Positions 1 through 64,000 of a DNA stretch of 64,000 nucleotides are shown here, piece by piece. This DNA comes from a bacterium (lineage in GTDB: Bacteria > Vulcanimicrobiota > Vulcanimicrobiia > Vulcanimicrobiales > SCRA01), in NCBI GenBank assembly GCA_004298675.1, contig SCRI01000038.1, forward strand, positions 1 through 64,000. Reading direction: 5' to 3'. The notes beneath the pieces were generated by a model. It made no database searches and had not been told where the DNA came from. It worked only from the letters and a program-made list of their open reading frames with translations. Numbering within the stretch: the first letter of the stretch is position 1; every line of letters starts with the position of its first letter. A program made the position numbers and the translations under genes.

Positions 1-947
1 CGCGCAAGCTCTGCACGGACCTCGGTGTGTGTGGCGAGATCGTCACCGGAGCCCAACTCGAAGCGCTCAACGATACGGAGGCCGCCGCCGCTATCGCCCG
101 CGCGACGATCTTCGCGCGCGTCGCACCGCTGCAGAAGTCACGCGTCGTCAGGCTGGCACAGCGCGCTGGGCTCGACGTGGGGTATCTAGGCGACGGCGTC
201 AACGACGCGGCGGCGCTGCACGACGCCGACGTGGGCATCTCCGTGGATGCCGCCGCCGACGTGGCCAAGGACGCGGCGGACATCGTGCTGGTGACCAAGG
301 ACTTGGGCGTGCTGGCCGACGGCGTGGAAGAGGGGCGCCGCGTCTTCGCCAACACCATCAAGTACGTGCTCATGGCGACGTCTTCGAACTTCGGCAACAT
401 GATCAGTACCGCCATCGGCTCGCTGCTGCTGCCGTTCCTGCCGCTGCTGCCCTCGCAGGTGCTCTTGGGAAACCTGCTCTACGATGCCGGCGAGATGACC
501 ATTCCCTCCGATCGCGTGGATGAGGAGCTGCTGCAGCGCCCGGCGCGCTGGGACATGCCGCTGATACGCCGCTTCATGCTCGCGTTTGGGCCCATCAACG
601 CGCTCATGGACTTCAGCATCTTCGCGTTCATGGCGCTGGTGCTGCACGTGGACGCAGCCACGTTCAGAACGGCCTTCTTCGTGGAGTCCTTCGCCACGCA
701 GACGGTGGTGATCTTCGCGCTGCGCACGCGCCGCAGCATGTGGCGCAGCCGGCCCAGCGCAGCGCTCACGCTGACCACGCTGCTCGCGCTTGGGATTGGC
801 GTGGCGTTGCCGTTTTCCTCACTTGCGCACACGTTGGGATTCACGCCGCTCACGGCGGGGCCGATGCTGGCCATTGCCGTATTGATCGTCGTCTACGTGC
901 TGGTGGTCGAGGCGGCCAAGCGCTGGTTCTTCCGGCGCGCGCTCTAG
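1..947 (+). CDS. mgtA: Magnesium-translocating P-type ATPase, C-terminal part (5' truncated by window edge)
   Basis: The reading frame is open from the first bases, so the gene begins outside the window. The visible part holds the end of the P domain, with GDGVND at about 189-206, and then the C-terminal membrane domain with several hydrophobic segments. The segment LLGNLLYDAGEMTIPSDRVD corresponds to the membrane helix that distinguishes MgtA/MgtB (type IIIB) pumps from Ca2+ or H+ pumps. Such pumps import Mg2+ across the inner membrane using ATP. An mgtC gene follows 13 bases downstream, the classical mgtBC-like pairing. The family call is firm; the choice between mgtA and mgtB is not resolved. 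Confidence 0.9.
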   Translation, partial: RKLCTDLGVCGEIVTGAQLEALNDTEAAAAIARATIFARVAPLQKSRVVRLAQRAGLDVGYLGDGVNDAAALHDADVGISVDAAADVAKDAADIVLVTKDLGVLADGVEEGRRVFANTIKYVLMATSSNFGNMISTAIGSLLLPFLPLLPSQVLLGNLLYDAGEMTIPSDRVDEELLQRPARWDMPLIRRFMLAFGPINALMDFSIFAFMALVLHVDAATFRTAFFVESFATQTVVIFALRTRRSMWRSRPSAALTLTTLLALGIGVALPFSSLAHTLGFTPLTAGPMLAIAVLIVVYVLVVEAAKRWFFRRAL

Positions 948-960
948 CGGAGGGTCGAAC

Positions 961-1620
961 GTGCAGCAGGAGGTCGTGCTCGCCATCGCCGGCAGAACCA
1001 TCGCCGCGGCCGTGCTGGGCGCAGCGATCGGCATGCAGCGGGAGCTGGTCCATCGCCCGGCGGGACTGCGCACCCACATGCTGGTGTCGATAGCGGCCTG
1101 CGCCTTCGCCGAAGCGTCCGGCGCCATGCCGGCAGATCGCGTCGTCGCCGGCGTGGCCACCGGCGTCGGGTTCCTCGGTGCCGGAGCGATCGTGCGTCAA
1201 GGTCTCACGGCCTCTGGGCTCACGACCGCCGCCAGCATCTGGGTCGCCGCCGCAGTCGGCGCCGGCGCCGGCGTTGGTACCGTGGCGGCCTTGACGGCGG
1301 CGTTCGTGGTGACGGCCGTGGCCGTCATCGTCCTTGGCATTCCGGATTGGAAGGTCGCCGCGCTGGTGCGCGCGGAGCAGCGCGTGCAGGTGATCGTGCG
1401 CTTCGATACCAACGAGACGACGGCGGAAGAAATTCGCGAGCAGCTGGCGCGAGATTTCACCAACGTGCGAGTGGTTGCCAGCCTCTGCTTCGAGCGCAGC
1501 GGTCAGACGCTGGAAAGTTCGGTTTCGTACGATCTCGGCGTGCCCGTGGGGTGCGACCCATGGGAGCGCTTGGCCGTCTTAGGCCAGCGCGCCGGGATCT
1601 TCCGCATCGACGTTGCCTGA
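961..1620 (+). CDS. mgtC: MgtC/SapB family membrane protein
   Basis: This 219-residue protein has an N-terminal MgtC/SapB membrane domain of four to five hydrophobic helices, with the hallmark GMQRELVHRPAGLRTHMLV near residues 23-41 and VGFLGAGAIVRQG near 74-86. A soluble ACT-like tail of about 70 residues follows. MgtC proteins act in Mg2+-limitation adaptation, in some bacteria by inhibiting the F1Fo ATP synthase. The GTG start at 961 sits behind a GGAGGG-type ribosome site. It is probably cotranscribed with the upstream Mg2+ ATPase. Its last 42 bases overlap the tail of the convergent universal stress gene. Confidence 0.92.
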   Translation: MQQEVVLAIAGRTIAAAVLGAAIGMQRELVHRPAGLRTHMLVSIAACAFAEASGAMPADRVVAGVATGVGFLGAGAIVRQGLTASGLTTAASIWVAAAVGAGAGVGTVAALTAAFVVTAVAVIVLGIPDWKVAALVRAEQRVQVIVRFDTNETTAEEIREQLARDFTNVRVVASLCFERSGQTLESSVSYDLGVPVGCDPWERLAVLGQRAGIFRIDVA

Positions 1621-2088
1621 GGAGCGCGGCGGGGCGGCGGGGGGCAGGATCAAAACCGGGACGTTGGCGCGGCGCAAGACCTCCTCGGTGACGCTGCCCA
1701 GCAGTGCGCGCGCCGCACCGTGCCGCCCGTGTGTGCCCATGATGATGAGATCGACGCCCTGGGCTCGAGCCACGTCGAGGATGCCGCGCACCGGGTTGGC
1801 GCGCACGCTGCAGGTCCGTGCGTTCAGACCGAGTTGCGCCGCGCGAGCTTGCGCACGCTCGAGTACGTGCGCCGACCACCAAGCCAGCGCCTCCGGCGAC
1901 TCGACGTTCATGCCCGTGGGGAGCGGCTCGTCGAGTACGTAGCCCGGAACCGGCACCTGGACGTGGCAAAACACCAGGGTCGTGCGCTCCTCCTGCGCGA
2001 GCGAGAGCGCGTAACGGACTGCAGCTTCCGAGGGCGGCCCACCGTCGACGGGTACGAGAATGGTGCGAATCTCCATCGGCACCGGCAT
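1579..2088 (-). CDS. Universal stress protein UspA family (1)
   Basis: The product is a single Usp domain of about 165 residues. It starts with TILVPVDGGPPSEAAVRYAL, and near the C terminus has the ATP-binding loop IIMGTHGRHGAARALLGSV, which matches G-2x-G-9x-G(S/T). ATP-binding Usp proteins support survival under starvation, hypoxia or NO. The start is either ATG 2088 or ATG 2076; no strong ribosome site separates them. The gene converges on mgtC and overlaps its end. A second canonical Usp and one divergent Usp-like gene lie within the next 6 kb. Confidence 0.88.
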   Translation of the reverse strand: MPVPMEIRTILVPVDGGPPSEAAVRYALSLAQEERTTLVFCHVQVPVPGYVLDEPLPTGMNVESPEALAWWSAHVLERAQARAAQLGLNARTCSVRANPVRGILDVARAQGVDLIIMGTHGRHGAARALLGSVTEEVLRRANVPVLILPPAAPPRSSGNVDAEDPGALA

Positions 2089-2209
2089 AGCACACCCGCG
2101 GCGATTGCCATGCGAAGAAGCGATGAACACGAATTCCCACCGGCATCATGCCGTTCGCCCACCACGCGGGCATGATGGTGCCGTCAACCTATCTGGACAG
2201 GAGGGGAAG

Positions 2210-2677
2210 ATGACCGAGGTCTTGATCGTGGATGAGGTGGCCTGCGCGGCCGAGCATGTGCCGGAGTACCTGGCGCAGGCATTGGGGACGCAGCCGGGTA
2301 CGGAGGAGCTCGGCGCCTACCGCCTGGAGGTGCCGTTCGAGGAGTTGGGGCTGCCGGAGCTCGGAGAGTTCGCGCGCCGTGTCGAGGTTAAGCTGGGCAA
2401 GCCCCAGAGCCGCCCCGTCTTCGGTAGCCTGAACGAATTGCGCATCCCCATCTCGTGGGAGGTGCCGGGGCGCGGCGAGTTCCCCATCTTCGAAGGCTTC
2501 CTCGAAGTGACGCCGCTGGCGGAGCACCGCTCGCAACTCGCGGTTTCCGGTGCTTACCGTCCGCCGGGGGGACCCGTCGGCGCGATCTTCGATGCGGCGG
2601 TCGGGCACCGTATCGCCGACGCGACGGTGCGCCACTTCCTGGCCGGCATGCGGCGCGAGATCGAATTTCGCTGCTAA
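2210..2677 (+). CDS. SRPBCC-like (START/polyketide-cyclase fold) protein, paralogue 1
   Basis: This is a small soluble protein of 155 residues with an alternating beta pattern and a long C-terminal helix, consistent with the SRPBCC hydrophobic-pocket fold. The signature YRPPGGPVGAIFDAAVGHRI followed by ATVRHFL recurs in three more proteins in this window. The ATG at 2210 has a strong ribosome site AGGAGGGG. No ligand or function can be inferred from sequence alone. It converges on ispH with a 4-base overlap. The fold assignment is by pattern and is moderately sure. Confidence 0.65.
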   Translation: MTEVLIVDEVACAAEHVPEYLAQALGTQPGTEELGAYRLEVPFEELGLPELGEFARRVEVKLGKPQSRPVFGSLNELRIPISWEVPGRGEFPIFEGFLEVTPLAEHRSQLAVSGAYRPPGGPVGAIFDAAVGHRIADATVRHFLAGMRREIEFRC

Positions 2678-3681
2678 GCGCGCGGCGGAGCGGAGCGTGC
2701 CGGCTGCGCCTCCAATTGCAGCAGCTCGCGCGGTGGCGTGAAGATGATGTCGGGCTCGCGCTTGCCGAAAGCGCGCACTTCGAACGTGCCCAACTGCTGC
2801 AGGCGCGCCAGAATGCTCTGCACGAGGTGCTCGGGTGAGGAGGCTCCGGCAGTCACGCCGATCGTGCGCTTGCCGGCGACCCAGGCGGGATCGATGGCGT
2901 CGGGGTGATCGATGAGGTAGGCCGTCGTACCCGCCTGGGCCGCGCTCTCGCGCAGGCGCTGGGAGTTGGAGCTATTCTCGGAACCCACCACCAGCACCAG
3001 TTCGGCCGCGGCAGCGAGCGACTTCACGGCCTCTTGGCGATTCTGCGTGGCGTAGCAGATGTCGTCCCGTGACGGCGTCACGAGCGCGGGGAAGCGCGCC
3101 TTGAGGGTGTCGATAATCGCGCGCGTGTCGTCGATGCTGAGCGTGGTCTGCGTGACGACGGCGACGTGCTCTGGATCGGGAACCTCGAAGACGCGTGCCT
3201 GCTCGACGTTCTCCACGAGGCCGATGCGCCCCGGTATCTCGCCCAGCGTACCGGCAACCTCGTCGTGATACTTGTGACCGACCAAGATCACGAAGCGCCC
3301 CTCGTTGGCGAATTTGATCGCCTCGAAGTGCACCTTCGATACCAGGGGGCAGGTTGCGTCGATCACCAGGAGGTTGCGCTCGACCGCGCTGCGGCGCACT
3401 TCGGGTGAGACGCCATGAGCACTGAAGACGAGCAGCGATCCCACAGGCACCGCGGCGACGTCCTCGACGAAGATGACGCCGCGCGCTTGAAAACGCTGCA
3501 CGACGTCGCGGTTGTGAACGATCTCTTTGCGGACGTAGACCGGACCGTCGTGAATCTCCAGCAACCGGTCGATGATCTCTATCGCGCGTTCAACTCCGGC
3601 GCAGAATCCGCGCGGGTTGGCGAGCAGAATCGTGCCGGTCTCGACGGCGGTACCGGTCGGGGTCGCGGTGCTCTCGGTCAT
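2674..3681 (-). CDS. ispH: 4-hydroxy-3-methylbut-2-enyl diphosphate reductase
   Basis: IspH (LytB) carries out the last step of the MEP isoprenoid pathway, reducing HMBPP to IPP and DMAPP with a [4Fe-4S] cluster. The three cluster cysteines are visible in NPRGFCAGVERA near the N terminus, IDATCPLVSKVH in the middle and RDDICYATQNRQ in the last third. The conserved FSAHGVSPEV is also present, as is the SENSSNSQRL substrate loop. ATG 3681 begins just before the conserved core; the longer frame upstream is Arg/Pro-rich and not conserved. It is divergent from the response regulator at 3808. Confidence 0.96.
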   Translation of the reverse strand: MTESTATPTGTAVETGTILLANPRGFCAGVERAIEIIDRLLEIHDGPVYVRKEIVHNRDVVQRFQARGVIFVEDVAAVPVGSLLVFSAHGVSPEVRRSAVERNLLVIDATCPLVSKVHFEAIKFANEGRFVILVGHKYHDEVAGTLGEIPGRIGLVENVEQARVFEVPDPEHVAVVTQTTLSIDDTRAIIDTLKARFPALVTPSRDDICYATQNRQEAVKSLAAAAELVLVVGSENSSNSQRLRESAAQAGTTAYLIDHPDAIDPAWVAGKRTIGVTAGASSPEHLVQSILARLQQLGTFEVRAFGKREPDIIFTPPRELLQLEAQPARSAPPRA

Positions 3682-3807
3682 CGTAAGCGGGGGTTTCCGC
3701 CGGAGGCTTCCGGCGCCTGCCTGCGCGCCGGCGCCGGGAGCGACCGCGGTCGCTGCGTTCTCCGGCCATTCGCATGTTCTTCGCGGGGCTTCCCTAGGCT
3801 CTCCGGG
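3682..3807. promoter_or_regulatory. Divergent intergenic region ispH / response regulator 1
   Basis: This 126-base gap separates the divergent ispH and response regulator 1. A TAGGCT box at 3795-3800 lies only 7 bases before the ATG at 3808 and fits a -10 element of a leaderless transcript. I see no clear -35 hexamer and no ribosome-binding site. Confidence 0.45.
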
Positions 3808-4560
3808 ATGGGCAGCGCGATAAGCACGCCGCATGGTAACGGTGCGGCGGCGGCGAATATCAAGACCGTGGCCGGAGAGAAGATTCTCGTCGTCGACGAC
3901 GAGCCGGGCATCGTCGATTTCCTGAAGGCCTATCTCGTGCGCGAAGGCTTCGAGGTGGCGACCGCGCTCACCGCCGCCGAAGCGCTGGCGCTAGCTCGCG
4001 CCGACGAACCCGATCTCATGATTCTCGACCTCACGCTGCCGGATGGCAACGGTTACGACGTCTATCGTACCGTCTCGGCGCGCCGGCGTGTGCCCACGAT
4101 CATGCTCACGGCCCGCGGCGAGGAGATCGACCGCATCGCGGGTCTCGAGATGGGTGCCGACGACTACGTGACCAAGCCGTTCTCCCCGCGCGAGGTGACG
4201 GCGCGCGCGCGTGCGATCCTGCGCCGCTCGCTGCGCAACTCTGCGTTCGACGGCGTTGCGGAGACGACGCGCGTGCGCGGTCTCGCGATCGACCGTGTGG
4301 CCCACGAGGTACGCGTGAACGGCCGTGTGGTTGGCGTGACGCCTACGGAGTTCCGGATCTTGACGGCCCTGGCCGAGCACGCGGGTCAGGTGCTGACCAG
4401 AGTGCAGCTGCTCGACTACTTACAGGACGACGGTTCGATCTTCGAGCGTACACTCGATCGGCATATCGGAAATCTGCGCAGAAAGATCGAACCGGATCCC
4501 GTTCACCCCAGCTACGTCGTGACGGTCTTCGGCGTCGGCTACAAGATGCGAAAGGTATAG
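3808..4560 (+). CDS. OmpR/PhoB-family response regulator (1)
   Basis: A receiver domain (residues about 24-135) has the acidic pair VVDDE, phosphoacceptor D74 in LMILDLTLPDG, and the switch Thr/Lys in IMLTARG and VTKPF. It is followed by a winged-helix DNA-binding domain ending in FGVGYKMRKV. A 20-residue Gly/Ala-rich tail precedes the receiver, so GTG near 3868 is an alternative start. It is one of three close paralogues (5814 and 7773). Its partner kinase position is occupied only by a 62-residue remnant at 4567, so it is probably driven by a kinase encoded elsewhere or by cross-talk. Confidence 0.92.
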   Translation: MGSAISTPHGNGAAAANIKTVAGEKILVVDDEPGIVDFLKAYLVREGFEVATALTAAEALALARADEPDLMILDLTLPDGNGYDVYRTVSARRRVPTIMLTARGEEIDRIAGLEMGADDYVTKPFSPREVTARARAILRRSLRNSAFDGVAETTRVRGLAIDRVAHEVRVNGRVVGVTPTEFRILTALAEHAGQVLTRVQLLDYLQDDGSIFERTLDRHIGNLRRKIEPDPVHPSYVVTVFGVGYKMRKV

Positions 4561-4566
4561 GCGCCA

Positions 4567-4755
4567 ATGGATCGTCGTCCGCGCGTTGGGCGCGTGCTCA
4601 GAGATCAGCTTTCCGACGCGTTGGCGGTCGCGCAAGCTGCGCTGGAGGGCATGCTCGACGAAGTCGTGCCGCTGGATCGGGAGCACGTCCATCGGGCGCT
4701 CGAGGCCGTGCAGGCGGCCGGGGCATTGGTCAAGGAGGCCGGCGAGGGACTCTAG
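4567..4755 (+). CDS. Orphan 62-residue DHp-like helical hairpin lacking the phosphoacceptor histidine
   Basis: This tiny reading frame begins 6 bases after response regulator 1. Its sequence LRDQLSDALAVAQAALEGML aligns with LRHEIGNPLAIAQANVEGML of the kinase at 8463 and with the kinase at 6503, continuing as a helical hairpin. The phosphoacceptor His is replaced by Asp (D13), and there is no ATPase domain. It looks like a kinase reduced to a dimerisation hairpin, which could still bind the regulator or sequester kinases. A decaying pseudogene is the alternative. The alignment is seen directly; the function is inference. Confidence 0.6.
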   Translation: MDRRPRVGRVLRDQLSDALAVAQAALEGMLDEVVPLDREHVHRALEAVQAAGALVKEAGEGL

Positions 4756-4759
4756 CGCG

Positions 4760-5212
4760 CTAGGCGCTGGCCGCGTGCACGGCCACGCGCAGCAAGCGCG
4801 AGTTGGGCGTTGCCGCCAGGACGTGACGGGCGTCGGTGGAGGGGAGCGGGTCGGCAAGCTCCGCCAGGAGCACCTCGGCGGCAAAGCCTTGCGCCACTGC
4901 CGCCACCGTCTCCAGCAGCGGTCCCCATGAGACCACGAGGGTTACGGCGCGCCCTGCGCCGCGCAGGCGTGCGCTGAGCGCATGCAGTTGACGGAGTGCC
5001 TCCAGCTCCCGCGCGTCCGCCGTCGGTTCGCGCAAGCGTTGGTCGTAGGGCAGGCTTGCCGGCTCCGGCAGGCGCAGCACCGCGAGCAAGAGGATGCGCA
5101 CCGGACGCTCGATGAGGTCGGCGACGACCGCTTCGACGATACGCTGGTCGACGGGCGTGGCAAGCGGAACGACGATGGTTGGAAGCACGCCCCAAGCATC
5201 GCTGGGGGGCAT
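4760..5212 (-). CDS. Divergent universal-stress-like protein
   Basis: About 150 residues start with TIVVPLATPVDQRIVEAVVA, resembling the first beta-alpha unit of Usp proteins. The later part, AQGFAAEVLLAELADP, resembles the end of a Usp domain, but the ATP-binding G-2x-G-9x-G motif is absent, so it is probably a non-ATP-binding member. ATG 5212 has GAGGA at good spacing; ATG 5248 is an alternative. It is divergent from the SRPBCC gene at 5282 and converges on the DHp remnant. The assignment rests on context and N-terminal similarity. Confidence 0.55.
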   Translation of the reverse strand: MPPSDAWGVLPTIVVPLATPVDQRIVEAVVADLIERPVRILLLAVLRLPEPASLPYDQRLREPTADARELEALRQLHALSARLRGAGRAVTLVVSWGPLLETVAAVAQGFAAEVLLAELADPLPSTDARHVLAATPNSRLLRVAVHAASA

Positions 5213-5269
5213 GAAGTCCTCGCGAACGGCGCGGGAGGAATTCTTCATAGATTCGTGGCGCGCGCAGGC

Positions 5270-5275
5270 TAGGAT
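5270..5275 (+). promoter_or_regulatory. Candidate -10 box TAGGAT of leaderless transcript
   Basis: TAGGAT ends 6 bases before the ATG at 5282, and no Shine-Dalgarno sequence fits between them. The same geometry occurs at 3808, 5814, 10767, 33023 and 45769. Confidence 0.4.
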
Positions 5276-5281
5276 GGGTGC

Positions 5282-5845
5282 ATGCCGCAGGTGTTGCTTT
5301 CGGAGACGTTGCTCAGTAGCCCGGACGTGGTGGCGGTCGCGCTGCAGCGGGTCTTGGAGCGCCTAGCGGTCATGTCGCGCCACGGCGAGCTCTCCCTGAG
5401 CGTGCCCCTGGCGGCGCTGCATCTACCCGGCGTCGGCGACCTCAGCGCGCCGGTCGTGCTGGCGCTGGGGGAGTCCACCCGCAGCGGTACGGAGGGCAGC
5501 ATCCCCATCCGGCTGAAGGGCCGGCGCTCGGAGCGGCTCTTCCCCGCCTTCTCCGGCGTGCTGCGGATTCACGCGGTGGCTCAGCGCCGGGCCGATTTGA
5601 CGCTGGACGGGCACTACACGCCCCCGGCGGGCCAACTGGGTGCGCTCGCCGATGCCACGCTGTTGCGTTCGGCGGCGCGCATGAGCTTGCGTACCTTCCT
5701 CGACCGCTTGGCCGACGAGGTGGCGCGGGAGCTCGAGACCCCTGAGATGCTCTATTCCGAACGCTCACAAGTTCTTCCCGAGCCCGGAAGCAGGGTCACC
5801 TATGCTCGGTCCCATGAGCGGCAAGCACATCCTGATCGCGGATGA
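5282..5845 (+). CDS. SRPBCC-like protein, paralogue 2
   Basis: This 187-residue protein shares the family signature with the others here: YTPPAGQLGALADATLLRSA followed by MSLRTFLDRL. It has the same overall order: N-terminal strand/helix, central beta strands, then a long C-terminal helix. Its last 32 bases overlap the start of response regulator 2, and the putative -10 of that regulator lies inside this reading frame. The final 25 residues are unlike the paralogues and may be a by-product of the overlap. Function is unknown. Confidence 0.6.
   Translation: MPQVLLSETLLSSPDVVAVALQRVLERLAVMSRHGELSLSVPLAALHLPGVGDLSAPVVLALGESTRSGTEGSIPIRLKGRRSERLFPAFSGVLRIHAVAQRRADLTLDGHYTPPAGQLGALADATLLRSAARMSLRTFLDRLADEVARELETPEMLYSERSQVLPEPGSRVTYARSHERQAHPDRG
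5801..5806 (+). promoter_or_regulatory. Candidate -10 box TATGCT for response regulator 2
   Basis: TATGCT lies 7 bases before ATG 5814 and inside the end of the upstream coding region. There is no ribosome site in the gap, suggesting a leaderless transcript. Confidence 0.4.
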
Positions 5846-6503
5846 CGAGCCGCGGATCGGCGAGGTCCTAGCCGCCTACCTCCAGCGGGAAGGCTTCCGG
5901 ATCTCCATTGCCGAGACCGCGGCCAGTGCGACGGCGCTTGCCCTGGAAGAGCGTCCCGACTTGATGATCCTGGATCTGACCCTCCCGGACGGCAGCGGCC
6001 TCGACGTCTTCCGCAATGTGCAGTCCGCCGCCAGCATCCCCACCATCATCCTCACCGCGCGCGCCGACGAGATCGACCGCATCGTCGGGCTGGAGATGGG
6101 TGCCGACGACTACGTGACCAAGCCGTTCTCTCCGCGCGAGGTTTCTGCGCGCGTGCGGGCCGTGCTGCGGCGGGCCTCCCGCGAACCCGAGGAGCGCTCG
6201 GACGAGCCGTTGCGCGTGGGCGATCTCACCGTCGACCCTCAGGCCCACGAAGTGCGCGTCGGCGGCGCGCTCGTGCCCGTCACCCCCGCTGAGTTCCGCA
6301 TTCTTCAGGCGTTCTTCGCCCACGCCGGACAGGTGCTCACGCGCGAAGAGCTGCTCGACATCCTCGACGATACCGGCACGATCTACGAGCGCACACTGGA
6401 TCGTCACGTCAACAATCTGCGGCGCAAGATCGAGCCGGACCTCGAGAACCCGCGCTACATCCTCACCGTCTACGGCGTCGGCTACAAGCTGCGGAGAGAT
6501 TGA
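5814..6503 (+). CDS. OmpR/PhoB-family response regulator (2)
   Basis: This 229-residue regulator has a receiver with IADDE, phosphoacceptor D54 in LMILDLTLPDG, LTARAD and VTKPF. A winged helix follows with TIYERTLDRHVNNLRRKIEP and the C-terminal YGVGYKLRRD. The DNA-recognition segment is nearly the same as in paralogues 1 and 3, so the three may share binding sites. Its stop overlaps the ATG of the kinase-like gene at 6503 (TGATG), so the two are translationally coupled. Confidence 0.93.
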   Translation: MSGKHILIADDEPRIGEVLAAYLQREGFRISIAETAASATALALEERPDLMILDLTLPDGSGLDVFRNVQSAASIPTIILTARADEIDRIVGLEMGADDYVTKPFSPREVSARVRAVLRRASREPEERSDEPLRVGDLTVDPQAHEVRVGGALVPVTPAEFRILQAFFAHAGQVLTREELLDILDDTGTIYERTLDRHVNNLRRKIEPDLENPRYILTVYGVGYKLRRD

Positions 6504-7270
6504 TGGTGGAGAAGATCCTGCACGCGATCGACGAGACCATGTTGGGTTCGTGGCGCGAGGCGAGCGCGCAGCTCAAATCCATCGACGACGCCGGCTCCGA
6601 GGCGCTGGCGGCGCGCTTGCTGGAGCTGGTCGATCAACTCGAGCAGGAGGAGGCGGGGCGCTCCGAGCAGCACGCGCGCTTGGGCCACGAGATCGGCAAT
6701 ACGCTGGCGGTGGCGCTGGCGACGCTGGAGGGGATGCTCGACGGTGTGGTGGAGCGCGACGACGTGGGCCTGGAGAAGGTGCACGATGCCGTGCGCGTGG
6801 CCGGAGCAATCTTGGCCGAGACGGGGCAGGAGCACGGCGACGCCGCGGCCGCGCCGATCGTGTTGGAGACGTTCGCGCTCTGCGCCATGATCGAGGAAGA
6901 GTTGGCTGCGGCGAGCGTGATGGCGGCGCCCAAGGAGATCCAACTGCGCCACGACGGCGCCGGCGAGGGCGGCGGCTGCACCGCCTATCGCGGCAATCCC
7001 AGCCGGACGCGACGGCTCTTGCGCGAGGTCTTGCAAGGAGTGGTGCGTTCGACGCCCCCCGGCAGCGTGATTCACCTGCGCCACGTTGCGCGTGACGCCA
7101 TGCTGGTCGTAACGGTGCGCAGCGACAACTCGTCTGGGTATCCCACGCAGCGGATGAGCCTGTCGGCGGTGGCGCGGCTCTTGCGTCACCTGCACGACCG
7201 GGCGCGGGTGGCGGCGGTGGAACACTCGGCCTTGCGCCTCCACATTCCGCTGCCGGCCGCGCCGCTCTGA
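6503..7270 (+). CDS. Kinase-dead histidine-kinase-like protein (DHp with His, degenerate ATPase domain)
   Basis: The N terminus (ILHAIDETMLGSWREA) and DHp hairpin, with phosphoacceptor H62 in LGHEIGN, match the intact kinase at 8463. The C-terminal domain is recognisable from YRGNPSRTRRLLREVLQGVV and STPPGS, but the N-box Asn is lost and no DxGxG or GxGLG box can be found. It should not bind or hydrolyse ATP normally. It could be phosphorylated by a related kinase or act as a phosphatase or phosphotransfer partner for response regulator 2. No membrane segment is present, so it is cytosolic. Confidence 0.75.
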   Translation: MVEKILHAIDETMLGSWREASAQLKSIDDAGSEALAARLLELVDQLEQEEAGRSEQHARLGHEIGNTLAVALATLEGMLDGVVERDDVGLEKVHDAVRVAGAILAETGQEHGDAAAAPIVLETFALCAMIEEELAAASVMAAPKEIQLRHDGAGEGGGCTAYRGNPSRTRRLLREVLQGVVRSTPPGSVIHLRHVARDAMLVVTVRSDNSSGYPTQRMSLSAVARLLRHLHDRARVAAVEHSALRLHIPLPAAPL

Positions 7271-7285
7271 ACGTGGAGGTAGAGG

Positions 7286-7735
7286 ATGTTCAAGAAGCTG
7301 CTGGTGCCGGTTGACGGGTCGGCGCCGTCGAATGCGGCGGTGGAGCTGGCCATCGATGCGGCTCGCGCGCAGGCTGCGCAGATCGTGTTCTGTCACGTGC
7401 TAGACATCGTGCCGTTGCTCGCGCTCGGAGGCTCGGCCACGATGGATCCTACCGCCATCATCGAGTCGCAACGCGAGCTGGGCGAGCAGTATCTCGCTTC
7501 GGCCGCCGAGCGTGCCCGCGCCGCCGGCTTGGATCCGCGCACGGAGATGGTTGAAGGCGAGCCCGTACAGGGCATTTTGGAGTTGGCGCAGCGCGAACGG
7601 GTCGACGCGATCGTCATGGGCAGCCACGGCCGGGGCGGCATCGCCCGCATGGTGCTGGGCAGCAAAACGGAGGGGGTCTTGCGGCGTGCACCGGTGCCGG
7701 TGCTCGTCGCCCCCACGGTGGCGCCGGTCCCGTAG
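7286..7735 (+). CDS. Universal stress protein UspA family (2)
   Basis: This is a canonical 149-residue Usp domain, starting MFKKLLVPVDGSAPSNAAVE and ending with the ATP-binding loop IVMGSHGRGGIARMVLGSKT (G-2x-G-9x-G-S/T). ATG 7286 has the ribosome site TGGAGGTAGAGG. It sits between the second and third response regulator pairs in the same direction and is probably part of the same transcript. The regulators may well control it. Confidence 0.93.
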   Translation: MFKKLLVPVDGSAPSNAAVELAIDAARAQAAQIVFCHVLDIVPLLALGGSATMDPTAIIESQRELGEQYLASAAERARAAGLDPRTEMVEGEPVQGILELAQRERVDAIVMGSHGRGGIARMVLGSKTEGVLRRAPVPVLVAPTVAPVP

Positions 7736-7772
7736 CGGGGAAGCGAGCGCTCCAGCGCCGAATGCGCTGGGC

Positions 7773-8462
7773 GTGTCCGGTCAACGCATCCTGCTCGTCG
7801 ACGACGAAGCGCAAATCGGCGAGGTCCTCAGCAAATATCTCGAGCGCGAGGGGTACGCCACCACGGTGGCCGTCACGGCGGCGGAGGCGCTCTCCACGGC
7901 GGAGAGCCAGCGCCCCGATCTGCTGATTCTGGACTTGAATCTTCCCGACGGTAGCGGGTTGGACGTCTTCCGCACGCTGACCGCGGCGGAGCCGCTCCCG
8001 ACGATCATGCTCACCGCGCGCTCGGACGAGATCGACCGCGTGGTTGGACTCGAGCTCGGCGCCGACGACTACATCACCAAGCCATTCTCCCCGCGTGAGG
8101 TGGTGGCGCGCGTGCGCGCGGTGCTGCGCCGCTCCTTGGGAGAGCACGAAGAGCGGGCCGTCAAAGTACTGCGCGTGCGCGACCTGACGATCGACGCACA
8201 GGCGCACGAAGTGCGCATCGGCGAGCGCGTGGTGACACTGACGCCCTCGGAGTTTCGCATCGTCGTCGCCTTGGCAACCAACGCCGGTCAGGTGCTGACG
8301 CGCTCGCAGTTGTTGGACGCGCTGCACGACGACGGTTCCATTTACGAGCGGACGCTCGACCGCCACATCAATAACTTGAGGAAGAAGATCGAACCCGATC
8401 CCGAGAACCCGACCTACGTCGTCACGGTTTTCGGAGTCGGCTACAAGATGCGGAAAGACTAG
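7773..8462 (+). CDS. OmpR/PhoB-family response regulator (3)
   Basis: The receiver has LVDDE, D54 in LLILDLNLPDG, LTARSD and ITKPF, and the winged helix ends FGVGYKMRKD. The GTG at 7773 was chosen because the conserved receiver strand begins four codons later; the long frame upstream overlaps the Usp gene and is not conserved. The stop TAG directly abuts the ATG of the kinase at 8463. This is the only one of the three paralogues paired with a complete kinase. Confidence 0.92.
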   Translation: MSGQRILLVDDEAQIGEVLSKYLEREGYATTVAVTAAEALSTAESQRPDLLILDLNLPDGSGLDVFRTLTAAEPLPTIMLTARSDEIDRVVGLELGADDYITKPFSPREVVARVRAVLRRSLGEHEERAVKVLRVRDLTIDAQAHEVRIGERVVTLTPSEFRIVVALATNAGQVLTRSQLLDALHDDGSIYERTLDRHINNLRKKIEPDPENPTYVVTVFGVGYKMRKD

Positions 8463-9296
8463 ATGGAAAGCCTGCTCCACGCCATCGATAGCGCGCTGCT
8501 CGGGCGCTGGACCGACGCCAAGGACGATCTGCGACGCTTGGGAGATCCGGCCTTGGACGGGGTGGCGCGGCGGCTGTTGGAGTTGGTGAGTCAGCTCGAG
8601 CGGGCGGAGGCGGCGCGCACGCGTCATCTCGCGACGTTGCGGCACGAAATCGGAAATCCGTTGGCGATCGCGCAGGCCAATGTCGAGGGCATGCTGGACG
8701 GGGTGCTGGAACGCTCCGACGAGCGGCTGCTGGGAATCCAGGAGGCTATCGAGGCCGCGGGCGCCCTCGCCAACGACTTGCCGCGCGCGCCGCGAGAGAT
8801 CGGTGAGGCACCCCCGATCCGCATCGACACCTTCAACGTCTGCGCGCTGATCGCCGCGGAGGCCGCCTCTGCGCGCGGCTTGGCGGTCTCCAAAGGCGTC
8901 GAGCTCGTCTATCTTGCCTGCGGCAAGCATTACAACGAGTGCACGATGTACCGCGGCGATCCCACGCGCGTGGGGCAGATCTTGCGCAACGTGATGATCA
9001 ACGCCGTGCGCTACACGCCGCCGGGAGGACGGGTGGAGATGCGCTGCGACCGTCCCGATGGCGAGCTAACCGTGGTCATCAGCGATTCGGGGCCAGGCAT
9101 CGGCTCCGCGGAACTCCCGCATGTATTCGAGGCCGGCTTCCGTGGCAGCGAGGCGCAACGCCGGGTCCCGGGTTCAGGCTTGGGACTGGCGGTGGTCGAT
9201 CAATTGCTCCGGCGCATCGGCGGCAACGCGCGGGTGGAGTCGATCGAGGGCAGCGGCACGACCTTCGTCATCAACCTGCCCGCCGCGGAACTCTAG
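8463..9296 (+). CDS. Cytosolic sensor histidine kinase (intact)
   Basis: This 277-residue soluble kinase has an N-terminal segment shared with the 6503 gene, a HisKA hairpin with H61 in LRHEIGNPLA, and a complete HATPase_c domain. The domain shows N-box RNVMINAVRYTPPGG, G1 box DSGPGIG, F-box VFEAGFRG and G2 box GSGLGLAV. No transmembrane or recognisable sensor domain is visible. The input may come from the short N-terminal domain or from partners such as the neighbouring Usp or SRPBCC proteins (inference). It could serve all three regulators. It overlaps the convergent raiA-like gene by 4 bases. Confidence 0.93.
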   Translation: MESLLHAIDSALLGRWTDAKDDLRRLGDPALDGVARRLLELVSQLERAEAARTRHLATLRHEIGNPLAIAQANVEGMLDGVLERSDERLLGIQEAIEAAGALANDLPRAPREIGEAPPIRIDTFNVCALIAAEAASARGLAVSKGVELVYLACGKHYNECTMYRGDPTRVGQILRNVMINAVRYTPPGGRVEMRCDRPDGELTVVISDSGPGIGSAELPHVFEAGFRGSEAQRRVPGSGLGLAVVDQLLRRIGGNARVESIEGSGTTFVINLPAAEL

Positions 9297-9598
9297 GAGG
9301 CGGCGCGCAAGCGCAGGCTATTCGTCGCGACGCGAAAGGCCGAGAACGTCGCCAGATAGGGATCTCGATCGAGTGCATGGGCCTGAACGGCCTCGCTGGA
9401 GTCGGCGATCTTGGCATCGACGCGGACGTGGAAGAGGCTGCTGCTCGCGCGCGGGCGCCCAGCCGGCTCGAGCGTGACGCAGCAGGCGGCCAGCGCGACA
9501 CAGTGCCGCCCCAAGCGCCCCGCTTGATCGCGCACCAGACGCTCGAGCGACGCGGATCGATCGATGAGGCGGAACGAGATGACGATCGGGTAGTTCAT
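9293..9598 (-). CDS. Short ribosome hibernation factor, RaiA/HPF family
   Basis: About 101 residues match the beta-alpha-beta-beta-beta-alpha HPF/RaiA pattern: ISFRLIDRSASLERLVRD helix, then CCVTLEP and SSLFHVRVDAKI strands, then the C-terminal helix PYLATFSAFRVATNSLR. It lacks the C-terminal dimerisation domain of long HPF. Such proteins bind the 30S decoding region and inactivate ribosomes in stasis. ATG 9598 has GGAGG about 9 bases upstream. Its position beside Usp and two-component genes fits a dormancy role. Confidence 0.75.
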   Translation of the reverse strand: MNYPIVISFRLIDRSASLERLVRDQAGRLGRHCVALAACCVTLEPAGRPRASSSLFHVRVDAKIADSSEAVQAHALDRDPYLATFSAFRVATNSLRLRAAS

Positions 9599-9668
9599 CG
9601 CGGGACACACCTCCCACGCTGATCGTAACCCGCAGCTTTGTACCTGGTTAGGAAGCGCTGGGGAACGT

Positions 9669-10151
9669 TTAATGCTGCAGCTCTTCGCGTTTACGGGCCT
9701 CGCCGGCGCGATAGGCTTCCTCCATGCGCCGCGCGATGTCGCGCAACAACGTGCGTGCGGTGGCCTTGGCGATGCGGTGTCCCAGGGCCGCGTCGAAGGC
9801 ACGCCCAGGGGCTCCGAAGGGAGGCTCGTAGGAGCCCTCCAACACCAGCCGGCAGGTACCGTAATCCTCGCTGCCTTTGATGGAGATGCGCCCGTCGAAC
9901 GACGGATAGATGCCTTCGCGCGGCGTCCAGCTGATGCTCCAGACCTCGCTCTCGTGGCTGGGGTCGGTGAGCGGCGCGCAGCGTACGGTCACGGTGTGCG
10001 TCAAACCTGGACCGCCGCTGTCGCCGGGCAAAGGAACCCGCAACTCCAGAGCGCTGCTGGCGGAGGAGTCCGTCGGCAGCACTTGCGCCAAGTACCCGTG
10101 TGCGTGGGCCAGCGGGCAGGCGACAAAGACGCGTTCGCGTATCTCGCTCAT
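9669..10151 (-). CDS. SRPBCC-like protein, paralogue 3
   Basis: About 160 residues, with the family signature YEPPFGAPGRAFDAALGHRI followed by ATARTLLRDI. The domain order is the same as in the paralogues at 2210, 5282 and 10246. ATG 10151 begins the conserved strand; GATCAT lies 6 bases upstream, a weak match to the -10/leaderless geometry. It is divergent from paralogue 4, with 94 bases between the starts. Function is unknown; the family binds hydrophobic ligands. Confidence 0.62.
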   Translation of the reverse strand: MSEIRERVFVACPLAHAHGYLAQVLPTDSSASSALELRVPLPGDSGGPGLTHTVTVRCAPLTDPSHESEVWSISWTPREGIYPSFDGRISIKGSEDYGTCRLVLEGSYEPPFGAPGRAFDAALGHRIAKATARTLLRDIARRMEEAYRAGEARKREELQH

Positions 10152-10245
10152 GGGAAGATGATCGCCCGGATGGGGGAAGGCGTCAAGAACCATGCCTTCA
10201 CCGGTCCTTCCCGCTCAATTCTCGCTGGCGAGGGATGCTCCAACG

Positions 10246-10710
10246 ATGGCGCATGTTTTCTATGAGAGCGAGGTAGCTTGCGCGCCCGAGGAGGTTGCGG
10301 ACCGCTTACGGGACGCCCTCGCCCCCGGGGAGCCCGATCAGCCCGGCACGTGGTACGAGCTGGACGTTCCCTTTGAGGACCTGCATCTGCCACGCTTGGG
10401 CCGCTTCACCCGCAAGGTGCTGATGAACCTGGGAGAACCCGAGCAACGCACCCACGCCACCCTGGTGCCGATCAGGTGGCGCGTCACCGATAGCCGCGCC
10501 TTTCCCGAATTTCACGGTTGGATCGAGGTGGTTCCGCTCTCGTCGACGCACGCGAAGCTGGCGATCTTGGGCGATTACACACCGCCGCTGGGTCCGCTTG
10601 GACTCATGATCGACCGCGTGGGTGGCAATGCGGTAGCCGAAATAACCGTGCGCCGCCTGCTGCAGCGGCTACGTCTGGTGCTGGAGGCGGGGACGCGGCG
10701 ACGCGGCTGA
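10246..10710 (+). CDS. SRPBCC-like protein, paralogue 4
   Basis: This 154-residue protein is closest to paralogue 1: VACAPEEVADRLRDAL versus VACAAEHVPEYLAQAL at the N terminus, then YELDVPFEDLHLPRLGRF, and the signature YTPPLGPLGLMIDRVGGNAV. ATG 10246 was chosen over an upstream in-frame ATG because conservation starts there; GATGCT lies 6 bases upstream. It runs in the same direction as the DUF2249 cluster 56 bases downstream. The ligand is unknown. Confidence 0.62.
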   Translation: MAHVFYESEVACAPEEVADRLRDALAPGEPDQPGTWYELDVPFEDLHLPRLGRFTRKVLMNLGEPEQRTHATLVPIRWRVTDSRAFPEFHGWIEVVPLSSTHAKLAILGDYTPPLGPLGLMIDRVGGNAVAEITVRRLLQRLRLVLEAGTRRRG

Positions 10711-10754
10711 GTCGCGTGAGACCCGGGTCGCTGTGAGCCCGGGCGGGGCGGACG

Positions 10755-10760
10755 TACGAT
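10755..10760 (+). promoter_or_regulatory. Candidate -10 box TACGAT for the DUF2249 cluster
   Basis: TACGAT ends 6 bases before ATG 10767 with no ribosome site between, again the leaderless layout. It may be the main promoter of the cluster 10767-12973. Confidence 0.4.
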
Positions 10761-10766
10761 GGCGCC

Positions 10767-11015
10767 ATGATCGAACTCGATGTTCGCCCGCTTCCGCCGG
10801 GCCGCAAGCACACCACTATCTTCGAGAAGTACGAAGCGCTCGCGCTCGGCGACACGCTGCGTATCATCAATGACCACGATCCGCGCCCATTGCGGTTCGA
10901 ACTCGACCACGATTATCCCAACACGTTCTCGTGGGAGTACGCCGCCAAGGGTCCCGACGTTTGGCTAGTCGACATCAAGAAGACCACGGCTCTGGGCGAG
11001 CGCGTCGCGGACTGA
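10767..11015 (+). CDS. DUF2249 protein (1)
   Basis: An 82-residue stand-alone DUF2249 (PF10006-type) domain with the full family pattern: LDVRPLPPGRKHTTIFEKYE, then GDTLRIINDHDPRPLRFEL, then FSWEYAAKGPDVWLVDI. DUF2249 proteins have no established biochemistry. They are often found with hemerythrins, NnrS, Nor and Nir genes in denitrifiers, which suggests a link to NO or metal handling. It heads a tightly packed cluster with two more DUF2249 genes and an NnrS-like protein. Confidence 0.88.
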   Translation: MIELDVRPLPPGRKHTTIFEKYEALALGDTLRIINDHDPRPLRFELDHDYPNTFSWEYAAKGPDVWLVDIKKTTALGERVAD

Positions 11016-11020
11016 TCGGC

Positions 11021-11248
11021 GTGGAACCGAAAGTCCTGGACGTCCGCCCCTACCACGAACGTGGTGAGGAGCCGTATCAGGCGATCATGGACGCCGTTGA
11101 CTCCCTCGCAGCGGGGCAGAGCCTGCTCCTCATCAATACATTCGAACCCACACCGCTCTACCGCGTGATGGATCGCAAGGGTTTCGACCATGAGTGCACG
11201 CGCGTAACGGACGGAGAGTTTCATATCCGCTTCGCGCCTAGATCATGA
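11021..11248 (+). CDS. DUF2249 protein (2)
   Basis: A 75-residue DUF2249 relative: VLDVRPYHERGEEPYQAIMD, GQSLLLINTFEPTPLYRVMD and a short C-terminal strand EFHIRFAP. The usual DHDPxPL is altered to TFEPTPL, so a conserved acidic/His position is lost. GTG 11021 lies 5 bases after the previous stop and 6 codons before LDVR. Its TGA overlaps the ATG of the next gene (ATGA), indicating coupled translation. Confidence 0.8.
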   Translation: MEPKVLDVRPYHERGEEPYQAIMDAVDSLAAGQSLLLINTFEPTPLYRVMDRKGFDHECTRVTDGEFHIRFAPRS

Positions 11249-12444
11249 TCTCGTCGGGTGAAAGCGTCAGCGATCCGGCGGGGAGCGGTGGGCTCCTCGC
11301 CGTTTCGTTGGCGTTCTTCCTGTGCGGCTGCATCGCGCTGATCGTGCACGGTGCCTCGCTGCTCACGCTGCACGCCTTCGCGGCATTCACCGTCATGGCC
11401 GTGGTCGGCGCCTCCAATCAGCTCGTTCCGGTACTGACGGGGGCGCGGCCGGCTCCGGCGCGCAACGTGATCGTCCTCTCGGCGCCGCTGGTGTTGGGCT
11501 TTATCTTCCTGCTGGGTGGCTTCGCAGGCTTTCACGGGCTCTTCTCGATCGCCGCGCCACTGCTCTTCGTGGGCGTGACGGCGTGGTCGATCTGGACGAT
11601 CAACCGCATCCGGACGGCGCCGCTGGAGGCGCAGACGCGCGCGGCGGTGGTCACGGCGACGGTGGCCTTCATTGCCGCGGCTACGCTCGGGGCGATCATG
11701 GCACTGGCACTGGACGGCCGCCTTCCGGCTGCGCTGCTGTTGCTGGCACCGGCGCATGCGTCGCTGGTGATCATCGCCTTCGCCAGCACCTTCGTCTTCG
11801 CCGTCTCGTACCGTTTCGTGCCGATGTTCTCGCTGGCGCACACCACCGAGGGGCGCTGGACGCGCAGCGCGCAGTGGACGATCGCCGTGGCCGGCGTCGT
11901 TGGCGCGCTGATCTTCCTCAGCGCCTGGTACATGCGCGCGGCCGCCGTGATCGCGCTCGTCTCGGTGATCGCGGCGGTCGTCGTGCACGTGCAGACGCTG
12001 AAGAAGCGCATGCGCAAGAAGATCGACGTGAGCCTGCGCTACGCGTCGGCAGCCTGGGTCTTCGCGTTCTTGGCAGCCTGCTGCACGCTGCTTGCCACGT
12101 GGCATCCGGACAAGGCTCCGGCGGCCGTTGCGTTCGCGATCCTCGGGTGGCTCTCGCTCTCGATTCTGGGCTACTCGTACAAAGTGGTGGGTTTCCTGGC
12201 GTGGGAGTACGCCCGGCGCAAGCACCCGACCGCTAAGCTGCCGGCGCTGGGAAATGCCGTGCCGGAGCGTGCGTCGAACATCAGCCTCGGGCTGCTGATC
12301 GCCGGGACGGTGGGCGCCGCCCTCTCGATGGCGATCGCTCCTCAGGCGCTGCGAGCGGCAGCCGCGATTTATGCGGTGGGCGGTTTCGGAGCCGTGGCCG
12401 TCCTCACGCAACTAGGATGGCGTTACGTTGGGTTGAAAGCATGA
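11245..12444 (+). CDS. Polytopic NnrS/heme-copper-oxidase-subunit-I-like membrane protein
   Basis: A 399-residue protein with about 12 hydrophobic helices. Two segments resemble heme-binding helices of NnrS and subunit-I-like proteins: HGASLLTLHAFAAF leading to GASNQLVPVL, and HASLVIIAFASTFVFAVSYR leading to FVPMFSLAH. NnrS proteins are heme- and copper-containing membrane proteins that relieve NO stress, for example by protecting iron-dinitrosyl-sensitive targets. Genes on both sides overlap by ATGA and encode DUF2249 domains. The family call is by motif and topology; a divergent NorB-like role is possible. Confidence 0.65.
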   Translation: MISSGESVSDPAGSGGLLAVSLAFFLCGCIALIVHGASLLTLHAFAAFTVMAVVGASNQLVPVLTGARPAPARNVIVLSAPLVLGFIFLLGGFAGFHGLFSIAAPLLFVGVTAWSIWTINRIRTAPLEAQTRAAVVTATVAFIAAATLGAIMALALDGRLPAALLLLAPAHASLVIIAFASTFVFAVSYRFVPMFSLAHTTEGRWTRSAQWTIAVAGVVGALIFLSAWYMRAAAVIALVSVIAAVVVHVQTLKKRMRKKIDVSLRYASAAWVFAFLAACCTLLATWHPDKAPAAVAFAILGWLSLSILGYSYKVVGFLAWEYARRKHPTAKLPALGNAVPERASNISLGLLIAGTVGAALSMAIAPQALRAAAAIYAVGGFGAVAVLTQLGWRYVGLKA

Positions 12445-12659
12445 ACGAGATTCAATTGGACAATCGCGGGCTCCATCCACCGGAGCCGATGATCCGCATT
12501 CTGGAAGCGCTCGACAACATGAACGGTCCGGGCAAGCTCACGGCCATCATGGAGCGCCAGCCGCGTTTCCTGTTCCCCGAGCTGGAGACGCGCGGACTGC
12601 GCTACACTTGCGAGCCGAATGGAGAAGGGTACTTGCTGACCGTGGAGCGAGACGCATGA
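12441..12659 (+). CDS. DUF2249 protein (3)
   Basis: A 72-residue DUF2249-type protein: EIQLDNRGLHPPEPMIRILE, KLTAIMERQPRFLFPELETR and GEGYLLTVER. DHDPxPL is replaced by ERQPRFL. This shorter form resembles DUF2249 proteins found next to DUF59 genes in denitrifiers. Start and stop overlap the flanking genes (ATGA on both sides), so it is coupled to the NnrS-like gene and the DUF59 gene. Confidence 0.78.
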   Translation: MNEIQLDNRGLHPPEPMIRILEALDNMNGPGKLTAIMERQPRFLFPELETRGLRYTCEPNGEGYLLTVERDA

Positions 12660-12973
12660 GCGCCGAGATGACTCCGCTGCACGAGGAAGTGCTGCAGCAG
12701 CTGACCTCGGTGATCGATCCCGAGCTCGGCATCGACATCGTGAACTTGGGCCTGATCTACGGGATCGGCGTCGAGGATACCACTGGCCACGTCGACATCG
12801 TGATGACCCTGACCGTGCCCGGCTGCCCGATGCACGACACCATCAAGATGGATGTCGAGCGGGCCGTAACCTCGGTGCCGTGGGTCAGCGACGTCAACGT
12901 GAAGGTGACGTTCGAGCCGCCGTGGTCACCCGAGCGGATGAGCGAGGAAGCCCATCGCCAGCTCGGTCGCTGA
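12656..12973 (+). CDS. MIP18/DUF59 family metal-sulfur cluster assembly protein
   Basis: A 105-residue protein beginning LHEEVLQQLTSVIDPELGID with IVNLGLIYGI, then VDIVMTLTVPGCPMHDTIKM containing the conserved Cys, and VKVTFEPPWSPERMSEEA at the end. This is the PaaD/SufT-like DUF59 fold that helps deliver Fe-S clusters. Here it is coupled to DUF2249 (3). Fe-S repair or delivery during NO damage is a reasonable but unproved role. Confidence 0.9.
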   Translation: MSAEMTPLHEEVLQQLTSVIDPELGIDIVNLGLIYGIGVEDTTGHVDIVMTLTVPGCPMHDTIKMDVERAVTSVPWVSDVNVKVTFEPPWSPERMSEEAHRQLGR

Positions 12974-13022
12974 GTCTGCGGCGCCGAGAGGAGCGCGGCC
13001 CGCGCGGCGGAACCACCAGGGC

Positions 13023-13943
13023 GTGATCGCGCACCAGATCGACGTTCGCTCCATCCCTACCTGGTTGCGACACCGGGAGATCTTCGCGGCGTTCGATGGT
13101 TTGCGTCCGGGCGAGGAGTTGCAGCTCTCCACCGATCACGAGCCGCGCCCACTGCGCTACGAGTTCGACCGGCAACGCGAGGGACGTTTCGTCTGGCTGC
13201 AGCGTCAGCGCGGCGACGACGATTGGGTGGTGACGATCCGGCGCATCGACTCCGAGGGCCGTGACGGCAGCCTGGAGGACTTCTTCGGCCGCTGTGCGGC
13301 ATTGGAAGGCAGCAGCGATCAGACGCGCGGCGCGTTCATCGCCGCGGCTCAGGAACGCTCCATTCCGCATCGTGAGGCGCTCAACGAGCAGGGCTCGCAG
13401 TGGCCCTATTTGGGCTTCGTGCGCGAGGGGACGCTGGGCATGATCGCGGGCTCGGCCAACGGCCGCGAGCGTCTGCTCTTCGAGTTTCTGCCCTTCGAGA
13501 CGTTCGGTGAGATCACGCTGGTAGACGGCGGTACGATGCTGGGGCGGGTGGCACCGCCCTTTGGTGCCGCGCGCATCGTGGCCGTGCCGCGCAATGTCGT
13601 GCTCAAGCAGATGGAGAGCGACATCGCCCTGGTGCGATCGATCGCATTGCTGTGCGCCCAGCGCGGGCGGACGTTGGCCGAGCGCCTAGAGTTTCTGGCG
13701 GGGCGTTCCACCGTCGAGCGCGTGGCGCGCGCCCTGCTGCCGTATGCACCGCCGGACCAGGGCTTGGCACCCGTGCTCTCGTCGGCGCGGCGCATGAGTC
13801 AGAGCCAGCTCGCCGTGGCAGCGGGCACGGTCCGGGAGGTCGCCGCCCGCGCGCTCTTCGAGTTGGAGAACGCCGGAGCCATCGAGTTGGAGGGCGGACG
13901 CATCGCGCGCATCGATCGCGCGAAGCTCTCCTCGTTTCTCTAG
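13023..13943 (+). CDS. DUF2249-Crp/Fnr fusion transcriptional regulator
   Basis: Residues about 1-75 form a complete DUF2249 domain: IDVRSIPTWLRHREIFAAFD, STDHEPRPLRYEF, WVVTIRR. Residues about 105-190 look like the Crp beta-roll, with FLPFETFGEITLVDGGTML. Residues about 205-300 are a long dimer helix and a Crp-type helix-turn-helix, MSQSQLAVAAGTVREVAARA. No Fnr cysteine set is seen, so DUF2249 may replace the usual sensor input. The GTG at 13023 has no good ribosome site. It is 49 bases behind the DUF59 gene and is the obvious candidate regulator of the cluster. Confidence 0.85.
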   Translation: MIAHQIDVRSIPTWLRHREIFAAFDGLRPGEELQLSTDHEPRPLRYEFDRQREGRFVWLQRQRGDDDWVVTIRRIDSEGRDGSLEDFFGRCAALEGSSDQTRGAFIAAAQERSIPHREALNEQGSQWPYLGFVREGTLGMIAGSANGRERLLFEFLPFETFGEITLVDGGTMLGRVAPPFGAARIVAVPRNVVLKQMESDIALVRSIALLCAQRGRTLAERLEFLAGRSTVERVARALLPYAPPDQGLAPVLSSARRMSQSQLAVAAGTVREVAARALFELENAGAIELEGGRIARIDRAKLSSFL

Positions 13944-13969
13944 CGGCGCGGATCCTCATGGCCAAGAGA

Positions 13970-14839
13970 TCAGAGATCGCGCAGGCGGCGCAGCGTGGGG
14001 TCGTCACGGTAGACATCCAGCAGGTGCTGCGTGCGCACGTCTCCGAGGGCGATCGGCGCTGACTCGCTGGGCCTGATCTCGCCGCGCGCCGAGACGAACA
14101 CGTAGCCTCTGCCCTCGCTCATGGCCGGGACCGCGAAGAGCGCGGAGGCCGCCTTGGCCGGGCGCGCCGCTTGATCCATGGACTCCAGTCGCCGGGCCGC
14201 ATAGTGCGCGTAGTCCGGCGCCTCCCACACGCGCAGGTCGAACGGTGCGTTCAGCCAGAGGGCGAAGAGGGTTGCGCAGGCAGCCTCGGTCTGTTCTGCG
14301 TTGAGACCGTCTTGCGCCGCCGCGTGCAACGGCGCAAGCACGAAGCGGACGTTCCAGAGGGAGATGCCCAGCGGCGGCAGCAGCGCGGCGAGCTCGCGCA
14401 GTTGGCCGAGATTGCGTAGCGTGAGCAGCGTCTCGGCGTGCAGTTCGAAACCTGCCGCGCGTGCCGCTAGGGCCGTGCGCAGATCGGCTTGCGGGGTGTC
14501 GACCGGTACGGCTAGACGCGTGCAGCCCGCTGCGTAGAGGCGGCGCAGGCTCTCCGCACCCGGCGCTCCAGCGGCGCGAGTCGAGACGATCGAGCGCAGG
14601 CCCAGCGCCGACGCCGCGGCGATGATTTCGCAGAGATCGGTACGCGCGAAGGCGTCGCCGGTGATACAGAGCAGGGGACTGCCGCAGCGCGCGACGTCGG
14701 CGATGAATGCTTTGGCCTGCGCCGTCGTCAGCGCGTCCGCCGGACTCATGCCCGAGCGCGCCACTTCCCAGGCGATGACGCGTGGAGCGTCGGCGTAGGT
14801 GACGTCAATGGGGGGTCGGATCACCACGTGCTCAAGCAA
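13970..14839 (-). CDS. Radical SAM/SPASM-like protein without cluster-binding cysteines
   Basis: The 289-residue sequence follows the radical SAM/SPASM family close to TIGR04053: PRVIAWEVARS, then LTTAQAKAFIADV, SPLLCITGDAFARTDL, LGISLWNVRFVL, and a C-terminal GYVFVSARGEIRPSES. The CxxxCxxC that should follow the AWEV strand is missing, and the GGDP motif is reduced. It should therefore not bind the SAM [4Fe-4S] cluster. The frame is intact over the full length, so it is probably functional in another way. The TTG start at 14839 is uncertain; GTG 14827 is an alternative. It converges on the DUF2249-Crp gene. Confidence 0.7.
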   Translation of the reverse strand: MLEHVVIRPPIDVTYADAPRVIAWEVARSGMSPADALTTAQAKAFIADVARCGSPLLCITGDAFARTDLCEIIAAASALGLRSIVSTRAAGAPGAESLRRLYAAGCTRLAVPVDTPQADLRTALAARAAGFELHAETLLTLRNLGQLRELAALLPPLGISLWNVRFVLAPLHAAAQDGLNAEQTEAACATLFALWLNAPFDLRVWEAPDYAHYAARRLESMDQAARPAKAASALFAVPAMSEGRGYVFVSARGEIRPSESAPIALGDVRTQHLLDVYRDDPTLRRLRDL

Positions 14840-14896
14840 ACCGCAGCCGTGAGAATGGCTGAGGAGCGGTGCGTGAAGAGGGAGTGAAGTCTGCGC

Positions 14897-15268
14897 TCAG
14901 CCGCGCTTGGCGACGAGATCCTCTAATGCGTTGCGGAGCACGACGGCCTGATTGTGCTCTTCGTCCTTCGCACCGTAGACGAGGGTTAGGCGCTCGTGGC
15001 CGTGCGCGGCCTTGAGCAGTTCGGTCAAGCGCGCGTATTGATCGGGTGAGGCCAGCTCTCTGCGGTAGCGCTCGCAGAAGCCTTTCCAGCGCGCGGGCTC
15101 GTGGTTGAACCACTGACGCAGTGTGCTGCTGGGGCCCAGTTCGCGCATCCAAAGATCGAGCGCTAGCTCGCTTTTGGTTTTACCGCGAGGCCAGAGCCGA
15201 TCCACGAGCACGCGGAAACCGTCGTGTGGGGCGGGCTCCTCGTAGGCTCGCTTGATAACGATGTTCAC
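14897..15268 (-). CDS. DUF488 family protein (YeaO-like)
   Basis: A 123-residue DUF488 protein with FRVLVDRLWPRGKTKSELAL, the helix LRQWFNHEPARWKGFCERYR and a C-terminal LTLVYGAKDEEHNQAVVL. Family members are small cytosolic proteins of unknown function, common in redox and metal-stress contexts. The start is GTG 15268 with no clear ribosome site. Confidence 0.9.
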   Translation of the reverse strand: MNIVIKRAYEEPAPHDGFRVLVDRLWPRGKTKSELALDLWMRELGPSSTLRQWFNHEPARWKGFCERYRRELASPDQYARLTELLKAAHGHERLTLVYGAKDEEHNQAVVLRNALEDLVAKRG

Positions 15269-15414
15269 GGTAACGCATCATTCCGCTCCGTTCCCGGAAA
15301 GTCCCGCGCGCGCAATCCGTGCCCTGCGCCCGTTCGTACAACATCACGGACGGCGCGCGGGAATGCGAACTCCGCCGCCTGGGATTTGCACTACATCAAC
15401 GATACGAGGAGAGT

Positions 15415-16002
15415 ATGATCAAGTTTGGCAGATGGCCGCTGGCCGCGCTCGCGGGGGCGCTGGCGCTCTCGCTGACCCTGCCGGCCCTGGCGGCCCCCAC
15501 CGCTCGCTTCAGCAGCGACGGGTCGTACACCGGCAGCCCGAATCTGGCGCTGACGCTCTCGATGATCGAGGCGGGCGGCGGCCCCGCGGCCTACAAGACC
15601 ACCACGCTCGTGGGCGTGCTGGCGGGCCCGAAGGCCGGTGCGGAAGTGGCGAAGCTGCAGCAGCAGTTCGGTAAGGACAACGTCGCGCAGTTCATCAAGA
15701 CGTTCGACTTCGTGGTGGGCGACTCGCTGAAGATCGTCACCGCGAAGAAGATCGCGCTGCCCAAGACGGCGGACCCAGCGCCCTCCAACGGTAAGGCTCT
15801 GGCAGCGGCTCTCTACAAGGCCGGCGTGAGCGCTCAGGGGTCGTACAACGTCGAATACATGCTGGACGATCTCGTGAGCCATCCGATCCACGTGCAAGTC
15901 ATGGACGACATCGACGCCAAGTACGGCGCCAAGGCCGATGCCGAGTACCACGTCATCCTGCTGCAAGTGATGAAGGATCTCAAAGCCGTCTACGGCCTCT
16001 AG
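15415..16002 (+). CDS. Secreted protein of unknown function
   Basis: Residues 1-24 form a signal peptide (Lys/Arg start, hydrophobic ALAGALALSLTLP, cleavage near ALAA). The mature part of about 170 residues has no cysteine and is predicted largely helical, with several Lys/Asp-rich stretches and VSHPIHVQVMDDIDAKYGAK near the end. I do not recognise the family. ATG 15415 has GAGGAGAG just upstream, and longer frames upstream are not conserved-looking. It is divergent from DUF488 with a 146-base gap that must hold both promoters. Confidence 0.7.
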   Translation: MIKFGRWPLAALAGALALSLTLPALAAPTARFSSDGSYTGSPNLALTLSMIEAGGGPAAYKTTTLVGVLAGPKAGAEVAKLQQQFGKDNVAQFIKTFDFVVGDSLKIVTAKKIALPKTADPAPSNGKALAAALYKAGVSAQGSYNVEYMLDDLVSHPIHVQVMDDIDAKYGAKADAEYHVILLQVMKDLKAVYGL

Positions 16003-16030
16003 ACTCGCACCGGCGAGCAGGGGGCGACGG

Positions 16031-16077
16031 ACCCCTCCGACGTAACCTGCGCACAGCGCAACGTTAGCCGGAGGGGT
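16031..16077 (+). promoter_or_regulatory. Hairpin that sequesters the xthA ribosome-binding site
   Basis: ACCCCTCCG at 16031-16039 is perfectly complementary to CGGAGGGGT at 16069-16077, which contains the xthA Shine-Dalgarno. Inside lie ACGT/ACGT and TGCG/CGCA pairings. The structure would mask translation initiation unless opened. It could also be a terminator for the secreted-protein gene, but there is no U-tract. Confidence 0.5.
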
Positions 16078-16085
16078 TCGTTCTC

Positions 16086-16856
16086 TTGGTGCTTACCGTC
16101 GCAACTTGGAACGTCAACGGCCTGCGCGCGCGCATGGCGCTGATCGAGCGCTTCCTCTCCGAACGCGAGCCCGACGTGCTGTGCCTGCAGGAGACCAAGA
16201 TCGGCACCGGACTCTTCCCGTTCGGTGATTTCGCCATGTTAGGATTCCCGCACGCGCTGGCCGTCGGCAACGCGGGCTACGCAGGCGTGGCCATCGTCGC
16301 CAAGCTTCCGCTGCAGGAGCCCGTGCGCGGTCTGCCCGGCGATGACGACGGGCGTCTGGTGGGGGCGCGGTTGGAGAGCGGGGAGCGCGTCTTCAGTTGT
16401 TACGCACCCAACGGCGGAACCTATGGCAGCCCGCAGTACGCCTATAAGTTGGAGTGGTTTACCGTTTTGCGGCATTGGCTCGACGCGCACGAGCAGAAGA
16501 GCCGGCCGATCGTCCTGTGCGGCGATCTCAACGTCGCCAGGAGCGACCGTGACGTCTACGCCGGAGCACCCGTCGGCGAGACGACGCACACCAGTGTGGC
16601 CGTGCGCCGCGCCTACGAAGAGCTGCTGGAGTTTGGCTTCGATGACGCCTACCGTGCCGTCCACGGCGATCGCATCGAGTACACCTATTGGGATTACCGG
16701 GCCGGGGCGCTGCGTAAGAACGAGGGTTGGCGCATCGACGTAGCCTTGTGCACGCCGCCGCTGCGCGAACGCTTGCGCGCGTGCGAGGTAGACCACGCTG
16801 CGCGCGCGTGGCGGCAGTCCAGCGATCACGCGCCGCTATTGGCGAGGTTCGCGTGA
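16086..16856 (+). CDS. xthA: Exodeoxyribonuclease III / AP endonuclease
   Basis: A 256-residue exonuclease III family protein. Catalytic blocks are visible: VATWNVNGLRAR, LCLQETKI with the metal-binding Glu, CYAPNGG, LCGDLNVA, WRIDVAL and the terminal SSDHAPLLARF. It repairs abasic sites in base excision repair. The start is TTG 16086 or GTG 16089; GGAGGGGT at 16070-16077 serves either and is masked by a hairpin. The GTG of the next gene overlaps its stop. Confidence 0.95.
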   Translation: MVLTVATWNVNGLRARMALIERFLSEREPDVLCLQETKIGTGLFPFGDFAMLGFPHALAVGNAGYAGVAIVAKLPLQEPVRGLPGDDDGRLVGARLESGERVFSCYAPNGGTYGSPQYAYKLEWFTVLRHWLDAHEQKSRPIVLCGDLNVARSDRDVYAGAPVGETTHTSVAVRRAYEELLEFGFDDAYRAVHGDRIEYTYWDYRAGALRKNEGWRIDVALCTPPLRERLRACEVDHAARAWRQSSDHAPLLARFA

Positions 16857-17863
16857 GCGCACCGCGCGGGCCGGCGGCGGTCTTGCGCGAGCCGCGCCCG
16901 GTCGAGCAGGCGCCGCTGCAGATCGAGGAGCGGGAGGCGCCGTCTGCGGGGCCCGGTGAGGTGCTGCTGCGCGTGCGTGCCTGTGGCGTCTGCCGGACCG
17001 ACCTCCACATCGCCGAGGGCGAGTTGCAGCCTCGGCGCTCCACCATCGTCCCGGGGCATCAGATCGTCGGTGACGTCGTTGCACTGGGGGAGGGTGCCCG
17101 TGCGAGCCTGGGTGCGCGGGTCGGCGTCTCCTGGCTCGGCGGCGTGGATGGGACCTGTTCGCACTGCCGCGCCGGGAGGGAGAACCTCTGCGACGCCCCG
17201 GTCTTCACGGGGTACGATCGCGACGGCGGCTATGCCGCGTACGTGACGGCCCAGGCCGGCTTCAGCGTACCGCTGCCCTCCGCGCTCGCCGACGAGCAGG
17301 CGGCGCCGCTCTTGTGTGCGGGAGTCATCGGCTTCCGCGCTCTACGCGTGGCGGGGGTGGAGCGCGGCGAGCGCGTGGGCCTGTTCGGCTTCGGCGCCTC
17401 GGCGCATCTGGCGTTGCCGGTGCTGCAGGCTTGGAACTGCGAGGTGTACGTCTCCACGCGCGGAGCCTCGCATCGAGCCCTGGCGCGGGAGCTGGGGGCC
17501 GTGTGGGTGGGCGAGGCGCAGGAGGTGCCACCGCAGGCGCTCGATCGCGCCATTACATTCGCGCCCGCGGGTGACGTGGTGCTCGCCGCGTTGCGCTCGC
17601 TGCGCAAAGGCGGCGTCGTCGCCATCAACGCGATTCACCTCGATCGCATCCCCGCGTTCGATTACGATACGCTGCTGTGGGGTGAGCGGCAGCTGCGCAG
17701 CGTGGCCAATATGACGCGCGCCGATGCGCGCGACTTCGTGGCGCTGGCGGCGCAGATCGGACTGCGGCCGCGTGTGCGCAGTCTGCCGCTGGAGCAGGCG
17801 AATGCCGCCCTCGCGCTGCTCAAGAACGACCGTGTCGACGGGGCCGCGGTGCTGATCCCGTGA
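16853..17863 (+). CDS. Zinc-dependent alcohol dehydrogenase family protein
   Basis: A 336-residue medium-chain dehydrogenase, AdhP-like. The catalytic zinc site is in ACGVCRTDLHI and PGHQIVGDV. The structural zinc cysteines are in GTCSHCRAGRENLCD, and the Rossmann glycines are in VGLFGFGASAHLA. It probably oxidises or reduces a primary alcohol/aldehyde with NAD(P). The GTG at 16853 overlaps the xthA stop (GTGA), so it is coupled to xthA. The substrate cannot be told. Confidence 0.9.
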   Translation: MSAPRGPAAVLREPRPVEQAPLQIEEREAPSAGPGEVLLRVRACGVCRTDLHIAEGELQPRRSTIVPGHQIVGDVVALGEGARASLGARVGVSWLGGVDGTCSHCRAGRENLCDAPVFTGYDRDGGYAAYVTAQAGFSVPLPSALADEQAAPLLCAGVIGFRALRVAGVERGERVGLFGFGASAHLALPVLQAWNCEVYVSTRGASHRALARELGAVWVGEAQEVPPQALDRAITFAPAGDVVLAALRSLRKGGVVAINAIHLDRIPAFDYDTLLWGERQLRSVANMTRADARDFVALAAQIGLRPRVRSLPLEQANAALALLKNDRVDGAAVLIP

Positions 17864-17931
17864 GCGTCGCGGAACGCTGCGGCGGCGCCGGCGACCCAGG
17901 GGTGCGAGCGCCGCGACACGAACGCCGCTTG

Positions 17932-18492
17932 ATGCCGCAGCCGTCGCCGCAGCGCAACTATCTGAATCTACCACTGGGCTCCAATGCCCCGGAGGAGATC
18001 AACGTCGTCGTCGAGATTCCCGAAGGCTCGCGCAATAAGTACGAGTACGACAAGGAACTGGACATCTTCCGGCTGGACCGCGTTCTGCACTCGCCGATCT
18101 ACTACCCGGGCGACTACGGTTTCGCGCCGCAGACCCTGGCGCTGGATGGCGATCCGATGGACGTGCTGATTCTGGTCGCGCAGCCGACCTTCACGGGCTG
18201 TCTCGTCGTCGCGCGGCCGATCGGGCTGCTGAAGATGATCGACGGCGGGAAAGAAGACGACAAGGTCCTGGCAGTGCCGGTGGGCGAGCCCGCATTCGAG
18301 AACGTTCACAACTACACGACGATCTTTCCGCACACCATCAAACTGATCGAGCACTTCTTCGCCACGTACAAGCTCTTGGAGGGCAAGGAGACCAGCACGC
18401 ACGGCTGGTCCGATGCCGCTGCGGCGCGTCGTACCGTCCAGGAGTCCGCGGACCGCTTCCGCGAGCACCGGACGGCCGCGCCGCTGCGCTGA
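17932..18492 (+). CDS. ppa: Inorganic pyrophosphatase (family I)
   Basis: A 186-residue family I pyrophosphatase with the substrate-binding [17 protein letters not shown], the [17 protein letters not shown] block and the metal-site signature [10 protein letters not shown]. It hydrolyses PPi and pulls biosynthetic reactions forward. ATG 17932 is closest to the conserved start; a GTG at 17860 overlapping the adh stop would add 24 non-conserved residues. Confidence 0.96.
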
Positions 18493-18520
18493 TCTCGGAG
18501 CCCTAGAAGGGAGGCACGCC

Positions 18521-19528
18521 ACGCCGACCACCGATACCTTCGATCGCCCGCTGCGGGACCTGCGGATCTCCGTCACGGATCGCTGCAACTTCCGGTGCGT
18601 CTACTGCATGCCTAAAGCGCTCTTTGGGCCGGATTTCCAGTTCTTGCCGCACCGTGAGGTACTGACGTTCGAAGAGATCGCACGTCTGGCGCGGATCTTC
18701 GTGGGGCTAGGCGTGGAGAAACTGCGCCTGACCGGCGGCGAACCGCTGGTGCGCCGGGACCTCGAACGCCTGGTGGCATTGCTGGCGCAGATCGACGGCG
18801 TGCGCGACATCACGCTCACGACGAACGGTTCGCTGCTGGCGAAGAAGGCCCAGGCCCTGGCGCAGGCGGGGCTGCGCCGCATCACCGTCAGCTTAGACTC
18901 GATGGACGATGCCGTCTTCCGCTCCATGAACGACGTCGACTTCCCCGTCGGCAAAGTGTTGGAGGGGATTGAGGCGGCGCGGGCGGCGGGTCTCGCGCCC
19001 ATTAAGATCAACATGGTGGTCAAGCGCGGACTCAACGAAGACTCCATCGTGGGGATGGCGCGTCATTTCCGCGGTACCGGCATGATCCTGCGCTTCATCG
19101 AGTTCATGGACGTGGGGAATACCAACGGCTGGCGTATGGACGACGTGGTGCCCGCGGCCGAGATCGTGCAGACGGTGAACGCCGTCTACCCGCTGGAGCC
19201 GGTCGATCCGAACTACCGCGGCGAGGTGGCGCGCCGTTATCGCTACCGCGACGGCGCGGGAGAGATCGGTATCATCTCCTCGGTCACGCAGCCGTTCTGC
19301 CGGAATTGCACGCGCGCACGCCTGTCGGCCGAGGGCTCGCTGTACACCTGCCTGTTCGCGACCCACGGTCATGACTTGAAGGCGTTGCTGCGCGGCGACG
19401 CCGACGATGCGGCGATTGCGCAGCGCGTGGCGTCGGTCTGGCAAGTGCGCAACGATCGTTACTCGGAGCTGCGGACCTCGCTCACGCCCGGTACGCCGAA
19501 GGTAGAGATGTCCCACATCGGCGGCTAG
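18521..19528 (+). CDS. moaA: GTP 3',8-cyclase (molybdenum cofactor biosynthesis), possible ACG start
   Basis: MoaA is a radical SAM enzyme that converts GTP to 3',8-cyclo-GTP in molybdopterin synthesis. The N-terminal cluster motif [24 protein letters not shown], the C-terminal cluster cysteines in [12 protein letters not shown] with a later Cys, and the terminal GG are all present. No ATG, GTG or TTG lies between the conserved start and ATG 18413, which would read 36 Arg-rich residues inside ppa. AAGGGAGG at 18507-18514 is six bases before ACG 18521, so an ACG start or a mutated ATG is likely. Confidence 0.9.
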
Positions 19529-19561
19529 CGTCCCGAGCCACACCCGGCGCGGCTCGGGACG
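19529..19561. terminator. Perfect inverted repeat between moaA and hsp20
   Basis: Two 11-base arms, CGTCCCGAGCC and GGCTCGGGACG, flank an 11-base loop in the convergent gap. It can act in both directions, though no U-tract follows on either side. Confidence 0.65.
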
Positions 19562-19576
19562 CGCGCGCTGTGGGCT

Positions 19577-20065
19577 TTAGTTGATGGGCACTTTGGTGCT
19601 TTGCACCACGTGCTCCGGCTTCACCGAGATGCTGAGTAAGCCGTTCTCGAAGTGAGCCGTGACCGATTTGGGATCCAGGGTGCTGGGGAACGAGAAACTC
19701 CGCGTGAAGCCGCCCTGGCGGATCTCGCGGCGATGGTAGTTTTTCTGCTCCTCCTCGGTCTTGGCTTCGAACTTTCCGGCGAGGGTGAGCATGTCGCCGA
19801 TGACTTCCACGGTGAGGTCTTCACGCTTGTAGCCTGGCACCGCGGCCTCGACGACGTACGCATCGTCTTTCTCGTAGATGTTCACCGCCACGCCGTCACC
19901 CGTCGCGGTGACGGTGGTGCTGGGCCAGGTTGAGCCCAGCATGGCGTCCATCATGCGGCGCATGCGGTTGAATCCGCCCAGTGGTCCCTCCTCGAAGATG
20001 TCGAAGAAGCGATCGATCGGCGTTGCGACGAGCGATGACTCTTTCGGTAGTGTGGGTGCAGCCAT
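19577..20065 (-). CDS. Small heat shock protein Hsp20
   Basis: A 162-residue protein with a central alpha-crystallin domain: NIYEKDDAYVVEAAVPGYKR, REDLTVEVIGDMLTLAG, YHRREIRQGGFTRSFSFPS and ENGLLSISV. It ends with a variable tail. Such chaperones hold unfolding proteins as ATP-independent oligomers. ATG 20065 follows the ribosome site GGAGGAAA. Alpha-crystallin genes are core members of hypoxia/NO dormancy regulons elsewhere, which fits the neighbourhood. Confidence 0.95.
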   Translation of the reverse strand: MAAPTLPKESSLVATPIDRFFDIFEEGPLGGFNRMRRMMDAMLGSTWPSTTVTATGDGVAVNIYEKDDAYVVEAAVPGYKREDLTVEVIGDMLTLAGKFEAKTEEEQKNYHRREIRQGGFTRSFSFPSTLDPKSVTAHFENGLLSISVKPEHVVQSTKVPIN

Positions 20066-20188
20066 GGTTTCCTCCGCTAGAACACGGGAGTCGTGTGTCC
20101 GTAGAGGCATCCTACCCGGCGCGTTTGAACGCGATACGAAGAAGCCGCGCGCGATCCGGTAAAGCGGGCTGCGCCTCGGTTGCTCGTG

Positions 20189-21061
20189 CTAGTCGCAGGC
20201 CTCGCCGCAACTCTCACACTCCACTTCGATCGTGGCATGCTCCACCTTGAAGCGCCGCGCCAGCAGTGACTTCAGCAACGTTACCGTGCTCGGGCTCGTG
20301 GCCAGCGCGGCCTCCGGCACGCGCACGTGGAAGCTCGCGGCCAGGGCGCCCTCGTTGAGACACCAGACATGCAGATCATGAACGTCGCTGATGTAGGGCA
20401 ACGCGCTGAGCGTGCGGCGCAGGCTCTCGAGATCGAACTCCCGCGGCACCCCCTCCATGAGCACGTTGACGGAGTCGCGCACGACGCCCCAAGCCGAGAG
20501 AGCGACTAGGACGCCGATGATCAGCGAGATGACCGCGTCCGCCCGTAGCCAGCCCGTGAGCAGGATGGTCACGCCCGCGACGATGACGCCGAACGAGGCC
20601 AGCGCGTCGCCGAGAACGTGCAGGATGACCGCGCGCCGGTTCAGTGATTCGTCGTGACGGCGCACGAGGTGCCACGAGAGCGCAAGGTTGGCGGCTAGAG
20701 CGACGGCGGCCACGACGAGCATGGTGCGCTCGTCGACTGCCGCGGGCGCACGCAGGTGGCGGATGCTCTCGATCCATACCATGGCGACGATCGCGAAGAG
20801 GGCGCTGCCGTTGGCGAGCGCCGCGAGAACCTTGGAGCGTCCGTAGCCAAAGGTCAGGTGGTGATCGGCGGGGCGTCCCGCAAGCCAGGCCGCCCACAGT
20901 GCCAACGCCGCCGACGCGGCGTCGGTGGCCATGTGCGCCGCGTCGGCGAACAACGCGACGCTCCCCGAGAGGATGCCGCCTCCAACTTCCAGCGCAAGGA
21001 TCGCTAGCATCACCGCGAGTGCGGCTCCCAGATCACGGACCTCGCCGTGGCCGTCGTGCAT
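20189..21061 (-). CDS. Cation diffusion facilitator (CDF/ZitB-type) transporter
   Basis: About 290 residues with six membrane helices. The first metal site is in ALFADAAHMATD (helix 2) and the second in VILHVLGDALASFG (helix 5), followed by the cytoplasmic domain with SALPYISDVHDLHVWCLNEG. The end EVECESCGEACD is Cys-rich and may bind metal. These antiporters export Zn2+, Co2+ or similar. ATG 21061 is chosen since the long upstream frame is antisense shadow of the VOC gene. Confidence 0.92.
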   Translation of the reverse strand: MHDGHGEVRDLGAALAVMLAILALEVGGGILSGSVALFADAAHMATDAASAALALWAAWLAGRPADHHLTFGYGRSKVLAALANGSALFAIVAMVWIESIRHLRAPAAVDERTMLVVAAVALAANLALSWHLVRRHDESLNRRAVILHVLGDALASFGVIVAGVTILLTGWLRADAVISLIIGVLVALSAWGVVRDSVNVLMEGVPREFDLESLRRTLSALPYISDVHDLHVWCLNEGALAASFHVRVPEAALATSPSTVTLLKSLLARRFKVEHATIEVECESCGEACD

Positions 21062-21139
21062 GCTGATGCGTTCGCAGGTCGATGAAGCAGCCCTGTGCGC
21101 GACGGGGGAGCGCGGCACACGGCGGCCTAAAAAGGGCCC

Positions 21140-21922
21140 ATGCTTACTCGCTTCGACCACGTCGCGATCGCCGTTCCGGACCTGGATGCGGCCGTCGCCG
21201 CCTATCGCGGCTTCGGCTTCGACGTTCGCCCCGGCGGCCGCCATCCGGGACTGGGCACGGAGAACGCGATCATCCGCTTTGGACTCACGTACGTCGAGCT
21301 GCTCTCCGTCTGCGACGAACAAGAGGCGTTGAGCAGCGGCGAGAGCGGACGCGTTCTCGTCGAGCACCTGCGGCGCGGGGGCGGGTTGGCGGGCTTCGTC
21401 GTGGCCGGCATCGAGATCAACGCCCAAGGCGCCGGCTTACGCAAGCTCGGGCTACAGGCGGAGTTGCTGCACATGTCGCGCGCCCGCCCGGACGGTTCGT
21501 CGTTCGCGTGGCGCATCGTCGCGCCGGCAAACGTGCAGTGGTGCCGGCCCTGGCCTTTTCTGATCGAGTGGGAGACCACGGATGCGCAACGGCTCGAACG
21601 GGAACCTGCCGGCATTCACGCCAACGGCGCCTGCGGCGTCGCGGCGGTGACCGTGGCCGTGCGCGACTTGGAAGCCACGCTGCCGATCTACCGGGAGGCC
21701 CTGGCGCTGGCTGATGCCGGCTCGCTGACGCGTCCGGAGTTGCGCGCCTACGGCCGCCGCTTCGTTGCCGGCGATACCGACATCCAACTCCTCGCAGCCG
21801 ATGGTGAGGGTGCGCTCACGCGGCGGATCGAGGAACACGGCGAGGGGCCCTTCGAGCTCGCGCTGCGCTTCCAGCCGCGGACTGCCGCCTACTCTTCCGC
21901 CGTTACGCCGGCGGCAGGGTGA
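21140..21922 (+). CDS. VOC superfamily protein (glyoxalase-like domain)
   Basis: A 260-residue protein starting FDHVAIAVPDLDAAVAAYR, with a second half starting GVAAVTVAVRDLEATLPIYR, so it is two VOC repeats. Metal-ligand positions look preserved (His near residue 7, Glu in TYVELLSV). It resembles the Glyoxalase_3-like group of unknown substrate. Its last 34 bases overlap the convergent small membrane gene. Confidence 0.85.
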   Translation: MLTRFDHVAIAVPDLDAAVAAYRGFGFDVRPGGRHPGLGTENAIIRFGLTYVELLSVCDEQEALSSGESGRVLVEHLRRGGGLAGFVVAGIEINAQGAGLRKLGLQAELLHMSRARPDGSSFAWRIVAPANVQWCRPWPFLIEWETTDAQRLEREPAGIHANGACGVAAVTVAVRDLEATLPIYREALALADAGSLTRPELRAYGRRFVAGDTDIQLLAADGEGALTRRIEEHGEGPFELALRFQPRTAAYSSAVTPAAG

Positions 21923-22239
21923 TAGAGTGCCGCCCAGAGCGCGAAGAACGCGATCAGGAGCCCCGTCCAGAAGACGATCCACGTGACGGCGGCGCTGGGT
22001 GTGGCGACGAAGCGCTCGATCAGCGTGGCCGCCAGGAGAAAGACACCCATCGTGAGCGTGGTGTTGGCATGCCAAGGATGGTAGTCCAGGCTGCGGGACC
22101 AGAGCGAGAGCGCGATGACGATGAGTCCCGCGCTCGAGCCCAGCCACGTCCACGCGGGAGCCAGGACCAGGTGCTGGTCGAGGACGGAGGCGTAGACGAG
22201 CAGCAGCCCGAGGATCGTGCGCGCGATGTTGGAGGCCAT
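21889..22239 (-). CDS. Small four-helix membrane protein downstream of norB
   Basis: A 116-residue, mostly hydrophobic protein with about four helices: ARTILGLLLVYASV, SSAGLIVIALSLWS, TLTMGVFLLAATLIE and WIVFWTGLLIAFFALWAAL. It is the last gene of the kor-nor operon, 11 bases after norB. I do not recognise a family. An assembly factor or small subunit for the NO reductase is plausible from position only. Confidence 0.75.
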   Translation of the reverse strand: MASNIARTILGLLLVYASVLDQHLVLAPAWTWLGSSAGLIVIALSLWSRSLDYHPWHANTTLTMGVFLLAATLIERFVATPSAAVTWIVFWTGLLIAFFALWAALYHPAAGVTAEE

Positions 22240-22250
22240 CGGATGACTCC

Positions 22251-23678
22251 TTACTCCGCCGGTGCGCGCGCCGGGCCGCCGGCGTGGGTGGCGACGGCGA
22301 CGCGCCTGCCGATCGTCAGCAGGTCGTAGGCGAGGATGAGGTACCCGGCGGTGAAGACGATGCCGAAGATCAGCCGCATTCCCATGCCTTCGAGGAACCA
22401 CGGTGAGGACGACGCCGAGACGAACGCGTTGAAGGTCGATCCGCCAATCGCGCGCTCGTAGAACGCTTGCGCCATGCCCGCCAGCATCAGTGCGCCGCCC
22501 ATGCCGATCATGCCGCCGTTGAGCAGCGCGAAGGCCCACTTCCACGCCGCTCCGCCGAAGTAGGGAGCACGGCGGCTGCTCTGCAATGCGAGGTAGATCA
22601 CCGAGATCACGCCGCAGCCGTAGGCGCCCCAGAACGCCAGATGGCCGTGTGAGGCCGTCCACTGCGTACCGTGGGCGAAGAGGTTGATCTGCGGCAACGT
22701 GATCATGAAACCCCAAACACCCGCGCCGATGAAGTTGCCGAACGCCTCGGCCATCATCCAATAGAAGGCCGGCTCGTTGGTCATCTTCATATGGTGCTCG
22801 CCGGCGTCGTAGACGGCGTGGACCACCATGCCAAGCAGCGGCAGCGGCTCGAGGGCGGAGAAGAAGCCGCCGATGCCGAGCCAGTATGCCGGTGCCCCCA
22901 TCCAGAAATAGTGGTGGCCGATGCCGAGCACGCCGGTGGCTAGGACCAGCGCCACCTCGATGTAGAGCCAGGTCTCCACGATCGAGCGTGACGTCCCCAT
23001 CAGCCGCATCAGCACAAGCGCCACGATCGAGCCGATCATCACCTCCCAGGTGGCCTCGACCCAGAAGTGCACGAGCCACCACCACCAGAACTGATCGACC
23101 GAGATGTTGGTAGGCGCCGGAAAGGCGATGAGGTACAGGAAGAAGAGCGGGGTGAGATTGAGGATGATCACCCAGACGACGCCGGTCGTGCGTTTGGCCG
23201 CGATCGCGGTGCCCACGACGTTGTAGACGAAGACCGCGACACCGCTGGCGACGATGATGGCCGCCCAGCGCGGCTCCTCGACGTACTTGCGCCCTTGGTT
23301 GACGAGCCAGAGTGTCCGCTCGTTGCCCGGACCGGTCTGCACGAAGACGAAGATGGCGGCCACGGCCAGCACGGTGGCGCAGAAGATCCAGAACATGAGA
23401 TTGGCGAGTTTGATGCCGACGAGTTCCCTGCCGTACTCCGACGGCAGCAGCCAGAAGAGCGCCCCCATGAACGCCATCAGAATCCAGATCACGAGCACGT
23501 CGATGTGCAGGATCTTGAGGATGCTGAAGGGCAGGATCGGGAAGAGGAACTGCGGATGCACGTAGTCGATCGACGCGAGGATCCCGGCCACGACCATCAC
23601 GCCGAAGAGCACGATGGCGGCGGCGAAGTATTTGAGCGCAAGGCTCTGTGATTGAGGGAAACTGAGCTGCTGCTGCAT
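22251..23678 (-). CDS. norB: Nitric oxide reductase large subunit (cNOR)
   Basis: A 475-residue, 12-helix heme-copper superfamily protein that reduces 2 NO to N2O. The expected ligands are present: H58 (low-spin heme), H204 with E208 and E212 in WLVHFWVEATWE (FeB site), H255-H256 in GIGHHYFW, and H344/H346 in ASHGHLAFW (hemes b3 and b). The FeB-adjacent Glu residues mark it as NorB rather than a cbb3 oxidase. It follows norC by 16 bases. Confidence 0.96.
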   Translation of the reverse strand: MQQQLSFPQSQSLALKYFAAAIVLFGVMVVAGILASIDYVHPQFLFPILPFSILKILHIDVLVIWILMAFMGALFWLLPSEYGRELVGIKLANLMFWIFCATVLAVAAIFVFVQTGPGNERTLWLVNQGRKYVEEPRWAAIIVASGVAVFVYNVVGTAIAAKRTTGVVWVIILNLTPLFFLYLIAFPAPTNISVDQFWWWWLVHFWVEATWEVMIGSIVALVLMRLMGTSRSIVETWLYIEVALVLATGVLGIGHHYFWMGAPAYWLGIGGFFSALEPLPLLGMVVHAVYDAGEHHMKMTNEPAFYWMMAEAFGNFIGAGVWGFMITLPQINLFAHGTQWTASHGHLAFWGAYGCGVISVIYLALQSSRRAPYFGGAAWKWAFALLNGGMIGMGGALMLAGMAQAFYERAIGGSTFNAFVSASSSPWFLEGMGMRLIFGIVFTAGYLILAYDLLTIGRRVAVATHAGGPARAPAE

Positions 23679-23694
23679 CGTCGCCCCGTCTCTC

Positions 23695-24294
23695 TTAGGT
23701 TCCGCCGGCGGTAGCCGTCTTGAAGCCGTAGGGGAAGCCGTTGGTCTTGACCGAGGAGACCCACTTCAAGTAGGCCACGACCGCCCGTGCCTCGGCGGGT
23801 GTGAGGTGGAGGTCCGGCATCTCACGCGTCCAGGTGGGATATTGCTGCGGATGCTCGAGAAAGGCGGCCATGGCGTCGGCGCGCGTGTGCGTTCCCGTCA
23901 TCGGCATCCACAGGTGTTCCCAAGCGGGATCGAGCCAGGCCTTGGTGAGATCCGGCGCATAGTAGGCTCCGGTGCCGAACATCGTATGGCAATCCAGGCA
24001 GGCCCGGCTCTGCAGCACCAGCTTACCCTCGCGTACCAGTGCCTCAGCCTGACCGGGCGTGTAGATACGCCCGAAGAGCGGCTCCTGACCGCCGATGGTG
24101 GGCAGGTATTCGTTGCGATCGGTCACGTATTCGTAGCCGATCTGTTGATTGATCACGGTATAGGCCGGGACGTTCGCTCCGCCCGTCGAGATGACGCTCA
24201 AGGTGTCGGCCGTCAGCATCGCCAGAATGGCAAGCGTCACGATCAACGAACTGATTGCGCCGGCGCGCCAAAACAAAGGATCGCGGGCAAACAT
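23695..24294 (-). CDS. norC: Nitric oxide reductase small subunit, cytochrome c
   Basis: A 199-residue membrane-anchored cytochrome with an N-terminal helix (residues about 11-30) and one heme c site CLDCH at 99-103, followed by FGTGAYYAPDLTKAWLDPAW as in NorC. An axial Met is available near residue 160 (TREMPDLHLT). It passes electrons to NorB. It is 12 bases behind korB and probably on the same transcript. Confidence 0.95.
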   Translation of the reverse strand: MFARDPLFWRAGAISSLIVTLAILAMLTADTLSVISTGGANVPAYTVINQQIGYEYVTDRNEYLPTIGGQEPLFGRIYTPGQAEALVREGKLVLQSRACLDCHTMFGTGAYYAPDLTKAWLDPAWEHLWMPMTGTHTRADAMAAFLEHPQQYPTWTREMPDLHLTPAEARAVVAYLKWVSSVKTNGFPYGFKTATAGGT

Positions 24295-24306
24295 GCGCCG
24301 CGCCCG

Positions 24307-25347
24307 CTAGGTGAATGACGCCATCAGCGCGGACCAATCCTCGCGCGAGATGCGCAGGTCTCCTTCGGCCAGTGCCGCCAATGGCGCCTGCGCCATGTGC
24401 TCGCGCTCGCAGAGATCGGCTGCGCCGGTATCGACGTAGAGCAGTCCGGTGATCAGCTCGCCTTTGGCTCGCGCATCATGCAACGTGCGCAGCGCGGAGA
24501 TGCGGTCGGTGGGATCGTAGCCCTCGTGCAACTTGCGTAACACGATATGGGCACCATCCTCCAACGCGATGTCGCGCACCGTTCCCGGTTCGTAGTCGAC
24601 TTCTATCTCCGCGCGCGGTGCGAAGTAGTTGGTGTCGTGCAGCAGGACGTCGTGATCCTTGACGTAGGCGTAACTCTTGGTCGAGCCTTCGTGATCGTTG
24701 AAGGTCACGCAGGGGCTGATGACGTCGAGGAGCGCCGCTCCGCGGTGGGAGAAGGCCGCTTGCAGCAGCGGCACGAGCTGTTTGCCGTCGCCCGAGAAAG
24801 AGCGCGCCACGAAGGTGGCCCCCAGCTCGATGGCCAGCCCGCAGAGATCGACCATTTCGAACTCATTGACCTGGCCGCGCTTGAGCACGGAGCCGCGATC
24901 GGCGGTGGCTGAGAATTGGCCCTTGGTGAGGCCGTAGCAGCCGTTATCTTCCACGATGTACGTGCAGTCGAGGTTGCGGCGGATGAGATGACAGTATTGA
25001 CCCAGCCCGATGCTCGCACTGTCGCCGTCGCCGCTGATGCCTAAGATCACGAGATCCCGGTTGGCGAGTTTCGCGCCGGTAGCGGCCGACGGCATCCGCC
25101 CGTGCAGACCGTTGTAGCCGTGGGCACGGTCCACGAAATAGGCCGGCGTCTTCGAGGAGCAGCCGATGCCGCTCATCTTGGCTAGGAGGTGCGGCTCGAC
25201 GCCGTATTCGTAGAGCGCCTTGATCAGGTGGTTGGTGATCGAGTTGTGACCGCAGCCCGCGCACAGCGTGGAGGGGGAGCCTTTGTAGACCTCACGGGTG
25301 AGGCCGCTGGCGTTGACGTTGGGGCTGCTCTTCGGGATCGTGTCCAT
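24307..25347 (-). CDS. korB: 2-oxoacid:ferredoxin oxidoreductase beta subunit
   Basis: A 346-residue TPP-binding beta subunit. LCAGCGHNSI and SGIGCSS carry cluster cysteines, and GISGDGDSASIGLGQYCHLI is the TPP/Mg2+ motif. The complex oxidises a 2-oxoacid such as 2-oxoglutarate to the acyl-CoA, reducing ferredoxin, or runs in reverse in CO2 fixation. It lies 15 bases after korA and 12 before norC. Whether the substrate is 2-oxoglutarate or pyruvate is not decided here. Confidence 0.93.
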   Translation of the reverse strand: MDTIPKSSPNVNASGLTREVYKGSPSTLCAGCGHNSITNHLIKALYEYGVEPHLLAKMSGIGCSSKTPAYFVDRAHGYNGLHGRMPSAATGAKLANRDLVILGISGDGDSASIGLGQYCHLIRRNLDCTYIVEDNGCYGLTKGQFSATADRGSVLKRGQVNEFEMVDLCGLAIELGATFVARSFSGDGKQLVPLLQAAFSHRGAALLDVISPCVTFNDHEGSTKSYAYVKDHDVLLHDTNYFAPRAEIEVDYEPGTVRDIALEDGAHIVLRKLHEGYDPTDRISALRTLHDARAKGELITGLLYVDTGAADLCEREHMAQAPLAALAEGDLRISREDWSALMASFT

Positions 25348-25362
25348 GCGTGCGAACCTCTG

Positions 25363-27180
25363 TTAGGAGGCGGCCGGAACCGCTGCGTCGGCCGCGGCGC
25401 TCTCGGCGCTGAGCAAGGGTTGGCTGACGGCGAGTGCGTGGATCGGCTCGCCGGTGTAGTGGCGCACGGAGCGCAAGCGCTCCGTCAGGTGCGCCGGCAA
25501 CTCCGCGCGCAGCAGTGCGAAGAGTTGGCTGTCGCGATTCTGCTCGACGACGTAGACGCGCCGGTGGCGCGCGATGAAGGCCTCCACCTGCGGGGAGAAC
25601 GGCAGGGCGCGCACGCGCAGGTAGTCGACTTCGAGCCCCTGCTGCGCGAGTAGGTCCCGGGCCTCGACCACGGCATGATGCGTGGTTCCATAGGCTAGGA
25701 TGGCCACGTCGCGTCCTGCTTCGTCGGTGCTGGGGGCCGGCACCGCGCCGCGTGCCGTGTCGTACTTACGCGTGAGGCGGTCGAGGTTGTGCTGGTAGAC
25801 GTCGGGGCGTTCGGAGTAGCGCGAATCCTCGTCGTGGCCGGAGCCGCGCGTAAAGTAGCCGGCGTTGGGATGCGGGGTTCCGGGAACGGTGCGATACGGG
25901 ATGCCGTCACCGTCGACGTCGCGATAGCGCCCCCAGGTGGCGAGGCCGCTGAGGTCCTGCGCCGAGAGCACCTTCCCGCGATCGAACGGGTGCTCCGGAT
26001 ACGGCAGCGACGGCGTGAGCCAGAGATTCATTCCCAGATCGAGATCGCTCAGCACGAAGACCGGTGTCTGGAAGCGCTCCGCCAAGTCGAAGGCGTCCAG
26101 CGCAAAGGTGTAGGACTCCGCGACGGTAGCAGGTAGCAGCACGATGTGCTTGGTGTCGCCGTGTGAGAGCTGCGCGGCAAACGAGATGTCGCCTTGCATC
26201 GTACGCGTGGGCAGGCCGGTGGACGGCCCGGCACGCTGCACGTCGAAGATGACGCTTGGGATCTCCGCGTAGTAGGCAAAGCCCGCCGTTTCGGCCATGA
26301 GCGAGAGGCCCGGTCCGGAGGTGGAGGTCATGGCGCGGGCACCCGCCCAGCCTGCGCCCACCACCATGCCGATGGCGGCAAGCTCGTCCTCGGCTTGGAT
26401 GATCGCCGCGCGGCGCTCTTTGGTCTGTGGATCGGTACGATAGCGATCGCAGTACTCGATGAAGGCCTCGCACAGCGAGGTCGAGGGCGTGATGGGGTAC
26501 CATGCGGCCACCGTGCAGCCGCCCATCACGCAGCCCAACGCGGCGGCGCGGTTGCCGTCCATCAGGAGCAAGCCAGCGGTGCCGCCGGGGATCGGTTCGA
26601 CGTGGTGGGAGTCGGCCTTGGTGAAGTGATCGCGCGCGTACTCGTATCCTAGCCGCACCGCCGCGAGATTCAACTCCAGCGCGGCCGCTTTGCGTTTGAA
26701 CTGGTCGCGTACCGCGGCTTCCACTACGGCCGGATCGATCGTCAGCAACTGCGCGAGCACGCCGACGTAGATCATATTGATCAGGTATTTGCGCGGCGAG
26801 CCCTGCGGGAAGTGCTCTTTGGAGAGCTCCGTGAACGGGACCGGATAGTATGCGACGTCGTCACGGGCGGTGACGCCGTGGACCGTGAAGGAGGCGTCGT
26901 GTACGATCGCTCCACCCGGCTTGACGTCGCGGACGTCGCTCTCCCACGTGACGAGGTTGAGCGCGACGAGCACGTCGACGCCGCCGCTGCGGCACTGATA
27001 GCCCTGGGGCGAGAGGCGCACGTCGAACCACGTCGGTAGACCCTCGATGTTCGACGGAAAGATATTCTTCGGCGCAACTGGGATGCCTAAGCGCACGAGC
27101 GCGTGCGTGAGCACGAGATTCGAGGACTGACTCCCCGAGCCGTTCACCGTTGCCGCGCGAATCGTCAGATCGTTGACCAT
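25363..27180 (-). CDS. korA: 2-oxoacid:ferredoxin oxidoreductase, fused gamma-alpha subunit
   Basis: A 605-residue fusion. Residues about 1-190 form the gamma domain (TVNGSGSQSSNLVLTHALVR, GIPVAPKNIFPSNIEGLPTW). The alpha (pyrimidine-binding) part begins near DGNRAAALGCVMGGCTVAAW, continues with EDELAAIGMVVGAGWAGARA and TSTSGPGLSLM, and ends in a transketolase-C-like domain. ATG 27180 with GGGGGAG upstream is the start; the frame remains open far upstream, but only as antisense to the multicopper oxidase. Confidence 0.93.
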   Translation of the reverse strand: MVNDLTIRAATVNGSGSQSSNLVLTHALVRLGIPVAPKNIFPSNIEGLPTWFDVRLSPQGYQCRSGGVDVLVALNLVTWESDVRDVKPGGAIVHDASFTVHGVTARDDVAYYPVPFTELSKEHFPQGSPRKYLINMIYVGVLAQLLTIDPAVVEAAVRDQFKRKAAALELNLAAVRLGYEYARDHFTKADSHHVEPIPGGTAGLLLMDGNRAAALGCVMGGCTVAAWYPITPSTSLCEAFIEYCDRYRTDPQTKERRAAIIQAEDELAAIGMVVGAGWAGARAMTSTSGPGLSLMAETAGFAYYAEIPSVIFDVQRAGPSTGLPTRTMQGDISFAAQLSHGDTKHIVLLPATVAESYTFALDAFDLAERFQTPVFVLSDLDLGMNLWLTPSLPYPEHPFDRGKVLSAQDLSGLATWGRYRDVDGDGIPYRTVPGTPHPNAGYFTRGSGHDEDSRYSERPDVYQHNLDRLTRKYDTARGAVPAPSTDEAGRDVAILAYGTTHHAVVEARDLLAQQGLEVDYLRVRALPFSPQVEAFIARHRRVYVVEQNRDSQLFALLRAELPAHLTERLRSVRHYTGEPIHALAVSQPLLSAESAAADAAVPAAS

Positions 27181-27345
27181 GCGGGCGAACTCCCCCGAGC
27201 GTGCGGCGCCTGTAGCGCGCCGTCGCTTGGTCTTCGGGATGAGTCGACGAATCGCCTCGCGCGGATGCGGCGCGGCAGCGGCGGCTTCGCTCCCCGGTGT
27301 GGCCGAGCCGCGGGGCCGTGGCGGGGCCGCGGCGAAAGCGCACGC

Positions 27346-28767
27346 ATGAACCGTTCGGCACTGATCGCTGGGCTGGCCGCCACGGGCGGGCTGGCCACGT
27401 TGCCGCCGCCGGCGCGCGCGGGGCGGCGCCCCGACGTCGTGCTGAGCGCCGAAGAGAGTTCGTGGGAGGTGCGCCCGGGCTTGATCTCGCGCACGCGTTC
27501 CTACGGCGGGATGGTTCCCGGTAAGCTGTTGCGGATGCGCGAGGGGGAGCGCGTCTTGGTGGAGTTGCGTAACCGCACGCGTGAGGCACAGACGATCTCT
27601 TGGCATGGCCTGGTCGTGCCCGACACGGTGGATGGTTTGCGTACGCCCGCCGTCGCACCGGGAGCCTCGCGGCTCTACGAGTTCACGGCGACGCCGGCCG
27701 GTACCAGGCTCTACCACTCCGTGCAGGGCGGCGGAATGTTTACGGGCCTCTGCGGTCCCCTCATCGTCGACGCACGCGACGAACGGGGCAATTACGATCG
27801 TGAGGAAGTGCTGCTGCTGCACGAGTTCGATCCGCAGATTCCCACCAGGGGCAGCATGATGGACGAACGTCCGCCGGGGTCGCCGGCGCTCTCGGCGCCC
27901 GCCATGGGCATGGATGGCATGAACAGCATGGGCACGATGAGTGGCATGGGCGACATGGGCGGCTTGCTCATGTACGATGCCACCTATGCCGCGTACGCGA
28001 TCAACGGCAAGGCGCTCGGCGCCGGCGAGCCGCTCCGCGTGAAGCGCGGCGAGCGCGTGCGCTTGCGCATCATCAACGCCAGCGCCACCATCACGCATCG
28101 CTTGGCGCTGCCCGGGCATCGCTTCCTGGTCACGCATTTGGACGGCAACGCCGTTCCCTCGCCGCGCAGCGTGGATGCGGTGGAGCTGGGACCGGGGGAA
28201 CGCGTCGACGCACTGGTCACGATGGAGACGCCCGGTATCTGGATCCTGGGAAGCACGGTGCAGGAGGCACGCAGCAACGGCTTGGGCATCGTCGTGGCCT
28301 ACGCCGGAGAACGCGGCGAGCCGCAGTGGCGTGAAGCGGCGCGTGAGCCGTTTCGCTATACCGATTTCGGGTCCGCCGCCGCGGCCGGCGCGCACGTGGA
28401 AGGCGTCTACGATCTCGTGTTGCGCCAGTCGCCCGAGGGGCACAACGCGTGGAGCATCAACGGCCGGCGCTATCCGCGCACGCTGCCGATCTATGTGCGG
28501 CAAGGCAAGACGTTCCTCTTACGCTTCTCCAATCTCTCGATGATGGAGCATCCGATGCACGTGCTGGGCAACGGCTTCGAGCTTGCGATGGTGGACGGCG
28601 CCCCCACCTCCGGCATCCGTAAGGACACGGTTGTGGTACGGCCGATGATGGGGCGGGTCGACGTCCTCTTTCATGCCGACAACCCCGACGGTGGGGCGTA
28701 TCTTTTGATGTGCCATAACTGGCAGCACATGGAGGGCGGGATGGCCTGCGCGGTCGAGTACGTGTGA
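27346..28767 (+). CDS. Multicopper oxidase homologue with intact T1 but depleted trinuclear copper site
   Basis: A 473-residue three-cupredoxin protein with an N-terminal export signal. The T1 ligands H402, C456, H461 and M466 are present (HPMH, MCHNWQHMEGGM). Each of the four T2/T3 motifs has lost one His: HxH is SWH87, HSH is H124-S-V, HxxHxH is H402PMH405-V-L, and HCH is MC456H457. A Met-rich stretch (MGMDGMNSMGTMSGMGDM, about 27902-27955) resembles the copper-binding insert of CueO. O2 reduction is therefore doubtful; a copper carrier or electron-transfer role is possible. It is divergent from korA. Confidence 0.85.
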   Translation: MNRSALIAGLAATGGLATLPPPARAGRRPDVVLSAEESSWEVRPGLISRTRSYGGMVPGKLLRMREGERVLVELRNRTREAQTISWHGLVVPDTVDGLRTPAVAPGASRLYEFTATPAGTRLYHSVQGGGMFTGLCGPLIVDARDERGNYDREEVLLLHEFDPQIPTRGSMMDERPPGSPALSAPAMGMDGMNSMGTMSGMGDMGGLLMYDATYAAYAINGKALGAGEPLRVKRGERVRLRIINASATITHRLALPGHRFLVTHLDGNAVPSPRSVDAVELGPGERVDALVTMETPGIWILGSTVQEARSNGLGIVVAYAGERGEPQWREAAREPFRYTDFGSAAAAGAHVEGVYDLVLRQSPEGHNAWSINGRRYPRTLPIYVRQGKTFLLRFSNLSMMEHPMHVLGNGFELAMVDGAPTSGIRKDTVVVRPMMGRVDVLFHADNPDGGAYLLMCHNWQHMEGGMACAVEYV

Positions 28768-28797
28768 CGGGCGGCGGCGTGGCCGGCGCACGCGGTT

Positions 28798-29142
28798 CTA
28801 GGAGGAGCTGCCCGAGCCGTCCGGCTGATCGGAGCGCAGCAATCCGTCGTAGCGGTGGAGATACGGATAGGCCAGGTTTTGATCGACGCTGACCTTCTGT
28901 CCATCGGAGAGCCAGACGCCGTCGTCGTCGATCCGCGTCACCGTCACGCTGCCGAACTTGGCGCCGGGCACGATCGTGATGATGCCGCGGAACCCCGGCG
29001 CGATCTGCACGGTCGCCGAGCGTAGGCCGTTCTGGGTCGCGATTTGCAGGACGGCAAAAGGCGGAGGATCGGCAGCGAGACAGAGGCTCGCCGATTGGGC
29101 GAGGATGACGGCGGTGACCAAGATCACGCGAACCGTGCGCAT
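28798..29142 (-). CDS. Small secreted protein of unknown function
   Basis: A 114-residue product with a signal peptide (MRTVRVILVTAVILAQSASL, cleavage near CLAA). The mature part is beta-rich: VLQIATQNGLRSATVQIAPG, GSVTVTRIDDDGVWLSDGQK. It has a Ser-rich tail. ATG 29142 has AAGGGGAAG upstream. It converges on the multicopper oxidase. No family is recognised. Confidence 0.65.
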   Translation of the reverse strand: MRTVRVILVTAVILAQSASLCLAADPPPFAVLQIATQNGLRSATVQIAPGFRGIITIVPGAKFGSVTVTRIDDDGVWLSDGQKVSVDQNLAYPYLHRYDGLLRSDQPDGSGSSS

Positions 29143-29215
29143 CGCTTCCCCTTTGGTTTTCGGCAGCTGTGCCGCAAGCATAACGCGCTGCAGCAGCGGC
29201 AGCATGGGGCCACCG

Positions 29216-29250
29216 CCCCGCTGCTGTGAGTACTCTTGAGAGCAGCGGGG
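29216..29250. repeat. Inverted repeat downstream of bioY
   Basis: Ten-base arms CCCCGCTGCT and AGCAGCGGGG flank a 15-base spacer containing the palindrome GAGTACTC. It lies between bioY and the 28798 gene, both on the minus strand, so it may be a Rho-independent-like terminator without U-tract or an operator. Confidence 0.5.
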
Positions 29251-29274
29251 TTGAGACGCTCGGAGGATTGCGTC

Positions 29275-29850
29275 TTAGGCTTTGAAGACCGCGGGGACGA
29301 TGCGCGTGAGGCTGCCGCCGCCGACCGCCACGATGAAGACTTTCAAGGCATCACCGATCACAAACGGCGCGACGCCCATGAGGAAGGCCTTGTCGACACC
29401 GACGAAGTGTGAGAGCCAGAGCGCCCCCAGCGAGAAGACCACGAGTTCGCCCGCGATCGTGGCGATGGCACGCCCGATCACGTGGTCGACCAATCCCAGC
29501 TCGAACAGCGAGCCGATGACGTAGGCCGCCAGCGGGAACGACCACAGGTAGCCCGCGGTGGGGCCGATCAGCGCGAGGAACCCGGGCACGCCGCTGGGCG
29601 CGAAGGCATGGAGGCCGGTGGCGCCCTCGGCCAAGTACAGGAACATCGCCGAGAGCGCGCGCCGCTTGCCTAAGAGCGCGACGACGATCGGCAGGGCCAG
29701 GGTCTGGCCGGTGATCGGAACGGGGCTGAAAGGAACGTGCACGGCCACGTGGGCGCCGAGCACCATCAGGAGCGAGCCGGCGACGACCAGCGCGGCGTTG
29801 ACGGCGCGCAAGCGTGCCGCGGGGAGTGTACGGGCGGGCGTTTGACTCAT
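29275..29850 (-). CDS. bioY: Biotin transporter substrate-binding subunit BioY
   Basis: A 191-residue S-component with about six helices. The family pattern is clear in VPFSPVPITGQTLALPIVVA, GKRRALSAMFLYLAEGATGL, GVPGFLALIGPTAGYLWSFP and the end KVFIVAVGGG. It imports biotin alone or with ECF energising subunits, which are not in the window. The ATG overlaps the stop of the MFS gene (ATGA). Confidence 0.95.
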   Translation of the reverse strand: MSQTPARTLPAARLRAVNAALVVAGSLLMVLGAHVAVHVPFSPVPITGQTLALPIVVALLGKRRALSAMFLYLAEGATGLHAFAPSGVPGFLALIGPTAGYLWSFPLAAYVIGSLFELGLVDHVIGRAIATIAGELVVFSLGALWLSHFVGVDKAFLMGVAPFVIGDALKVFIVAVGGGSLTRIVPAVFKA

Positions 29851-31016
29851 CACGGCGAGCTGGTTTCGTATCGTATGGGGGGGCGCCCTGCAGAGTGTGG
29901 GACCAGTGCGATCAGCAGCGCGGCGAGCGCGAGCGCACCCGCGGAGAGCAGCAGCGGAACGCGGAAGTCGCCCAGATGTTGGGCGATCGGTCCCGCGATC
30001 AGCGGTCCGACGATCTGTCCGATCGCGAAGATGAACGTAAGCCAGCCCAGCCCTCGCGCCCCATCGCGCGGATCGAGATCGATGTACATGACCGTCGAGA
30101 GCGGGCCCGAAGTCGGGAAGCAGGCGCCGAAGAGAAAGGCCGCGAGAATCGGCAGCGGCAACGGCCCCAGCGCAAAGACCACCGTGGCAAGCGCCTCCAG
30201 CACTTGAAAGAAGATCAGCCCTAAGCGCGCTCCCATGCGCCGCGCAAAGACTCCGGAGAGCCAGGGACCGATCGTGGCCCCCGCACCGACGGCAAGCCAT
30301 GCTCCCGAAGCCGCGGCGCGCGATTCGCCGCGTTCAACGAGATAGAGCACGGCGAAGGTGGCGAAGACGACGTAACCAACGCCTTGCAAAAAATATGAGG
30401 CGTCCACCAGGCGCAGCGGCAGACCGCCGGTGATGGAGATGCCGGAGGCGGCGCGCGAGGCGATGGGCGGAATGAGCCGCCACGCGATTGCCGTCGCCGC
30501 CAATGACGCCAGCGCGATCGCGTACCAGCCGCGTTCCCAGGGGCCGTGAGCGACGATCGGCGCCAGGAGACCGGCGCCGAAGAAGATCCCGATACCGATG
30601 CCGCCAAACGCGATCATCGCGAGGCCCTGTTCCAGCGTTTCGAAGAGCAGGATGCCGACGCTCACGAAGATCACCGCGCTCTCGATCCCGGCGGCAAAGC
30701 GCGTGAGCACGAGCCAAGCCAGCGCGCCGTTAGAGGCGGTGAGTGCAAGCGTCAAGGCGAGCGTCAGCAGTCCCAGCAGCGCCACGCGCCGCTCGTTGAA
30801 GCGCGCGCACAGGTAGGCCGCGACCAGCGCGCCCGCGAGATATCCGATGAAGTTGGCGGCGGCGATCCAGGCCGCGGCGAGCGCGCTGAGGTGGAGTTGC
30901 TCCACCATCGGCGGCAGCAGTTGCGTATAAGCGAACCGCCCGAGCCCCATTGCCGCCGCCAGGGCCACGACCGCGCCGGCGAGGGCGCCGGCGGGATTGC
31001 GTTCGCGGTGGCTCAG
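29850..31016 (-). CDS. MFS transporter, YbfB/YjiJ-like
   Basis: A 12-helix permease with the family opening ALAAAMGLGRFAYTQLLPPM and a long central loop SRAASGISITGGLPL. It probably exports or imports a small organic compound; the substrate is unknown. The start is unsure: CTG 31016 overlaps the upstream peroxiredoxin stop as CTGA and gives a natural N terminus. GTG 30968 would cut helix 1, and GTG 31055 is a further option. It is coupled to bioY by ATGA. Confidence 0.85.
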   Translation of the reverse strand: MSHRERNPAGALAGAVVALAAAMGLGRFAYTQLLPPMVEQLHLSALAAAWIAAANFIGYLAGALVAAYLCARFNERRVALLGLLTLALTLALTASNGALAWLVLTRFAAGIESAVIFVSVGILLFETLEQGLAMIAFGGIGIGIFFGAGLLAPIVAHGPWERGWYAIALASLAATAIAWRLIPPIASRAASGISITGGLPLRLVDASYFLQGVGYVVFATFAVLYLVERGESRAAASGAWLAVGAGATIGPWLSGVFARRMGARLGLIFFQVLEALATVVFALGPLPLPILAAFLFGACFPTSGPLSTVMYIDLDPRDGARGLGWLTFIFAIGQIVGPLIAGPIAQHLGDFRVPLLLSAGALALAALLIALVPHSAGRPPIRYETSSP

Positions 31017-31579
31017 CCGCCGAGCCTCAGCAAGTTGCGCAGCGCGACACTCCACTGCTCGCGCCCGGGAACGGCGATCGCGCGCTTGGGTGCAACCACG
31101 CCCCCGGGGTTGCCGACCGCCTTCAGAACGTTGGCCGCGGTGGCGCGGCTGGCATAGCCGTCGAGCGAGCGTGCGAGGATGCGGCGATCCCGGCCGATCA
31201 CGAATGTCGCCGGCTTGGCGACGCCGCCGCCCTCGAGCGGGTTGAGCAGGCCCCAGCCCTTGATGGTGGTCCGGTCGACGTCGCACAGCAGCGTCGAGGT
31301 GAGGCCGAGGCGCCGGCGTAACGCCTGCGAGCGCTGGGGTTGATCGGAGGAGAGAAACGCGAGACCGAAGCCGATCTCGTCGAAGCGCGCCGCCAGCTCG
31401 CGGTACTCCGTCAACTGACGGAGGCAGAACGGTCAGTACGCGCCGCGGTAGAAGACCAGGATGAGCGGGCGGCCGGACGTGAGTTCACCCAAGGTAACCG
31501 GAGCGCCGGTGTGGTCGAGGACTTGGAAGTCGGGTGCGATGCTCCCAACGGCGGGGATCGCGGAGCGCGGGGACGCCAT
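31013..31579 (-). CDS. Selenocysteine-containing peroxiredoxin-like protein (in-frame TGA)
   Basis: ATG 31579, preceded by GAGGAGGAAA, opens a peroxiredoxin/AhpC-TSA frame: FQVLDHTGAPVTLGEL, then LILVFYRGAY, then TGA at 31435-31433, then PFCLRQLTEY, and on to the end at 31013. The TGA replaces the peroxidatic Cys of the FYRGxxCPxC motif, giving U49 and C52 (UxxC). A perfect 7-bp stem with loop AGUU begins 9 bases after the TGA, as in bacterial SECIS elements. Total 188 residues. It would reduce peroxides. A Cys-to-stop mutation or sequencing error is the alternative. Confidence 0.82.
31406..31435 (-). promoter_or_regulatory. Candidate bacterial SECIS element
   Basis: On the mRNA strand, UGA (31435-31433) is followed by 9 bases and then the stem CUCCGUC / GACGGAG with loop AGUU (31423-31406). 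The G within the first two loop positions and the apical loop about 17-20 bases from UGA match known bacterial SECIS geometry. Confidence 0.7.
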
Positions 31580-31730
31580 GCTGAAGATTTCCTCCTCATG
31601 CAGTATAGCAGGCGCTTGAAACCCATGGCGGCTCCGATTGCGGCAGTGGGATATTGGTCCTAGCGGCGGCCCGCACGGCGTGCTAGACTGCCATCGCCGC
31701 GCTGCGGGCGGCGGAGGGACCTTGAGGAAG

Positions 31731-32996
31731 ATGGCAGACGAGGAGCGACACTACGACGTTCTCGTCGTCGGTGCCGGGCCAGCCGGACTGGCGGCTGCGG
31801 CGCGCGCCGCCGAGCGCGGCATCCGCGTGGGGCTGATCGACAACAACCCCGAGGTAGGCGGCCAGATCTGGCGCCGTGCCAGCGGACATCTGCAGTACCT
31901 GCCCGTGGCGCGTGAGTGGATCGAGCGCGTGGCGCAATCCCCCAACATCGAACGCATCGGCGGTGCATACGTGGCCGGCCTAGCCGGCACTCGCGCCGTG
32001 GCCGTCGAGACGGCGCAGGGAAGCCAGAACATCGGCTTCACGCGCATCATCCTAGCCACCGGCGCGCGCGAGTTGATGCTTCCGTTCCCGGGTTGGACAC
32101 TGCGCAACGTGGTGGGAGCCGGCGCGCTGCAGGCGCTGTCGAAAGAGGGGCTGGCGGTCAAGGGCAAGCGCGTGGTCGTCGCCGGCAGCGGCCCATTGTT
32201 GCTGGCCGTTGCCACCTCGTTGCACTACGCAGGAGCCGAGATCGTCTGCGTCGCGGAGCAGGCGCCATGGTGGCGGCTGGCGGGCTTCGCGCTGCGCGTC
32301 GCGAGCGACAAGGTCAAGGCGCGCCAGGGCCGCTCGATCCGGCGCGCGCTGCGGGGAGTACCCTATCACGCCGGAGCCTGGCCCGTGGAGGCGTATGGCG
32401 GCGAGCGGGTGGAGGGTGTCACGCTGCGTGCTGGATGGCGGAAGTGGCGTGAATCCTGCGACTACCTGGCGTATTCGTCCGGCCTCTTGCCGAACGTGGA
32501 GTTGGCCACGCTCTTCGGGTGCCGTACGGAGCGCGGCGCGGTGAGCGTGGATCGCCAGCAGCGCAGCAGCATCTTCTACGTCTATTGCGCGGGCGAGATC
32601 ACCGGCATCGGCGGACTCGAGCGCTCCCTCGTGGAGGGCGAGATCGCGGGTTATGCTGCCTCCGGCGCGCAGGAGCAGGCGCAGGCGCTGGCGGCGCGCC
32701 GGCGCAGCGCGCTCGACTTCTCGCGCGCCCTGGAGCGGACGTTTGCGCTGCGCGGCGCGCTGCGCCGGCTGGCGGCGCCGGAGACCGTGATCTGCCGCTG
32801 TGAGGGGATCAAGCTGCGCGAATGGAGCGCGGCGCAGGCGTGGCGCGCGCAACGGGCGCAGGCGCAGTGCGACAAGACGGGCTGCGAAGGGCGCATCTGC
32901 TGCGACGCCGCGCAGTACCTGTTCGGCTGGCGCGTCAATCCGGCGCGTCCGGCGCTCTATCCCGATCCCGCGAGCACGGCGCTGATCGAGGCATGA
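31731..32996 (+). CDS. FAD/NAD(P)-dependent oxidoreductase with BFD-like [2Fe-2S] tail
   Basis: A 421-residue pyridine-nucleotide-disulphide-type flavoprotein. The FAD motif is VVGAGPAGLAAAARAAERGI, followed by EVGGQIWRR. The NAD(P) motif is VVVAGSGPLLLAVATSL. The C-terminal Cys set (VICRCEG, CDKTGCEGRICC) is BFD-like and should bind [2Fe-2S]. It resembles the alpha subunit of opine/sarcosine/cyanide-synthase-type dehydrogenases, but no partner subunits are adjacent. It is divergent from the selenoprotein operon (151-base gap). The substrate is unknown. Confidence 0.88.
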   Translation: MADEERHYDVLVVGAGPAGLAAAARAAERGIRVGLIDNNPEVGGQIWRRASGHLQYLPVAREWIERVAQSPNIERIGGAYVAGLAGTRAVAVETAQGSQNIGFTRIILATGARELMLPFPGWTLRNVVGAGALQALSKEGLAVKGKRVVVAGSGPLLLAVATSLHYAGAEIVCVAEQAPWWRLAGFALRVASDKVKARQGRSIRRALRGVPYHAGAWPVEAYGGERVEGVTLRAGWRKWRESCDYLAYSSGLLPNVELATLFGCRTERGAVSVDRQQRSSIFYVYCAGEITGIGGLERSLVEGEIAGYAASGAQEQAQALAARRRSALDFSRALERTFALRGALRRLAAPETVICRCEGIKLREWSAAQAWRAQRAQAQCDKTGCEGRICCDAAQYLFGWRVNPARPALYPDPASTALIEA

Positions 32997-33022
32997 GGCC
33001 GTGCCCGTGCTAGAGTAGAGGC

Positions 33023-33262
33023 ATGGCACAGGCACACGATCTAGCGAACGCGCTCAATGCGTTGGCGCGTTCGTCGACGTTCACCAACACGCAGGCGCGT
33101 GCAACCGCGCGCAAGGACGGCCACGTCGATTGGCCCGCGACCAAGGCGGAGAATCAGGAGTTCAATCCGGAGGTCGACGGCTTCGAGACCTTCGTGATGG
33201 AGGACGGCAGCCGCTGCGCGTGGGTTCCCGGCCAGGGGAAGTTCTCGGGTCGTGGCCGCTGA
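33023..33262 (+). CDS. Hypothetical 79-residue protein
   Basis: A small hydrophilic protein: residues 1-40 look helical, with ending segment VDGFETFVMEDGSRCAWVPG. I do not recognise it. TAGAGT at 33011-33016 lies 6 bases before the ATG (leaderless layout). It overlaps the GTG of the decarboxylase by 11 bases, which supports real coupled expression. Confidence 0.55.
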   Translation: MAQAHDLANALNALARSSTFTNTQARATARKDGHVDWPATKAENQEFNPEVDGFETFVMEDGSRCAWVPGQGKFSGRGR

Positions 33263-34472
33263 GGACGCGAGTTTCGCGTTCAACGCCGCCGGCTTGGACC
33301 GTGCGCTCGCGCTGCTGAAGGCACGGCGTGGGGCCGCCGGCGCAGCGCACACACTGGACGTGCCGGAGCGCATGCCGGAAGCGGGGCTGGGGGAGAGCGC
33401 GGCGCTGGAGGCCTTGGCCGTATCCGTGCTCGACGGTGCCGCGCCTCTCGGTGCTCCGGGAACCTTCGCGCATATGGATCCGCCGACGCCGTGGATCACC
33501 TGGGCGCTGGCGTTGTGGAATGCGGCGCTCAATCAGAACCTGCTCCATCCGGAGACTGCGCCGGTGGCGCGTGAGGTCGAGCGGCGCGCCGTCGACTGGC
33601 TGGCGCCGTTCTTCGGCATGCGCGGCGGACAGATGGTGGCGGGCTCGACGCTCGCGAATCTGACGGCGCTGTGGGCTGCACGTGAGGTGAGCGGCGTGCG
33701 GGAAGTGGTGGCCAGTGCGGCGGCCCACCTCAGCGTGCGCAAGGCCGCGGCACTCTTGGGCCTGCGCTTCCGCGAGGTTCCCGTCGACGGGCGCCAGCGG
33801 CTGCAGGTCGAGGCCCTCGGCGACGTTCGCCGCAGCGCGCTGGTGCTGACGGCCGGAACCACCGCGAGCGGCGCAATCGACCCGCTCGACGTTCGCGCCG
33901 GTGCGGCTTGGGTGCACGTGGACGCGGCGTGGGCCGGCCCGTTACGCCTTTCGACGCGTCACGCCGGGCTGCTCGACGGCATCGAGCAGGCCGATTCCGT
34001 CGCGGTGTCGGCGCATAAGTGGTTCTTCCAGCCGAAGGAGAGCGCGCTGGTCCTCTTTGCCCGCTGGGAGGAGGCGCGCGCGGCGCTCTCGTTCGGCGGC
34101 GGGTATTTGGCGGTGCCGAATGTCGGCGTCGCGGGCTCGCGCGGCGCCGCGGCGGTGCCGTTGCTGGCGACGCTCTTGGCGTGGGGGCGGCGGGGTTTAG
34201 CCGAGCGTGTGGAGCGTTGCATGGCGCTGGCGGAGGAGCTCGCAGCGCTCGTGCGCGCGCACCCGGAGCTGGAACTGTTCGCCGAGCCGGTGTGCGGGGT
34301 GCTGGCGTGGCGTCCACGCGGCGGGGGCGATCTGCGCGGCCTGCGCGCGCGCATGCGCGGTGCCTTCGTTTCGCTCGCGCAGATCGACGGCTCGATCTGG
34401 CTGCGCTCGGTGGCCGCCAATCCGCTGGCGCAGCCGCAGCGCGTGCTCGAGGCGGTGCTGGCGGCGCGCTAG
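33252..34472 (+). CDS. PLP-dependent group II amino acid decarboxylase-like protein
   Basis: A 406-residue fold type I PLP enzyme. Conserved parts are FAHMDPPTPWITWALALWNA, GGQMVAGSTLANLTALWAAR, LTAGTTASGAIDPL, VHVDAAWAGPLRLS (PLP Asp) and the Lys in SVAVSAHKWFFQPKE. It resembles the Glu/Asp/aromatic decarboxylase family but is somewhat short. The product could be an amine; the substrate is not evident. It converges on the helicase with a 4-base overlap. Confidence 0.85.
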   Translation: MAAEDASFAFNAAGLDRALALLKARRGAAGAAHTLDVPERMPEAGLGESAALEALAVSVLDGAAPLGAPGTFAHMDPPTPWITWALALWNAALNQNLLHPETAPVAREVERRAVDWLAPFFGMRGGQMVAGSTLANLTALWAAREVSGVREVVASAAAHLSVRKAAALLGLRFREVPVDGRQRLQVEALGDVRRSALVLTAGTTASGAIDPLDVRAGAAWVHVDAAWAGPLRLSTRHAGLLDGIEQADSVAVSAHKWFFQPKESALVLFARWEEARAALSFGGGYLAVPNVGVAGSRGAAAVPLLATLLAWGRRGLAERVERCMALAEELAALVRAHPELELFAEPVCGVLAWRPRGGGDLRGLRARMRGAFVSLAQIDGSIWLRSVAANPLAQPQRVLEAVLAAR

Positions 34473-36064
34473 ACGATGCCGTCGTAGCGATTACGGGTAA
34501 GCCAGCGTAGGAGCTCCACGCGGCGGCGCTCGAGCGCGCGTTCAGAAGCCGCCGGCAGCGAACCCCCGAAGCGTTGATTGAGCGTCGCATGAATCTTACG
34601 ATGGTCGACGTGAAAGCGCGCGCTCGCGAGACTGACGAGGCTGTTGACGGTCTTGCGCAGGTCCGCCTTTTGCTCGGCTTTGAAGGGCCTGGCTGCCGGT
34701 GCGGTCTGCGCGGCGGGCTCGTCGAGCGCGAAGAGCGGATCGCCGGCAGCGCCGCCGTGCAGCACGCCGCGATCGACGGCAACCGCTGCGATACCGCTGA
34801 AGAGGCTAGGCTCGCGCTCGGCATGCTCGCGCGGCGGCAGGGCCTGCGCAAGCCCCGCGCGCGGATCGCGGCGGCGCAGATAATGCTGGACCTCGGCGTG
34901 GATGGCACCAGCCAGCGGGCGCAGGTGCGGATCGTCGGGCACGAACACGTAGGCGAGCTGTTCACCGCGCAGTGCAGACTGCGTGCGCACGAAGCGTCCG
35001 CAAAACTGCCGGAAATACATCGGCGTCGTGACGTTGGTGGCATAGACGCCCACGCGCAGGCGTGGGATGTCGACGCCTTCGCTGATCATGTGCACGGCCA
35101 CGATCCAAGGTTGGCGCGACTGCGCAAAGCGGCGGATCTTCGCGGCTGCCTCGGCGTCCTCGGAGACGACGACGACGGGGCGTGCGCCGGTGTAGCGTTC
35201 GATGGCGCCGGCCACGTAATGCGCGTGCTCCTGATTCATCGCGACGGCGAGGCCCGCGGCATCGGCGTGACCTTGCGCGCGAATCTCGCGCAGGCACTCG
35301 TGGGCTCGCGTTACCACGTGTCCCATCCAACCATCCTGCGTCAGCGCTGTGCGCAGACGTTCGCTCTCCTGCCTGCGCGTCTGCAGCGCGGTGTCGAAGT
35401 CGGAGTGAATGAGCGTGCCGTCGGCGCTGACCCACTCCGCTTCCCCGCCCAGCAGCGGAAACGCCAGCGGCCGGCAGACTTCATCGGCTAGGGCCTGGGG
35501 GTAGCCGTAGCTGAAATCGGGGATGCACGCACCGAGCTCGTAGTGCACGAATGGAATCGCCGTGCCGTCGCTGCGGAACGGCGTCCCGGAGAGCGCGAGG
35601 CGGTGTGCCGCGCGCGCGAAGGCGCGCTTGAGCGCTGTACCCCAGGTGGCGCCGTCCCCCGCGTGATGGATCTCGTCCAACACGATCAAGGTGTGCTCGT
35701 CCGCGAGGCGCGCGAAGACACCCGGCGCGAACGCCACCTGCTGATAACTGACGACGGCGCCGTGCAGATCCGCTGCGATGCGGCCGGCGGCGTTCTCGAA
35801 CGCCGGGTCGAGTTGCACGCCCGCTAGGCTCATCGCGCGCGCGACCTGCGACTTGAGGTGATCTTTGGGCACCACCACCAAGATGCGCTCGATGCGCCGC
35901 TCCTCGAGCAGCGCATGGGCGAGGCGGGTGGCAAAACGTGTCTTCCCGGCACCGGGGCACGCGACGACGAGGGCATCGCGCGGCTTGGCGCGCCACCACG
36001 CGGCGCAGGCAGCGCGCTGCCACGCGCGCAGCGGCAGCGTCCAGCGCGGTATCGGGCTCGACAA
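34469..36064 (-). CDS. SF2 helicase (DEAD/DEAH, ERCC3/RadD-like)
   Basis: A 531-residue SF2 ATPase: Q/motif I region PLRAWQRAACAAWW and VVACPGAGKTRFATRLA, motif II VLDEIHHAGDG, motif III LALSGTPFRSDG, motif V/VI SEGVDIPRLRVGVYATN and RQFCGRFVRTQ. TTG 36064 was chosen because AAGGAG lies 5 bases before it; the longer frame upstream is Arg-rich. It may act in DNA repair or as a stand-alone defence or restriction-type translocase; no nuclease or methylase partner is adjacent. Confidence 0.87.
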   Translation of the reverse strand: MSSPIPRWTLPLRAWQRAACAAWWRAKPRDALVVACPGAGKTRFATRLAHALLEERRIERILVVVPKDHLKSQVARAMSLAGVQLDPAFENAAGRIAADLHGAVVSYQQVAFAPGVFARLADEHTLIVLDEIHHAGDGATWGTALKRAFARAAHRLALSGTPFRSDGTAIPFVHYELGACIPDFSYGYPQALADEVCRPLAFPLLGGEAEWVSADGTLIHSDFDTALQTRRQESERLRTALTQDGWMGHVVTRAHECLREIRAQGHADAAGLAVAMNQEHAHYVAGAIERYTGARPVVVVSEDAEAAAKIRRFAQSRQPWIVAVHMISEGVDIPRLRVGVYATNVTTPMYFRQFCGRFVRTQSALRGEQLAYVFVPDDPHLRPLAGAIHAEVQHYLRRRDPRAGLAQALPPREHAEREPSLFSGIAAVAVDRGVLHGGAAGDPLFALDEPAAQTAPAARPFKAEQKADLRKTVNSLVSLASARFHVDHRKIHATLNQRFGGSLPAASERALERRRVELLRWLTRNRYDGIV

Positions 36065-36181
36065 TGATACTCCTTGGATGTGGTAGGCGCGTACGTTACG
36101 CGGCACGGTGGTGGTGGCCCTGCCTCGCACCGCGCGTTCGCCGGCGGGGTCCGGGCGCGCTCGCCGCGAAGCCCCGCTCCA

Positions 36182-36772
36182 ATGCGCATCTATCTCGCGA
36201 CTGGAAACGCAGGCAAATTACGTGAGTTCAACGAGCTGCTCGGTGCGCAGTTCGAGTTGACGATGCCGCGTGCATACCGCGCACCCGACGAGGATGCACA
36301 GACGTACGAGGGTAACGCGGCGATCAAGGCGCGCGCACTGGCTGCGACGCTGCGCGCGGGCGCGGATCCAGGCGCGGTCGTGCTCGCGGACGACTCGGGC
36401 ATAGAAATCGATGCGCTGGGCGGAGCCCCCGGCATCCACTCGGCACGCTATGGCGGCGCCGCCCTCTCCTGGGCGCAGCGGCGCGCGCTGCTGTTGCGGG
36501 AACTCGAAGGCGTGCCGCAGGAGCGCCGGGGGGCGCGCTTCGTCGACGTGCTCTACTTGGATCGGCCCGCGGGCGAACCCGTGGTGGTGCGAGGCACCGT
36601 CGAGGGCAGCGTGCCCGTGCACGAGCGCGGCGACGGCGGCTTCTCGTACGATGCGATCTTCTGCTATCCACCGCTGGGCCGGACCTTTGCGGAGCTCGCG
36701 GCGCACGAGAAGAATCGCGTGTCGCATCGCGGCGCCGCGGTGGCGCGTTTGCTCGAGGCGCTGCACGCGTGA
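36182..36772 (+). CDS. rdgB: dITP/XTP pyrophosphatase
   Basis: A 196-residue house-cleaning NTPase. It opens IYLATGNAGKLREFNELL, has the catalytic block VVLADDSGIEIDALGGAPGI followed by HSARYGG, and ends EKNRVSHRGAAVARL. It hydrolyses dITP, ITP and XTP to the monophosphates. ATG 36182 is the conserved start. The GTG of the GNAT gene overlaps its stop. Confidence 0.96.
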   Translation: MRIYLATGNAGKLREFNELLGAQFELTMPRAYRAPDEDAQTYEGNAAIKARALAATLRAGADPGAVVLADDSGIEIDALGGAPGIHSARYGGAALSWAQRRALLLRELEGVPQERRGARFVDVLYLDRPAGEPVVVRGTVEGSVPVHERGDGGFSYDAIFCYPPLGRTFAELAAHEKNRVSHRGAAVARLLEALHA

Positions 36773-37635
36773 ACCTGGCCGGCGTGCGGATCGAGCAGGC
36801 AGACTCCGCGCAGGCGTTGCGTGCAGCGCGCGCGCTAACGCTGAAGTGGCCCGCGGCATGGTTCGAGCATCTCGTCCAGTCCCCCGACGGCGCGGCCTTC
36901 GTCGCAGCGCGTGACGGAGATGCACTGGGTTTGGCAACCGGTTACCGGCGCGAGGAGACGTGGACCCTGGCGCAACTCGCGGTGCGCGAGGGGCTGCGCG
37001 GCGAGGGCCTGGGCGGCACGCTGCTGGCCGCGGCCATCGCACCCTATGAGGCGTGCGCGCGCACGGCCGTCGTACCGGTCGGCGCGCACGACGCGCTCGC
37101 GCTCCTGGCGCGGCGCGCAATGGTTCCCCAGGGCGGGCTGCTCGAGGTCTCCGGGGCGATGCCGCAGGAGCGTCTGCTCGCGGAGGTCGCGGCGGGCACG
37201 TACCGCTTTGCGACGGAACCGATCGCCGCGCAGGGCGAGCACGCCTGGGCGGCCCTGGCAGCGCTCGACCGGGAGACGCGCGGCGCGGCGCGCCAGCTCG
37301 ACTACGCGTGGTTCGCGAGTCAGGGGAGCGGTGTGCTCTTTGCGCTTGCCGGTGAGCCTGTCGGCTACGTCTTCGTCTGGCCCGACGGCACCATTGGGCC
37401 ACTGGCTGCAGCCTCGGCCTCATACCTGCCGCAGATGCTGGCATTCGCGCTGCACGCGGCGGCGCAAGCGTACCGCGCGGCATGGGTGCGGCTGCTGATC
37501 CCGGGGGCCTGTTCGCGCGCTCTGCGTCTGCTGCTGCGCCTGGGCCTGCGTTTGGGCACGGCCTGGTGGTGGTGCGCGGAGTCGCCGCCCGCGGATCTGT
37601 CGCGCTACGTGGCCTTCCGTCCCGAGGCGCCGTAA
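36769..37635 (+). CDS. GNAT-fold acetyltransferase with two GNAT-like halves
   Basis: A 288-residue protein. The first half shows the acetyl-CoA loop LAQLAVREGLRGEGLGGTLL. The second half, from about residue 145, looks like a degenerate GNAT domain (GSGVLFALAGEPVGYVFVWP). It resembles double-GNAT proteins of unknown acceptor. GTGA overlap with rdgB shows cotranslation. Confidence 0.8.
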   Translation: MNLAGVRIEQADSAQALRAARALTLKWPAAWFEHLVQSPDGAAFVAARDGDALGLATGYRREETWTLAQLAVREGLRGEGLGGTLLAAAIAPYEACARTAVVPVGAHDALALLARRAMVPQGGLLEVSGAMPQERLLAEVAAGTYRFATEPIAAQGEHAWAALAALDRETRGAARQLDYAWFASQGSGVLFALAGEPVGYVFVWPDGTIGPLAAASASYLPQMLAFALHAAAQAYRAAWVRLLIPGACSRALRLLLRLGLRLGTAWWWCAESPPADLSRYVAFRPEAP

Positions 37636-37638
37636 TGG

Positions 37639-37644
37639 TATACT
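37639..37644 (+). promoter_or_regulatory. Candidate -10 box TATACT upstream of tRNA-Pro
   Basis: TATACT lies 12 bases before the mature tRNA 5' end, a usual position for a stable-RNA promoter. The -35 is not evident. Confidence 0.4.
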
Positions 37645-37656
37645 GCTCTTCGTTGT

Positions 37657-37733
37657 CGGGGCGTAGCTCAGCTTGGTAGAGCGCGTGCTTTGGGAGCACG
37701 AAGTCGCAGGTTCGAATCCTGTCGCCCCGACCA
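37657..37733 (+). tRNA. tRNA-Pro (TGG)
   Basis: A full cloverleaf with acceptor CGGGGCG/CGCCCCG, anticodon loop TTTGGGA with anticodon TGG, T-loop TTCGAAT and encoded CCA. Confidence 0.97.
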
Positions 37734-37757
37734 TCCGCTCTCTTGGATACGTGCATG

Positions 37758-37831
37758 CGCGCCCGGTGAGACTCGAACTCACAACCCCGCGCTTAGAAGG
37801 CGCGTGCTCTGTCCAGTTGAGCTACGGGCGC
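37758..37831 (-). tRNA. tRNA-Arg (TCT)
   Basis: Minus-strand cloverleaf with acceptor GCGCCCG/CGGGCGC, anticodon loop CTTCTAA (TCT) and T-loop TTCGAGT. CCA is not encoded. It is on the opposite strand to the other six tRNA genes here. Confidence 0.95.
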
Positions 37832-37889
37832 ACGTTCCGCGTTATCATAGCCGAGCCGGGGTGCGAGGGCAACTCCGGGGGGAGCAGCC

Positions 37890-38987
37890 ATGATCGTTGA
37901 CCTCGACGCCTTCGCATGGAACGCGCGGGCGTGGCGCAGATTCACGGGCGGGCGCCGGATTTACGCCGTCGTCAAGGCCGATGCCTACGGTATCGGTATC
38001 CAACGTGCCGTCGCGGCATTGGACGACGACGTGGATGGTTGGTGCGTGACCAGTATCGAAGAGGCGCAATCCGTGCGGCTGCACTCGCGCAAGCGCATCC
38101 TGTGCATCGCGACGCTGCCGGCGCGGCAGATCGAGCAGGCCGTGCGCTTAGGCGTGGAAGTCTCGGTAAGCGCCCGAGACGAGATCGGCGAACTTACGCG
38201 CGTCGCCGCCGCACGCGGGCGGCGCGTGCGCGCGCAACTCGCGGTGCGCAGTGTGGCGGGCTGGGCCGGTGCCGATCCGCGCGGCGTTGAGGTCCTTGCG
38301 CAGGCTCTCGCCGCGAGTTCGGGCATCGAAGTCGTGGAGGCGTGGACGCATCTTTCAGGGGAGCCGGAGTCGCGCGCACAACTGGACGCGTTTCACGCGG
38401 CGCTCGCCGGCGCGGAGCGGGCAGGCTTGACGCTGCAAGGATACCACGTGGCCTCGACGGCGCCCGCGCAGTGGCTGAACGAAGTTCCCGGCGGTGCGGT
38501 GCGAATTGGCATCGGTCTCTTTGGCTCGACGATGGGCGCCGCGCCGGCAGCGGCTCCGCCGTTGCGACAAGTTCTCGACGTGGGCGCGGTCGTGGAGCGC
38601 GTGGAGGATGTGGAGGCCGGTCTCGGTGTTGGCTACGGGCGCGCATACGTGACCAAGCGCGGCGATCGTCTGCTCACGGCGCGCTTTGGTTACAGCGCTG
38701 GTATGCCCCGCAGTTTCGTCGCCTCCAAGCCAACCGTCGGCTCTTCCGCAGGGGAGCTCGCAGTCGTCGCGATGGGGATGCAGTTTCTCACCTGCGTGGG
38801 TGCTGCGAACGCCGGCGAACGTCTCGAGGTGCTGGGTCCGCGTCATCCGCTCGACGCGGTGGCGTGCGCGGCTGCGGTGCTGCCCCACGAACTCGTGCTC
38901 TCGCTTGCGCACGCCGCGCGTGTGGCGGGCACGTTGGTTGACAGGGCTGCAGTCGACGGGTACACTACTTGCGGCGATTCGCGGTGA
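37890..38987 (+). CDS. alr: Alanine racemase
   Basis: A 365-residue fold type III PLP enzyme that makes D-alanine for the cell wall. The PLP lysine K29 is in YAVVKADAYGIG. The catalytic Tyr lies in GVGYGRAYVTKRG, and the following ARFGYSAGMPRSF corresponds to the GYADGxPR block with a slight change. ATG 37890 has GGGGGGAG upstream. The stop codon lies within the 5' end of tRNA-His, so processing of the tRNA would cut the alr message at its end. Confidence 0.92.
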   Translation: MIVDLDAFAWNARAWRRFTGGRRIYAVVKADAYGIGIQRAVAALDDDVDGWCVTSIEEAQSVRLHSRKRILCIATLPARQIEQAVRLGVEVSVSARDEIGELTRVAAARGRRVRAQLAVRSVAGWAGADPRGVEVLAQALAASSGIEVVEAWTHLSGEPESRAQLDAFHAALAGAERAGLTLQGYHVASTAPAQWLNEVPGGAVRIGIGLFGSTMGAAPAAAPPLRQVLDVGAVVERVEDVEAGLGVGYGRAYVTKRGDRLLTARFGYSAGMPRSFVASKPTVGSSAGELAVVAMGMQFLTCVGAANAGERLEVLGPRHPLDAVACAAAVLPHELVLSLAHAARVAGTLVDRAAVDGYTTCGDSR

Positions 38988-39060
38988 ATGTAGCTCAGTC
39001 GGTTAGAGCGCCGGTCTGTGGAACCGGAGGCCGGGGGTTCGAGTCCCCTCATTCACCCCA
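38983..39060 (+). tRNA. tRNA-His (GTG)
   Basis: Acceptor GTGAATG/CATTCAC with the extra G-1 (38983) facing discriminator C, anticodon GTG, and encoded CCA. Its first bases overlap the alr stop codon. Confidence 0.97.
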
Positions 39061-39103
39061 TCGAAAACGCGACGATCCTTGCCAACACATGATGTAGGCC
39101 CGC

Positions 39104-39176
39104 GCGCCCTTAGCTCAGTCGGTAGAGCACCGGCCTTTTAAGCCGTGGGTCCTGGGTTCGAGTCCCAGAGGGCGCA
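39104..39176 (+). tRNA. tRNA-Lys (TTT)
   Basis: Acceptor GCGCCCT/AGGGCGC, anticodon loop CTTTTAA (TTT), T-loop TTCGAGT. One C-U mismatch tops the anticodon stem. CCA is not encoded. Confidence 0.95.
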
Positions 39177-39224
39177 CAGCCGGGGCTTGCGAAGGCATGA
39201 CCGGTATGGTACTCTCTCACGTGC

Positions 39225-39299
39225 GCACCGCTAGCTCAATGGTAGAGCAGGTGACTCTTAATCACTTGGTTCGGGGTTCGAGTCCCTGGCGGTGCACCA
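39225..39299 (+). tRNA. tRNA-Lys (CTT)
   Basis: Acceptor GCACCGC/GCGGTGC, anticodon loop CTCTTAA (CTT), T-loop TTCGAGT and encoded CCA. Confidence 0.96.
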
Positions 39300-39308
39300 G
39301 TTTTCGTT

Positions 39309-39343
39309 GAGGCGAGTCGACCGGCTCGCCTCATGTTGTTTCT
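39309..39343 (+). terminator. Rho-independent terminator after tRNA-Lys (CTT)
   Basis: Stem GAGGCGAG/CTCGCCTC with an 8-base loop is followed by the T-rich ATGTTGTTTCT. Confidence 0.75.
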
Positions 39344-39405
39344 AACGCGCTTGACGCGTTACGCCTCGTCTGATAACATTCTTCGAGTCTTGGGTCGCGG
39401 CCACT

Positions 39406-39490
<85 letters not shown>

Positions 39491-39522
39491 GTCCGAGCGG
39501 CGGAGACCCGTGACAATCACGT

Positions 39523-39597
39523 GCGGAAGTAGCTCAGCGGTAGAGCATCGCCTTGCCAAGGCGAGGGTCGCGAGTTCAAATCTCGTCTTCCGCTCCA
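39523..39597 (+). tRNA. tRNA-Gly (GCC)
   Basis: Acceptor GCGGAAG/CTTCCGC, anticodon loop TTGCCAA (GCC), T-loop TTCAAAT and encoded CCA. Confidence 0.96.
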
Positions 39598-39609
39598 TTG
39601 TTCGGCAGT

Positions 39610-39637
39610 GAGGGCGGGCCCGGGCGGGTCCGCCCTC
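39610..39637 (+). terminator. Hairpin after tRNA-Gly
   Basis: Eight-base arms GAGGGCGG and CCGCCCTC with a GC-rich loop end the tRNA cluster before tig. Only a weak T-rich run follows. Confidence 0.6.
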
Positions 39638-39710
39638 CTGCTTGTGCGCGAGGAGTCTGCCTCGCACCCAAGAAATCGTGGCTCTTCCATAAGGAGGATC
39701 CGTAGCCCGA

Positions 39711-41024
39711 GTGAGCGCTACTCTGAAGCAGATCGACCCCACCCGCGTAGAGCTAGAGATCGAGATACCAAAGACGATGCTGGAGGCCGCCGAAGAGCGA
39801 GCATTCCGGCGCCTGGTCAAGGGGGCTCGCATCCCCGGATTTCGTCCTGGGCACATCCCGCGGCGGATCTTCGAACAGCATTACGGCCATGGCGAGATTC
39901 ACGATCGCGCCATGGAGGACGTTGTCCCGAACGCCTACGCACTGGCGCTCAAGGAGCACGATCTGGACCCAGTCGATCGCCCGCAGATGGAGTTGCTTCC
40001 GATCGAGGAGAGTAGCGGCGACGCTGGTCCGCTGCGTCTGAAGGCCACGGTCTTCGTGCGCCCGCCCATCACCTTGGGTGAGTACAAGGGGGTGGAGTTG
40101 GATGCCGCGGAGGCGGTCATCGACGAAGGTGAGGTCGAGCGCACGCTGGAGGCACTACGCCGTCAAGTGGCGGAGGTCGTGCCCGTCGAGCGTGCCGTGC
40201 AACTCGGCGACATCGTCTCGGCCGACTTCGTCGGAAAGGTCGACGGAGTCGCCTTCGAAGGCGGCAGCGGCGAGAATCAGAGCCTCGAGATCGACGTCGA
40301 CCGGTTCGTGCCCGGCTTTGCCGAGGGCTTCGTCGGCATGCAAGCCGGGGAATCCAAGGACATCCAGGCCACGTTTCCCGAGAGCTACGGCAAGAAAGAG
40401 CTTGCCGGAAAGACGGCGATCTTCTCGGTGACGGTGCACGAGGTGAAGGAGCCGCGGCTGCCCGAGCTCGACGACGCCTTCGCCGCTTCCGTCTCCAGCA
40501 ACGCTACGCTGGGGGCACTAAAGGAGGACGTGCGCAAGCGCCTGCGCTCGGTGGCAGAGGCCAAAGCCAAGAAGGAGCTTTCGGCCAAGCTGCTCGAGCG
40601 GCTGGTGACCGCGCACGAGTTTCCCTTACCTTCAGTGATGGTAGACGGAGAGATCGAGAGCCTGCTGGATGATACCCGCTCGTACGTAAGCCAGACCGGC
40701 ACGTCGTGGGACGAGTACCTCAAGGAGCGCGGCAAGAGCGAGGAGCAGCTGCGTGAAGAGGTGAGCAAAGAGGCTCAAACGCGGGTGAAGACGACCCTGC
40801 TGATCGAGGCGATCGCCAAGGCCGAGAACGTCGAGGTGACGACGGCCGAGGTGGACGCGGAAATCCGTCACCTCGCCGAACAGTATGGCCAGCCCAAAGA
40901 GCGCATCCTGGAGATGCTGCGCCACAACGTCTCCGCGTTGATCGACGGTATCCGCCGCAGTAAGACGATCGAGCTCCTCTTGGATAGCGCCAAGATCGCA
41001 CCGGAGCAAGCGGCAACGGGGTAG
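39711..41024 (+). CDS. tig: Trigger factor
   Basis: A 437-residue ribosome-bound chaperone. The ribosome-binding signature is in the N-terminal domain (ARIPGFRPGHIPRRIFEQHY). The FKBP-like prolyl isomerase follows from about residue 165 (LGDIVSADFVGKVDG, ESYGKKELAGKTAIF), then the helical C-terminal chaperone domain. GTG 39711 lies behind AAGGAGGAT. It heads the usual tig-clpP-clpX order. Confidence 0.96.
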   Translation: MSATLKQIDPTRVELEIEIPKTMLEAAEERAFRRLVKGARIPGFRPGHIPRRIFEQHYGHGEIHDRAMEDVVPNAYALALKEHDLDPVDRPQMELLPIEESSGDAGPLRLKATVFVRPPITLGEYKGVELDAAEAVIDEGEVERTLEALRRQVAEVVPVERAVQLGDIVSADFVGKVDGVAFEGGSGENQSLEIDVDRFVPGFAEGFVGMQAGESKDIQATFPESYGKKELAGKTAIFSVTVHEVKEPRLPELDDAFAASVSSNATLGALKEDVRKRLRSVAEAKAKKELSAKLLERLVTAHEFPLPSVMVDGEIESLLDDTRSYVSQTGTSWDEYLKERGKSEEQLREEVSKEAQTRVKTTLLIEAIAKAENVEVTTAEVDAEIRHLAEQYGQPKERILEMLRHNVSALIDGIRRSKTIELLLDSAKIAPEQAATG

Positions 41025-41096
41025 GAGGCGCAACCCGGCCGCACGGAAGAGGTTTGTTGCAACCGAGTCACTGAGGAAGAAGAAGGAACGGAGCAT

Positions 41097-41720
41097 ATGG
41101 GTCACCTCGTCCCGATGGTTGTCGAGCAGAGCGCCCGCGGAGAACGGGCGTTCGATATCTATTCACGGCTGCTCAAGGAGCGCATCGTCTTCGTCGGCGG
41201 CCCCATCGACGACAACCTCGCAAATCTCGTCATCGCTCAACTTCTCTTCCTGGAGCGCGAGGACGCCGATCGCGACATCGATCTCTACATCAATAGTCCC
41301 GGCGGGAGCGTGACTGCCGGCCTAGCCATCTTCGACACCATGCAGATCATCAAGCCGGATGTGGCGACGATCTGTGCCGGCATGGCGGCCTCCGCCGCCT
41401 CGGTGCTGCTGACAGGTGGCGCGAAGGGCAAGCGGATGGCGCTTCCCAATAGCAAGATCCTCATCCACCAGCCCTGGGTCCAGCAGGTGGGGGGGCAGGC
41501 CACGGATGTCGAAATCCATGCGCGCGAACTCGTCGCCACGCGGCGCAAGCTCGCGGAGATTTACGAGCAGACGACGGGGAAGCCCCTGGAGAAGATCCTG
41601 CAGGATATCGAGCGCGACTACTTCATGACTGCGGAAGAGGCGAGAGACTACGGCATCATCGACTCCGTCGTCACCAAGGACCAGCGCACCGTCGCACCGC
41701 TCACGCAGCCGTCGCCGTAA
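41097..41720 (+). CDS. clpP: ATP-dependent Clp protease proteolytic subunit
   Basis: A 207-residue serine protease. Catalytic S99 is in GMAASAAS, H124 in ILIHQP, with an Asp near residue 173 in [27 protein letters not shown] is the oxyanion/head region. It assembles as a tetradecamer with ClpX, encoded 12 bases downstream. ATG 41097 has GAAGGAACGGAG upstream. Confidence 0.97.
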
Positions 41721-41732
41721 ACGGGGTAGCCC

Positions 41733-42992
<1,260 letters not shown>

Positions 42993-42998
42993 GCGCGA

Positions 42999-43033
42999 GC
43001 AGGCGAGCGGATTAGACGAATCCGCTCGCCTGC
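42999..43033. terminator. Perfect 15-bp inverted repeat between clpX and acyl-CoA synthetase
   Basis: Arms GCAGGCGAGCGGATT and AATCCGCTCGCCTGC flank a 5-base loop. The right arm encodes the last codons of the convergent synthetase. It should terminate transcription from both sides. Confidence 0.75.
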
Positions 43034-44634
43034 GTGGCGCCTTTACGCTTCAGCTCCAGTTGGCGCAACTCGACGCGGCGAATCTTGCCGCTCGACGTCT
43101 TGGGCAGATCGGTTACGAACTCGATCTCGCGCGGGTACTTGTACGGTGCCGTCTCGCGCTTGCAGTGCTCTTGCAGCTCGGCGACGAGTTGCGGTGTGGC
43201 GCTGTAGCCGTCGCGCAACACGACGAAGGCCTTGACCAGATTACCGCGATCCACGTCCGGTGAGCCCACCACTGCCGACTCCTTGACGGCCGGGTGGGTG
43301 AGCAGAGCGCTCTCGACCTCGAAGGGGCCGATACGGTAGCCAGCGGACGAAATGACGTCGTCGGCGCGCCCCACGAACCATAGGTAGCCGTCAGCGTCGC
43401 GCGTGGCGCGGTCGCCGGTGAGGTAGTACTCGCCGCGGTAGCAGTTAGCCGTCTCCTGCGGATTCTTGTAGTACTCGACGAACAGGGTAGGCGGATGCCC
43501 CTTCAGCCCGATGTCGCCCACCACGCCGTCGGCACAGACGTTGCCGTCCTCGTCGACGATGGCCACGTCGTGCCCGGGGGTGGGCTTGCCCATCGAGCCG
43601 GGGCGCACTTCGGAGCCGGGCAGGTTGGCCACGAGCAGCGAGTTTTCGGTCTGTCCGTAGCCGTCGAGAATCGTCAGGCCGTAGGCGTCACGGAAGCCCT
43701 TGATGACCTCGGGATTGAGCGGTTCGCCGGCCGAAACGGCATGGCGCAGCTTGGCCAGCTTCCAGCGCGTCCCCAGACCCTCCAGCTTGGCCTCCAAGCG
43801 ATATTCGGTCGGCGCTTGGCAGAGCACCGTCACGCCGAGGCGCTCCAGCAGATCCATGCGCTCCACGGGGTCGAAGCCGCCTTCATGCAGCACGATTGCC
43901 GAGCCGCAGGACCACGGTCCCAACAGCACGTTCCAAAGCGACTTGGCCCAGCCGGTGCCGGCAGAGCACCACACCAGATCCGTGGGCTTGGCGTCGAGCC
44001 AAAGCTGCGCTTGCATGCGCTTGGCAAACGTGTAGGCATGCGCGTGCAGCACGCCCTTGGGATCCTTGGTCGTACCCGAGGTGTAGACGAGGTAGGCCGG
44101 CTCGTCGCTGCTGGTTGGATTGCCGTTCCAGCCCTCACCGCTTTGGGCCGCCAGCGGCTCGAGCGCCGTCCACCCAGGGCGCTCGCCCCCGGTCACCAGC
44201 CAATGCTTGATCGTCGCCGCCTGCGGGCGCATCGCGTCGAACTCACTCGTTAGCGTGGCGTACGAGATGGCCGCCGTGGCCTCACTGTGATTGGCACGGA
44301 AGAGCAGGTCCTTCGCGCGCAGCTGCTCGCTGGAGGGGACGGCCACCGCGCCCACGCGCAGCAGCGCCAACATGACGAAGAGCCACTCGGGGCGCTTGGG
44401 GATCACGACCAGCACCTTGTCGCCCTGTGCGATCCCAACCTCGCGCAGCGCCGCAGCGTAGCGCGCCGATTCGCGTGCGATCTCCGCAAAGGTGTAACGG
44501 CGCTCGTGCCCGGCCTTGTCTAGGAAGATCAAGCCCAAGCGGTCTTCGCGCGCCAGCGCGCCGACGACGTCGCGCGCGAAGTTGAACGCAGCGGGAACCT
44601 GCCAATACGAATCGGTGTGGGATGCGGTAGCCAT
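43012..44634 (-). CDS. Acyl-CoA synthetase (AMP-forming), medium-chain type
   Basis: A 540-residue ANL-family enzyme. The P-loop is YLVYTSGTTKDPKGVLHAH, followed by TILDGYGQTEN, the hinge YYLTGDRATRDADGYLWFVG with RADDVISSAGYRIGPFEVE, and the catalytic Lys in PKTSSGKIRRVELR. It resembles AcsM/medium-chain or acetyl-CoA-synthetase-like enzymes. ATG 44634 has GGAGG seven bases upstream. The exact acid is unknown. Confidence 0.9.
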   Translation of the reverse strand: MATASHTDSYWQVPAAFNFARDVVGALAREDRLGLIFLDKAGHERRYTFAEIARESARYAAALREVGIAQGDKVLVVIPKRPEWLFVMLALLRVGAVAVPSSEQLRAKDLLFRANHSEATAAISYATLTSEFDAMRPQAATIKHWLVTGGERPGWTALEPLAAQSGEGWNGNPTSSDEPAYLVYTSGTTKDPKGVLHAHAYTFAKRMQAQLWLDAKPTDLVWCSAGTGWAKSLWNVLLGPWSCGSAIVLHEGGFDPVERMDLLERLGVTVLCQAPTEYRLEAKLEGLGTRWKLAKLRHAVSAGEPLNPEVIKGFRDAYGLTILDGYGQTENSLLVANLPGSEVRPGSMGKPTPGHDVAIVDEDGNVCADGVVGDIGLKGHPPTLFVEYYKNPQETANCYRGEYYLTGDRATRDADGYLWFVGRADDVISSAGYRIGPFEVESALLTHPAVKESAVVGSPDVDRGNLVKAFVVLRDGYSATPQLVAELQEHCKRETAPYKYPREIEFVTDLPKTSSGKIRRVELRQLELKRKGATQASGFV

Positions 44635-44725
44635 CGATACCTCCACGTGATCGCGCGCAGCGGCGCCGTGGAGTCGAATGCAACTCGCCGGGGCTCCATC
44701 CCTCCCGGCGAGTTGCAAACGTCGT

Positions 44726-45769
44726 CTAGACGGGCGAGCCTGTCGGCGTAGGCGCCGGTGAACCCGTCAGCGCAGGCGCAGGTGTGCCCGTCGGCGCAGC
44801 CGTGGGCGTGGCCGTCGGTGCGGGGCTTGCGAACGGCAGACCCGGTGAGAGCGTGGGGCACGTACCCGGCGTCGGCGCACCCACCGTCGCGCCGCTGCCG
44901 GTGAAGGCGGCCAGCGGCGCTTCGATCGTCACGAGCTTCTGCCCGTTGGCGTCGACTTCGATGTCGATGCGCGCGGCCGGCGAGATGATTGGGAACGTCA
45001 GCGGCTGTGTGAAGGGTGAAGCGACGTACGAGAAGATCGCGCCCGCGTCTCCGTCGCTCACCCGCTCTGCGATGCGCAGGGTCAACGCGCCCAAAGGCGT
45101 GGCGGAAGGTGCCGGCGCGGCCGAGGCAGTGGGGGCGGGAGCCGGAGTCAGCGGAGCAATCGTGATAGTGCTACCGTTGCAGACCGAGATCGAAATCGGG
45201 AGGTTGGTAGGCAGGTGATCGTCGTCGGCACTGTCGACGTCTTCGATTTCCCCATCCTCGGGGTTCTCCGTGGAGGTCTCCTGCTCGTTGTCGTTGGCAT
45301 CGACTTGTCCGTTGTCGTCGCGATCCGCGGCGGTGCGCACGGTGATCTGCGCGGGCGTGCTGCCGTTGGCGGGTGTGTACACGACGTTCGCGGCGGTCGC
45401 ACCGACGGAGGAAGCCAGAACCACCGTTGCCGTGACGGCACTGCTGCCGCTGCCCACGGTGACGGTAACGGTTGCTCCAAGGGGAACGGGTGCCGTGAAG
45501 TGCAGTTGCGCGAAACCGGAGCCGTTCAGCGTTCCAGTGGCAACCGTCTGCCCTTGATACGTCACGCTCACGGGGGCGCCGTCGAGTGACGCCGTACGGC
45601 GCCCCGAGGCAAGCGGCAAGCTGCTTCCGGAGAGGGTGAATCCGAGGCTCTGGGCCGTGCCGCCCGCGGCGGGAATGGCCGGCAGGGAGCTGCCGGAGGA
45701 GCCGCCGCCGCACGCGGCAAGCAGACCCGTGGCGACGATGGTGAGGCCGGCGAGGTAGCGTCTCTTCAT
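44726..45769 (-). CDS. Lipoprotein with EF-hand-like loop and Pro/Thr-rich tail
   Basis: A 347-residue protein with a lipobox (GLLAAC, Cys at about residue 20) and a Gly/Ser linker. A beta-rich domain has a Ca2+-loop-like segment DRDDNGQVDAND followed by an acidic stretch. The C terminus is a low-complexity tail of APTPT/GTP/GSP units (about 44726-44860). It is exported and probably surface-anchored. TATCGT lies 7 bases before the ATG (leaderless layout). No family is recognised. Confidence 0.8.
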   Translation of the reverse strand: MKRRYLAGLTIVATGLLAACGGGSSGSSLPAIPAAGGTAQSLGFTLSGSSLPLASGRRTASLDGAPVSVTYQGQTVATGTLNGSGFAQLHFTAPVPLGATVTVTVGSGSSAVTATVVLASSVGATAANVVYTPANGSTPAQITVRTAADRDDNGQVDANDNEQETSTENPEDGEIEDVDSADDDHLPTNLPISISVCNGSTITIAPLTPAPAPTASAAPAPSATPLGALTLRIAERVSDGDAGAIFSYVASPFTQPLTFPIISPAARIDIEVDANGQKLVTIEAPLAAFTGSGATVGAPTPGTCPTLSPGLPFASPAPTATPTAAPTGTPAPALTGSPAPTPTGSPV

Positions 45770-45896
45770 GCTGTCAACGATAGAGAGTAAGGGATTTCGC
45801 CCGCAAGCGCGCGTGCCGATATGTGGGCCACCGCACACGCGCGCGCCGGCAAAGCAAGCCGGCGTCCTTGACCCCCCCTAGTACCATAGAACGGAG
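45770..45896. promoter_or_regulatory. Divergent intergenic region lipoprotein / valS
   Basis: The gap holds TATCGT for the lipoprotein (minus strand), a hairpin of two GCCGGC copies at 45845-45863, and TACCAT at 45882-45887 nine bases before valS. No T-box specifier structure can fit or be seen. Confidence 0.4.
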
Positions 45897-48524
45897 ATGG
45901 AGCAGAGGACCGAACCCGCTAAAGCCTACGATCCAAAAGAGGTCGAGCAGCGCTGGTACCGGCGCTGGGAGGAGTCCGGCGTCTTCCACGCAGAGCCCGA
46001 TTCCACCAAGGCGCCCTTCGTGATCGCGATGCCTCCGCCCAACATCACCGGACGCGCCCATCTCGGCCACGGCTCTACGTATACGACGCAGGATATCCTC
46101 GTGCGCTTCCACCGCATGCTGGGGGAGAATGCCGTCTGGATCCCCGGCTTGGACCACGCTGCCATCGCTACCCAAGCCGTGCTCGACCGCGAGCTAGCCA
46201 AGGAGGGGAAGACCCGCCACGATCTCGGACGCGAGCGCTTCCTCGAGCGCGCCCGCGCCTGGAAGGACGAGTACGGCGGCATCATCGACCAGCAGTTCCG
46301 CTTGCTGGGCTTCGGCCCGGATTGGGCCCGCGAGCGCTACACGATGGACCCCGCGCTCTCCGCCGCGGTCGCCAAAGTTTTCGTGGAGCTCTACCGCGAG
46401 GGTCTGATCTATCGCGGCAATCGCTTGGTGAACTGGTGCCCCACTTGCGCCTCCACGCTCTCCGATGCCGAAGTGGAGCACGAGGAACGCGACGGCACGC
46501 TCTGGTACATCCGCTACCCGCTGGGCGACGGTAGCGGCGAGATCATCGTGGCCACCACTCGTCCCGAGACCATGCTCGGCGATACCGCGGTGGCGGTGCA
46601 CCCGGACGACGAGCGCTACCGCGCGCTCGTGGGCAAGCAGGTGCTGCTGCCGCTGCAGGAGCGCCCCATTCCCATCGTGGCCGACGCCGCGGTGGAGCGC
46701 GAGTTCGGCACGGGAGCCGTCAAGGTCACGCCGGCGCACGATCCCACCGACTACGAGATCGGCGTGCGCCACGGCCTGGCGATGCCCAGCGTTATCGGCC
46801 TCGACGCGAAGATGACGGCTGAGGCCGGCGCCGCCTACCAAGGTTTGGATCGCGACCAGGCGCGCCAGCGCGTGGTGGCCGACCTGCAGGCGCGTGGCCT
46901 GCTCGTGCGCACGGAGACCCTCCACCACGCCGTGGCCACCTGCTCCCGCTGCGGTACGGTGATCGAGCCGCTGCTCTCACTGCAGTGGTTCGTGACGATG
47001 GAGCCGCTCGCCAAGCCGGCGCTGGAAGCCTTGCGCGACGGGCGTTTGCGGTTCGTGCCCGAGCGCCACGGCCGCACCTACGCGCAGTGGCTCGAGCATA
47101 TTCGCGACTGGAACATCTCGCGCCAGGTGTGGTGGGGACATCGCCTCCCGGTGTGGTACACGCCGCAGGGTGACGTCATCGTTGCGGAGAGTGAGGACGA
47201 AGCCAAGCGCGTCGCGCTGGAGCGCCACGGCACGGCGGAGCTCACGCGCGACGAGGACACGCTGGACACCTGGTTCTCCAGCGGACTCTGGCCGTTCTCG
47301 ATCTTGGGCTGGCCCAAGCAGACGCCGGAGCTGGCCGCCTGGTATCCCACGCAGGTGCTCGTCACCGCGCAGGAGATCATCTTCCTGTGGGTGGCGCGCA
47401 TGGTGATGCTGGGCATGCACTTCGTGGATCCCGAGCGCCCGCCGTTCCGGGACGTGCTGATCACGCCGCTGGTCTTCGATCAGCAGGGGCGTAAGATGTC
47501 GAAGTCGCTGGGCAACTCCATCGACCCGCTCGATCTGATCGAGAAGTACGGCGCCGACGCCACGCGCATGGGCATTGTCCGGCAGATGCACTTGGAGTCA
47601 CAGGAGCTGCGCTTCAGCGAGTCGCGCTGCGAAGAGTCGCGCAACTTCAACAACAAGATTTGGAACGCGGCGCGTTACGTGCTCGCCTTGGAGGCGCCCG
47701 CGGAAACGGGGCTGCCCGCGCCCGAGCAGCGCACGCTGGCGGACCGCTGGATTCTCACGCGCCTGGGTGAGACCGTCGAGAGCGTGACCGCGGCCTACCA
47801 CGCCTACGAATTCTCCACGGCCGCCGAGCGGCTCTGGAAGTTCCTCTGGAACGAGTACTGCGACTGGTACCTCGAGGCGACCAAGCTGCCGTCGCCCGGC
47901 CGCGCCGCGGTCCTCACCACCGTGCTCGACGTGGCGCTGCGCTTGCTGCACCCCATCGAGCCGTTTATCACCGAGGAGATCTGGCAGCTGCTCCCGCAGC
48001 GCCGCGGAGACGGCGCGAGCATCTCGCGCGCGCCCTGGCCGCAGGCGTCGGAGCTGGCGCGCGACGACGCCGCGGCCGCACGCTTCGAGCGTCTGGTGGA
48101 GGTGATCGTCGCGCTGCGCCGACTGCGTGCCGACGCGGGCATCCCCGCGCGCGAGCTGCCGCAGGCTTCGCTCGCGCACGTCGACTTGGATGCCGAGGAG
48201 TCGGCGCTGGTGGAGCGCTTGGCGCGCGTGCGCCTGGTGGCTCCGGCGCCGGCGGGGGGCACGGGGCTGCTCACGGAGCACGTGGGCGACGTGGAGCTGG
48301 CCCTGCGGGCCGGCGCCGATGCCGCCGCGCGCGAGGCCGGGCGGCTGCAAGCGGAGGAGCGCCGCTTGATCGGCGAAGTGGAGCGCTTGGAGCAGAAGCT
48401 TGCCAATGCGTCCTTCGCGCTGAAGGCACCGCCCGCGATCGTCCAGAAGGAGCGAGAGAAGCTCGCCGGGTATGCGGAAGAGCTCCAGCGCACGCGCCAA
48501 CGATTGACGGAAATCTTGAAGTGA
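45897..48524 (+). CDS. valS: Valyl-tRNA synthetase
   Basis: An 875-residue class I synthetase. The HIGH-type motif lies in PPPNITGRAHLGHG, the editing domain includes TTRPETMLGDTAVAVHPDDE, and KMSKS is in GRKMSKSLGNSIDPLDLIEK. An anticodon-binding domain and a C-terminal coiled coil of about 65 residues follow. The stop overlaps the GTG of pyrR, so valS heads the pyrimidine operon. Confidence 0.98.
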   Translation: MEQRTEPAKAYDPKEVEQRWYRRWEESGVFHAEPDSTKAPFVIAMPPPNITGRAHLGHGSTYTTQDILVRFHRMLGENAVWIPGLDHAAIATQAVLDRELAKEGKTRHDLGRERFLERARAWKDEYGGIIDQQFRLLGFGPDWARERYTMDPALSAAVAKVFVELYREGLIYRGNRLVNWCPTCASTLSDAEVEHEERDGTLWYIRYPLGDGSGEIIVATTRPETMLGDTAVAVHPDDERYRALVGKQVLLPLQERPIPIVADAAVEREFGTGAVKVTPAHDPTDYEIGVRHGLAMPSVIGLDAKMTAEAGAAYQGLDRDQARQRVVADLQARGLLVRTETLHHAVATCSRCGTVIEPLLSLQWFVTMEPLAKPALEALRDGRLRFVPERHGRTYAQWLEHIRDWNISRQVWWGHRLPVWYTPQGDVIVAESEDEAKRVALERHGTAELTRDEDTLDTWFSSGLWPFSILGWPKQTPELAAWYPTQVLVTAQEIIFLWVARMVMLGMHFVDPERPPFRDVLITPLVFDQQGRKMSKSLGNSIDPLDLIEKYGADATRMGIVRQMHLESQELRFSESRCEESRNFNNKIWNAARYVLALEAPAETGLPAPEQRTLADRWILTRLGETVESVTAAYHAYEFSTAAERLWKFLWNEYCDWYLEATKLPSPGRAAVLTTVLDVALRLLHPIEPFITEEIWQLLPQRRGDGASISRAPWPQASELARDDAAAARFERLVEVIVALRRLRADAGIPARELPQASLAHVDLDAEESALVERLARVRLVAPAPAGGTGLLTEHVGDVELALRAGADAAAREAGRLQAEERRLIGEVERLEQKLANASFALKAPPAIVQKEREKLAGYAEELQRTRQRLTEILK

Positions 48525-49078
48525 TCACCTCTACCCAGCCGAAGCGGACGCTCATGGGCGCCGAAATGATCGAGCGCGCCATCGCCCGCATGGCGCATCA
48601 GATCGTGGAGCCGGAGAGCGCGCAGGACGGCGTGCTGCTGATCGGCATTCGCCGCGGCGGTGAGGCCCTGGTCCAGCGCTTGGCGGCACAGATCGCGCAG
48701 ATCACCGGCAAGGTCCCCAAGGTCGGCTTCCTCAACATTCAACTCTACCGCGACGACGACGTGGTGCGCGAGATCCCGGAGACCGAGGTCTACGACGACG
48801 TCACCGATCGCGAGGTCGTGGTCGTCGACGACGTGCTCTTCACCGGCCGTACCGTGCGTAGCGCGCTGGATGCCGTGACCGATCTGGGGCGGCCGCGTGC
48901 CGTGCGGCTGGCGGTGCTGATCGACCGCGGCCTGCGCGAGTTGCCGATCCAGCCCGATTACGTCGGGCGCTACGTGCCGACGTCGCGCCGCGAACACATC
49001 GCGGTGCACCTCTCGCCGCAGCCGGCACCCGACGACGCGGTCTGCATCACCGTTCGGGAGGATGATGGCGCCGCGTAA
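48521..49078 (+). CDS. pyrR: PyrR bifunctional regulator / uracil phosphoribosyltransferase
   Basis: A 185-residue PRTase-fold protein. The PRPP-binding loop is VVVVDDVLFTGRTVRSAL, with LLIGIRRGGEAL and the RDDD segment typical of PyrR. In many bacteria PyrR binds pyr mRNA to cause attenuation. No obvious PyrR-binding loop or attenuator lies between valS and pyrB, so its RNA target here is unclear. It overlaps pyrB by 17 bases. Confidence 0.95.
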   Translation: MITSTQPKRTLMGAEMIERAIARMAHQIVEPESAQDGVLLIGIRRGGEALVQRLAAQIAQITGKVPKVGFLNIQLYRDDDVVREIPETEVYDDVTDREVVVVDDVLFTGRTVRSALDAVTDLGRPRAVRLAVLIDRGLRELPIQPDYVGRYVPTSRREHIAVHLSPQPAPDDAVCITVREDDGAA

Positions 49079-49961
49079 TCTGCTCGACCTCGACGACGTC
49101 AACGCCGAGGAGCTGCTGGCGCTCCTCGACCGGGCCGAAGCCTTCCAGCGCGATCCCTCGCCGCGACGCACCTTGGCGGGCGTTCCCGTCATCAATCTCT
49201 TCTTCGAGCCCAGCACGCGCACGCAGACCAGTTTCGCCATCGCCGAGCAGCGGCTGGGTGCCGAGGTGGTCACCATCAATCCCGGCGACTCCTCGATGGT
49301 CAAAGGTGAATCCATCGCCGACACCGCGATCACGCTGGCGGCTATGGGCGTGGGTGCCGTGGTGGTGCGCCACAAAGAGTCGGGCTTTCCCTACGTGCTG
49401 GCGCGCAGTTTCCCAGGCCACGTCGTCAACGCCGGCGACGGCACCCATGCGCATCCCACCCAAGCCTTGCTCGATGTGATGACGCTGCGTCAGGAGTTCG
49501 GGCGTATTGCCGGTTTGCGCGTGGCCATCGTCGGCGACATCGCGCACTCGCGCGTCGCACGCTCCAACATTCACGCACTGCGCGCGCTGGGGGCGCAGAC
49601 GATTCTCGTGGGCCCGCCCACGCTGCTCCCCGACGCGATGGCGCAAACGGCGGTCGACGTCGAGCGCGATCTCGAGCGCGTGCTGCCGACGGTCGACGCG
49701 GTGATGCTGCTGCGCATCCAGCGCGAACGGCTCGACACCGCCCTCGTGCCCAGCGTCGCGGCGTATGCGGCACAGTATCAATTGAATGCCGAGCGTCTGG
49801 AGCTGCTGCGGCAAGGCGCCGTGGTGCTGCATCCCGGGCCGTATAATCGCGGGGTCGAGCTGACCGACGAGGTGTTGGAGTTTCCCGGCTGCCGCTATGT
49901 GAACCAAGTCGCCAACGGCGTCTTCGCGCGCATGGCCGTGCTGGAGGCGCTGTGCGCGTGA
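49062..49961 (+). CDS. pyrB: Aspartate carbamoyltransferase catalytic subunit
   Basis: A 299-residue protein with the carbamoyl-phosphate motif FFEPSTRTQTSFAIAEQRLG, the Lys/Ser loop PGDSSMVKGESIADT, the HPTQALLD segment and the aspartate loop MLLRIQRERL. It joins carbamoyl phosphate and aspartate. No pyrI regulatory chain is adjacent. ATG 49062 lies within the end of pyrR. Confidence 0.97.
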   Translation: MMAPRNLLDLDDVNAEELLALLDRAEAFQRDPSPRRTLAGVPVINLFFEPSTRTQTSFAIAEQRLGAEVVTINPGDSSMVKGESIADTAITLAAMGVGAVVVRHKESGFPYVLARSFPGHVVNAGDGTHAHPTQALLDVMTLRQEFGRIAGLRVAIVGDIAHSRVARSNIHALRALGAQTILVGPPTLLPDAMAQTAVDVERDLERVLPTVDAVMLLRIQRERLDTALVPSVAAYAAQYQLNAERLELLRQGAVVLHPGPYNRGVELTDEVLEFPGCRYVNQVANGVFARMAVLEALCA

Positions 49962-51301
49962 GCGAGCCGTTGCTGCTGCGCGGCGGGCGCGTCGTGGATC
50001 CCTCGCAGCGTTTGGACGCCGCACGCGACGTGCTGATCGAGAACGGCCGCGTCGCGCGCATCGCCGAGGAGATCACACCCTCCGAGGTGCCCGCCGCGCT
50101 GGCGTTGGACCTGCACGGAGCGATCGTCGCACCGGGCTTCATCGATCCGCACGTGCATCTGCGCGAGCCGGGGCAGACGCACAAAGAGAGCATCGTCAGT
50201 GGCGTCGCGGCCGCGGTGGCCGGCGGCTTCACGGCCGTGGCGGCGATGCCGAACACCACTCCGGCCCTCGATACTCCGGAGCTGATCCGCGGTGTGTTGG
50301 AGCGGGCGCGTGACGCGGGCCTTGCGCGCGTCTATCCCATTGCGGCGATGACGCTGGGGCGTGCCGGCAAAGAGCTGGCCCCCTATCATCTGCTGGCCCA
50401 GGCGGGCGCCGTGGCGTTCAGCGACGATGGTACGACCGTCGACGACGCTCGCGTGCTGCGCCGTGCCGCGCTCTACGCGCGCGATCTCGACGCGCCGTTC
50501 ATCTCGCACTGCGAGGAGGCGTCGCTGCGCGCCGGCGGACTCATGAACGAGGGCGGCACGAGCGCGCGTTTGGGCATCGCCGCGGCGCCGCGCCTAGCCG
50601 AGGACGTGATCGTCGCGCGCGATCTGCTGATCGCCGGCGACACCGGCAAGCGCTGGCACATCGCCCACCTCTCCACCGGGCGCGGGTTGGAGCTGGTGAA
50701 GTGGGCTCGCGGCCAAGGCATCGCCGCCAGCTGCGAAGTCACCCCACACCATCTGTTCTTCACCGAAGCCCTCTTTGAGGGCTTCGCCGCAAGCGGTCGC
50801 GTCTGTCCGCCGCTGCGTACGGAGGAAGACGTTGCGGCGCTGCGCGCGGGCGTGCGGCGGGGCGAAGTCGACGTGCTGGCCACGGACCACGCGCCCCACG
50901 CCGCCGGCGACAAGTCCGGGCTGCTCTCCGAGACCGCCGTGGGATTCAGCGGCCTGGAGATTGCGGTCGGCGCCTACGCGCTGGCGCTGCCGGACCTCCC
51001 GCTGGAACGGTTCGTGGCGCTGCTCTCCACCAACGTGGCGCGGCTGCTGAACGTTGAGGGCGGCACGCTCGCGCCCGGCAGCGTGGCCGACGTGACGGTC
51101 CTGCGCGACGAAGCCTGGACGGTCGAGCCGGAGCGCTTTCACTCCAAGGGCAAGAGCACGCCGTTCGCTGGCCTGCGTCTGCCGCGCCGTGCCGTCGCAA
51201 CCGTCGTGGGCGGCAGGCTAGTCTACGATGCGACGGGACGGCAGCCGCGGGTGGCGGACACGAGCGACGGCCATGCCACGCTGAGAATAGGAACGCGATG
51301 A
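49958..51301 (+). CDS. pyrC: Dihydroorotase
   Basis: A 447-residue type I dihydroorotase. Metal ligands are in FIDPHVHLREPGQT, the catalytic region in HIAHLST and CEVTPHHLFF, and the final Asp in LATDHAPHAAGDK. The usual carboxylated Lys is not evident (residue FSDDGTTV instead, as in the class without Lys). GTG 49958 overlaps the pyrB stop; GTG 49952 is an alternative. Stop overlaps the carA ATG. Confidence 0.96.
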   Translation: MSEPLLLRGGRVVDPSQRLDAARDVLIENGRVARIAEEITPSEVPAALALDLHGAIVAPGFIDPHVHLREPGQTHKESIVSGVAAAVAGGFTAVAAMPNTTPALDTPELIRGVLERARDAGLARVYPIAAMTLGRAGKELAPYHLLAQAGAVAFSDDGTTVDDARVLRRAALYARDLDAPFISHCEEASLRAGGLMNEGGTSARLGIAAAPRLAEDVIVARDLLIAGDTGKRWHIAHLSTGRGLELVKWARGQGIAASCEVTPHHLFFTEALFEGFAASGRVCPPLRTEEDVAALRAGVRRGEVDVLATDHAPHAAGDKSGLLSETAVGFSGLEIAVGAYALALPDLPLERFVALLSTNVARLLNVEGGTLAPGSVADVTVLRDEAWTVEPERFHSKGKSTPFAGLRLPRRAVATVVGGRLVYDATGRQPRVADTSDGHATLRIGTR

Positions 51302-52365
51302 AGGCTCTGCTGCTGCTGGAGAGCGGCCAACGTTACGAGGGTGAGGGTGCCGGAGCCGAGGGGCTCGTCACCGGGGAGGCCGTCTTCTTCACGGGGATGA
51401 CCGGCTATGAGGAGGCCCTGACCGACCCATCCTACAACGCGCAGATCCTCGTCTTCACCTACCCGATGATCGGCAACTACGGCATCAGCCGCAGCGCCAT
51501 GCAGCACGGCACCGCCACCGCTGCGGGGGCCGTGATCAAGCGTCTCTGCCGCCACCCCTCGCACCATCAGAGTAAGCTCGATCTCGACGCCTGGATGAAG
51601 GAGCAGGGGATGCCGGCGATCGTCGGCATCGACACCCGCGCCCTCACCATGCACCTGCGCGAGCACGGCACCATGCGCGCGGTGCTAGCCGTGGGCGACG
51701 CGGCCATCGCCCAGGCGCCCGAGGCGCTGCGCGCCTACTGCGCCGCCGCCCCCGCCAACCTCGTGGCCCCGGTCTCCATCCCCGCGCCGATGCAGCGCGG
51801 CACGCGCGGAGCGCGCAAACGGCTGGTGCTGATCGACTGTGGGCTGAAGGAGGGCATCCTGCAGGCCCTGGGGGAGCTCGACGTCTCAGTGACCGTGCTG
51901 CCTTGGAACGCCACGCGCGCCGAGATTCTGGCGCAGCGCCCCGACGCCATCCTGATCTCCAACGGCCCCGGTGATCCGCAGGATCTGCCCGAGATGATCG
52001 CAACCCTGCGCACCTTCATCGGTGAGCTGCCCCTCTTTGGCATCTGCCTAGGGCACCAGTTGTTGGCATGGGCTTGCGGGGCCAAGACCTTCAAGCTGCC
52101 GTACGGCCATCGCGGCGGCAATCAGCCCGTGAAGGACTTGGAGTCCGGTCGCGTGCTCGTGACCGCGCACAATCATGGCTACGCCGTCGAGCGTGCGTCG
52201 TTGCCCGCCGAGCTGGTGGAGACGATGGTCAACTTGAACGACGATACCAACGAAGGCTTTCGCCACCGTACGCTACCCATCGCGGCGGTGCAGTTTCACC
52301 CCGAGGCCTCGCCCGGGCCGGCCGACGCGCGCTACCTGTTCGAACGGTGGCTGGCCTCCGTCTAG
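51298..52365 (+). CDS. carA: Carbamoyl-phosphate synthase small subunit
   Basis: A 355-residue glutaminase subunit with an N-terminal domain (TGEAVFFTGMTGYEEALTDP) and a class I amidotransferase domain. The Cys nucleophile is in LFGICLGHQLLAWA and the His/Glu pair in VQFHPEASPGP. It supplies ammonia to CarB, which is not in this window; the operon continues into bat-type genes instead. Confidence 0.97.
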   Translation: MKALLLLESGQRYEGEGAGAEGLVTGEAVFFTGMTGYEEALTDPSYNAQILVFTYPMIGNYGISRSAMQHGTATAAGAVIKRLCRHPSHHQSKLDLDAWMKEQGMPAIVGIDTRALTMHLREHGTMRAVLAVGDAAIAQAPEALRAYCAAAPANLVAPVSIPAPMQRGTRGARKRLVLIDCGLKEGILQALGELDVSVTVLPWNATRAEILAQRPDAILISNGPGDPQDLPEMIATLRTFIGELPLFGICLGHQLLAWACGAKTFKLPYGHRGGNQPVKDLESGRVLVTAHNHGYAVERASLPAELVETMVNLNDDTNEGFRHRTLPIAAVQFHPEASPGPADARYLFERWLASV

Positions 52366-53210
52366 CGGCCCCGCTGCGCTACGCGGCGCTGCTGGGGGCG
52401 TTTGCCGCCGCCGTGCTGCCCGTTGCCGCGGCAGCCGCGGAGTTCCGCGTGCTCCACGTGCGCGCGCTCAGCGTGACGGTGGATCGCATGCAGGGCTGGG
52501 TGGCGCGTCCGCTGCATCTCACCGTCCGCGCCGTGGTAGGCGCACGCGTGGACGCGCTGCCGGAGCTGATCCTGCCCGATCTCACAGCCTTTCAGGTGCT
52601 CGCGGACAGCGAGCGCATCGAGCATAGCACGCGCGGCACGACCTTCACCGCCGTGCTCACGATCGCGCCCAATCTGCCGGGGCGCGCGGTCATCGGCCCC
52701 GCCTACCTCGACGCGCTCGATCCGCGCACGGGGCGCGGCATGCGCTATCGCTCCGGCACGGTGACGGTGAGCGTGCTGGCCGCGCCGCCGGGCGAGGCGC
52801 AGCGGATGATCGCGCAGGTCCACCGCCTGTTGCCGCTGGATGCGCTCTTCGTGCTGGCCGTCATCGTTGGGGCGCTCTGGCTCTTGCGCCCGCGCAACGC
52901 GGCGCGCGTTGACCGGGCTGCCCCGCTGCCTCTCCCTGGCACGCCGCCGCCTGCCGACACGTTGGGCCCATGGATCCAGCGCCTGCGCGACGCCCCCACC
53001 CGCGCCAACGCCGTGGCGGCGCGAGCCGCATTGTGGAGCCGTTTGGGCGCACCGGAGCGGGCAACGGCCCAGGACGTCCTGAGTGAGTTGAAGGATCCCG
53101 CGGGCCGGGGCGCGGTCGCGGCTGCCGAGCGCGCCGCCTTCGTGGAGCCAAGCGCGGAGGCGCGGGCCGCACGCGACTTTGCCGAAGCCCTGGCGGGGCT
53201 CGTGCGATGA
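52347..53210 (+). CDS. BatD-like exported membrane protein
   Basis: A 287-residue protein with an N-terminal signal, a beta-rich extracytoplasmic domain (about residues 25-150, RPLHLTVRAVVGARVDAL), one membrane helix (ALFVLAVIVGALWLL) and a helical cytoplasmic tail. This is the layout of BatD/oxygen-tolerance proteins, though shorter than usual. GTG 52347 overlaps carA by 19 bases. Directly before moxR, it supports a bat-type cluster. Confidence 0.65.
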   Translation: MAGLRLAAPLRYAALLGAFAAAVLPVAAAAAEFRVLHVRALSVTVDRMQGWVARPLHLTVRAVVGARVDALPELILPDLTAFQVLADSERIEHSTRGTTFTAVLTIAPNLPGRAVIGPAYLDALDPRTGRGMRYRSGTVTVSVLAAPPGEAQRMIAQVHRLLPLDALFVLAVIVGALWLLRPRNAARVDRAAPLPLPGTPPPADTLGPWIQRLRDAPTRANAVAARAALWSRLGAPERATAQDVLSELKDPAGRGAVAAAERAAFVEPSAEARAARDFAEALAGLVR

Positions 53211-54124
53211 GTCTCGCACCCGGGCTGCTGCGTGCCGCGCTGGGGCGTGCGGTGGTGGGGCAGGAGGCGATGCTCGACGGGCTCTTGATGGCGCTGCTCG
53301 CCGGCGGCCATGCCTTGTTGGAAGGGGCACCGGGGCTGGCCAAGACGCTCGCCTGCACGAGCATGGCCGGTTTGATCGGCGGGCGCTACCGCCGCGTGCA
53401 GTTCACCCCCGACCTGCTGCCTTCCGACGTCGTCGGCACCCGTATCTACGACCAGCATGACGGAGAGTTTCGCACGCAGCTGGGGCCGGCGTTTTGCAAT
53501 CTCTTGCTGGCCGACGAGATCAACCGGGCCCCCGCGAAGGTACAGAGCGCGCTGTTGGAGGCGATGCAGGAACGCCAGATCACGATCGCCGGGGAGACGC
53601 ACCCGCTGCCGGCGCCGTTCATGGTGCTGGCGACGCAGAACCCGCTCGACGGCGAGGGCACCTATCCGTTGCCGTTCGCACAGGTAGACCGCTTTCTCGT
53701 GAAGATCCGCGTCGAGAGCCCCACGCGCGAACAGGAGTTGGAGATCGTCGACCGCTACGGCGCTGGGGCTCCGCGGCTAGAGGCGGTCGCCTCGCTCGAC
53801 GACGTGCGCGCGTGGCAAGAGCGTGCCCGTGCGGTACACGTCGAGCCGGCCGTGCGCGCCTACGCCGTCGATCTGGCGCGGGCTACCCGCGCCCACCCGT
53901 TGGTCGAGAGCGGGGCCTCGCCGCGCGCCTCGCTGGCGCTGGTGGCGCTGGCGCGCTCCCGCGCCACCTTGGCAGGGCGTGATTTCGCCACCCCGGACGA
54001 TGTGCGCTCGTGCGCCGCGGGGGCGTTACGGCACCGTGTGGCGTGGTCCTACCAGTTGGCGGCCGGGGAGCGTGACGGCGAACGCGAGCTGGCGGCGATC
54101 ATCGCTTCGGTCACACCACCCTAG
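53207..54124 (+). CDS. MoxR family AAA+ ATPase
   Basis: A 305-residue MoxR ATPase: Walker A GAPGLAKT, RVQFTPDLLPSDVVGTRIYD, Walker B LLLADEINRAPAKVQSALLE, sensor LATQNPLDGEGTYPLP and the lid domain. MoxR proteins act as chaperones with VWA-domain partners, here the protein at 60926. ATGA overlap with the BatD-like gene. Confidence 0.95.
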   Translation: MSLAPGLLRAALGRAVVGQEAMLDGLLMALLAGGHALLEGAPGLAKTLACTSMAGLIGGRYRRVQFTPDLLPSDVVGTRIYDQHDGEFRTQLGPAFCNLLLADEINRAPAKVQSALLEAMQERQITIAGETHPLPAPFMVLATQNPLDGEGTYPLPFAQVDRFLVKIRVESPTREQELEIVDRYGAGAPRLEAVASLDDVRAWQERARAVHVEPAVRAYAVDLARATRAHPLVESGASPRASLALVALARSRATLAGRDFATPDDVRSCAAGALRHRVAWSYQLAAGERDGERELAAIIASVTPP

Positions 54125-54202
54125 GACGGCCCGGCTACGGTATCCCGAAAACCGTGCCGATATCACACTTGTGCGGGTACGTGAATAAGCGGCGGCGGTT
54201 AC

Positions 54203-56536
54203 ATGGACGTAGCACGCATCGCCATCTCCGACGACGAGCAGCGCCTGCTGGTCGTTTACGCTATCCAGCGTCTCCTGGCGCTGGCGCCAGATGAATCGAC
54301 CTTGCTGCGTGAGGTGTGCACGCTCCTGGCGCGCTACCGCCATTACCGTTGCGTCTGGGCCGGGTGCGTAGAGCCTGACGGTTCCGTCCCGGTCGTCGCG
54401 CGCGCCGGTGAAGCCGCGGCCTATCTCGACACGATCTCGGCTCGCTGGGACGACACGCCCGACGGTGCCGGCAACATCGGCTGGGTGGTCCGCAGCGGCA
54501 AGCCGATGGTCTTTCGTGTCTCGGAGCCGGTCTACGCGCGTTGGCGCCAGCGCGCGCAGAGTTTTGGCATCGTCTCGCTGCTCTCGCTGCCGCTGCGCAG
54601 CGACGAGGGCGTCTGGGGCGTCATCACCGCCTACTCCGACGAACCCGAGGGCTTTGGAGAGAAGGAGCGCCGGCTGTTGATCGGCTTGGCCGACGACATC
54701 GCGCGCACCCTGCAATTGCTGCGCGTGCGGGCCGATGCCGCCAGCGAAGCGGCGCGCTCCCGCAATCGTCTGCACCGTCTCGAGGCGGTACGCCGGCTGT
54801 TCGTCGCCGGTGCGGGCGAGTTGGATGCGCGCACGGCGCTGCTGCTGAACGAAGGCGCCCGTTCGCTGGGGCTGGCGGTGGGGGCGCTGGGCACGATCGA
54901 CGGCGAGGTGATCCGGTATCGGCTGTACGAGGCCGATAGCGTCGCCTCGCAGCAACGGCACGCCGTTGCGATGAAGGATACCGTGGCCGCCGTGGTGACC
55001 GCCGCTGGGCGCACCTGCACCTGGGAAGACCTGACGGCAGGCACGCTCGCTCCCACCACGTTCGTGATCCGTGAAGGTTTCCGTTCCGCTATCGCCACGC
55101 CGTTCGACGCTGAGGGGCGGGGTTACGTTTTGGTGTTCCTCGGGCGGCGCGCGCGGCCCGTGCCTTTCCAAGAGGAGGATCACGTCTACGTCGAGCTGCT
55201 GGCCTCACTCTTCGCGCAGTTCGTGCGCCAGAGTCTGCAGCAGGAGCAGATTCGCAATCTGCAAGCCTTCGATCAACTCACGGGCCTGCCCAATCGCGCC
55301 AGCCTGGAGTCGCGCTTGGCCGAGACGCTGGCGCTGCGGGACCCGGCGCAGCGGCCCTTTGCCGTGATCTGCATCGATCTCGACCGCTTTCGCGGCATCA
55401 ACACGGCTTTGGGCTTCGCGATCGGTGATCGTCTGTTGAGCGATTGCGCGGAGCGTCTGCGCGGCGCGCTGCGTGAAGGCGACTACCTCGCGCGCGTCGA
55501 CGGCGATGCCTTCGGCGTCATCGCCGAGGCGCCCACGCCGGAGGCCGCGGCCGATCTCGCGCGCCGGCTGCGAGATTGCGTCAAGCAATCCGCGACCATC
55601 GACGGCAACGAGGTCGTGATCTCGGCCAGCCTCGGCATCGCGCTCTCACCCAGTGACGCGCGCGATCCCGCGGAGGTGCTGGCCTGCGCCACCTCGGCCA
55701 CGGCGTCGGCACGCGCCGAGGGCGGCGGGCGGTATCACTTTTACAGCCGCGAGATCGGCGCGGCGCTGGATGCCAAGCGGCGCTTCCACCGCAACGTGTT
55801 GCGCGCGCGCGAGCAGCACGAGTTCCGGCTCTACTACCAGCCGGAGATCGAGTTGCGCAGCGGACGCGTCACGGGCGTGGAGGCGCTGCTGCGCTGGCAC
55901 GACCAGGAGCGCGGCGTGCGCAACGCCGCGGAGTTCATCTCGCTGGCGGAGGAGACCGGGCTGATCTATGGCTTGGACCGCTGGGGCCTCCATACGGCCA
56001 TGGAGCAGGTGCAGCATTGGGAGCGGGCCGGCCGCGATCTCGTGATCGCCTGTAATCTCTCCGGGCGCAGCCTGCAGGAGCCGGCGCTCTTGGGCGATTT
56101 GCGCGCGCTGCTCTACGCCGCGTCCATCGATCCCGCGCACCTGCAGATCGAGCTCACCGAGACCGTGGCGATGGCGGATGCCGGCGCCACGGGCGCCTTT
56201 CTCCAGGAGTGCCGCGCCCTGGGCTTGAGCGTAGCGCTCGACGATTTCGGCACCGGTTACTCCTCGCTCATGCATCTCAAGCGTCTCCCCGTCGACGTCA
56301 TCAAGATCGACGGAAGTTTCGTGCGCGAGCTGCCGGAGCGCGAGGAGGATGCCGCCATCGTGCGCGCGATCATCGCGCTGGGACACTCCTTGGGGCGGCA
56401 TATCGTGGCCGAGTGCGTGGAAGAGGAGCAGCAGGTGCGCTGGCTGATCGAGCAGGGATGCGACCTGGCTCAGGGGCATTGGTACGCTGCGGCGATGCCG
56501 CCGGAGCAGCTCGAGGCATGGATGGACGGACGATAG
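54203..56536 (+). CDS. GAF-GGDEF-EAL c-di-GMP signalling protein (GGDEF degenerate, EAL intact)
   Basis: A 777-residue cytosolic protein: GAF-like domain (about 1-175), second GAF-like domain (about 190-345), GGDEF (about 355-510) and EAL (about 520-770). The GGDEF motif is RVDGDAF, so cyclase activity is unlikely. EAL residues are all present: VEALLRW, CNLSG, ELTE, DDFGTGYSSL, KIDGSFV and AECVE, so it should hydrolyse c-di-GMP. The 78-base gap before it has a small ACGGT/ACCGT hairpin. It is placed between moxR and DUF58. Confidence 0.9.
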   Translation: MDVARIAISDDEQRLLVVYAIQRLLALAPDESTLLREVCTLLARYRHYRCVWAGCVEPDGSVPVVARAGEAAAYLDTISARWDDTPDGAGNIGWVVRSGKPMVFRVSEPVYARWRQRAQSFGIVSLLSLPLRSDEGVWGVITAYSDEPEGFGEKERRLLIGLADDIARTLQLLRVRADAASEAARSRNRLHRLEAVRRLFVAGAGELDARTALLLNEGARSLGLAVGALGTIDGEVIRYRLYEADSVASQQRHAVAMKDTVAAVVTAAGRTCTWEDLTAGTLAPTTFVIREGFRSAIATPFDAEGRGYVLVFLGRRARPVPFQEEDHVYVELLASLFAQFVRQSLQQEQIRNLQAFDQLTGLPNRASLESRLAETLALRDPAQRPFAVICIDLDRFRGINTALGFAIGDRLLSDCAERLRGALREGDYLARVDGDAFGVIAEAPTPEAAADLARRLRDCVKQSATIDGNEVVISASLGIALSPSDARDPAEVLACATSATASARAEGGGRYHFYSREIGAALDAKRRFHRNVLRAREQHEFRLYYQPEIELRSGRVTGVEALLRWHDQERGVRNAAEFISLAEETGLIYGLDRWGLHTAMEQVQHWERAGRDLVIACNLSGRSLQEPALLGDLRALLYAASIDPAHLQIELTETVAMADAGATGAFLQECRALGLSVALDDFGTGYSSLMHLKRLPVDVIKIDGSFVRELPEREEDAAIVRAIIALGHSLGRHIVAECVEEEQQVRWLIEQGCDLAQGHWYAAAMPPEQLEAWMDGR

Positions 56537-58656
56537 AGCGCGCGATCAGACGGTTATTGGCGCTGCTGTACGACGAACCGACGGTCTTGCGCGAGGCGTG
56601 CGAGTTGCTGACGCAGTACCGCGGTTACGCCGCCGTTGCGATCACGTATCTGCTTCCCGAAGGTGAACTGGAGCTGGTGGCCGCGGCCGGCCCCGGTGCC
56701 GCGCTCGCCCCGCATGCGCTGCAGACCGGCGTGCGCGATCGCAGCGTGGTCGTGCGCGCCGGCGAGCCCGCGTTTGAGCCGTGGCGGGAGGCTGCGTTGC
56801 GTCTGGGCATCGTCGCCGCCGCCTCGCTGCCGCTCTACGTCGCGGAGAGGCTGGCGGGGGCGCTCACCGCCTATGCCGCCGCTGAGCATGCCTTCGGCGC
56901 GGATGAGCTCGAGCTGCTGACGGAGATGGCGCAAGCCGTGGGGCGCGCCGTCGAAGCGGTACGGATGCGCCTGCTCTTGGCGGAGAGCGCGGTGTACTCC
57001 AACTCGCCGTTGCGGAGAATGGAGACGCTATGGCGGCTGAGCAGCGCCGCCGACGCCGACGTTGAGCATCAGGCGGAGACGATTCTCGCCGAGGGGGCGC
57101 GCACGCTGGGCTTCGACGCCGCCGCGGTCGAGCGCGCGCAAGGCGACGGCGTCACGGTGCTCTGGGCGGCGCCTCACGACGCCGATCCCAACCCGGAGTT
57201 CCGCACCGTAGCCACGGTGCCGATCCCGTGCTCCGCAGGCGCCTACGTCCTGCGCTTTCGCGCCTCCGCGGGGGCGCTACGCCAGGACGCGGGCGACTGC
57301 GGCATGTACGGCGCGCTGCTGGCGGGGCTCTGTGGCCGGCTCCTGGAGCGGCTGGAGGCACAACGCGCCCGCTTGGCGCTGATCGCGACGGATCCGGTCG
57401 CGGGCCTGGCCAACCGGGACCGCTTCATGCAGACGCTGGAGCATGCCGTGCTCGACCCCCGTCTACGGGCCGAGGGCATGAGCGTCATGCTCGTGGACGT
57501 GGACCGTTTCGACGACCTGCGTCTCGCCTATGGCGATGAGGAGCAGGAGCGCACGCTGCGAACCTTCGCCGACCGCATCCGCGGGATTGTCGGCGGCCAT
57601 GCGCACGTGGCCTATTTGGCGCGCGCCGAGTTCGCCGTGGCCGTGAGCGGGCCGCCCGAACGCGGCGAGCAGCTCGCGCGCGTGCTGGGCGAGGCGATCG
57701 CTCTGCCCTTCGTGGCAGGTGGCAGTGAGACACGTTGCACGGCCAGCATCGGCGTTGCCCTCTTTCCCGCCGACGGCTCCTCGCCGGAGGGACTGCTCGA
57801 GGCCGCGGGTGCGGCGCTGGTGCGCGCGCAGCACGAAGGTGGCGCGCTCGTGCGCTTCTTCAACGAGGAGGCCGGCAGCGCGCTGCGGCTGCGGCGCGCC
57901 ATGCTGCAGGGGCTGCGCTTTGCCGTGCAGCGCGACGAGTTCGAGCTGCACTACCAACCGACCATCGACTTGGCGCAGCGGCGCGTCACCACCGTCGAGG
58001 CGCTGTTGCGCTGGCGCGATCCGCGCTACGGTCTACGCCTGCCGGCGGACTTCATCGAGACCGCCGAAGAGAGCGAAGCAGTCTTACCGATCGACGAATG
58101 GGTGATGCGCGAGGCGGCGCATCGCTCGCAGGTGCTGGTGTCGGGCGCGCGGCGCTTGCGGCTCTCGTTCAACGTCAGCGGCAGCGCCGTGGCGCACGCC
58201 GGTACGCTGCCGTTGCTGGCGGCGGTGCTGCGGGACGAGGGGGCGGACCCGAGTACCCTGGAGCTGGAGTTGAGCGAGCGCGTCGCCGCGCGCGACGTGG
58301 CGGCGGCGCGCCGCCTGGTCGACGGCGCTCACGATCTGGGGCTGCGCGTCGCGCTCGACGACTTCGGCGCCGGCAACGCCTCACTCGGGATCGTCAAACG
58401 CTTGCCGGTGGATTCGATCAAGATCGATAGCGTCTTCGTGCGCGAGCTGCCGCATAGCGCGGTGGACGCGGCGATCGTGCGCGCCGCGATCACGCTGGCC
58501 AAGAGTCTCGACCGGCGCGTCGTGGCCGAGGGCGTGGAGAGCGAGGAGGCCGCGCAGTGGCTGGCAGCGGAGGGCTGCGAAGCGGCGCAGGGTTACTGGT
58601 TCTCACCCCCGCTCCCGCAGAAGGAGTTTCTCTCCTGGCTGAGCATGCACGGGTGA
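56518..58656 (+). CDS. GAF-degenerate GGDEF-EAL protein (2)
   Basis: A 712-residue paralogue of the preceding gene, overlapping it by 19 bases. It has a GAF-like N terminus (ERAIRRLLALLYDEPTVLRE), a second GAF region, a GGDEF domain whose motif is LARAEF (inactive), and an EAL domain with VEALLRW, FNVSG, ELELSE, DDFGAGNASL, KIDSVFV and AEGVE. Phosphodiesterase activity is likely. Two tandem phosphodiesterases sharing domain order suggest duplication. Confidence 0.88.
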   Translation: MDGRTIERAIRRLLALLYDEPTVLREACELLTQYRGYAAVAITYLLPEGELELVAAAGPGAALAPHALQTGVRDRSVVVRAGEPAFEPWREAALRLGIVAAASLPLYVAERLAGALTAYAAAEHAFGADELELLTEMAQAVGRAVEAVRMRLLLAESAVYSNSPLRRMETLWRLSSAADADVEHQAETILAEGARTLGFDAAAVERAQGDGVTVLWAAPHDADPNPEFRTVATVPIPCSAGAYVLRFRASAGALRQDAGDCGMYGALLAGLCGRLLERLEAQRARLALIATDPVAGLANRDRFMQTLEHAVLDPRLRAEGMSVMLVDVDRFDDLRLAYGDEEQERTLRTFADRIRGIVGGHAHVAYLARAEFAVAVSGPPERGEQLARVLGEAIALPFVAGGSETRCTASIGVALFPADGSSPEGLLEAAGAALVRAQHEGGALVRFFNEEAGSALRLRRAMLQGLRFAVQRDEFELHYQPTIDLAQRRVTTVEALLRWRDPRYGLRLPADFIETAEESEAVLPIDEWVMREAAHRSQVLVSGARRLRLSFNVSGSAVAHAGTLPLLAAVLRDEGADPSTLELELSERVAARDVAAARRLVDGAHDLGLRVALDDFGAGNASLGIVKRLPVDSIKIDSVFVRELPHSAVDAAIVRAAITLAKSLDRRVVAEGVESEEAAQWLAAEGCEAAQGYWFSPPLPQKEFLSWLSMHG

Positions 58657-60098
58657 TGGATTTCGTGTCTCTGCTCGGTGCTGCGATCGGACTCGTCTTC
58701 GGTTTCGTGCTGACGTGGCTGTGGAGCCGCAGCCACGTCGCGGCGCTCGAGGGGCGGCTCGTGGCCGAGCGCGAGGCGCTGGTGCGCGAGCGCGACGAAG
58801 CGCGCGCACATGTGCAGCGTCGCGAGCAGGAGCTGGGCGAGGCGCGCGCCGCCGGCGCCGCGGTGTCCGAGCGTCTGGCCGCGGTCGAGGGCGGCATCAA
58901 GGCCGAGCGCGAGGGCGTCGAGCGCGAGCGCATGACCGTCGAACGCCTGAAGGAGGAGCTCTCGGCGGCCTTCGCCGCGCTCAGCGCCGCGGCGCTCGAT
59001 CGCAACAGCGGGCGTTTCCTGCAGCTGGCGGGAGAGACGCTCGCGAAAGTTAACGAGACCGCCAAAGGCGAGCTCGAGCTGCGTCAGCAGGCCATCAGCG
59101 AGCTGGTGAAACCGGTGCGCGAATCGCTGGAGAAGGTTGACGCCAAGATCCAAGAGCTGGAGACCAAGCGCGCCGGCGCCTACGCCGGTTTGAGCAAACA
59201 GGTGGAGGGGCTGGCGGAGGCCCAACAACGTCTGCAAACCGAGGCGGCTACGCTGCGCTCGGAGACGTCGGGGCTGCGCGCGGCGCTACGCAATCCCACC
59301 GTGCGCGGGCGCTGGGGCGAGATTCAGTTGCGCCGCGTCGTGGAGTTGGCGGGCATGCTCGAGCACTGCGACTTCGAGGAGCAGCGGGTGACGCAGGCTC
59401 TGGACCGCCGCGATCGCCCAGACCTTACCGTAAAGCTGCCCGGCAACAAAGTGATCTTCGTCGATGCCAAGGCGCCGCTCCAGGCGTATCTGGACGCCGT
59501 CGAGGCCACCGACGAGAGCGTTCGCGAACAGAACCTGCGGCTGCACGCCAAGCAGTTGCGCGAGCACGTGATCGCGCTCGGGAAGCGTGCCTACGCGCAT
59601 CACGATGGGCGCGCCCCCGACTTCGTCTTCATGTTCGTGCCGGGTGAAGCGTTCTTCAGCGCCGCGCTGGAGCAAGATCCAACCTTGATCGAGACGGGCG
59701 TGGACCAACGTGTCTTCATCGCCAGTCCCACCTCGCTGATTGCGATGCTGCGCGCCGTGGCCTACAGTTGGGACCAGCGCCAGTTGGAAGACAACGCGCG
59801 CGAAATCGGCAAGCTGGGCAGTGAGCTCTACGAGCGCTTGCGGCGTGTGGGCGGATTTCTCGCGAAAGTCGGCGACAACCTCGAGAGTACGGTCAAGTCC
59901 TACAACGATGCCGTGGGATCGCTCGAGGCTAGGCTGTTGCCGTCCGCGCGTAAGTTTTACGCCAAGCTCGGCACCGGCGCCGGTGACGAGCTGAAGCCGC
60001 TGCGTTCGGTCGATACCGCGGTGCGGGAGTTGCGCTCCGCCGAGCTCGATGAAGACACCGGCGAGGGCGAGGCGCGCTTGCCGCTTGGTCCGGCCTAG
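58656..60098 (+). CDS. rmuC: DNA recombination protein RmuC
   Basis: A 480-residue protein with one N-terminal membrane helix (GAAIGLVFGFVLTWLW), a long coiled coil (about 30-200) and the RmuC nuclease-like domain: RGRWGEIQLRRVVELAGML, NKVIFVDAKAPLQAYLDAVE, DFVFMFVPGEAFFSAALEQD, FIASPTSLIAMLRAVAYSW. RmuC limits inversions and acts on stalled forks or phage DNA. ATG 58656 overlaps the upstream stop (TGATG). Confidence 0.95.
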   Translation: MDFVSLLGAAIGLVFGFVLTWLWSRSHVAALEGRLVAEREALVRERDEARAHVQRREQELGEARAAGAAVSERLAAVEGGIKAEREGVERERMTVERLKEELSAAFAALSAAALDRNSGRFLQLAGETLAKVNETAKGELELRQQAISELVKPVRESLEKVDAKIQELETKRAGAYAGLSKQVEGLAEAQQRLQTEAATLRSETSGLRAALRNPTVRGRWGEIQLRRVVELAGMLEHCDFEEQRVTQALDRRDRPDLTVKLPGNKVIFVDAKAPLQAYLDAVEATDESVREQNLRLHAKQLREHVIALGKRAYAHHDGRAPDFVFMFVPGEAFFSAALEQDPTLIETGVDQRVFIASPTSLIAMLRAVAYSWDQRQLEDNAREIGKLGSELYERLRRVGGFLAKVGDNLESTVKSYNDAVGSLEARLLPSARKFYAKLGTGAGDELKPLRSVDTAVRELRSAELDEDTGEGEARLPLGPA

Positions 60099-60101
60099 AC
60101 G

Positions 60102-60932
60102 GTGGAGCGGGGGCGCGCGCTGAGCGACCACCTGCGCCGCCGGCTGCTGCGCCTGCGTGCGCGCGGTCCAGCGGGGGAAGGGGCGCCGTTGCTGCGCGGC
60201 GAGGGGCTGGAGTTCGCGGAGCTGCGCGCCTACGCGCAAGGCGACGATCCGCGGCGCATCGACTGGGCCGCGACGGCGCGCACGGGCAGCTTACAGACGC
60301 GCGTCATGCTGGAGGAGTCGGGACTCTGGCTCGCCTGCGCCGTCGATCGTGGTCCGCGCATGGCGCTGGGGCGGGTGCGGCCCCTAGCGCAGACGGCCTT
60401 TGCACTGGCTGAACTGTGGTTGGGGGCGGCGCGCGCGCGCGACCGCGTGTTGGCCTGGGGCGGCGGCGCTGCGGAATTAGGCGCGCTGCGTGGCGAGCGA
60501 GCCGCGGCGGTCGCCCTGGCGCGGCTGCGGCTGCGCGGCGAGGGCGGTGCGCTCGACGCGGCGGCCTTGGCCTATCTCGATGCCGCGCTGCCTGCGGGCG
60601 GTGCGCTGCTGCTGGTAGCGGACAGCTACGGTCTCGAAGCGCTGGTGGGCGAGCGCGTTTTCGCGCGCTTGGCGCGGCACCGCTGGTGCGCCGCAATGGT
60701 CGCAGCCGATCCGTGGCGTGAGGGCATTCCGTTACGCGGTGCGGCACGCTTGCGCGACGCCGCCGGTGGCGGCACGAGCGTGGTGTGGATCGACGCCGCA
60801 ACGGCACAACGACATGCGCGAGAGTGCGCGCGCCGCGCAGAGGCGCTCCTGGAGCGCCTCTCCGGCCTGGGCTGGCATGCGCGCTTCTTTGACGAGGCCA
60901 CGCCCGCCAGTGACCTGCTGGCGCTATGCTGA
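60102..60932 (+). CDS. DUF58 domain protein (bat cluster)
   Basis: A 276-residue protein with the DUF58 signature GLEFAELRAYAQGDDPRRID followed by WAATAR, then RVMLEESGLWLACAVDRGPR. DUF58 proteins are encoded between MoxR and VWA genes. GTG 60102 is 3 bases behind rmuC. It overlaps the VWA gene by 7 bases. Confidence 0.92.
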   Translation: MERGRALSDHLRRRLLRLRARGPAGEGAPLLRGEGLEFAELRAYAQGDDPRRIDWAATARTGSLQTRVMLEESGLWLACAVDRGPRMALGRVRPLAQTAFALAELWLGAARARDRVLAWGGGAAELGALRGERAAAVALARLRLRGEGGALDAAALAYLDAALPAGGALLLVADSYGLEALVGERVFARLARHRWCAAMVAADPWREGIPLRGAARLRDAAGGGTSVVWIDAATAQRHARECARRAEALLERLSGLGWHARFFDEATPASDLLALC

Positions 60933-61846
60933 GTTTCGTTCACCCGTGGACACTGCTGCTCTGGGCGCCGCTCGCGGCCCTGGCAGCCTGGGACTGGTGG
61001 GCGTGGCGCGGCACGCGTGTGCGCGCGCTGCTCTACAGCTCGCTGCCCGCCGTGACGCCATTTGCGCGCGATCTCGGCCTGCCGCTAGCGGGACTGCGCG
61101 TGTTGCCGTATCTCGCCGCGGCGCTGCTGATCGCGGCGCTGGCGGCGCCGTCGGCGCTGCTGCCGTCGCCGGCGCACGACGCGCGTGCGATCCTCTGCAT
61201 CGATACGTCTGGGTCGATGGGCGCGGACGACTTCACGCCCACGCGTGCGGCCGCGGCACGCGCGGCGGCGCGGAACTTCATCGATGCCCTCCCGCGCGGA
61301 ACCTCGCTGGGCATCGTGACGTTTGCCTCGGCCGCGCAGGTCGCGCTGCTCCCAAGCGACGATCGCGGCGAGCAGCGCGCTGCGCTAGAGCACCTGGCGC
61401 AGCCGAACGGCGCCACCGCCATCGGCGCCGCGCTCGCCACGGCCGCTAGCCTGCTGCCTGCTCATGGCCGCCGCGCGATCGTGCTGCTCACCGACGGTGA
61501 GAACAACCGTCCCCCCGATCCCGAGGGCGCGGCGCGCGCGATCGGGGCGCGCGGCATCACCATCGATACGGTGGGCATTGGCGTAGCGCAGACTAGCGCC
61601 ACGATACCCGGCACCAACGAGCTGGCCGGCCTGGACGCACCCGCGCTCGAAGCGATCGCCGCCGCTGGGCATGGCACCTACGCGCAGGCTTCGAACACGG
61701 CGGAGCTGGCGCGTGACTTCGCGAAGTTGGCTCGCGCCCTGACCTGGGAGCGGCGCCCTGTCGCGCTGCAGGCCCTCTGCGTGGGTGGCGCGCTGCTGCT
61801 GATCGCGTTCGGCACGGCGTGGCGCGGCGCGTGGCACATGGATTAA
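60926..61846 (+). CDS. BatA-like von Willebrand factor A membrane protein
   Basis: A 306-residue protein with an N-terminal BatA helix pair (FVHPWTLLLWAPLAALAAWD and LPYLAAALLIAALAAPSALL), a VWA domain with MIDAS ILCIDTSGSMGADDF, IVLLTDGENNR and a C-terminal helix. The VWA domain faces the periplasm and probably works with the MoxR ATPase. ATG 60926. Confidence 0.94.
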   Translation: MLSFVHPWTLLLWAPLAALAAWDWWAWRGTRVRALLYSSLPAVTPFARDLGLPLAGLRVLPYLAAALLIAALAAPSALLPSPAHDARAILCIDTSGSMGADDFTPTRAAAARAAARNFIDALPRGTSLGIVTFASAAQVALLPSDDRGEQRAALEHLAQPNGATAIGAALATAASLLPAHGRRAIVLLTDGENNRPPDPEGAARAIGARGITIDTVGIGVAQTSATIPGTNELAGLDAPALEAIAAAGHGTYAQASNTAELARDFAKLARALTWERRPVALQALCVGGALLLIAFGTAWRGAWHMD

Positions 61847-61862
61847 AGAAAACGGAGCAGAG

Positions 61863-62306
61863 ATGGAGCGGATCGAGTTTCCCGAGCGGCGCTTCGAAGA
61901 GTATGTCGTCGGTCAAAAGACGTCGTTCACCAAGCAGATCACCGATGCCGAGATCGCACGCTTCGTGGAGCTCTCCGGTGACAGTTATCCGCTCCACACC
62001 GACTCCGCCTATGCCGAGCGCACGCGCTTTCACGGGCGCATCGCCCATGGGCTGCTCACCGCCTCGCTGCTCTCTACCGCCAATGCGCTGATGCTGGGCC
62101 GCCCCGGCGGCATCTACGTCTCGCAATCGCTGACGTTCAAGGCGCCGGTGTATCCGGGCGATACCATCACCGCCTCCTCCGAGGTCGTCGAGATCTTGAA
62201 GGAGCGCCGGCGCATACGCTGCCGCACCGCTTGCGTGAATCAGCGTGGCGAGACCGTGCTCGTGGGTGAGGCGGTGATCCAGAAAGACGAGGTTACAGCG
62301 ACGTAA
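61863..62306 (+). CDS. MaoC-like (R)-specific enoyl-CoA hydratase
   Basis: A 147-residue hot-dog fold protein. The hydratase motif is FVELSGDSYPLHTDSAYAER, with catalytic Asp and His, then FHGRIAHGLLTASLLS. It hydrates enoyl-CoA to (R)-3-hydroxyacyl-CoA, linking fatty acid oxidation to polyhydroxyalkanoate or other paths. ATG 61863 follows GGAGCAG. Confidence 0.93.
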   Translation: MERIEFPERRFEEYVVGQKTSFTKQITDAEIARFVELSGDSYPLHTDSAYAERTRFHGRIAHGLLTASLLSTANALMLGRPGGIYVSQSLTFKAPVYPGDTITASSEVVEILKERRRIRCRTACVNQRGETVLVGEAVIQKDEVTAT

Positions 62307-62463
62307 GGTACTGGACCAGGTCACTCTTTTGTTGCGCGCTCAAACCAAGCTTCAGGTAGGAGTCGTAGTGATCGACCACGGCCGCCAGCGTGGGGGCGCT
62401 GCCGTCGTGGAAGTATGGTGGATGCTGCCAGAGACCGCGCAGCGGTGTGGTGCGATATTCCAT
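62293..62463 (-). pseudogene. C-terminal remnant of a diheme cytochrome c / peroxidase-like gene
   Basis: The last 56 residues of a c-type cytochrome are recognisable (YRTTPLRGLWQHPPYFHDGS, then TLAAVVDHYDSYLKL and the end QYLTSL). Upstream of the ATG at 62463 the frame becomes Arg-rich and the rest of the protein, including CxxCH motifs, is missing. This is a deletion remnant. Confidence 0.7.
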
Positions 62464-62740
62464 GGTGGCGCTGCGTGAAGCCCATGCGCGGGCGAGAGCG
62501 CGATGATGGCGCCAGCGCTTCCTACCCGCGCCGCAATGGTTTGCCCGTCGAGGACCAGGGCCAGCAGCGGCGTGATCTCGGCCAGGCACAGTGCATCTCC
62601 GGCGTCCGCGCAGGCCCACCGCTCGCAGCCGTCGTCGCGATCGACGACGGCGACTAGCGCTGTGCGATAGATCGCGCGCATCGCCGCGACGGCCTCGCGT
62701 GTGACGGCTTCACGATCGGCTAGCGCCCCCAGGGCGCTCC
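62464..62740 (-). pseudogene. Orphan coding-like stretch, possible frameshifted C-terminal extension of the AraC gene
   Basis: In a second frame, the sequence LGALADREAVTREAVAAMRA followed by ALVAVVDRDDGCERWACADA and VLDGQTIAARVGSAGAIIAL is protein-like with high GC3. It has no start codon or stop of its own. It lines up after the AraC frame breaks at about 62730, so one base loss or gain would join them. A fused sensor domain or a separate decayed gene are both possible. Confidence 0.45.
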
Positions 62741-63657
62741 GCCAAGGTGCGGATATTGCCGTGATCCTCGATGGCGCGGTCGACGACGACCTCACCCCAG
62801 AGTAGCTCGTCGGCCGCGCGTACCCTGGTCGACTCGCGGACGGCGGCGCGCCAATCGCGCGGTGGCCGCCCTGTGGCGCTGCGGAAGCGCCTGCAGAAAT
62901 TGCGCGTATCGTTGAAGCCGCTCTTGGCCGCAATCTCCGCAACCGTGGCGTCGGTCTCGGCCAGCAGCACGCGCGCGGCGCGCAGCCGCCGATCAGTGAT
63001 CCAGCGATGTACCGGTCGCCCGGTGTGGCGGCGGACCATGTCGGTGAGATACGACGGTGAAAGCGTCACGGCGCGCGCCACGTCCTCCAGGCCGATGGGG
63101 CGCGTGAAGTTCTCGTCGATGTAGCGGAAGACCGCGCTCAGCACGGTGTGCTGTGCGGCGGGACGAGCGTCCGTGCCGTTTTCGCCCAAGCGCGCGGCGT
63201 CTTGCAAGAGCGAGCGCAGCAGCCCGCGCACGACTCCTTCGTCGGCGTCGTCACGCCGCAGTTCATTCAAGAGATAGCTGAAGCGCTGGCGCCAGCGCGG
63301 GCGCTCGGGTTCCGGGACTAGGTGCCGGCGCCGCGCTGCGGCCGCCAAGGCGCACGTCGAAAAGAGATGGCGTACGCTGCCGTCCACCATGTCCAGCTCG
63401 AAGCGTAGCGACCAGGTCGCGCCGCGCGTGGAATCGCCGTGGGCGTGGCGCACGCCCGCCGGAATCACCAGCACTTCGCCCGGTGCGGCGCGACGGATGC
63501 TGGTGCCGATCAGCATCGCACTGACGAGTCCCTCGGTGTAGATCAGTTCGTAGTACGGATGCGCGGCCTCGGCAACGGCCTCCGGGCGCGTGGACTCCAA
63601 GTGAGAGTGGTGCACCTCGATGCCGAACCGGCCGAGCGCGTAGTCGCCTAGTGTCAC
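62710..63657 (-). CDS. AraC-family transcriptional regulator
   Basis: A 315-residue regulator. The N-terminal cupin is about 1-110 (VIPAGVRHAHGDS). The C-terminal double helix-turn-helix is GLEDVARAVTLSPSYLTDMV then RRHTGRPVHRWITDRRLR and the second HTH with DATVAEIAAKSGFNDTRNFC. A tail of about 45 residues follows and ends abruptly at TGA 62710, likely due to a frameshift near 62730. The GTG start at 63657 has GGGGAG upstream. The target genes are unknown; the neighbours are the remnant and an MFS gene. Confidence 0.85.
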   Translation of the reverse strand: MTLGDYALGRFGIEVHHSHLESTRPEAVAEAAHPYYELIYTEGLVSAMLIGTSIRRAAPGEVLVIPAGVRHAHGDSTRGATWSLRFELDMVDGSVRHLFSTCALAAAARRRHLVPEPERPRWRQRFSYLLNELRRDDADEGVVRGLLRSLLQDAARLGENGTDARPAAQHTVLSAVFRYIDENFTRPIGLEDVARAVTLSPSYLTDMVRRHTGRPVHRWITDRRLRAARVLLAETDATVAEIAAKSGFNDTRNFCRRFRSATGRPPRDWRAAVRESTRVRAADELLWGEVVVDRAIEDHGNIRTLAERPGGASRS

Positions 63658-63751
63658 CGTCGTTCTCGACTCCCCGTTGCGGAGCGGCTGAAGCTCTCCT
63701 AGGCAACGGTGGCGAGGCAGATCGGGATTGAGAGCGGCGCCGTCCGGACTC

Positions 63752-63779
63752 GGCGAACGAAAGAGCGATGCCGTTCGCC
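63752..63779. repeat. Inverted repeat in the gap between AraC regulator and MFS gene
   Basis: Arms GGCGAACG and CGTTCGCC with a 12-base spacer lie in the 190-base gap 63658-63847. The rest of the gap shows nothing I can name. It could be an operator or a terminator for the MFS gene. Confidence 0.35.
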
Positions 63780-63847
63780 AAAAGAATCGGCACCATGCCC
63801 GCTCTGCAAGCTCCGGCGCAGGCCGCGGTCCCGAGCCGGAGCGTGCG

Positions 63848-64000
63848 TTAGTCGCGCAGTTTCACCGGCTTGAAGATGCGGTAGAGCGCGAGGTCGTACA
63901 CGATCTTGATGGCTCCCGCGAGATAGAAGGGCAGGCCGAACGCGGCGTGCTGCACGGCGAGGCCGGCTAGGATCGGCGAAATGGCCTGCGCGCCGGGACG
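63848..64000 (-). CDS. MFS-type transporter, C-terminal end (5' truncated by window edge)
   Basis: The last 50 codons read in from the window edge, with ISPILAGLAVQHAAFGLPFY and LAGAIKIVYDLALYRIFKPV before TAA 63848. The last hydrophobic helix and basic tail are typical of major facilitator transporters of the drug/metabolite group. The rest lies outside the window. Confidence 0.6.
   Translation of the reverse strand, partial: RPGAQAISPILAGLAVQHAAFGLPFYLAGAIKIVYDLALYRIFKPVKLRD

Follow-up and report, generated by a model that had tools for sequence, protein, structure and literature searches.

The locus considered here raises the question of whether a TGA inside a peroxiredoxin-like reading frame is a stop codon, an error or a codon for selenocysteine (Sec), and of what kind of protein is made if Sec is inserted. 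The window analysed is a stretch of 64,000 nucleotides (positions 1 to 64,000 of contig SCRI01000038.1, assembly GCA_004298675.1). On its reverse strand, the frame that begins at ATG 31579 is interrupted by a single internal TGA at 31435-31433 (31433..31435, codon 49) and is otherwise open to the stop TGA at 31015-31013; translation confirms this continuity, which had been noticed from the letters alone. The coding sequence (31013..31579, reverse strand) would yield 188 residues with Sec49 and Cys52, and read-through translation around the TGA gives LVFYRGAY-U-PFCLRQLTEYR. A Pfam AhpC-TSA match (PF00578, E 3e-24, 85.6 bits against a cut-off of 26) covers residues 11-134 and so spans the TGA, and the domain is accompanied by a UxxC motif (UPFC). 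PF08534 also matches (E 8e-15), with PF00578 scoring better. Upstream, the purine-rich sequence GAGGAGG can be seen at 31591..31597 on the reverse strand, 11 nt before the ATG, as a ribosome-binding site, and the sister species has GGAGGA at the same place. A -10-like hexamer, TATACT, at 31601-31607 precedes the ATG by 22 bases and is conserved in both related genomes that were compared; given its position, a transcript start would sit near the ribosome-binding site.

Mechanical ORF calling returns the C-terminal part of the gene alone, 133 amino acids from TTG 31414 to 31013, just as the sequence-only reading had anticipated for standard ORF callers. That TTG-started frame is also what speaks for two separate proteins, in which case translation would end at the TGA and restart at TTG 31414. 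Such a truncation, however, would cut the peroxiredoxin fold at its active site, and two further results, given below with the Cys homologue and the frozen TTG codon, make the two-protein reading highly improbable.

Relatives of the gene retain the TGA. An orthologue in a sister species of the same genus is 77% identical and has TGA at the same codon, and dN/dS between the two is 0.19 upstream of the TGA and 0.26 downstream. An unbiased scan of 84,980 species genomes used only the part of the protein after Sec as the query, such that Cys forms could be found as well. TGA occupies the codon 49 position in 48/48 of the loci that the scan returned, which come mostly from Acidobacteriota and also from Eremiobacterota, Deltaproteobacteria, Binatota, Actinomycetota and one cultured Nannocystis. 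The TGA is likewise present in 5/5 strong matches (>180 bits) in the phylum of the window and in 20/20 strong matches in a sample from an acidobacterial class. Conservation of the same TGA in independent loci, purifying selection before and after it and a full set of Sec machinery in the genome all stand against a pseudogene or sequencing error, in which the TGA would be a real stop or a misread TGC or TGG, even though the truncated frame from ORF calling and internal deletions in one same-genus copy point that way. Both forms of this explanation were rejected on the conservation of the TGA among homologues, and we regard them as the least probable of all the readings considered.

The deleted copy is found in the same-genus assembly G003 (L055:2020-2184; G003:C118). 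From the Sec codon almost as far as the C-terminus the sequence is missing, as is a second, shorter stretch; all losses are in frame (FYRGAPGREQW), and most of the domain is gone. This copy is either a relic or an assembly fault. Since it has neither the Sec codon nor most of the domain, the genus has no strict need of the gene. In a quick tree, the window gene groups with its sister only and stands away from the two other Vulcanimicrobiota genes; transfer is possible. A second tier of FYRGxWU peroxiredoxin-like (Prx-like) genes, with UPFC, UPYC, UPHC or UPAC motifs (L156-L163, L166-L181), has TGA at the same place, in Acidobacteriota and in the phylum of Nannocystis. By their sequences, these genes suggest a wider Sec-rich group.

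A homologue with Cys at the Sec position is one criterion for a bacterial selenoprotein, and such a natural control exists. Among 284 genomes sampled from the phylum of Nannocystis, one strong match, in genome G659 (236 bits, 48% identity with the window protein), carries TGC in place of TGA. The hairpin has decayed in this gene to a best stem of 3 bp, and searches of the 10.3 Mb genome for selA and tRNA-Sec found neither. That a Cys codon and a lost hairpin go together with a genome in which no Sec machinery was detected argues against two separate proteins. Within the same 284-genome sample, selA was found in 5/5 TGA-bearing genomes tested and was absent from 6/6 tested genomes without TGA in the match, two of which (G659 and G714) proved on direct reading to have Cys. 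Less weight attaches to the tRNA-Sec absences, as only part of the candidates were scored and the TGA-bearing G735 also showed none. Nearly absent Cys forms, set against one Cys form without detected Sec machinery, offer a natural pair for assessing the contribution of selenium, here in a protein that combines a peroxiredoxin fold and a thioredoxin-like active site.

The source assembly (3.03 Mb, 98.5% complete) contains the machinery for Sec insertion. Absence of the selABCD genes had been named in advance as grounds for giving up the selenoprotein claim, and selA, selB, tRNA-Sec and selD were all found in the same assembly. The first three share one contig, with selA at 543 bits and tRNA-Sec at 71.7 bits, the latter called by ARAGORN as tRNA-SeC with anticodon tca. 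The selD gene (380 bits, G000:C43:69356-70279, L018) itself contains a UGA, in SSCAGUASKVG. Across the genomes that carry the selenoprotein gene, selA is detectable in 42/46; the 4/46 in which it was not detected are draft assemblies. As a separate count, selA is present in 121/149 genomes of the phylum of the window, apparently Vulcanimicrobiota/Eremiobacterota.

Sec insertion in bacteria also calls attention to the RNA that follows the UGA. The hairpin that the earlier reading had described, with 7 bp, loop AGUU and a start nine bases after the TGA, is present at 31423-31406 (31406..31423, reverse strand) as a perfect stem, CUCCGUC-AGUU-GACGGAG, the loop of which (31416-31413) lies 16 nt past the UGA. 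Published rules for a bacterial SECIS element (bSECIS) specify a loop of 3-9 nt, a stem of 4-16 bp, a G within the first two loop positions, a spacing of 16-37 nt and a minimum free energy of at most -7.5 kcal/mol (PMC13188914). This hairpin conforms to them, with loop AGUU, 7 bp, G second, 16 nt and -11.7 kcal/mol. The window is GC-rich, and 1.8% of its TGA triplets have a comparable hairpin (7-bp Watson-Crick stem, the G rule and 16-37 nt), a rate that rises to 10% when G-U pairs are allowed. By itself, the hairpin is not statistically unusual; it is comparison with relatives that raises it above chance. Single-sequence folding of the region gives z -1.8 and an Rfam scan of it matched no family, and therefore the case for a SECIS rests on comparison.

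Codons +4 to +8 past the UGA are nearly fixed across 46 homologues, such that five synonymously frozen codons lie over the hairpin. Leu is TTG in 46/46, against a share of 21% for TTG among all Leu codons of these genes, and the others are Gln CAG (46/46), Ala GCG (44/44), Arg CGC (43/46) and Leu CTC (40/46). At most other conserved columns codon variety is roughly at background, with one exception, Arg at -4 (CGC in 41/46). The frozen TTG is accounted for by the SECIS, which further weakens the proposal of a restart at that codon. A first count of covariation on 46 similar sequences gave one compensatory pair only. With more divergent members added, compensatory two-sided changes keep pairing at 4/7 stem pairs, which exceeds all shuffles (0/500) and all slid versions. 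Some of these changes alter amino acids: the window gene and its sister have CGT/ACG where others have CGC/GCG, giving a U-A pair instead of C-G and Thr for Ala. The comparative pattern indicates that the SECIS hairpin is under selection as RNA and, by forcing amino-acid changes at times, it clearly illustrates how the structure of an RNA can limit the sequence of a protein.

Nearly all relatives, in several phyla, keep both the TGA and the recoding hairpin, and the gene is for that reason very probably an intact, real selenoprotein gene. The selenoprotein claim of the sequence-only reading is thus upheld on comparative evidence, by the Sec machinery in the genome and by homologues that conserve TGA and SECIS. 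The UGA at codon 49 would be recoded by SelB and tRNA-Sec, aided by the SECIS loop 16 nt downstream, to give a peroxiredoxin-fold protein of 188 residues with a putative UxxC redox pair, Sec49/Cys52, assigned from the motif.

What kind of protein this is depends on where Sec falls in the fold. An AlphaFold model (pLDDT 91.4, pTM 0.89) matches the solved peroxiredoxins BcpB (5epf) and Bcp4 (3hjp) by Foldseek, and the closest solved relatives are BcpB, Bcp4 and AhpE. The earlier claim that Sec sits exactly at the peroxidatic Cys does not hold: in the alignment with solved peroxiredoxins, U49 pairs with the Thr of TxxC, and the residue matched to the peroxidatic Cys is Cys52, three positions later. 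The motif Pro of the peroxiredoxin site is replaced by R45, and the column of the catalytic Arg (R116 in AhpE, a column displayed by the R116A structure 4xih) is P123 here. R45, G46, U49, C52 and P123 are invariant in 46/46 aligned homologues. Thioredoxin-like proteins have a cis-Pro at the place that corresponds to Pro123, and the peroxiredoxin fold thus seems to carry a thioredoxin-type active site, in which a proline stands opposite the UxxC. The name peroxiredoxin, given on first reading, therefore stands for the fold, on the AlphaFold and Foldseek results, and fails for the canonical Sec-peroxiredoxin site, on R45 and P123. Since Sec lies at the Thr of TxxC, with Arg45 in place of the Pro and Pro123 in place of the Arg, the protein is, as judged from its sequence, better assigned to UxxC "Prx-like" oxidoreductases than to canonical Sec-peroxiredoxins.

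Chemistry is predicted along the same lines. Because the protein has other residues where peroxiredoxins have their catalytic Pro, Thr and Arg, and has Pro123 at the cis-Pro place, chemistry of the thiol:disulfide oxidoreductase type is ranked first and seems moderately likely. The Sec49 selenolate would attack an oxidised substrate, disulfide or hydroperoxide; Cys52 would then form a selenenylsulfide and so resolve the intermediate; and the protein would be regenerated by a reductant of the thioredoxin type. Classical chemistry, that is, peroxide reduction with Sec as the peroxidatic residue of a canonical Sec-peroxiredoxin, would suit the fold and its nearest solved structures, and selenols react readily with peroxides. 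It is rather unlikely, however, with Sec on the Thr of TxxC and with Arg45 for Pro and Pro123 for Arg in 46/46 homologues, and TxxU peroxiredoxins have been kept separate from UxxC Prx-like proteins (PMC1088965).

Several known families can be set beside the window protein. A Prx-like thiol:disulfide oxidoreductase (PF00578, UxxC/UxxU) is a predicted bacterial selenoprotein family (PMC1794560, PMC9312934, PMC13188914), with which the window protein has in common the AhpC/TSA fold, UxxC, a bSECIS and a genome with the Sec trait. The two were likened by description (the example being WP_010940744.1), and they may be the same family or sister families. A UXXC Prx-like protein from the Sargasso Sea selenoproteome was also likened by description, in its distant peroxiredoxin homology and thioredoxin-like UXXC replacing TXXU, but that protein was assigned to COG0450 and has Cys homologues beside its Sec forms (4 Cys, 22 Sec; PMC1088965). 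The window protein fits the Prx-like UxxC selenoprotein of the literature, later called "Prx-like thiol:disulfide oxidoreductase" (PMC1088965, PMC1794560, PMC13188914). A Redoxin family protein (PF08534, UxxC) is listed as well (PMC13188914), and is likened by description to the window protein through UxxC and the PF08534 match. The Sec-peroxiredoxin PrxU (TxxU) has the same fold and superfamily, and its model NF040737 is weakly matched by 11/17 members; PrxU, however, has Sec at the peroxidatic position, and the window protein has it three residues earlier. The best NCBIfam match, common to 17/17 members scanned, is the SelL-related redox protein NF040769, but the window protein scores 44.9-45.1 bits, below the cut-off of 120. 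The SelL name denotes UxxU selenoproteins, whereas the window protein is UxxC.

None of the NCBIfam models reaches its cut-off with the window protein. In literature searches, no paper turned up that mentions selenoproteins together with Eremiobacterota, and none on this UxxC Prx-like protein in Acidobacteria. The gene is a real member of an already predicted kind of protein, in a mostly-Sec subfamily. Whether that subfamily is a distinct one is evenly balanced: it would be a nearly all-Sec group of peroxiredoxin fold (FYRGxWUPFCLRQL) with a thioredoxin-like site and an almost invariant SECIS, spread across Vulcanimicrobiota, Acidobacteriota, Myxococcota, Binatota and other bins. A Cys form would occur rarely, in genomes that seem to have lost the Sec trait; the group lacks a curated NCBIfam model, and annotation pipelines presumably cut its genes short. 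On the evidence above, truncated-looking genes in these soil phyla are intact selenoprotein genes, of a group unnamed by curated NCBI models.

Downstream of the selenoprotein gene, adjacent and co-directional with it, are an MFS_4 transporter gene (29850..31012, reverse strand, start provisional; PF06779, E 2e-60), the open frame of which starts upstream, inside the selenoprotein gene, and a bioY biotin transporter gene (29275..29860, reverse strand, start approximate; PF02632, E 4e-30). An operon of the three had been proposed. Adjacency and direction agree with it, and an MFS coding sequence lies directly 3' of the gene in the sister species too, but the MFS arrangement does not extend beyond the genus: across the 46 loci compared, any one neighbour recurs at 3 at most. 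With no neighbour common across phyla, the operon gives no clue to function.

Two further peroxiredoxin-fold genes with a TGA were observed in the same genome. The first, FFRGTWUPRCRKQL (G000:C50:17132-17614; L051, L132; also L053, L054, L056), is found in all four genomes of the genus and has a bSECIS-compliant hairpin with its loop 21 nt after the UGA. The other, FYEGAGUGACQTQL (G000:C74:194789-195313; L061, L134), has a 6 bp hairpin with loop GGUCG 20 nt after the UGA. The SECIS hairpins of both are plausible.
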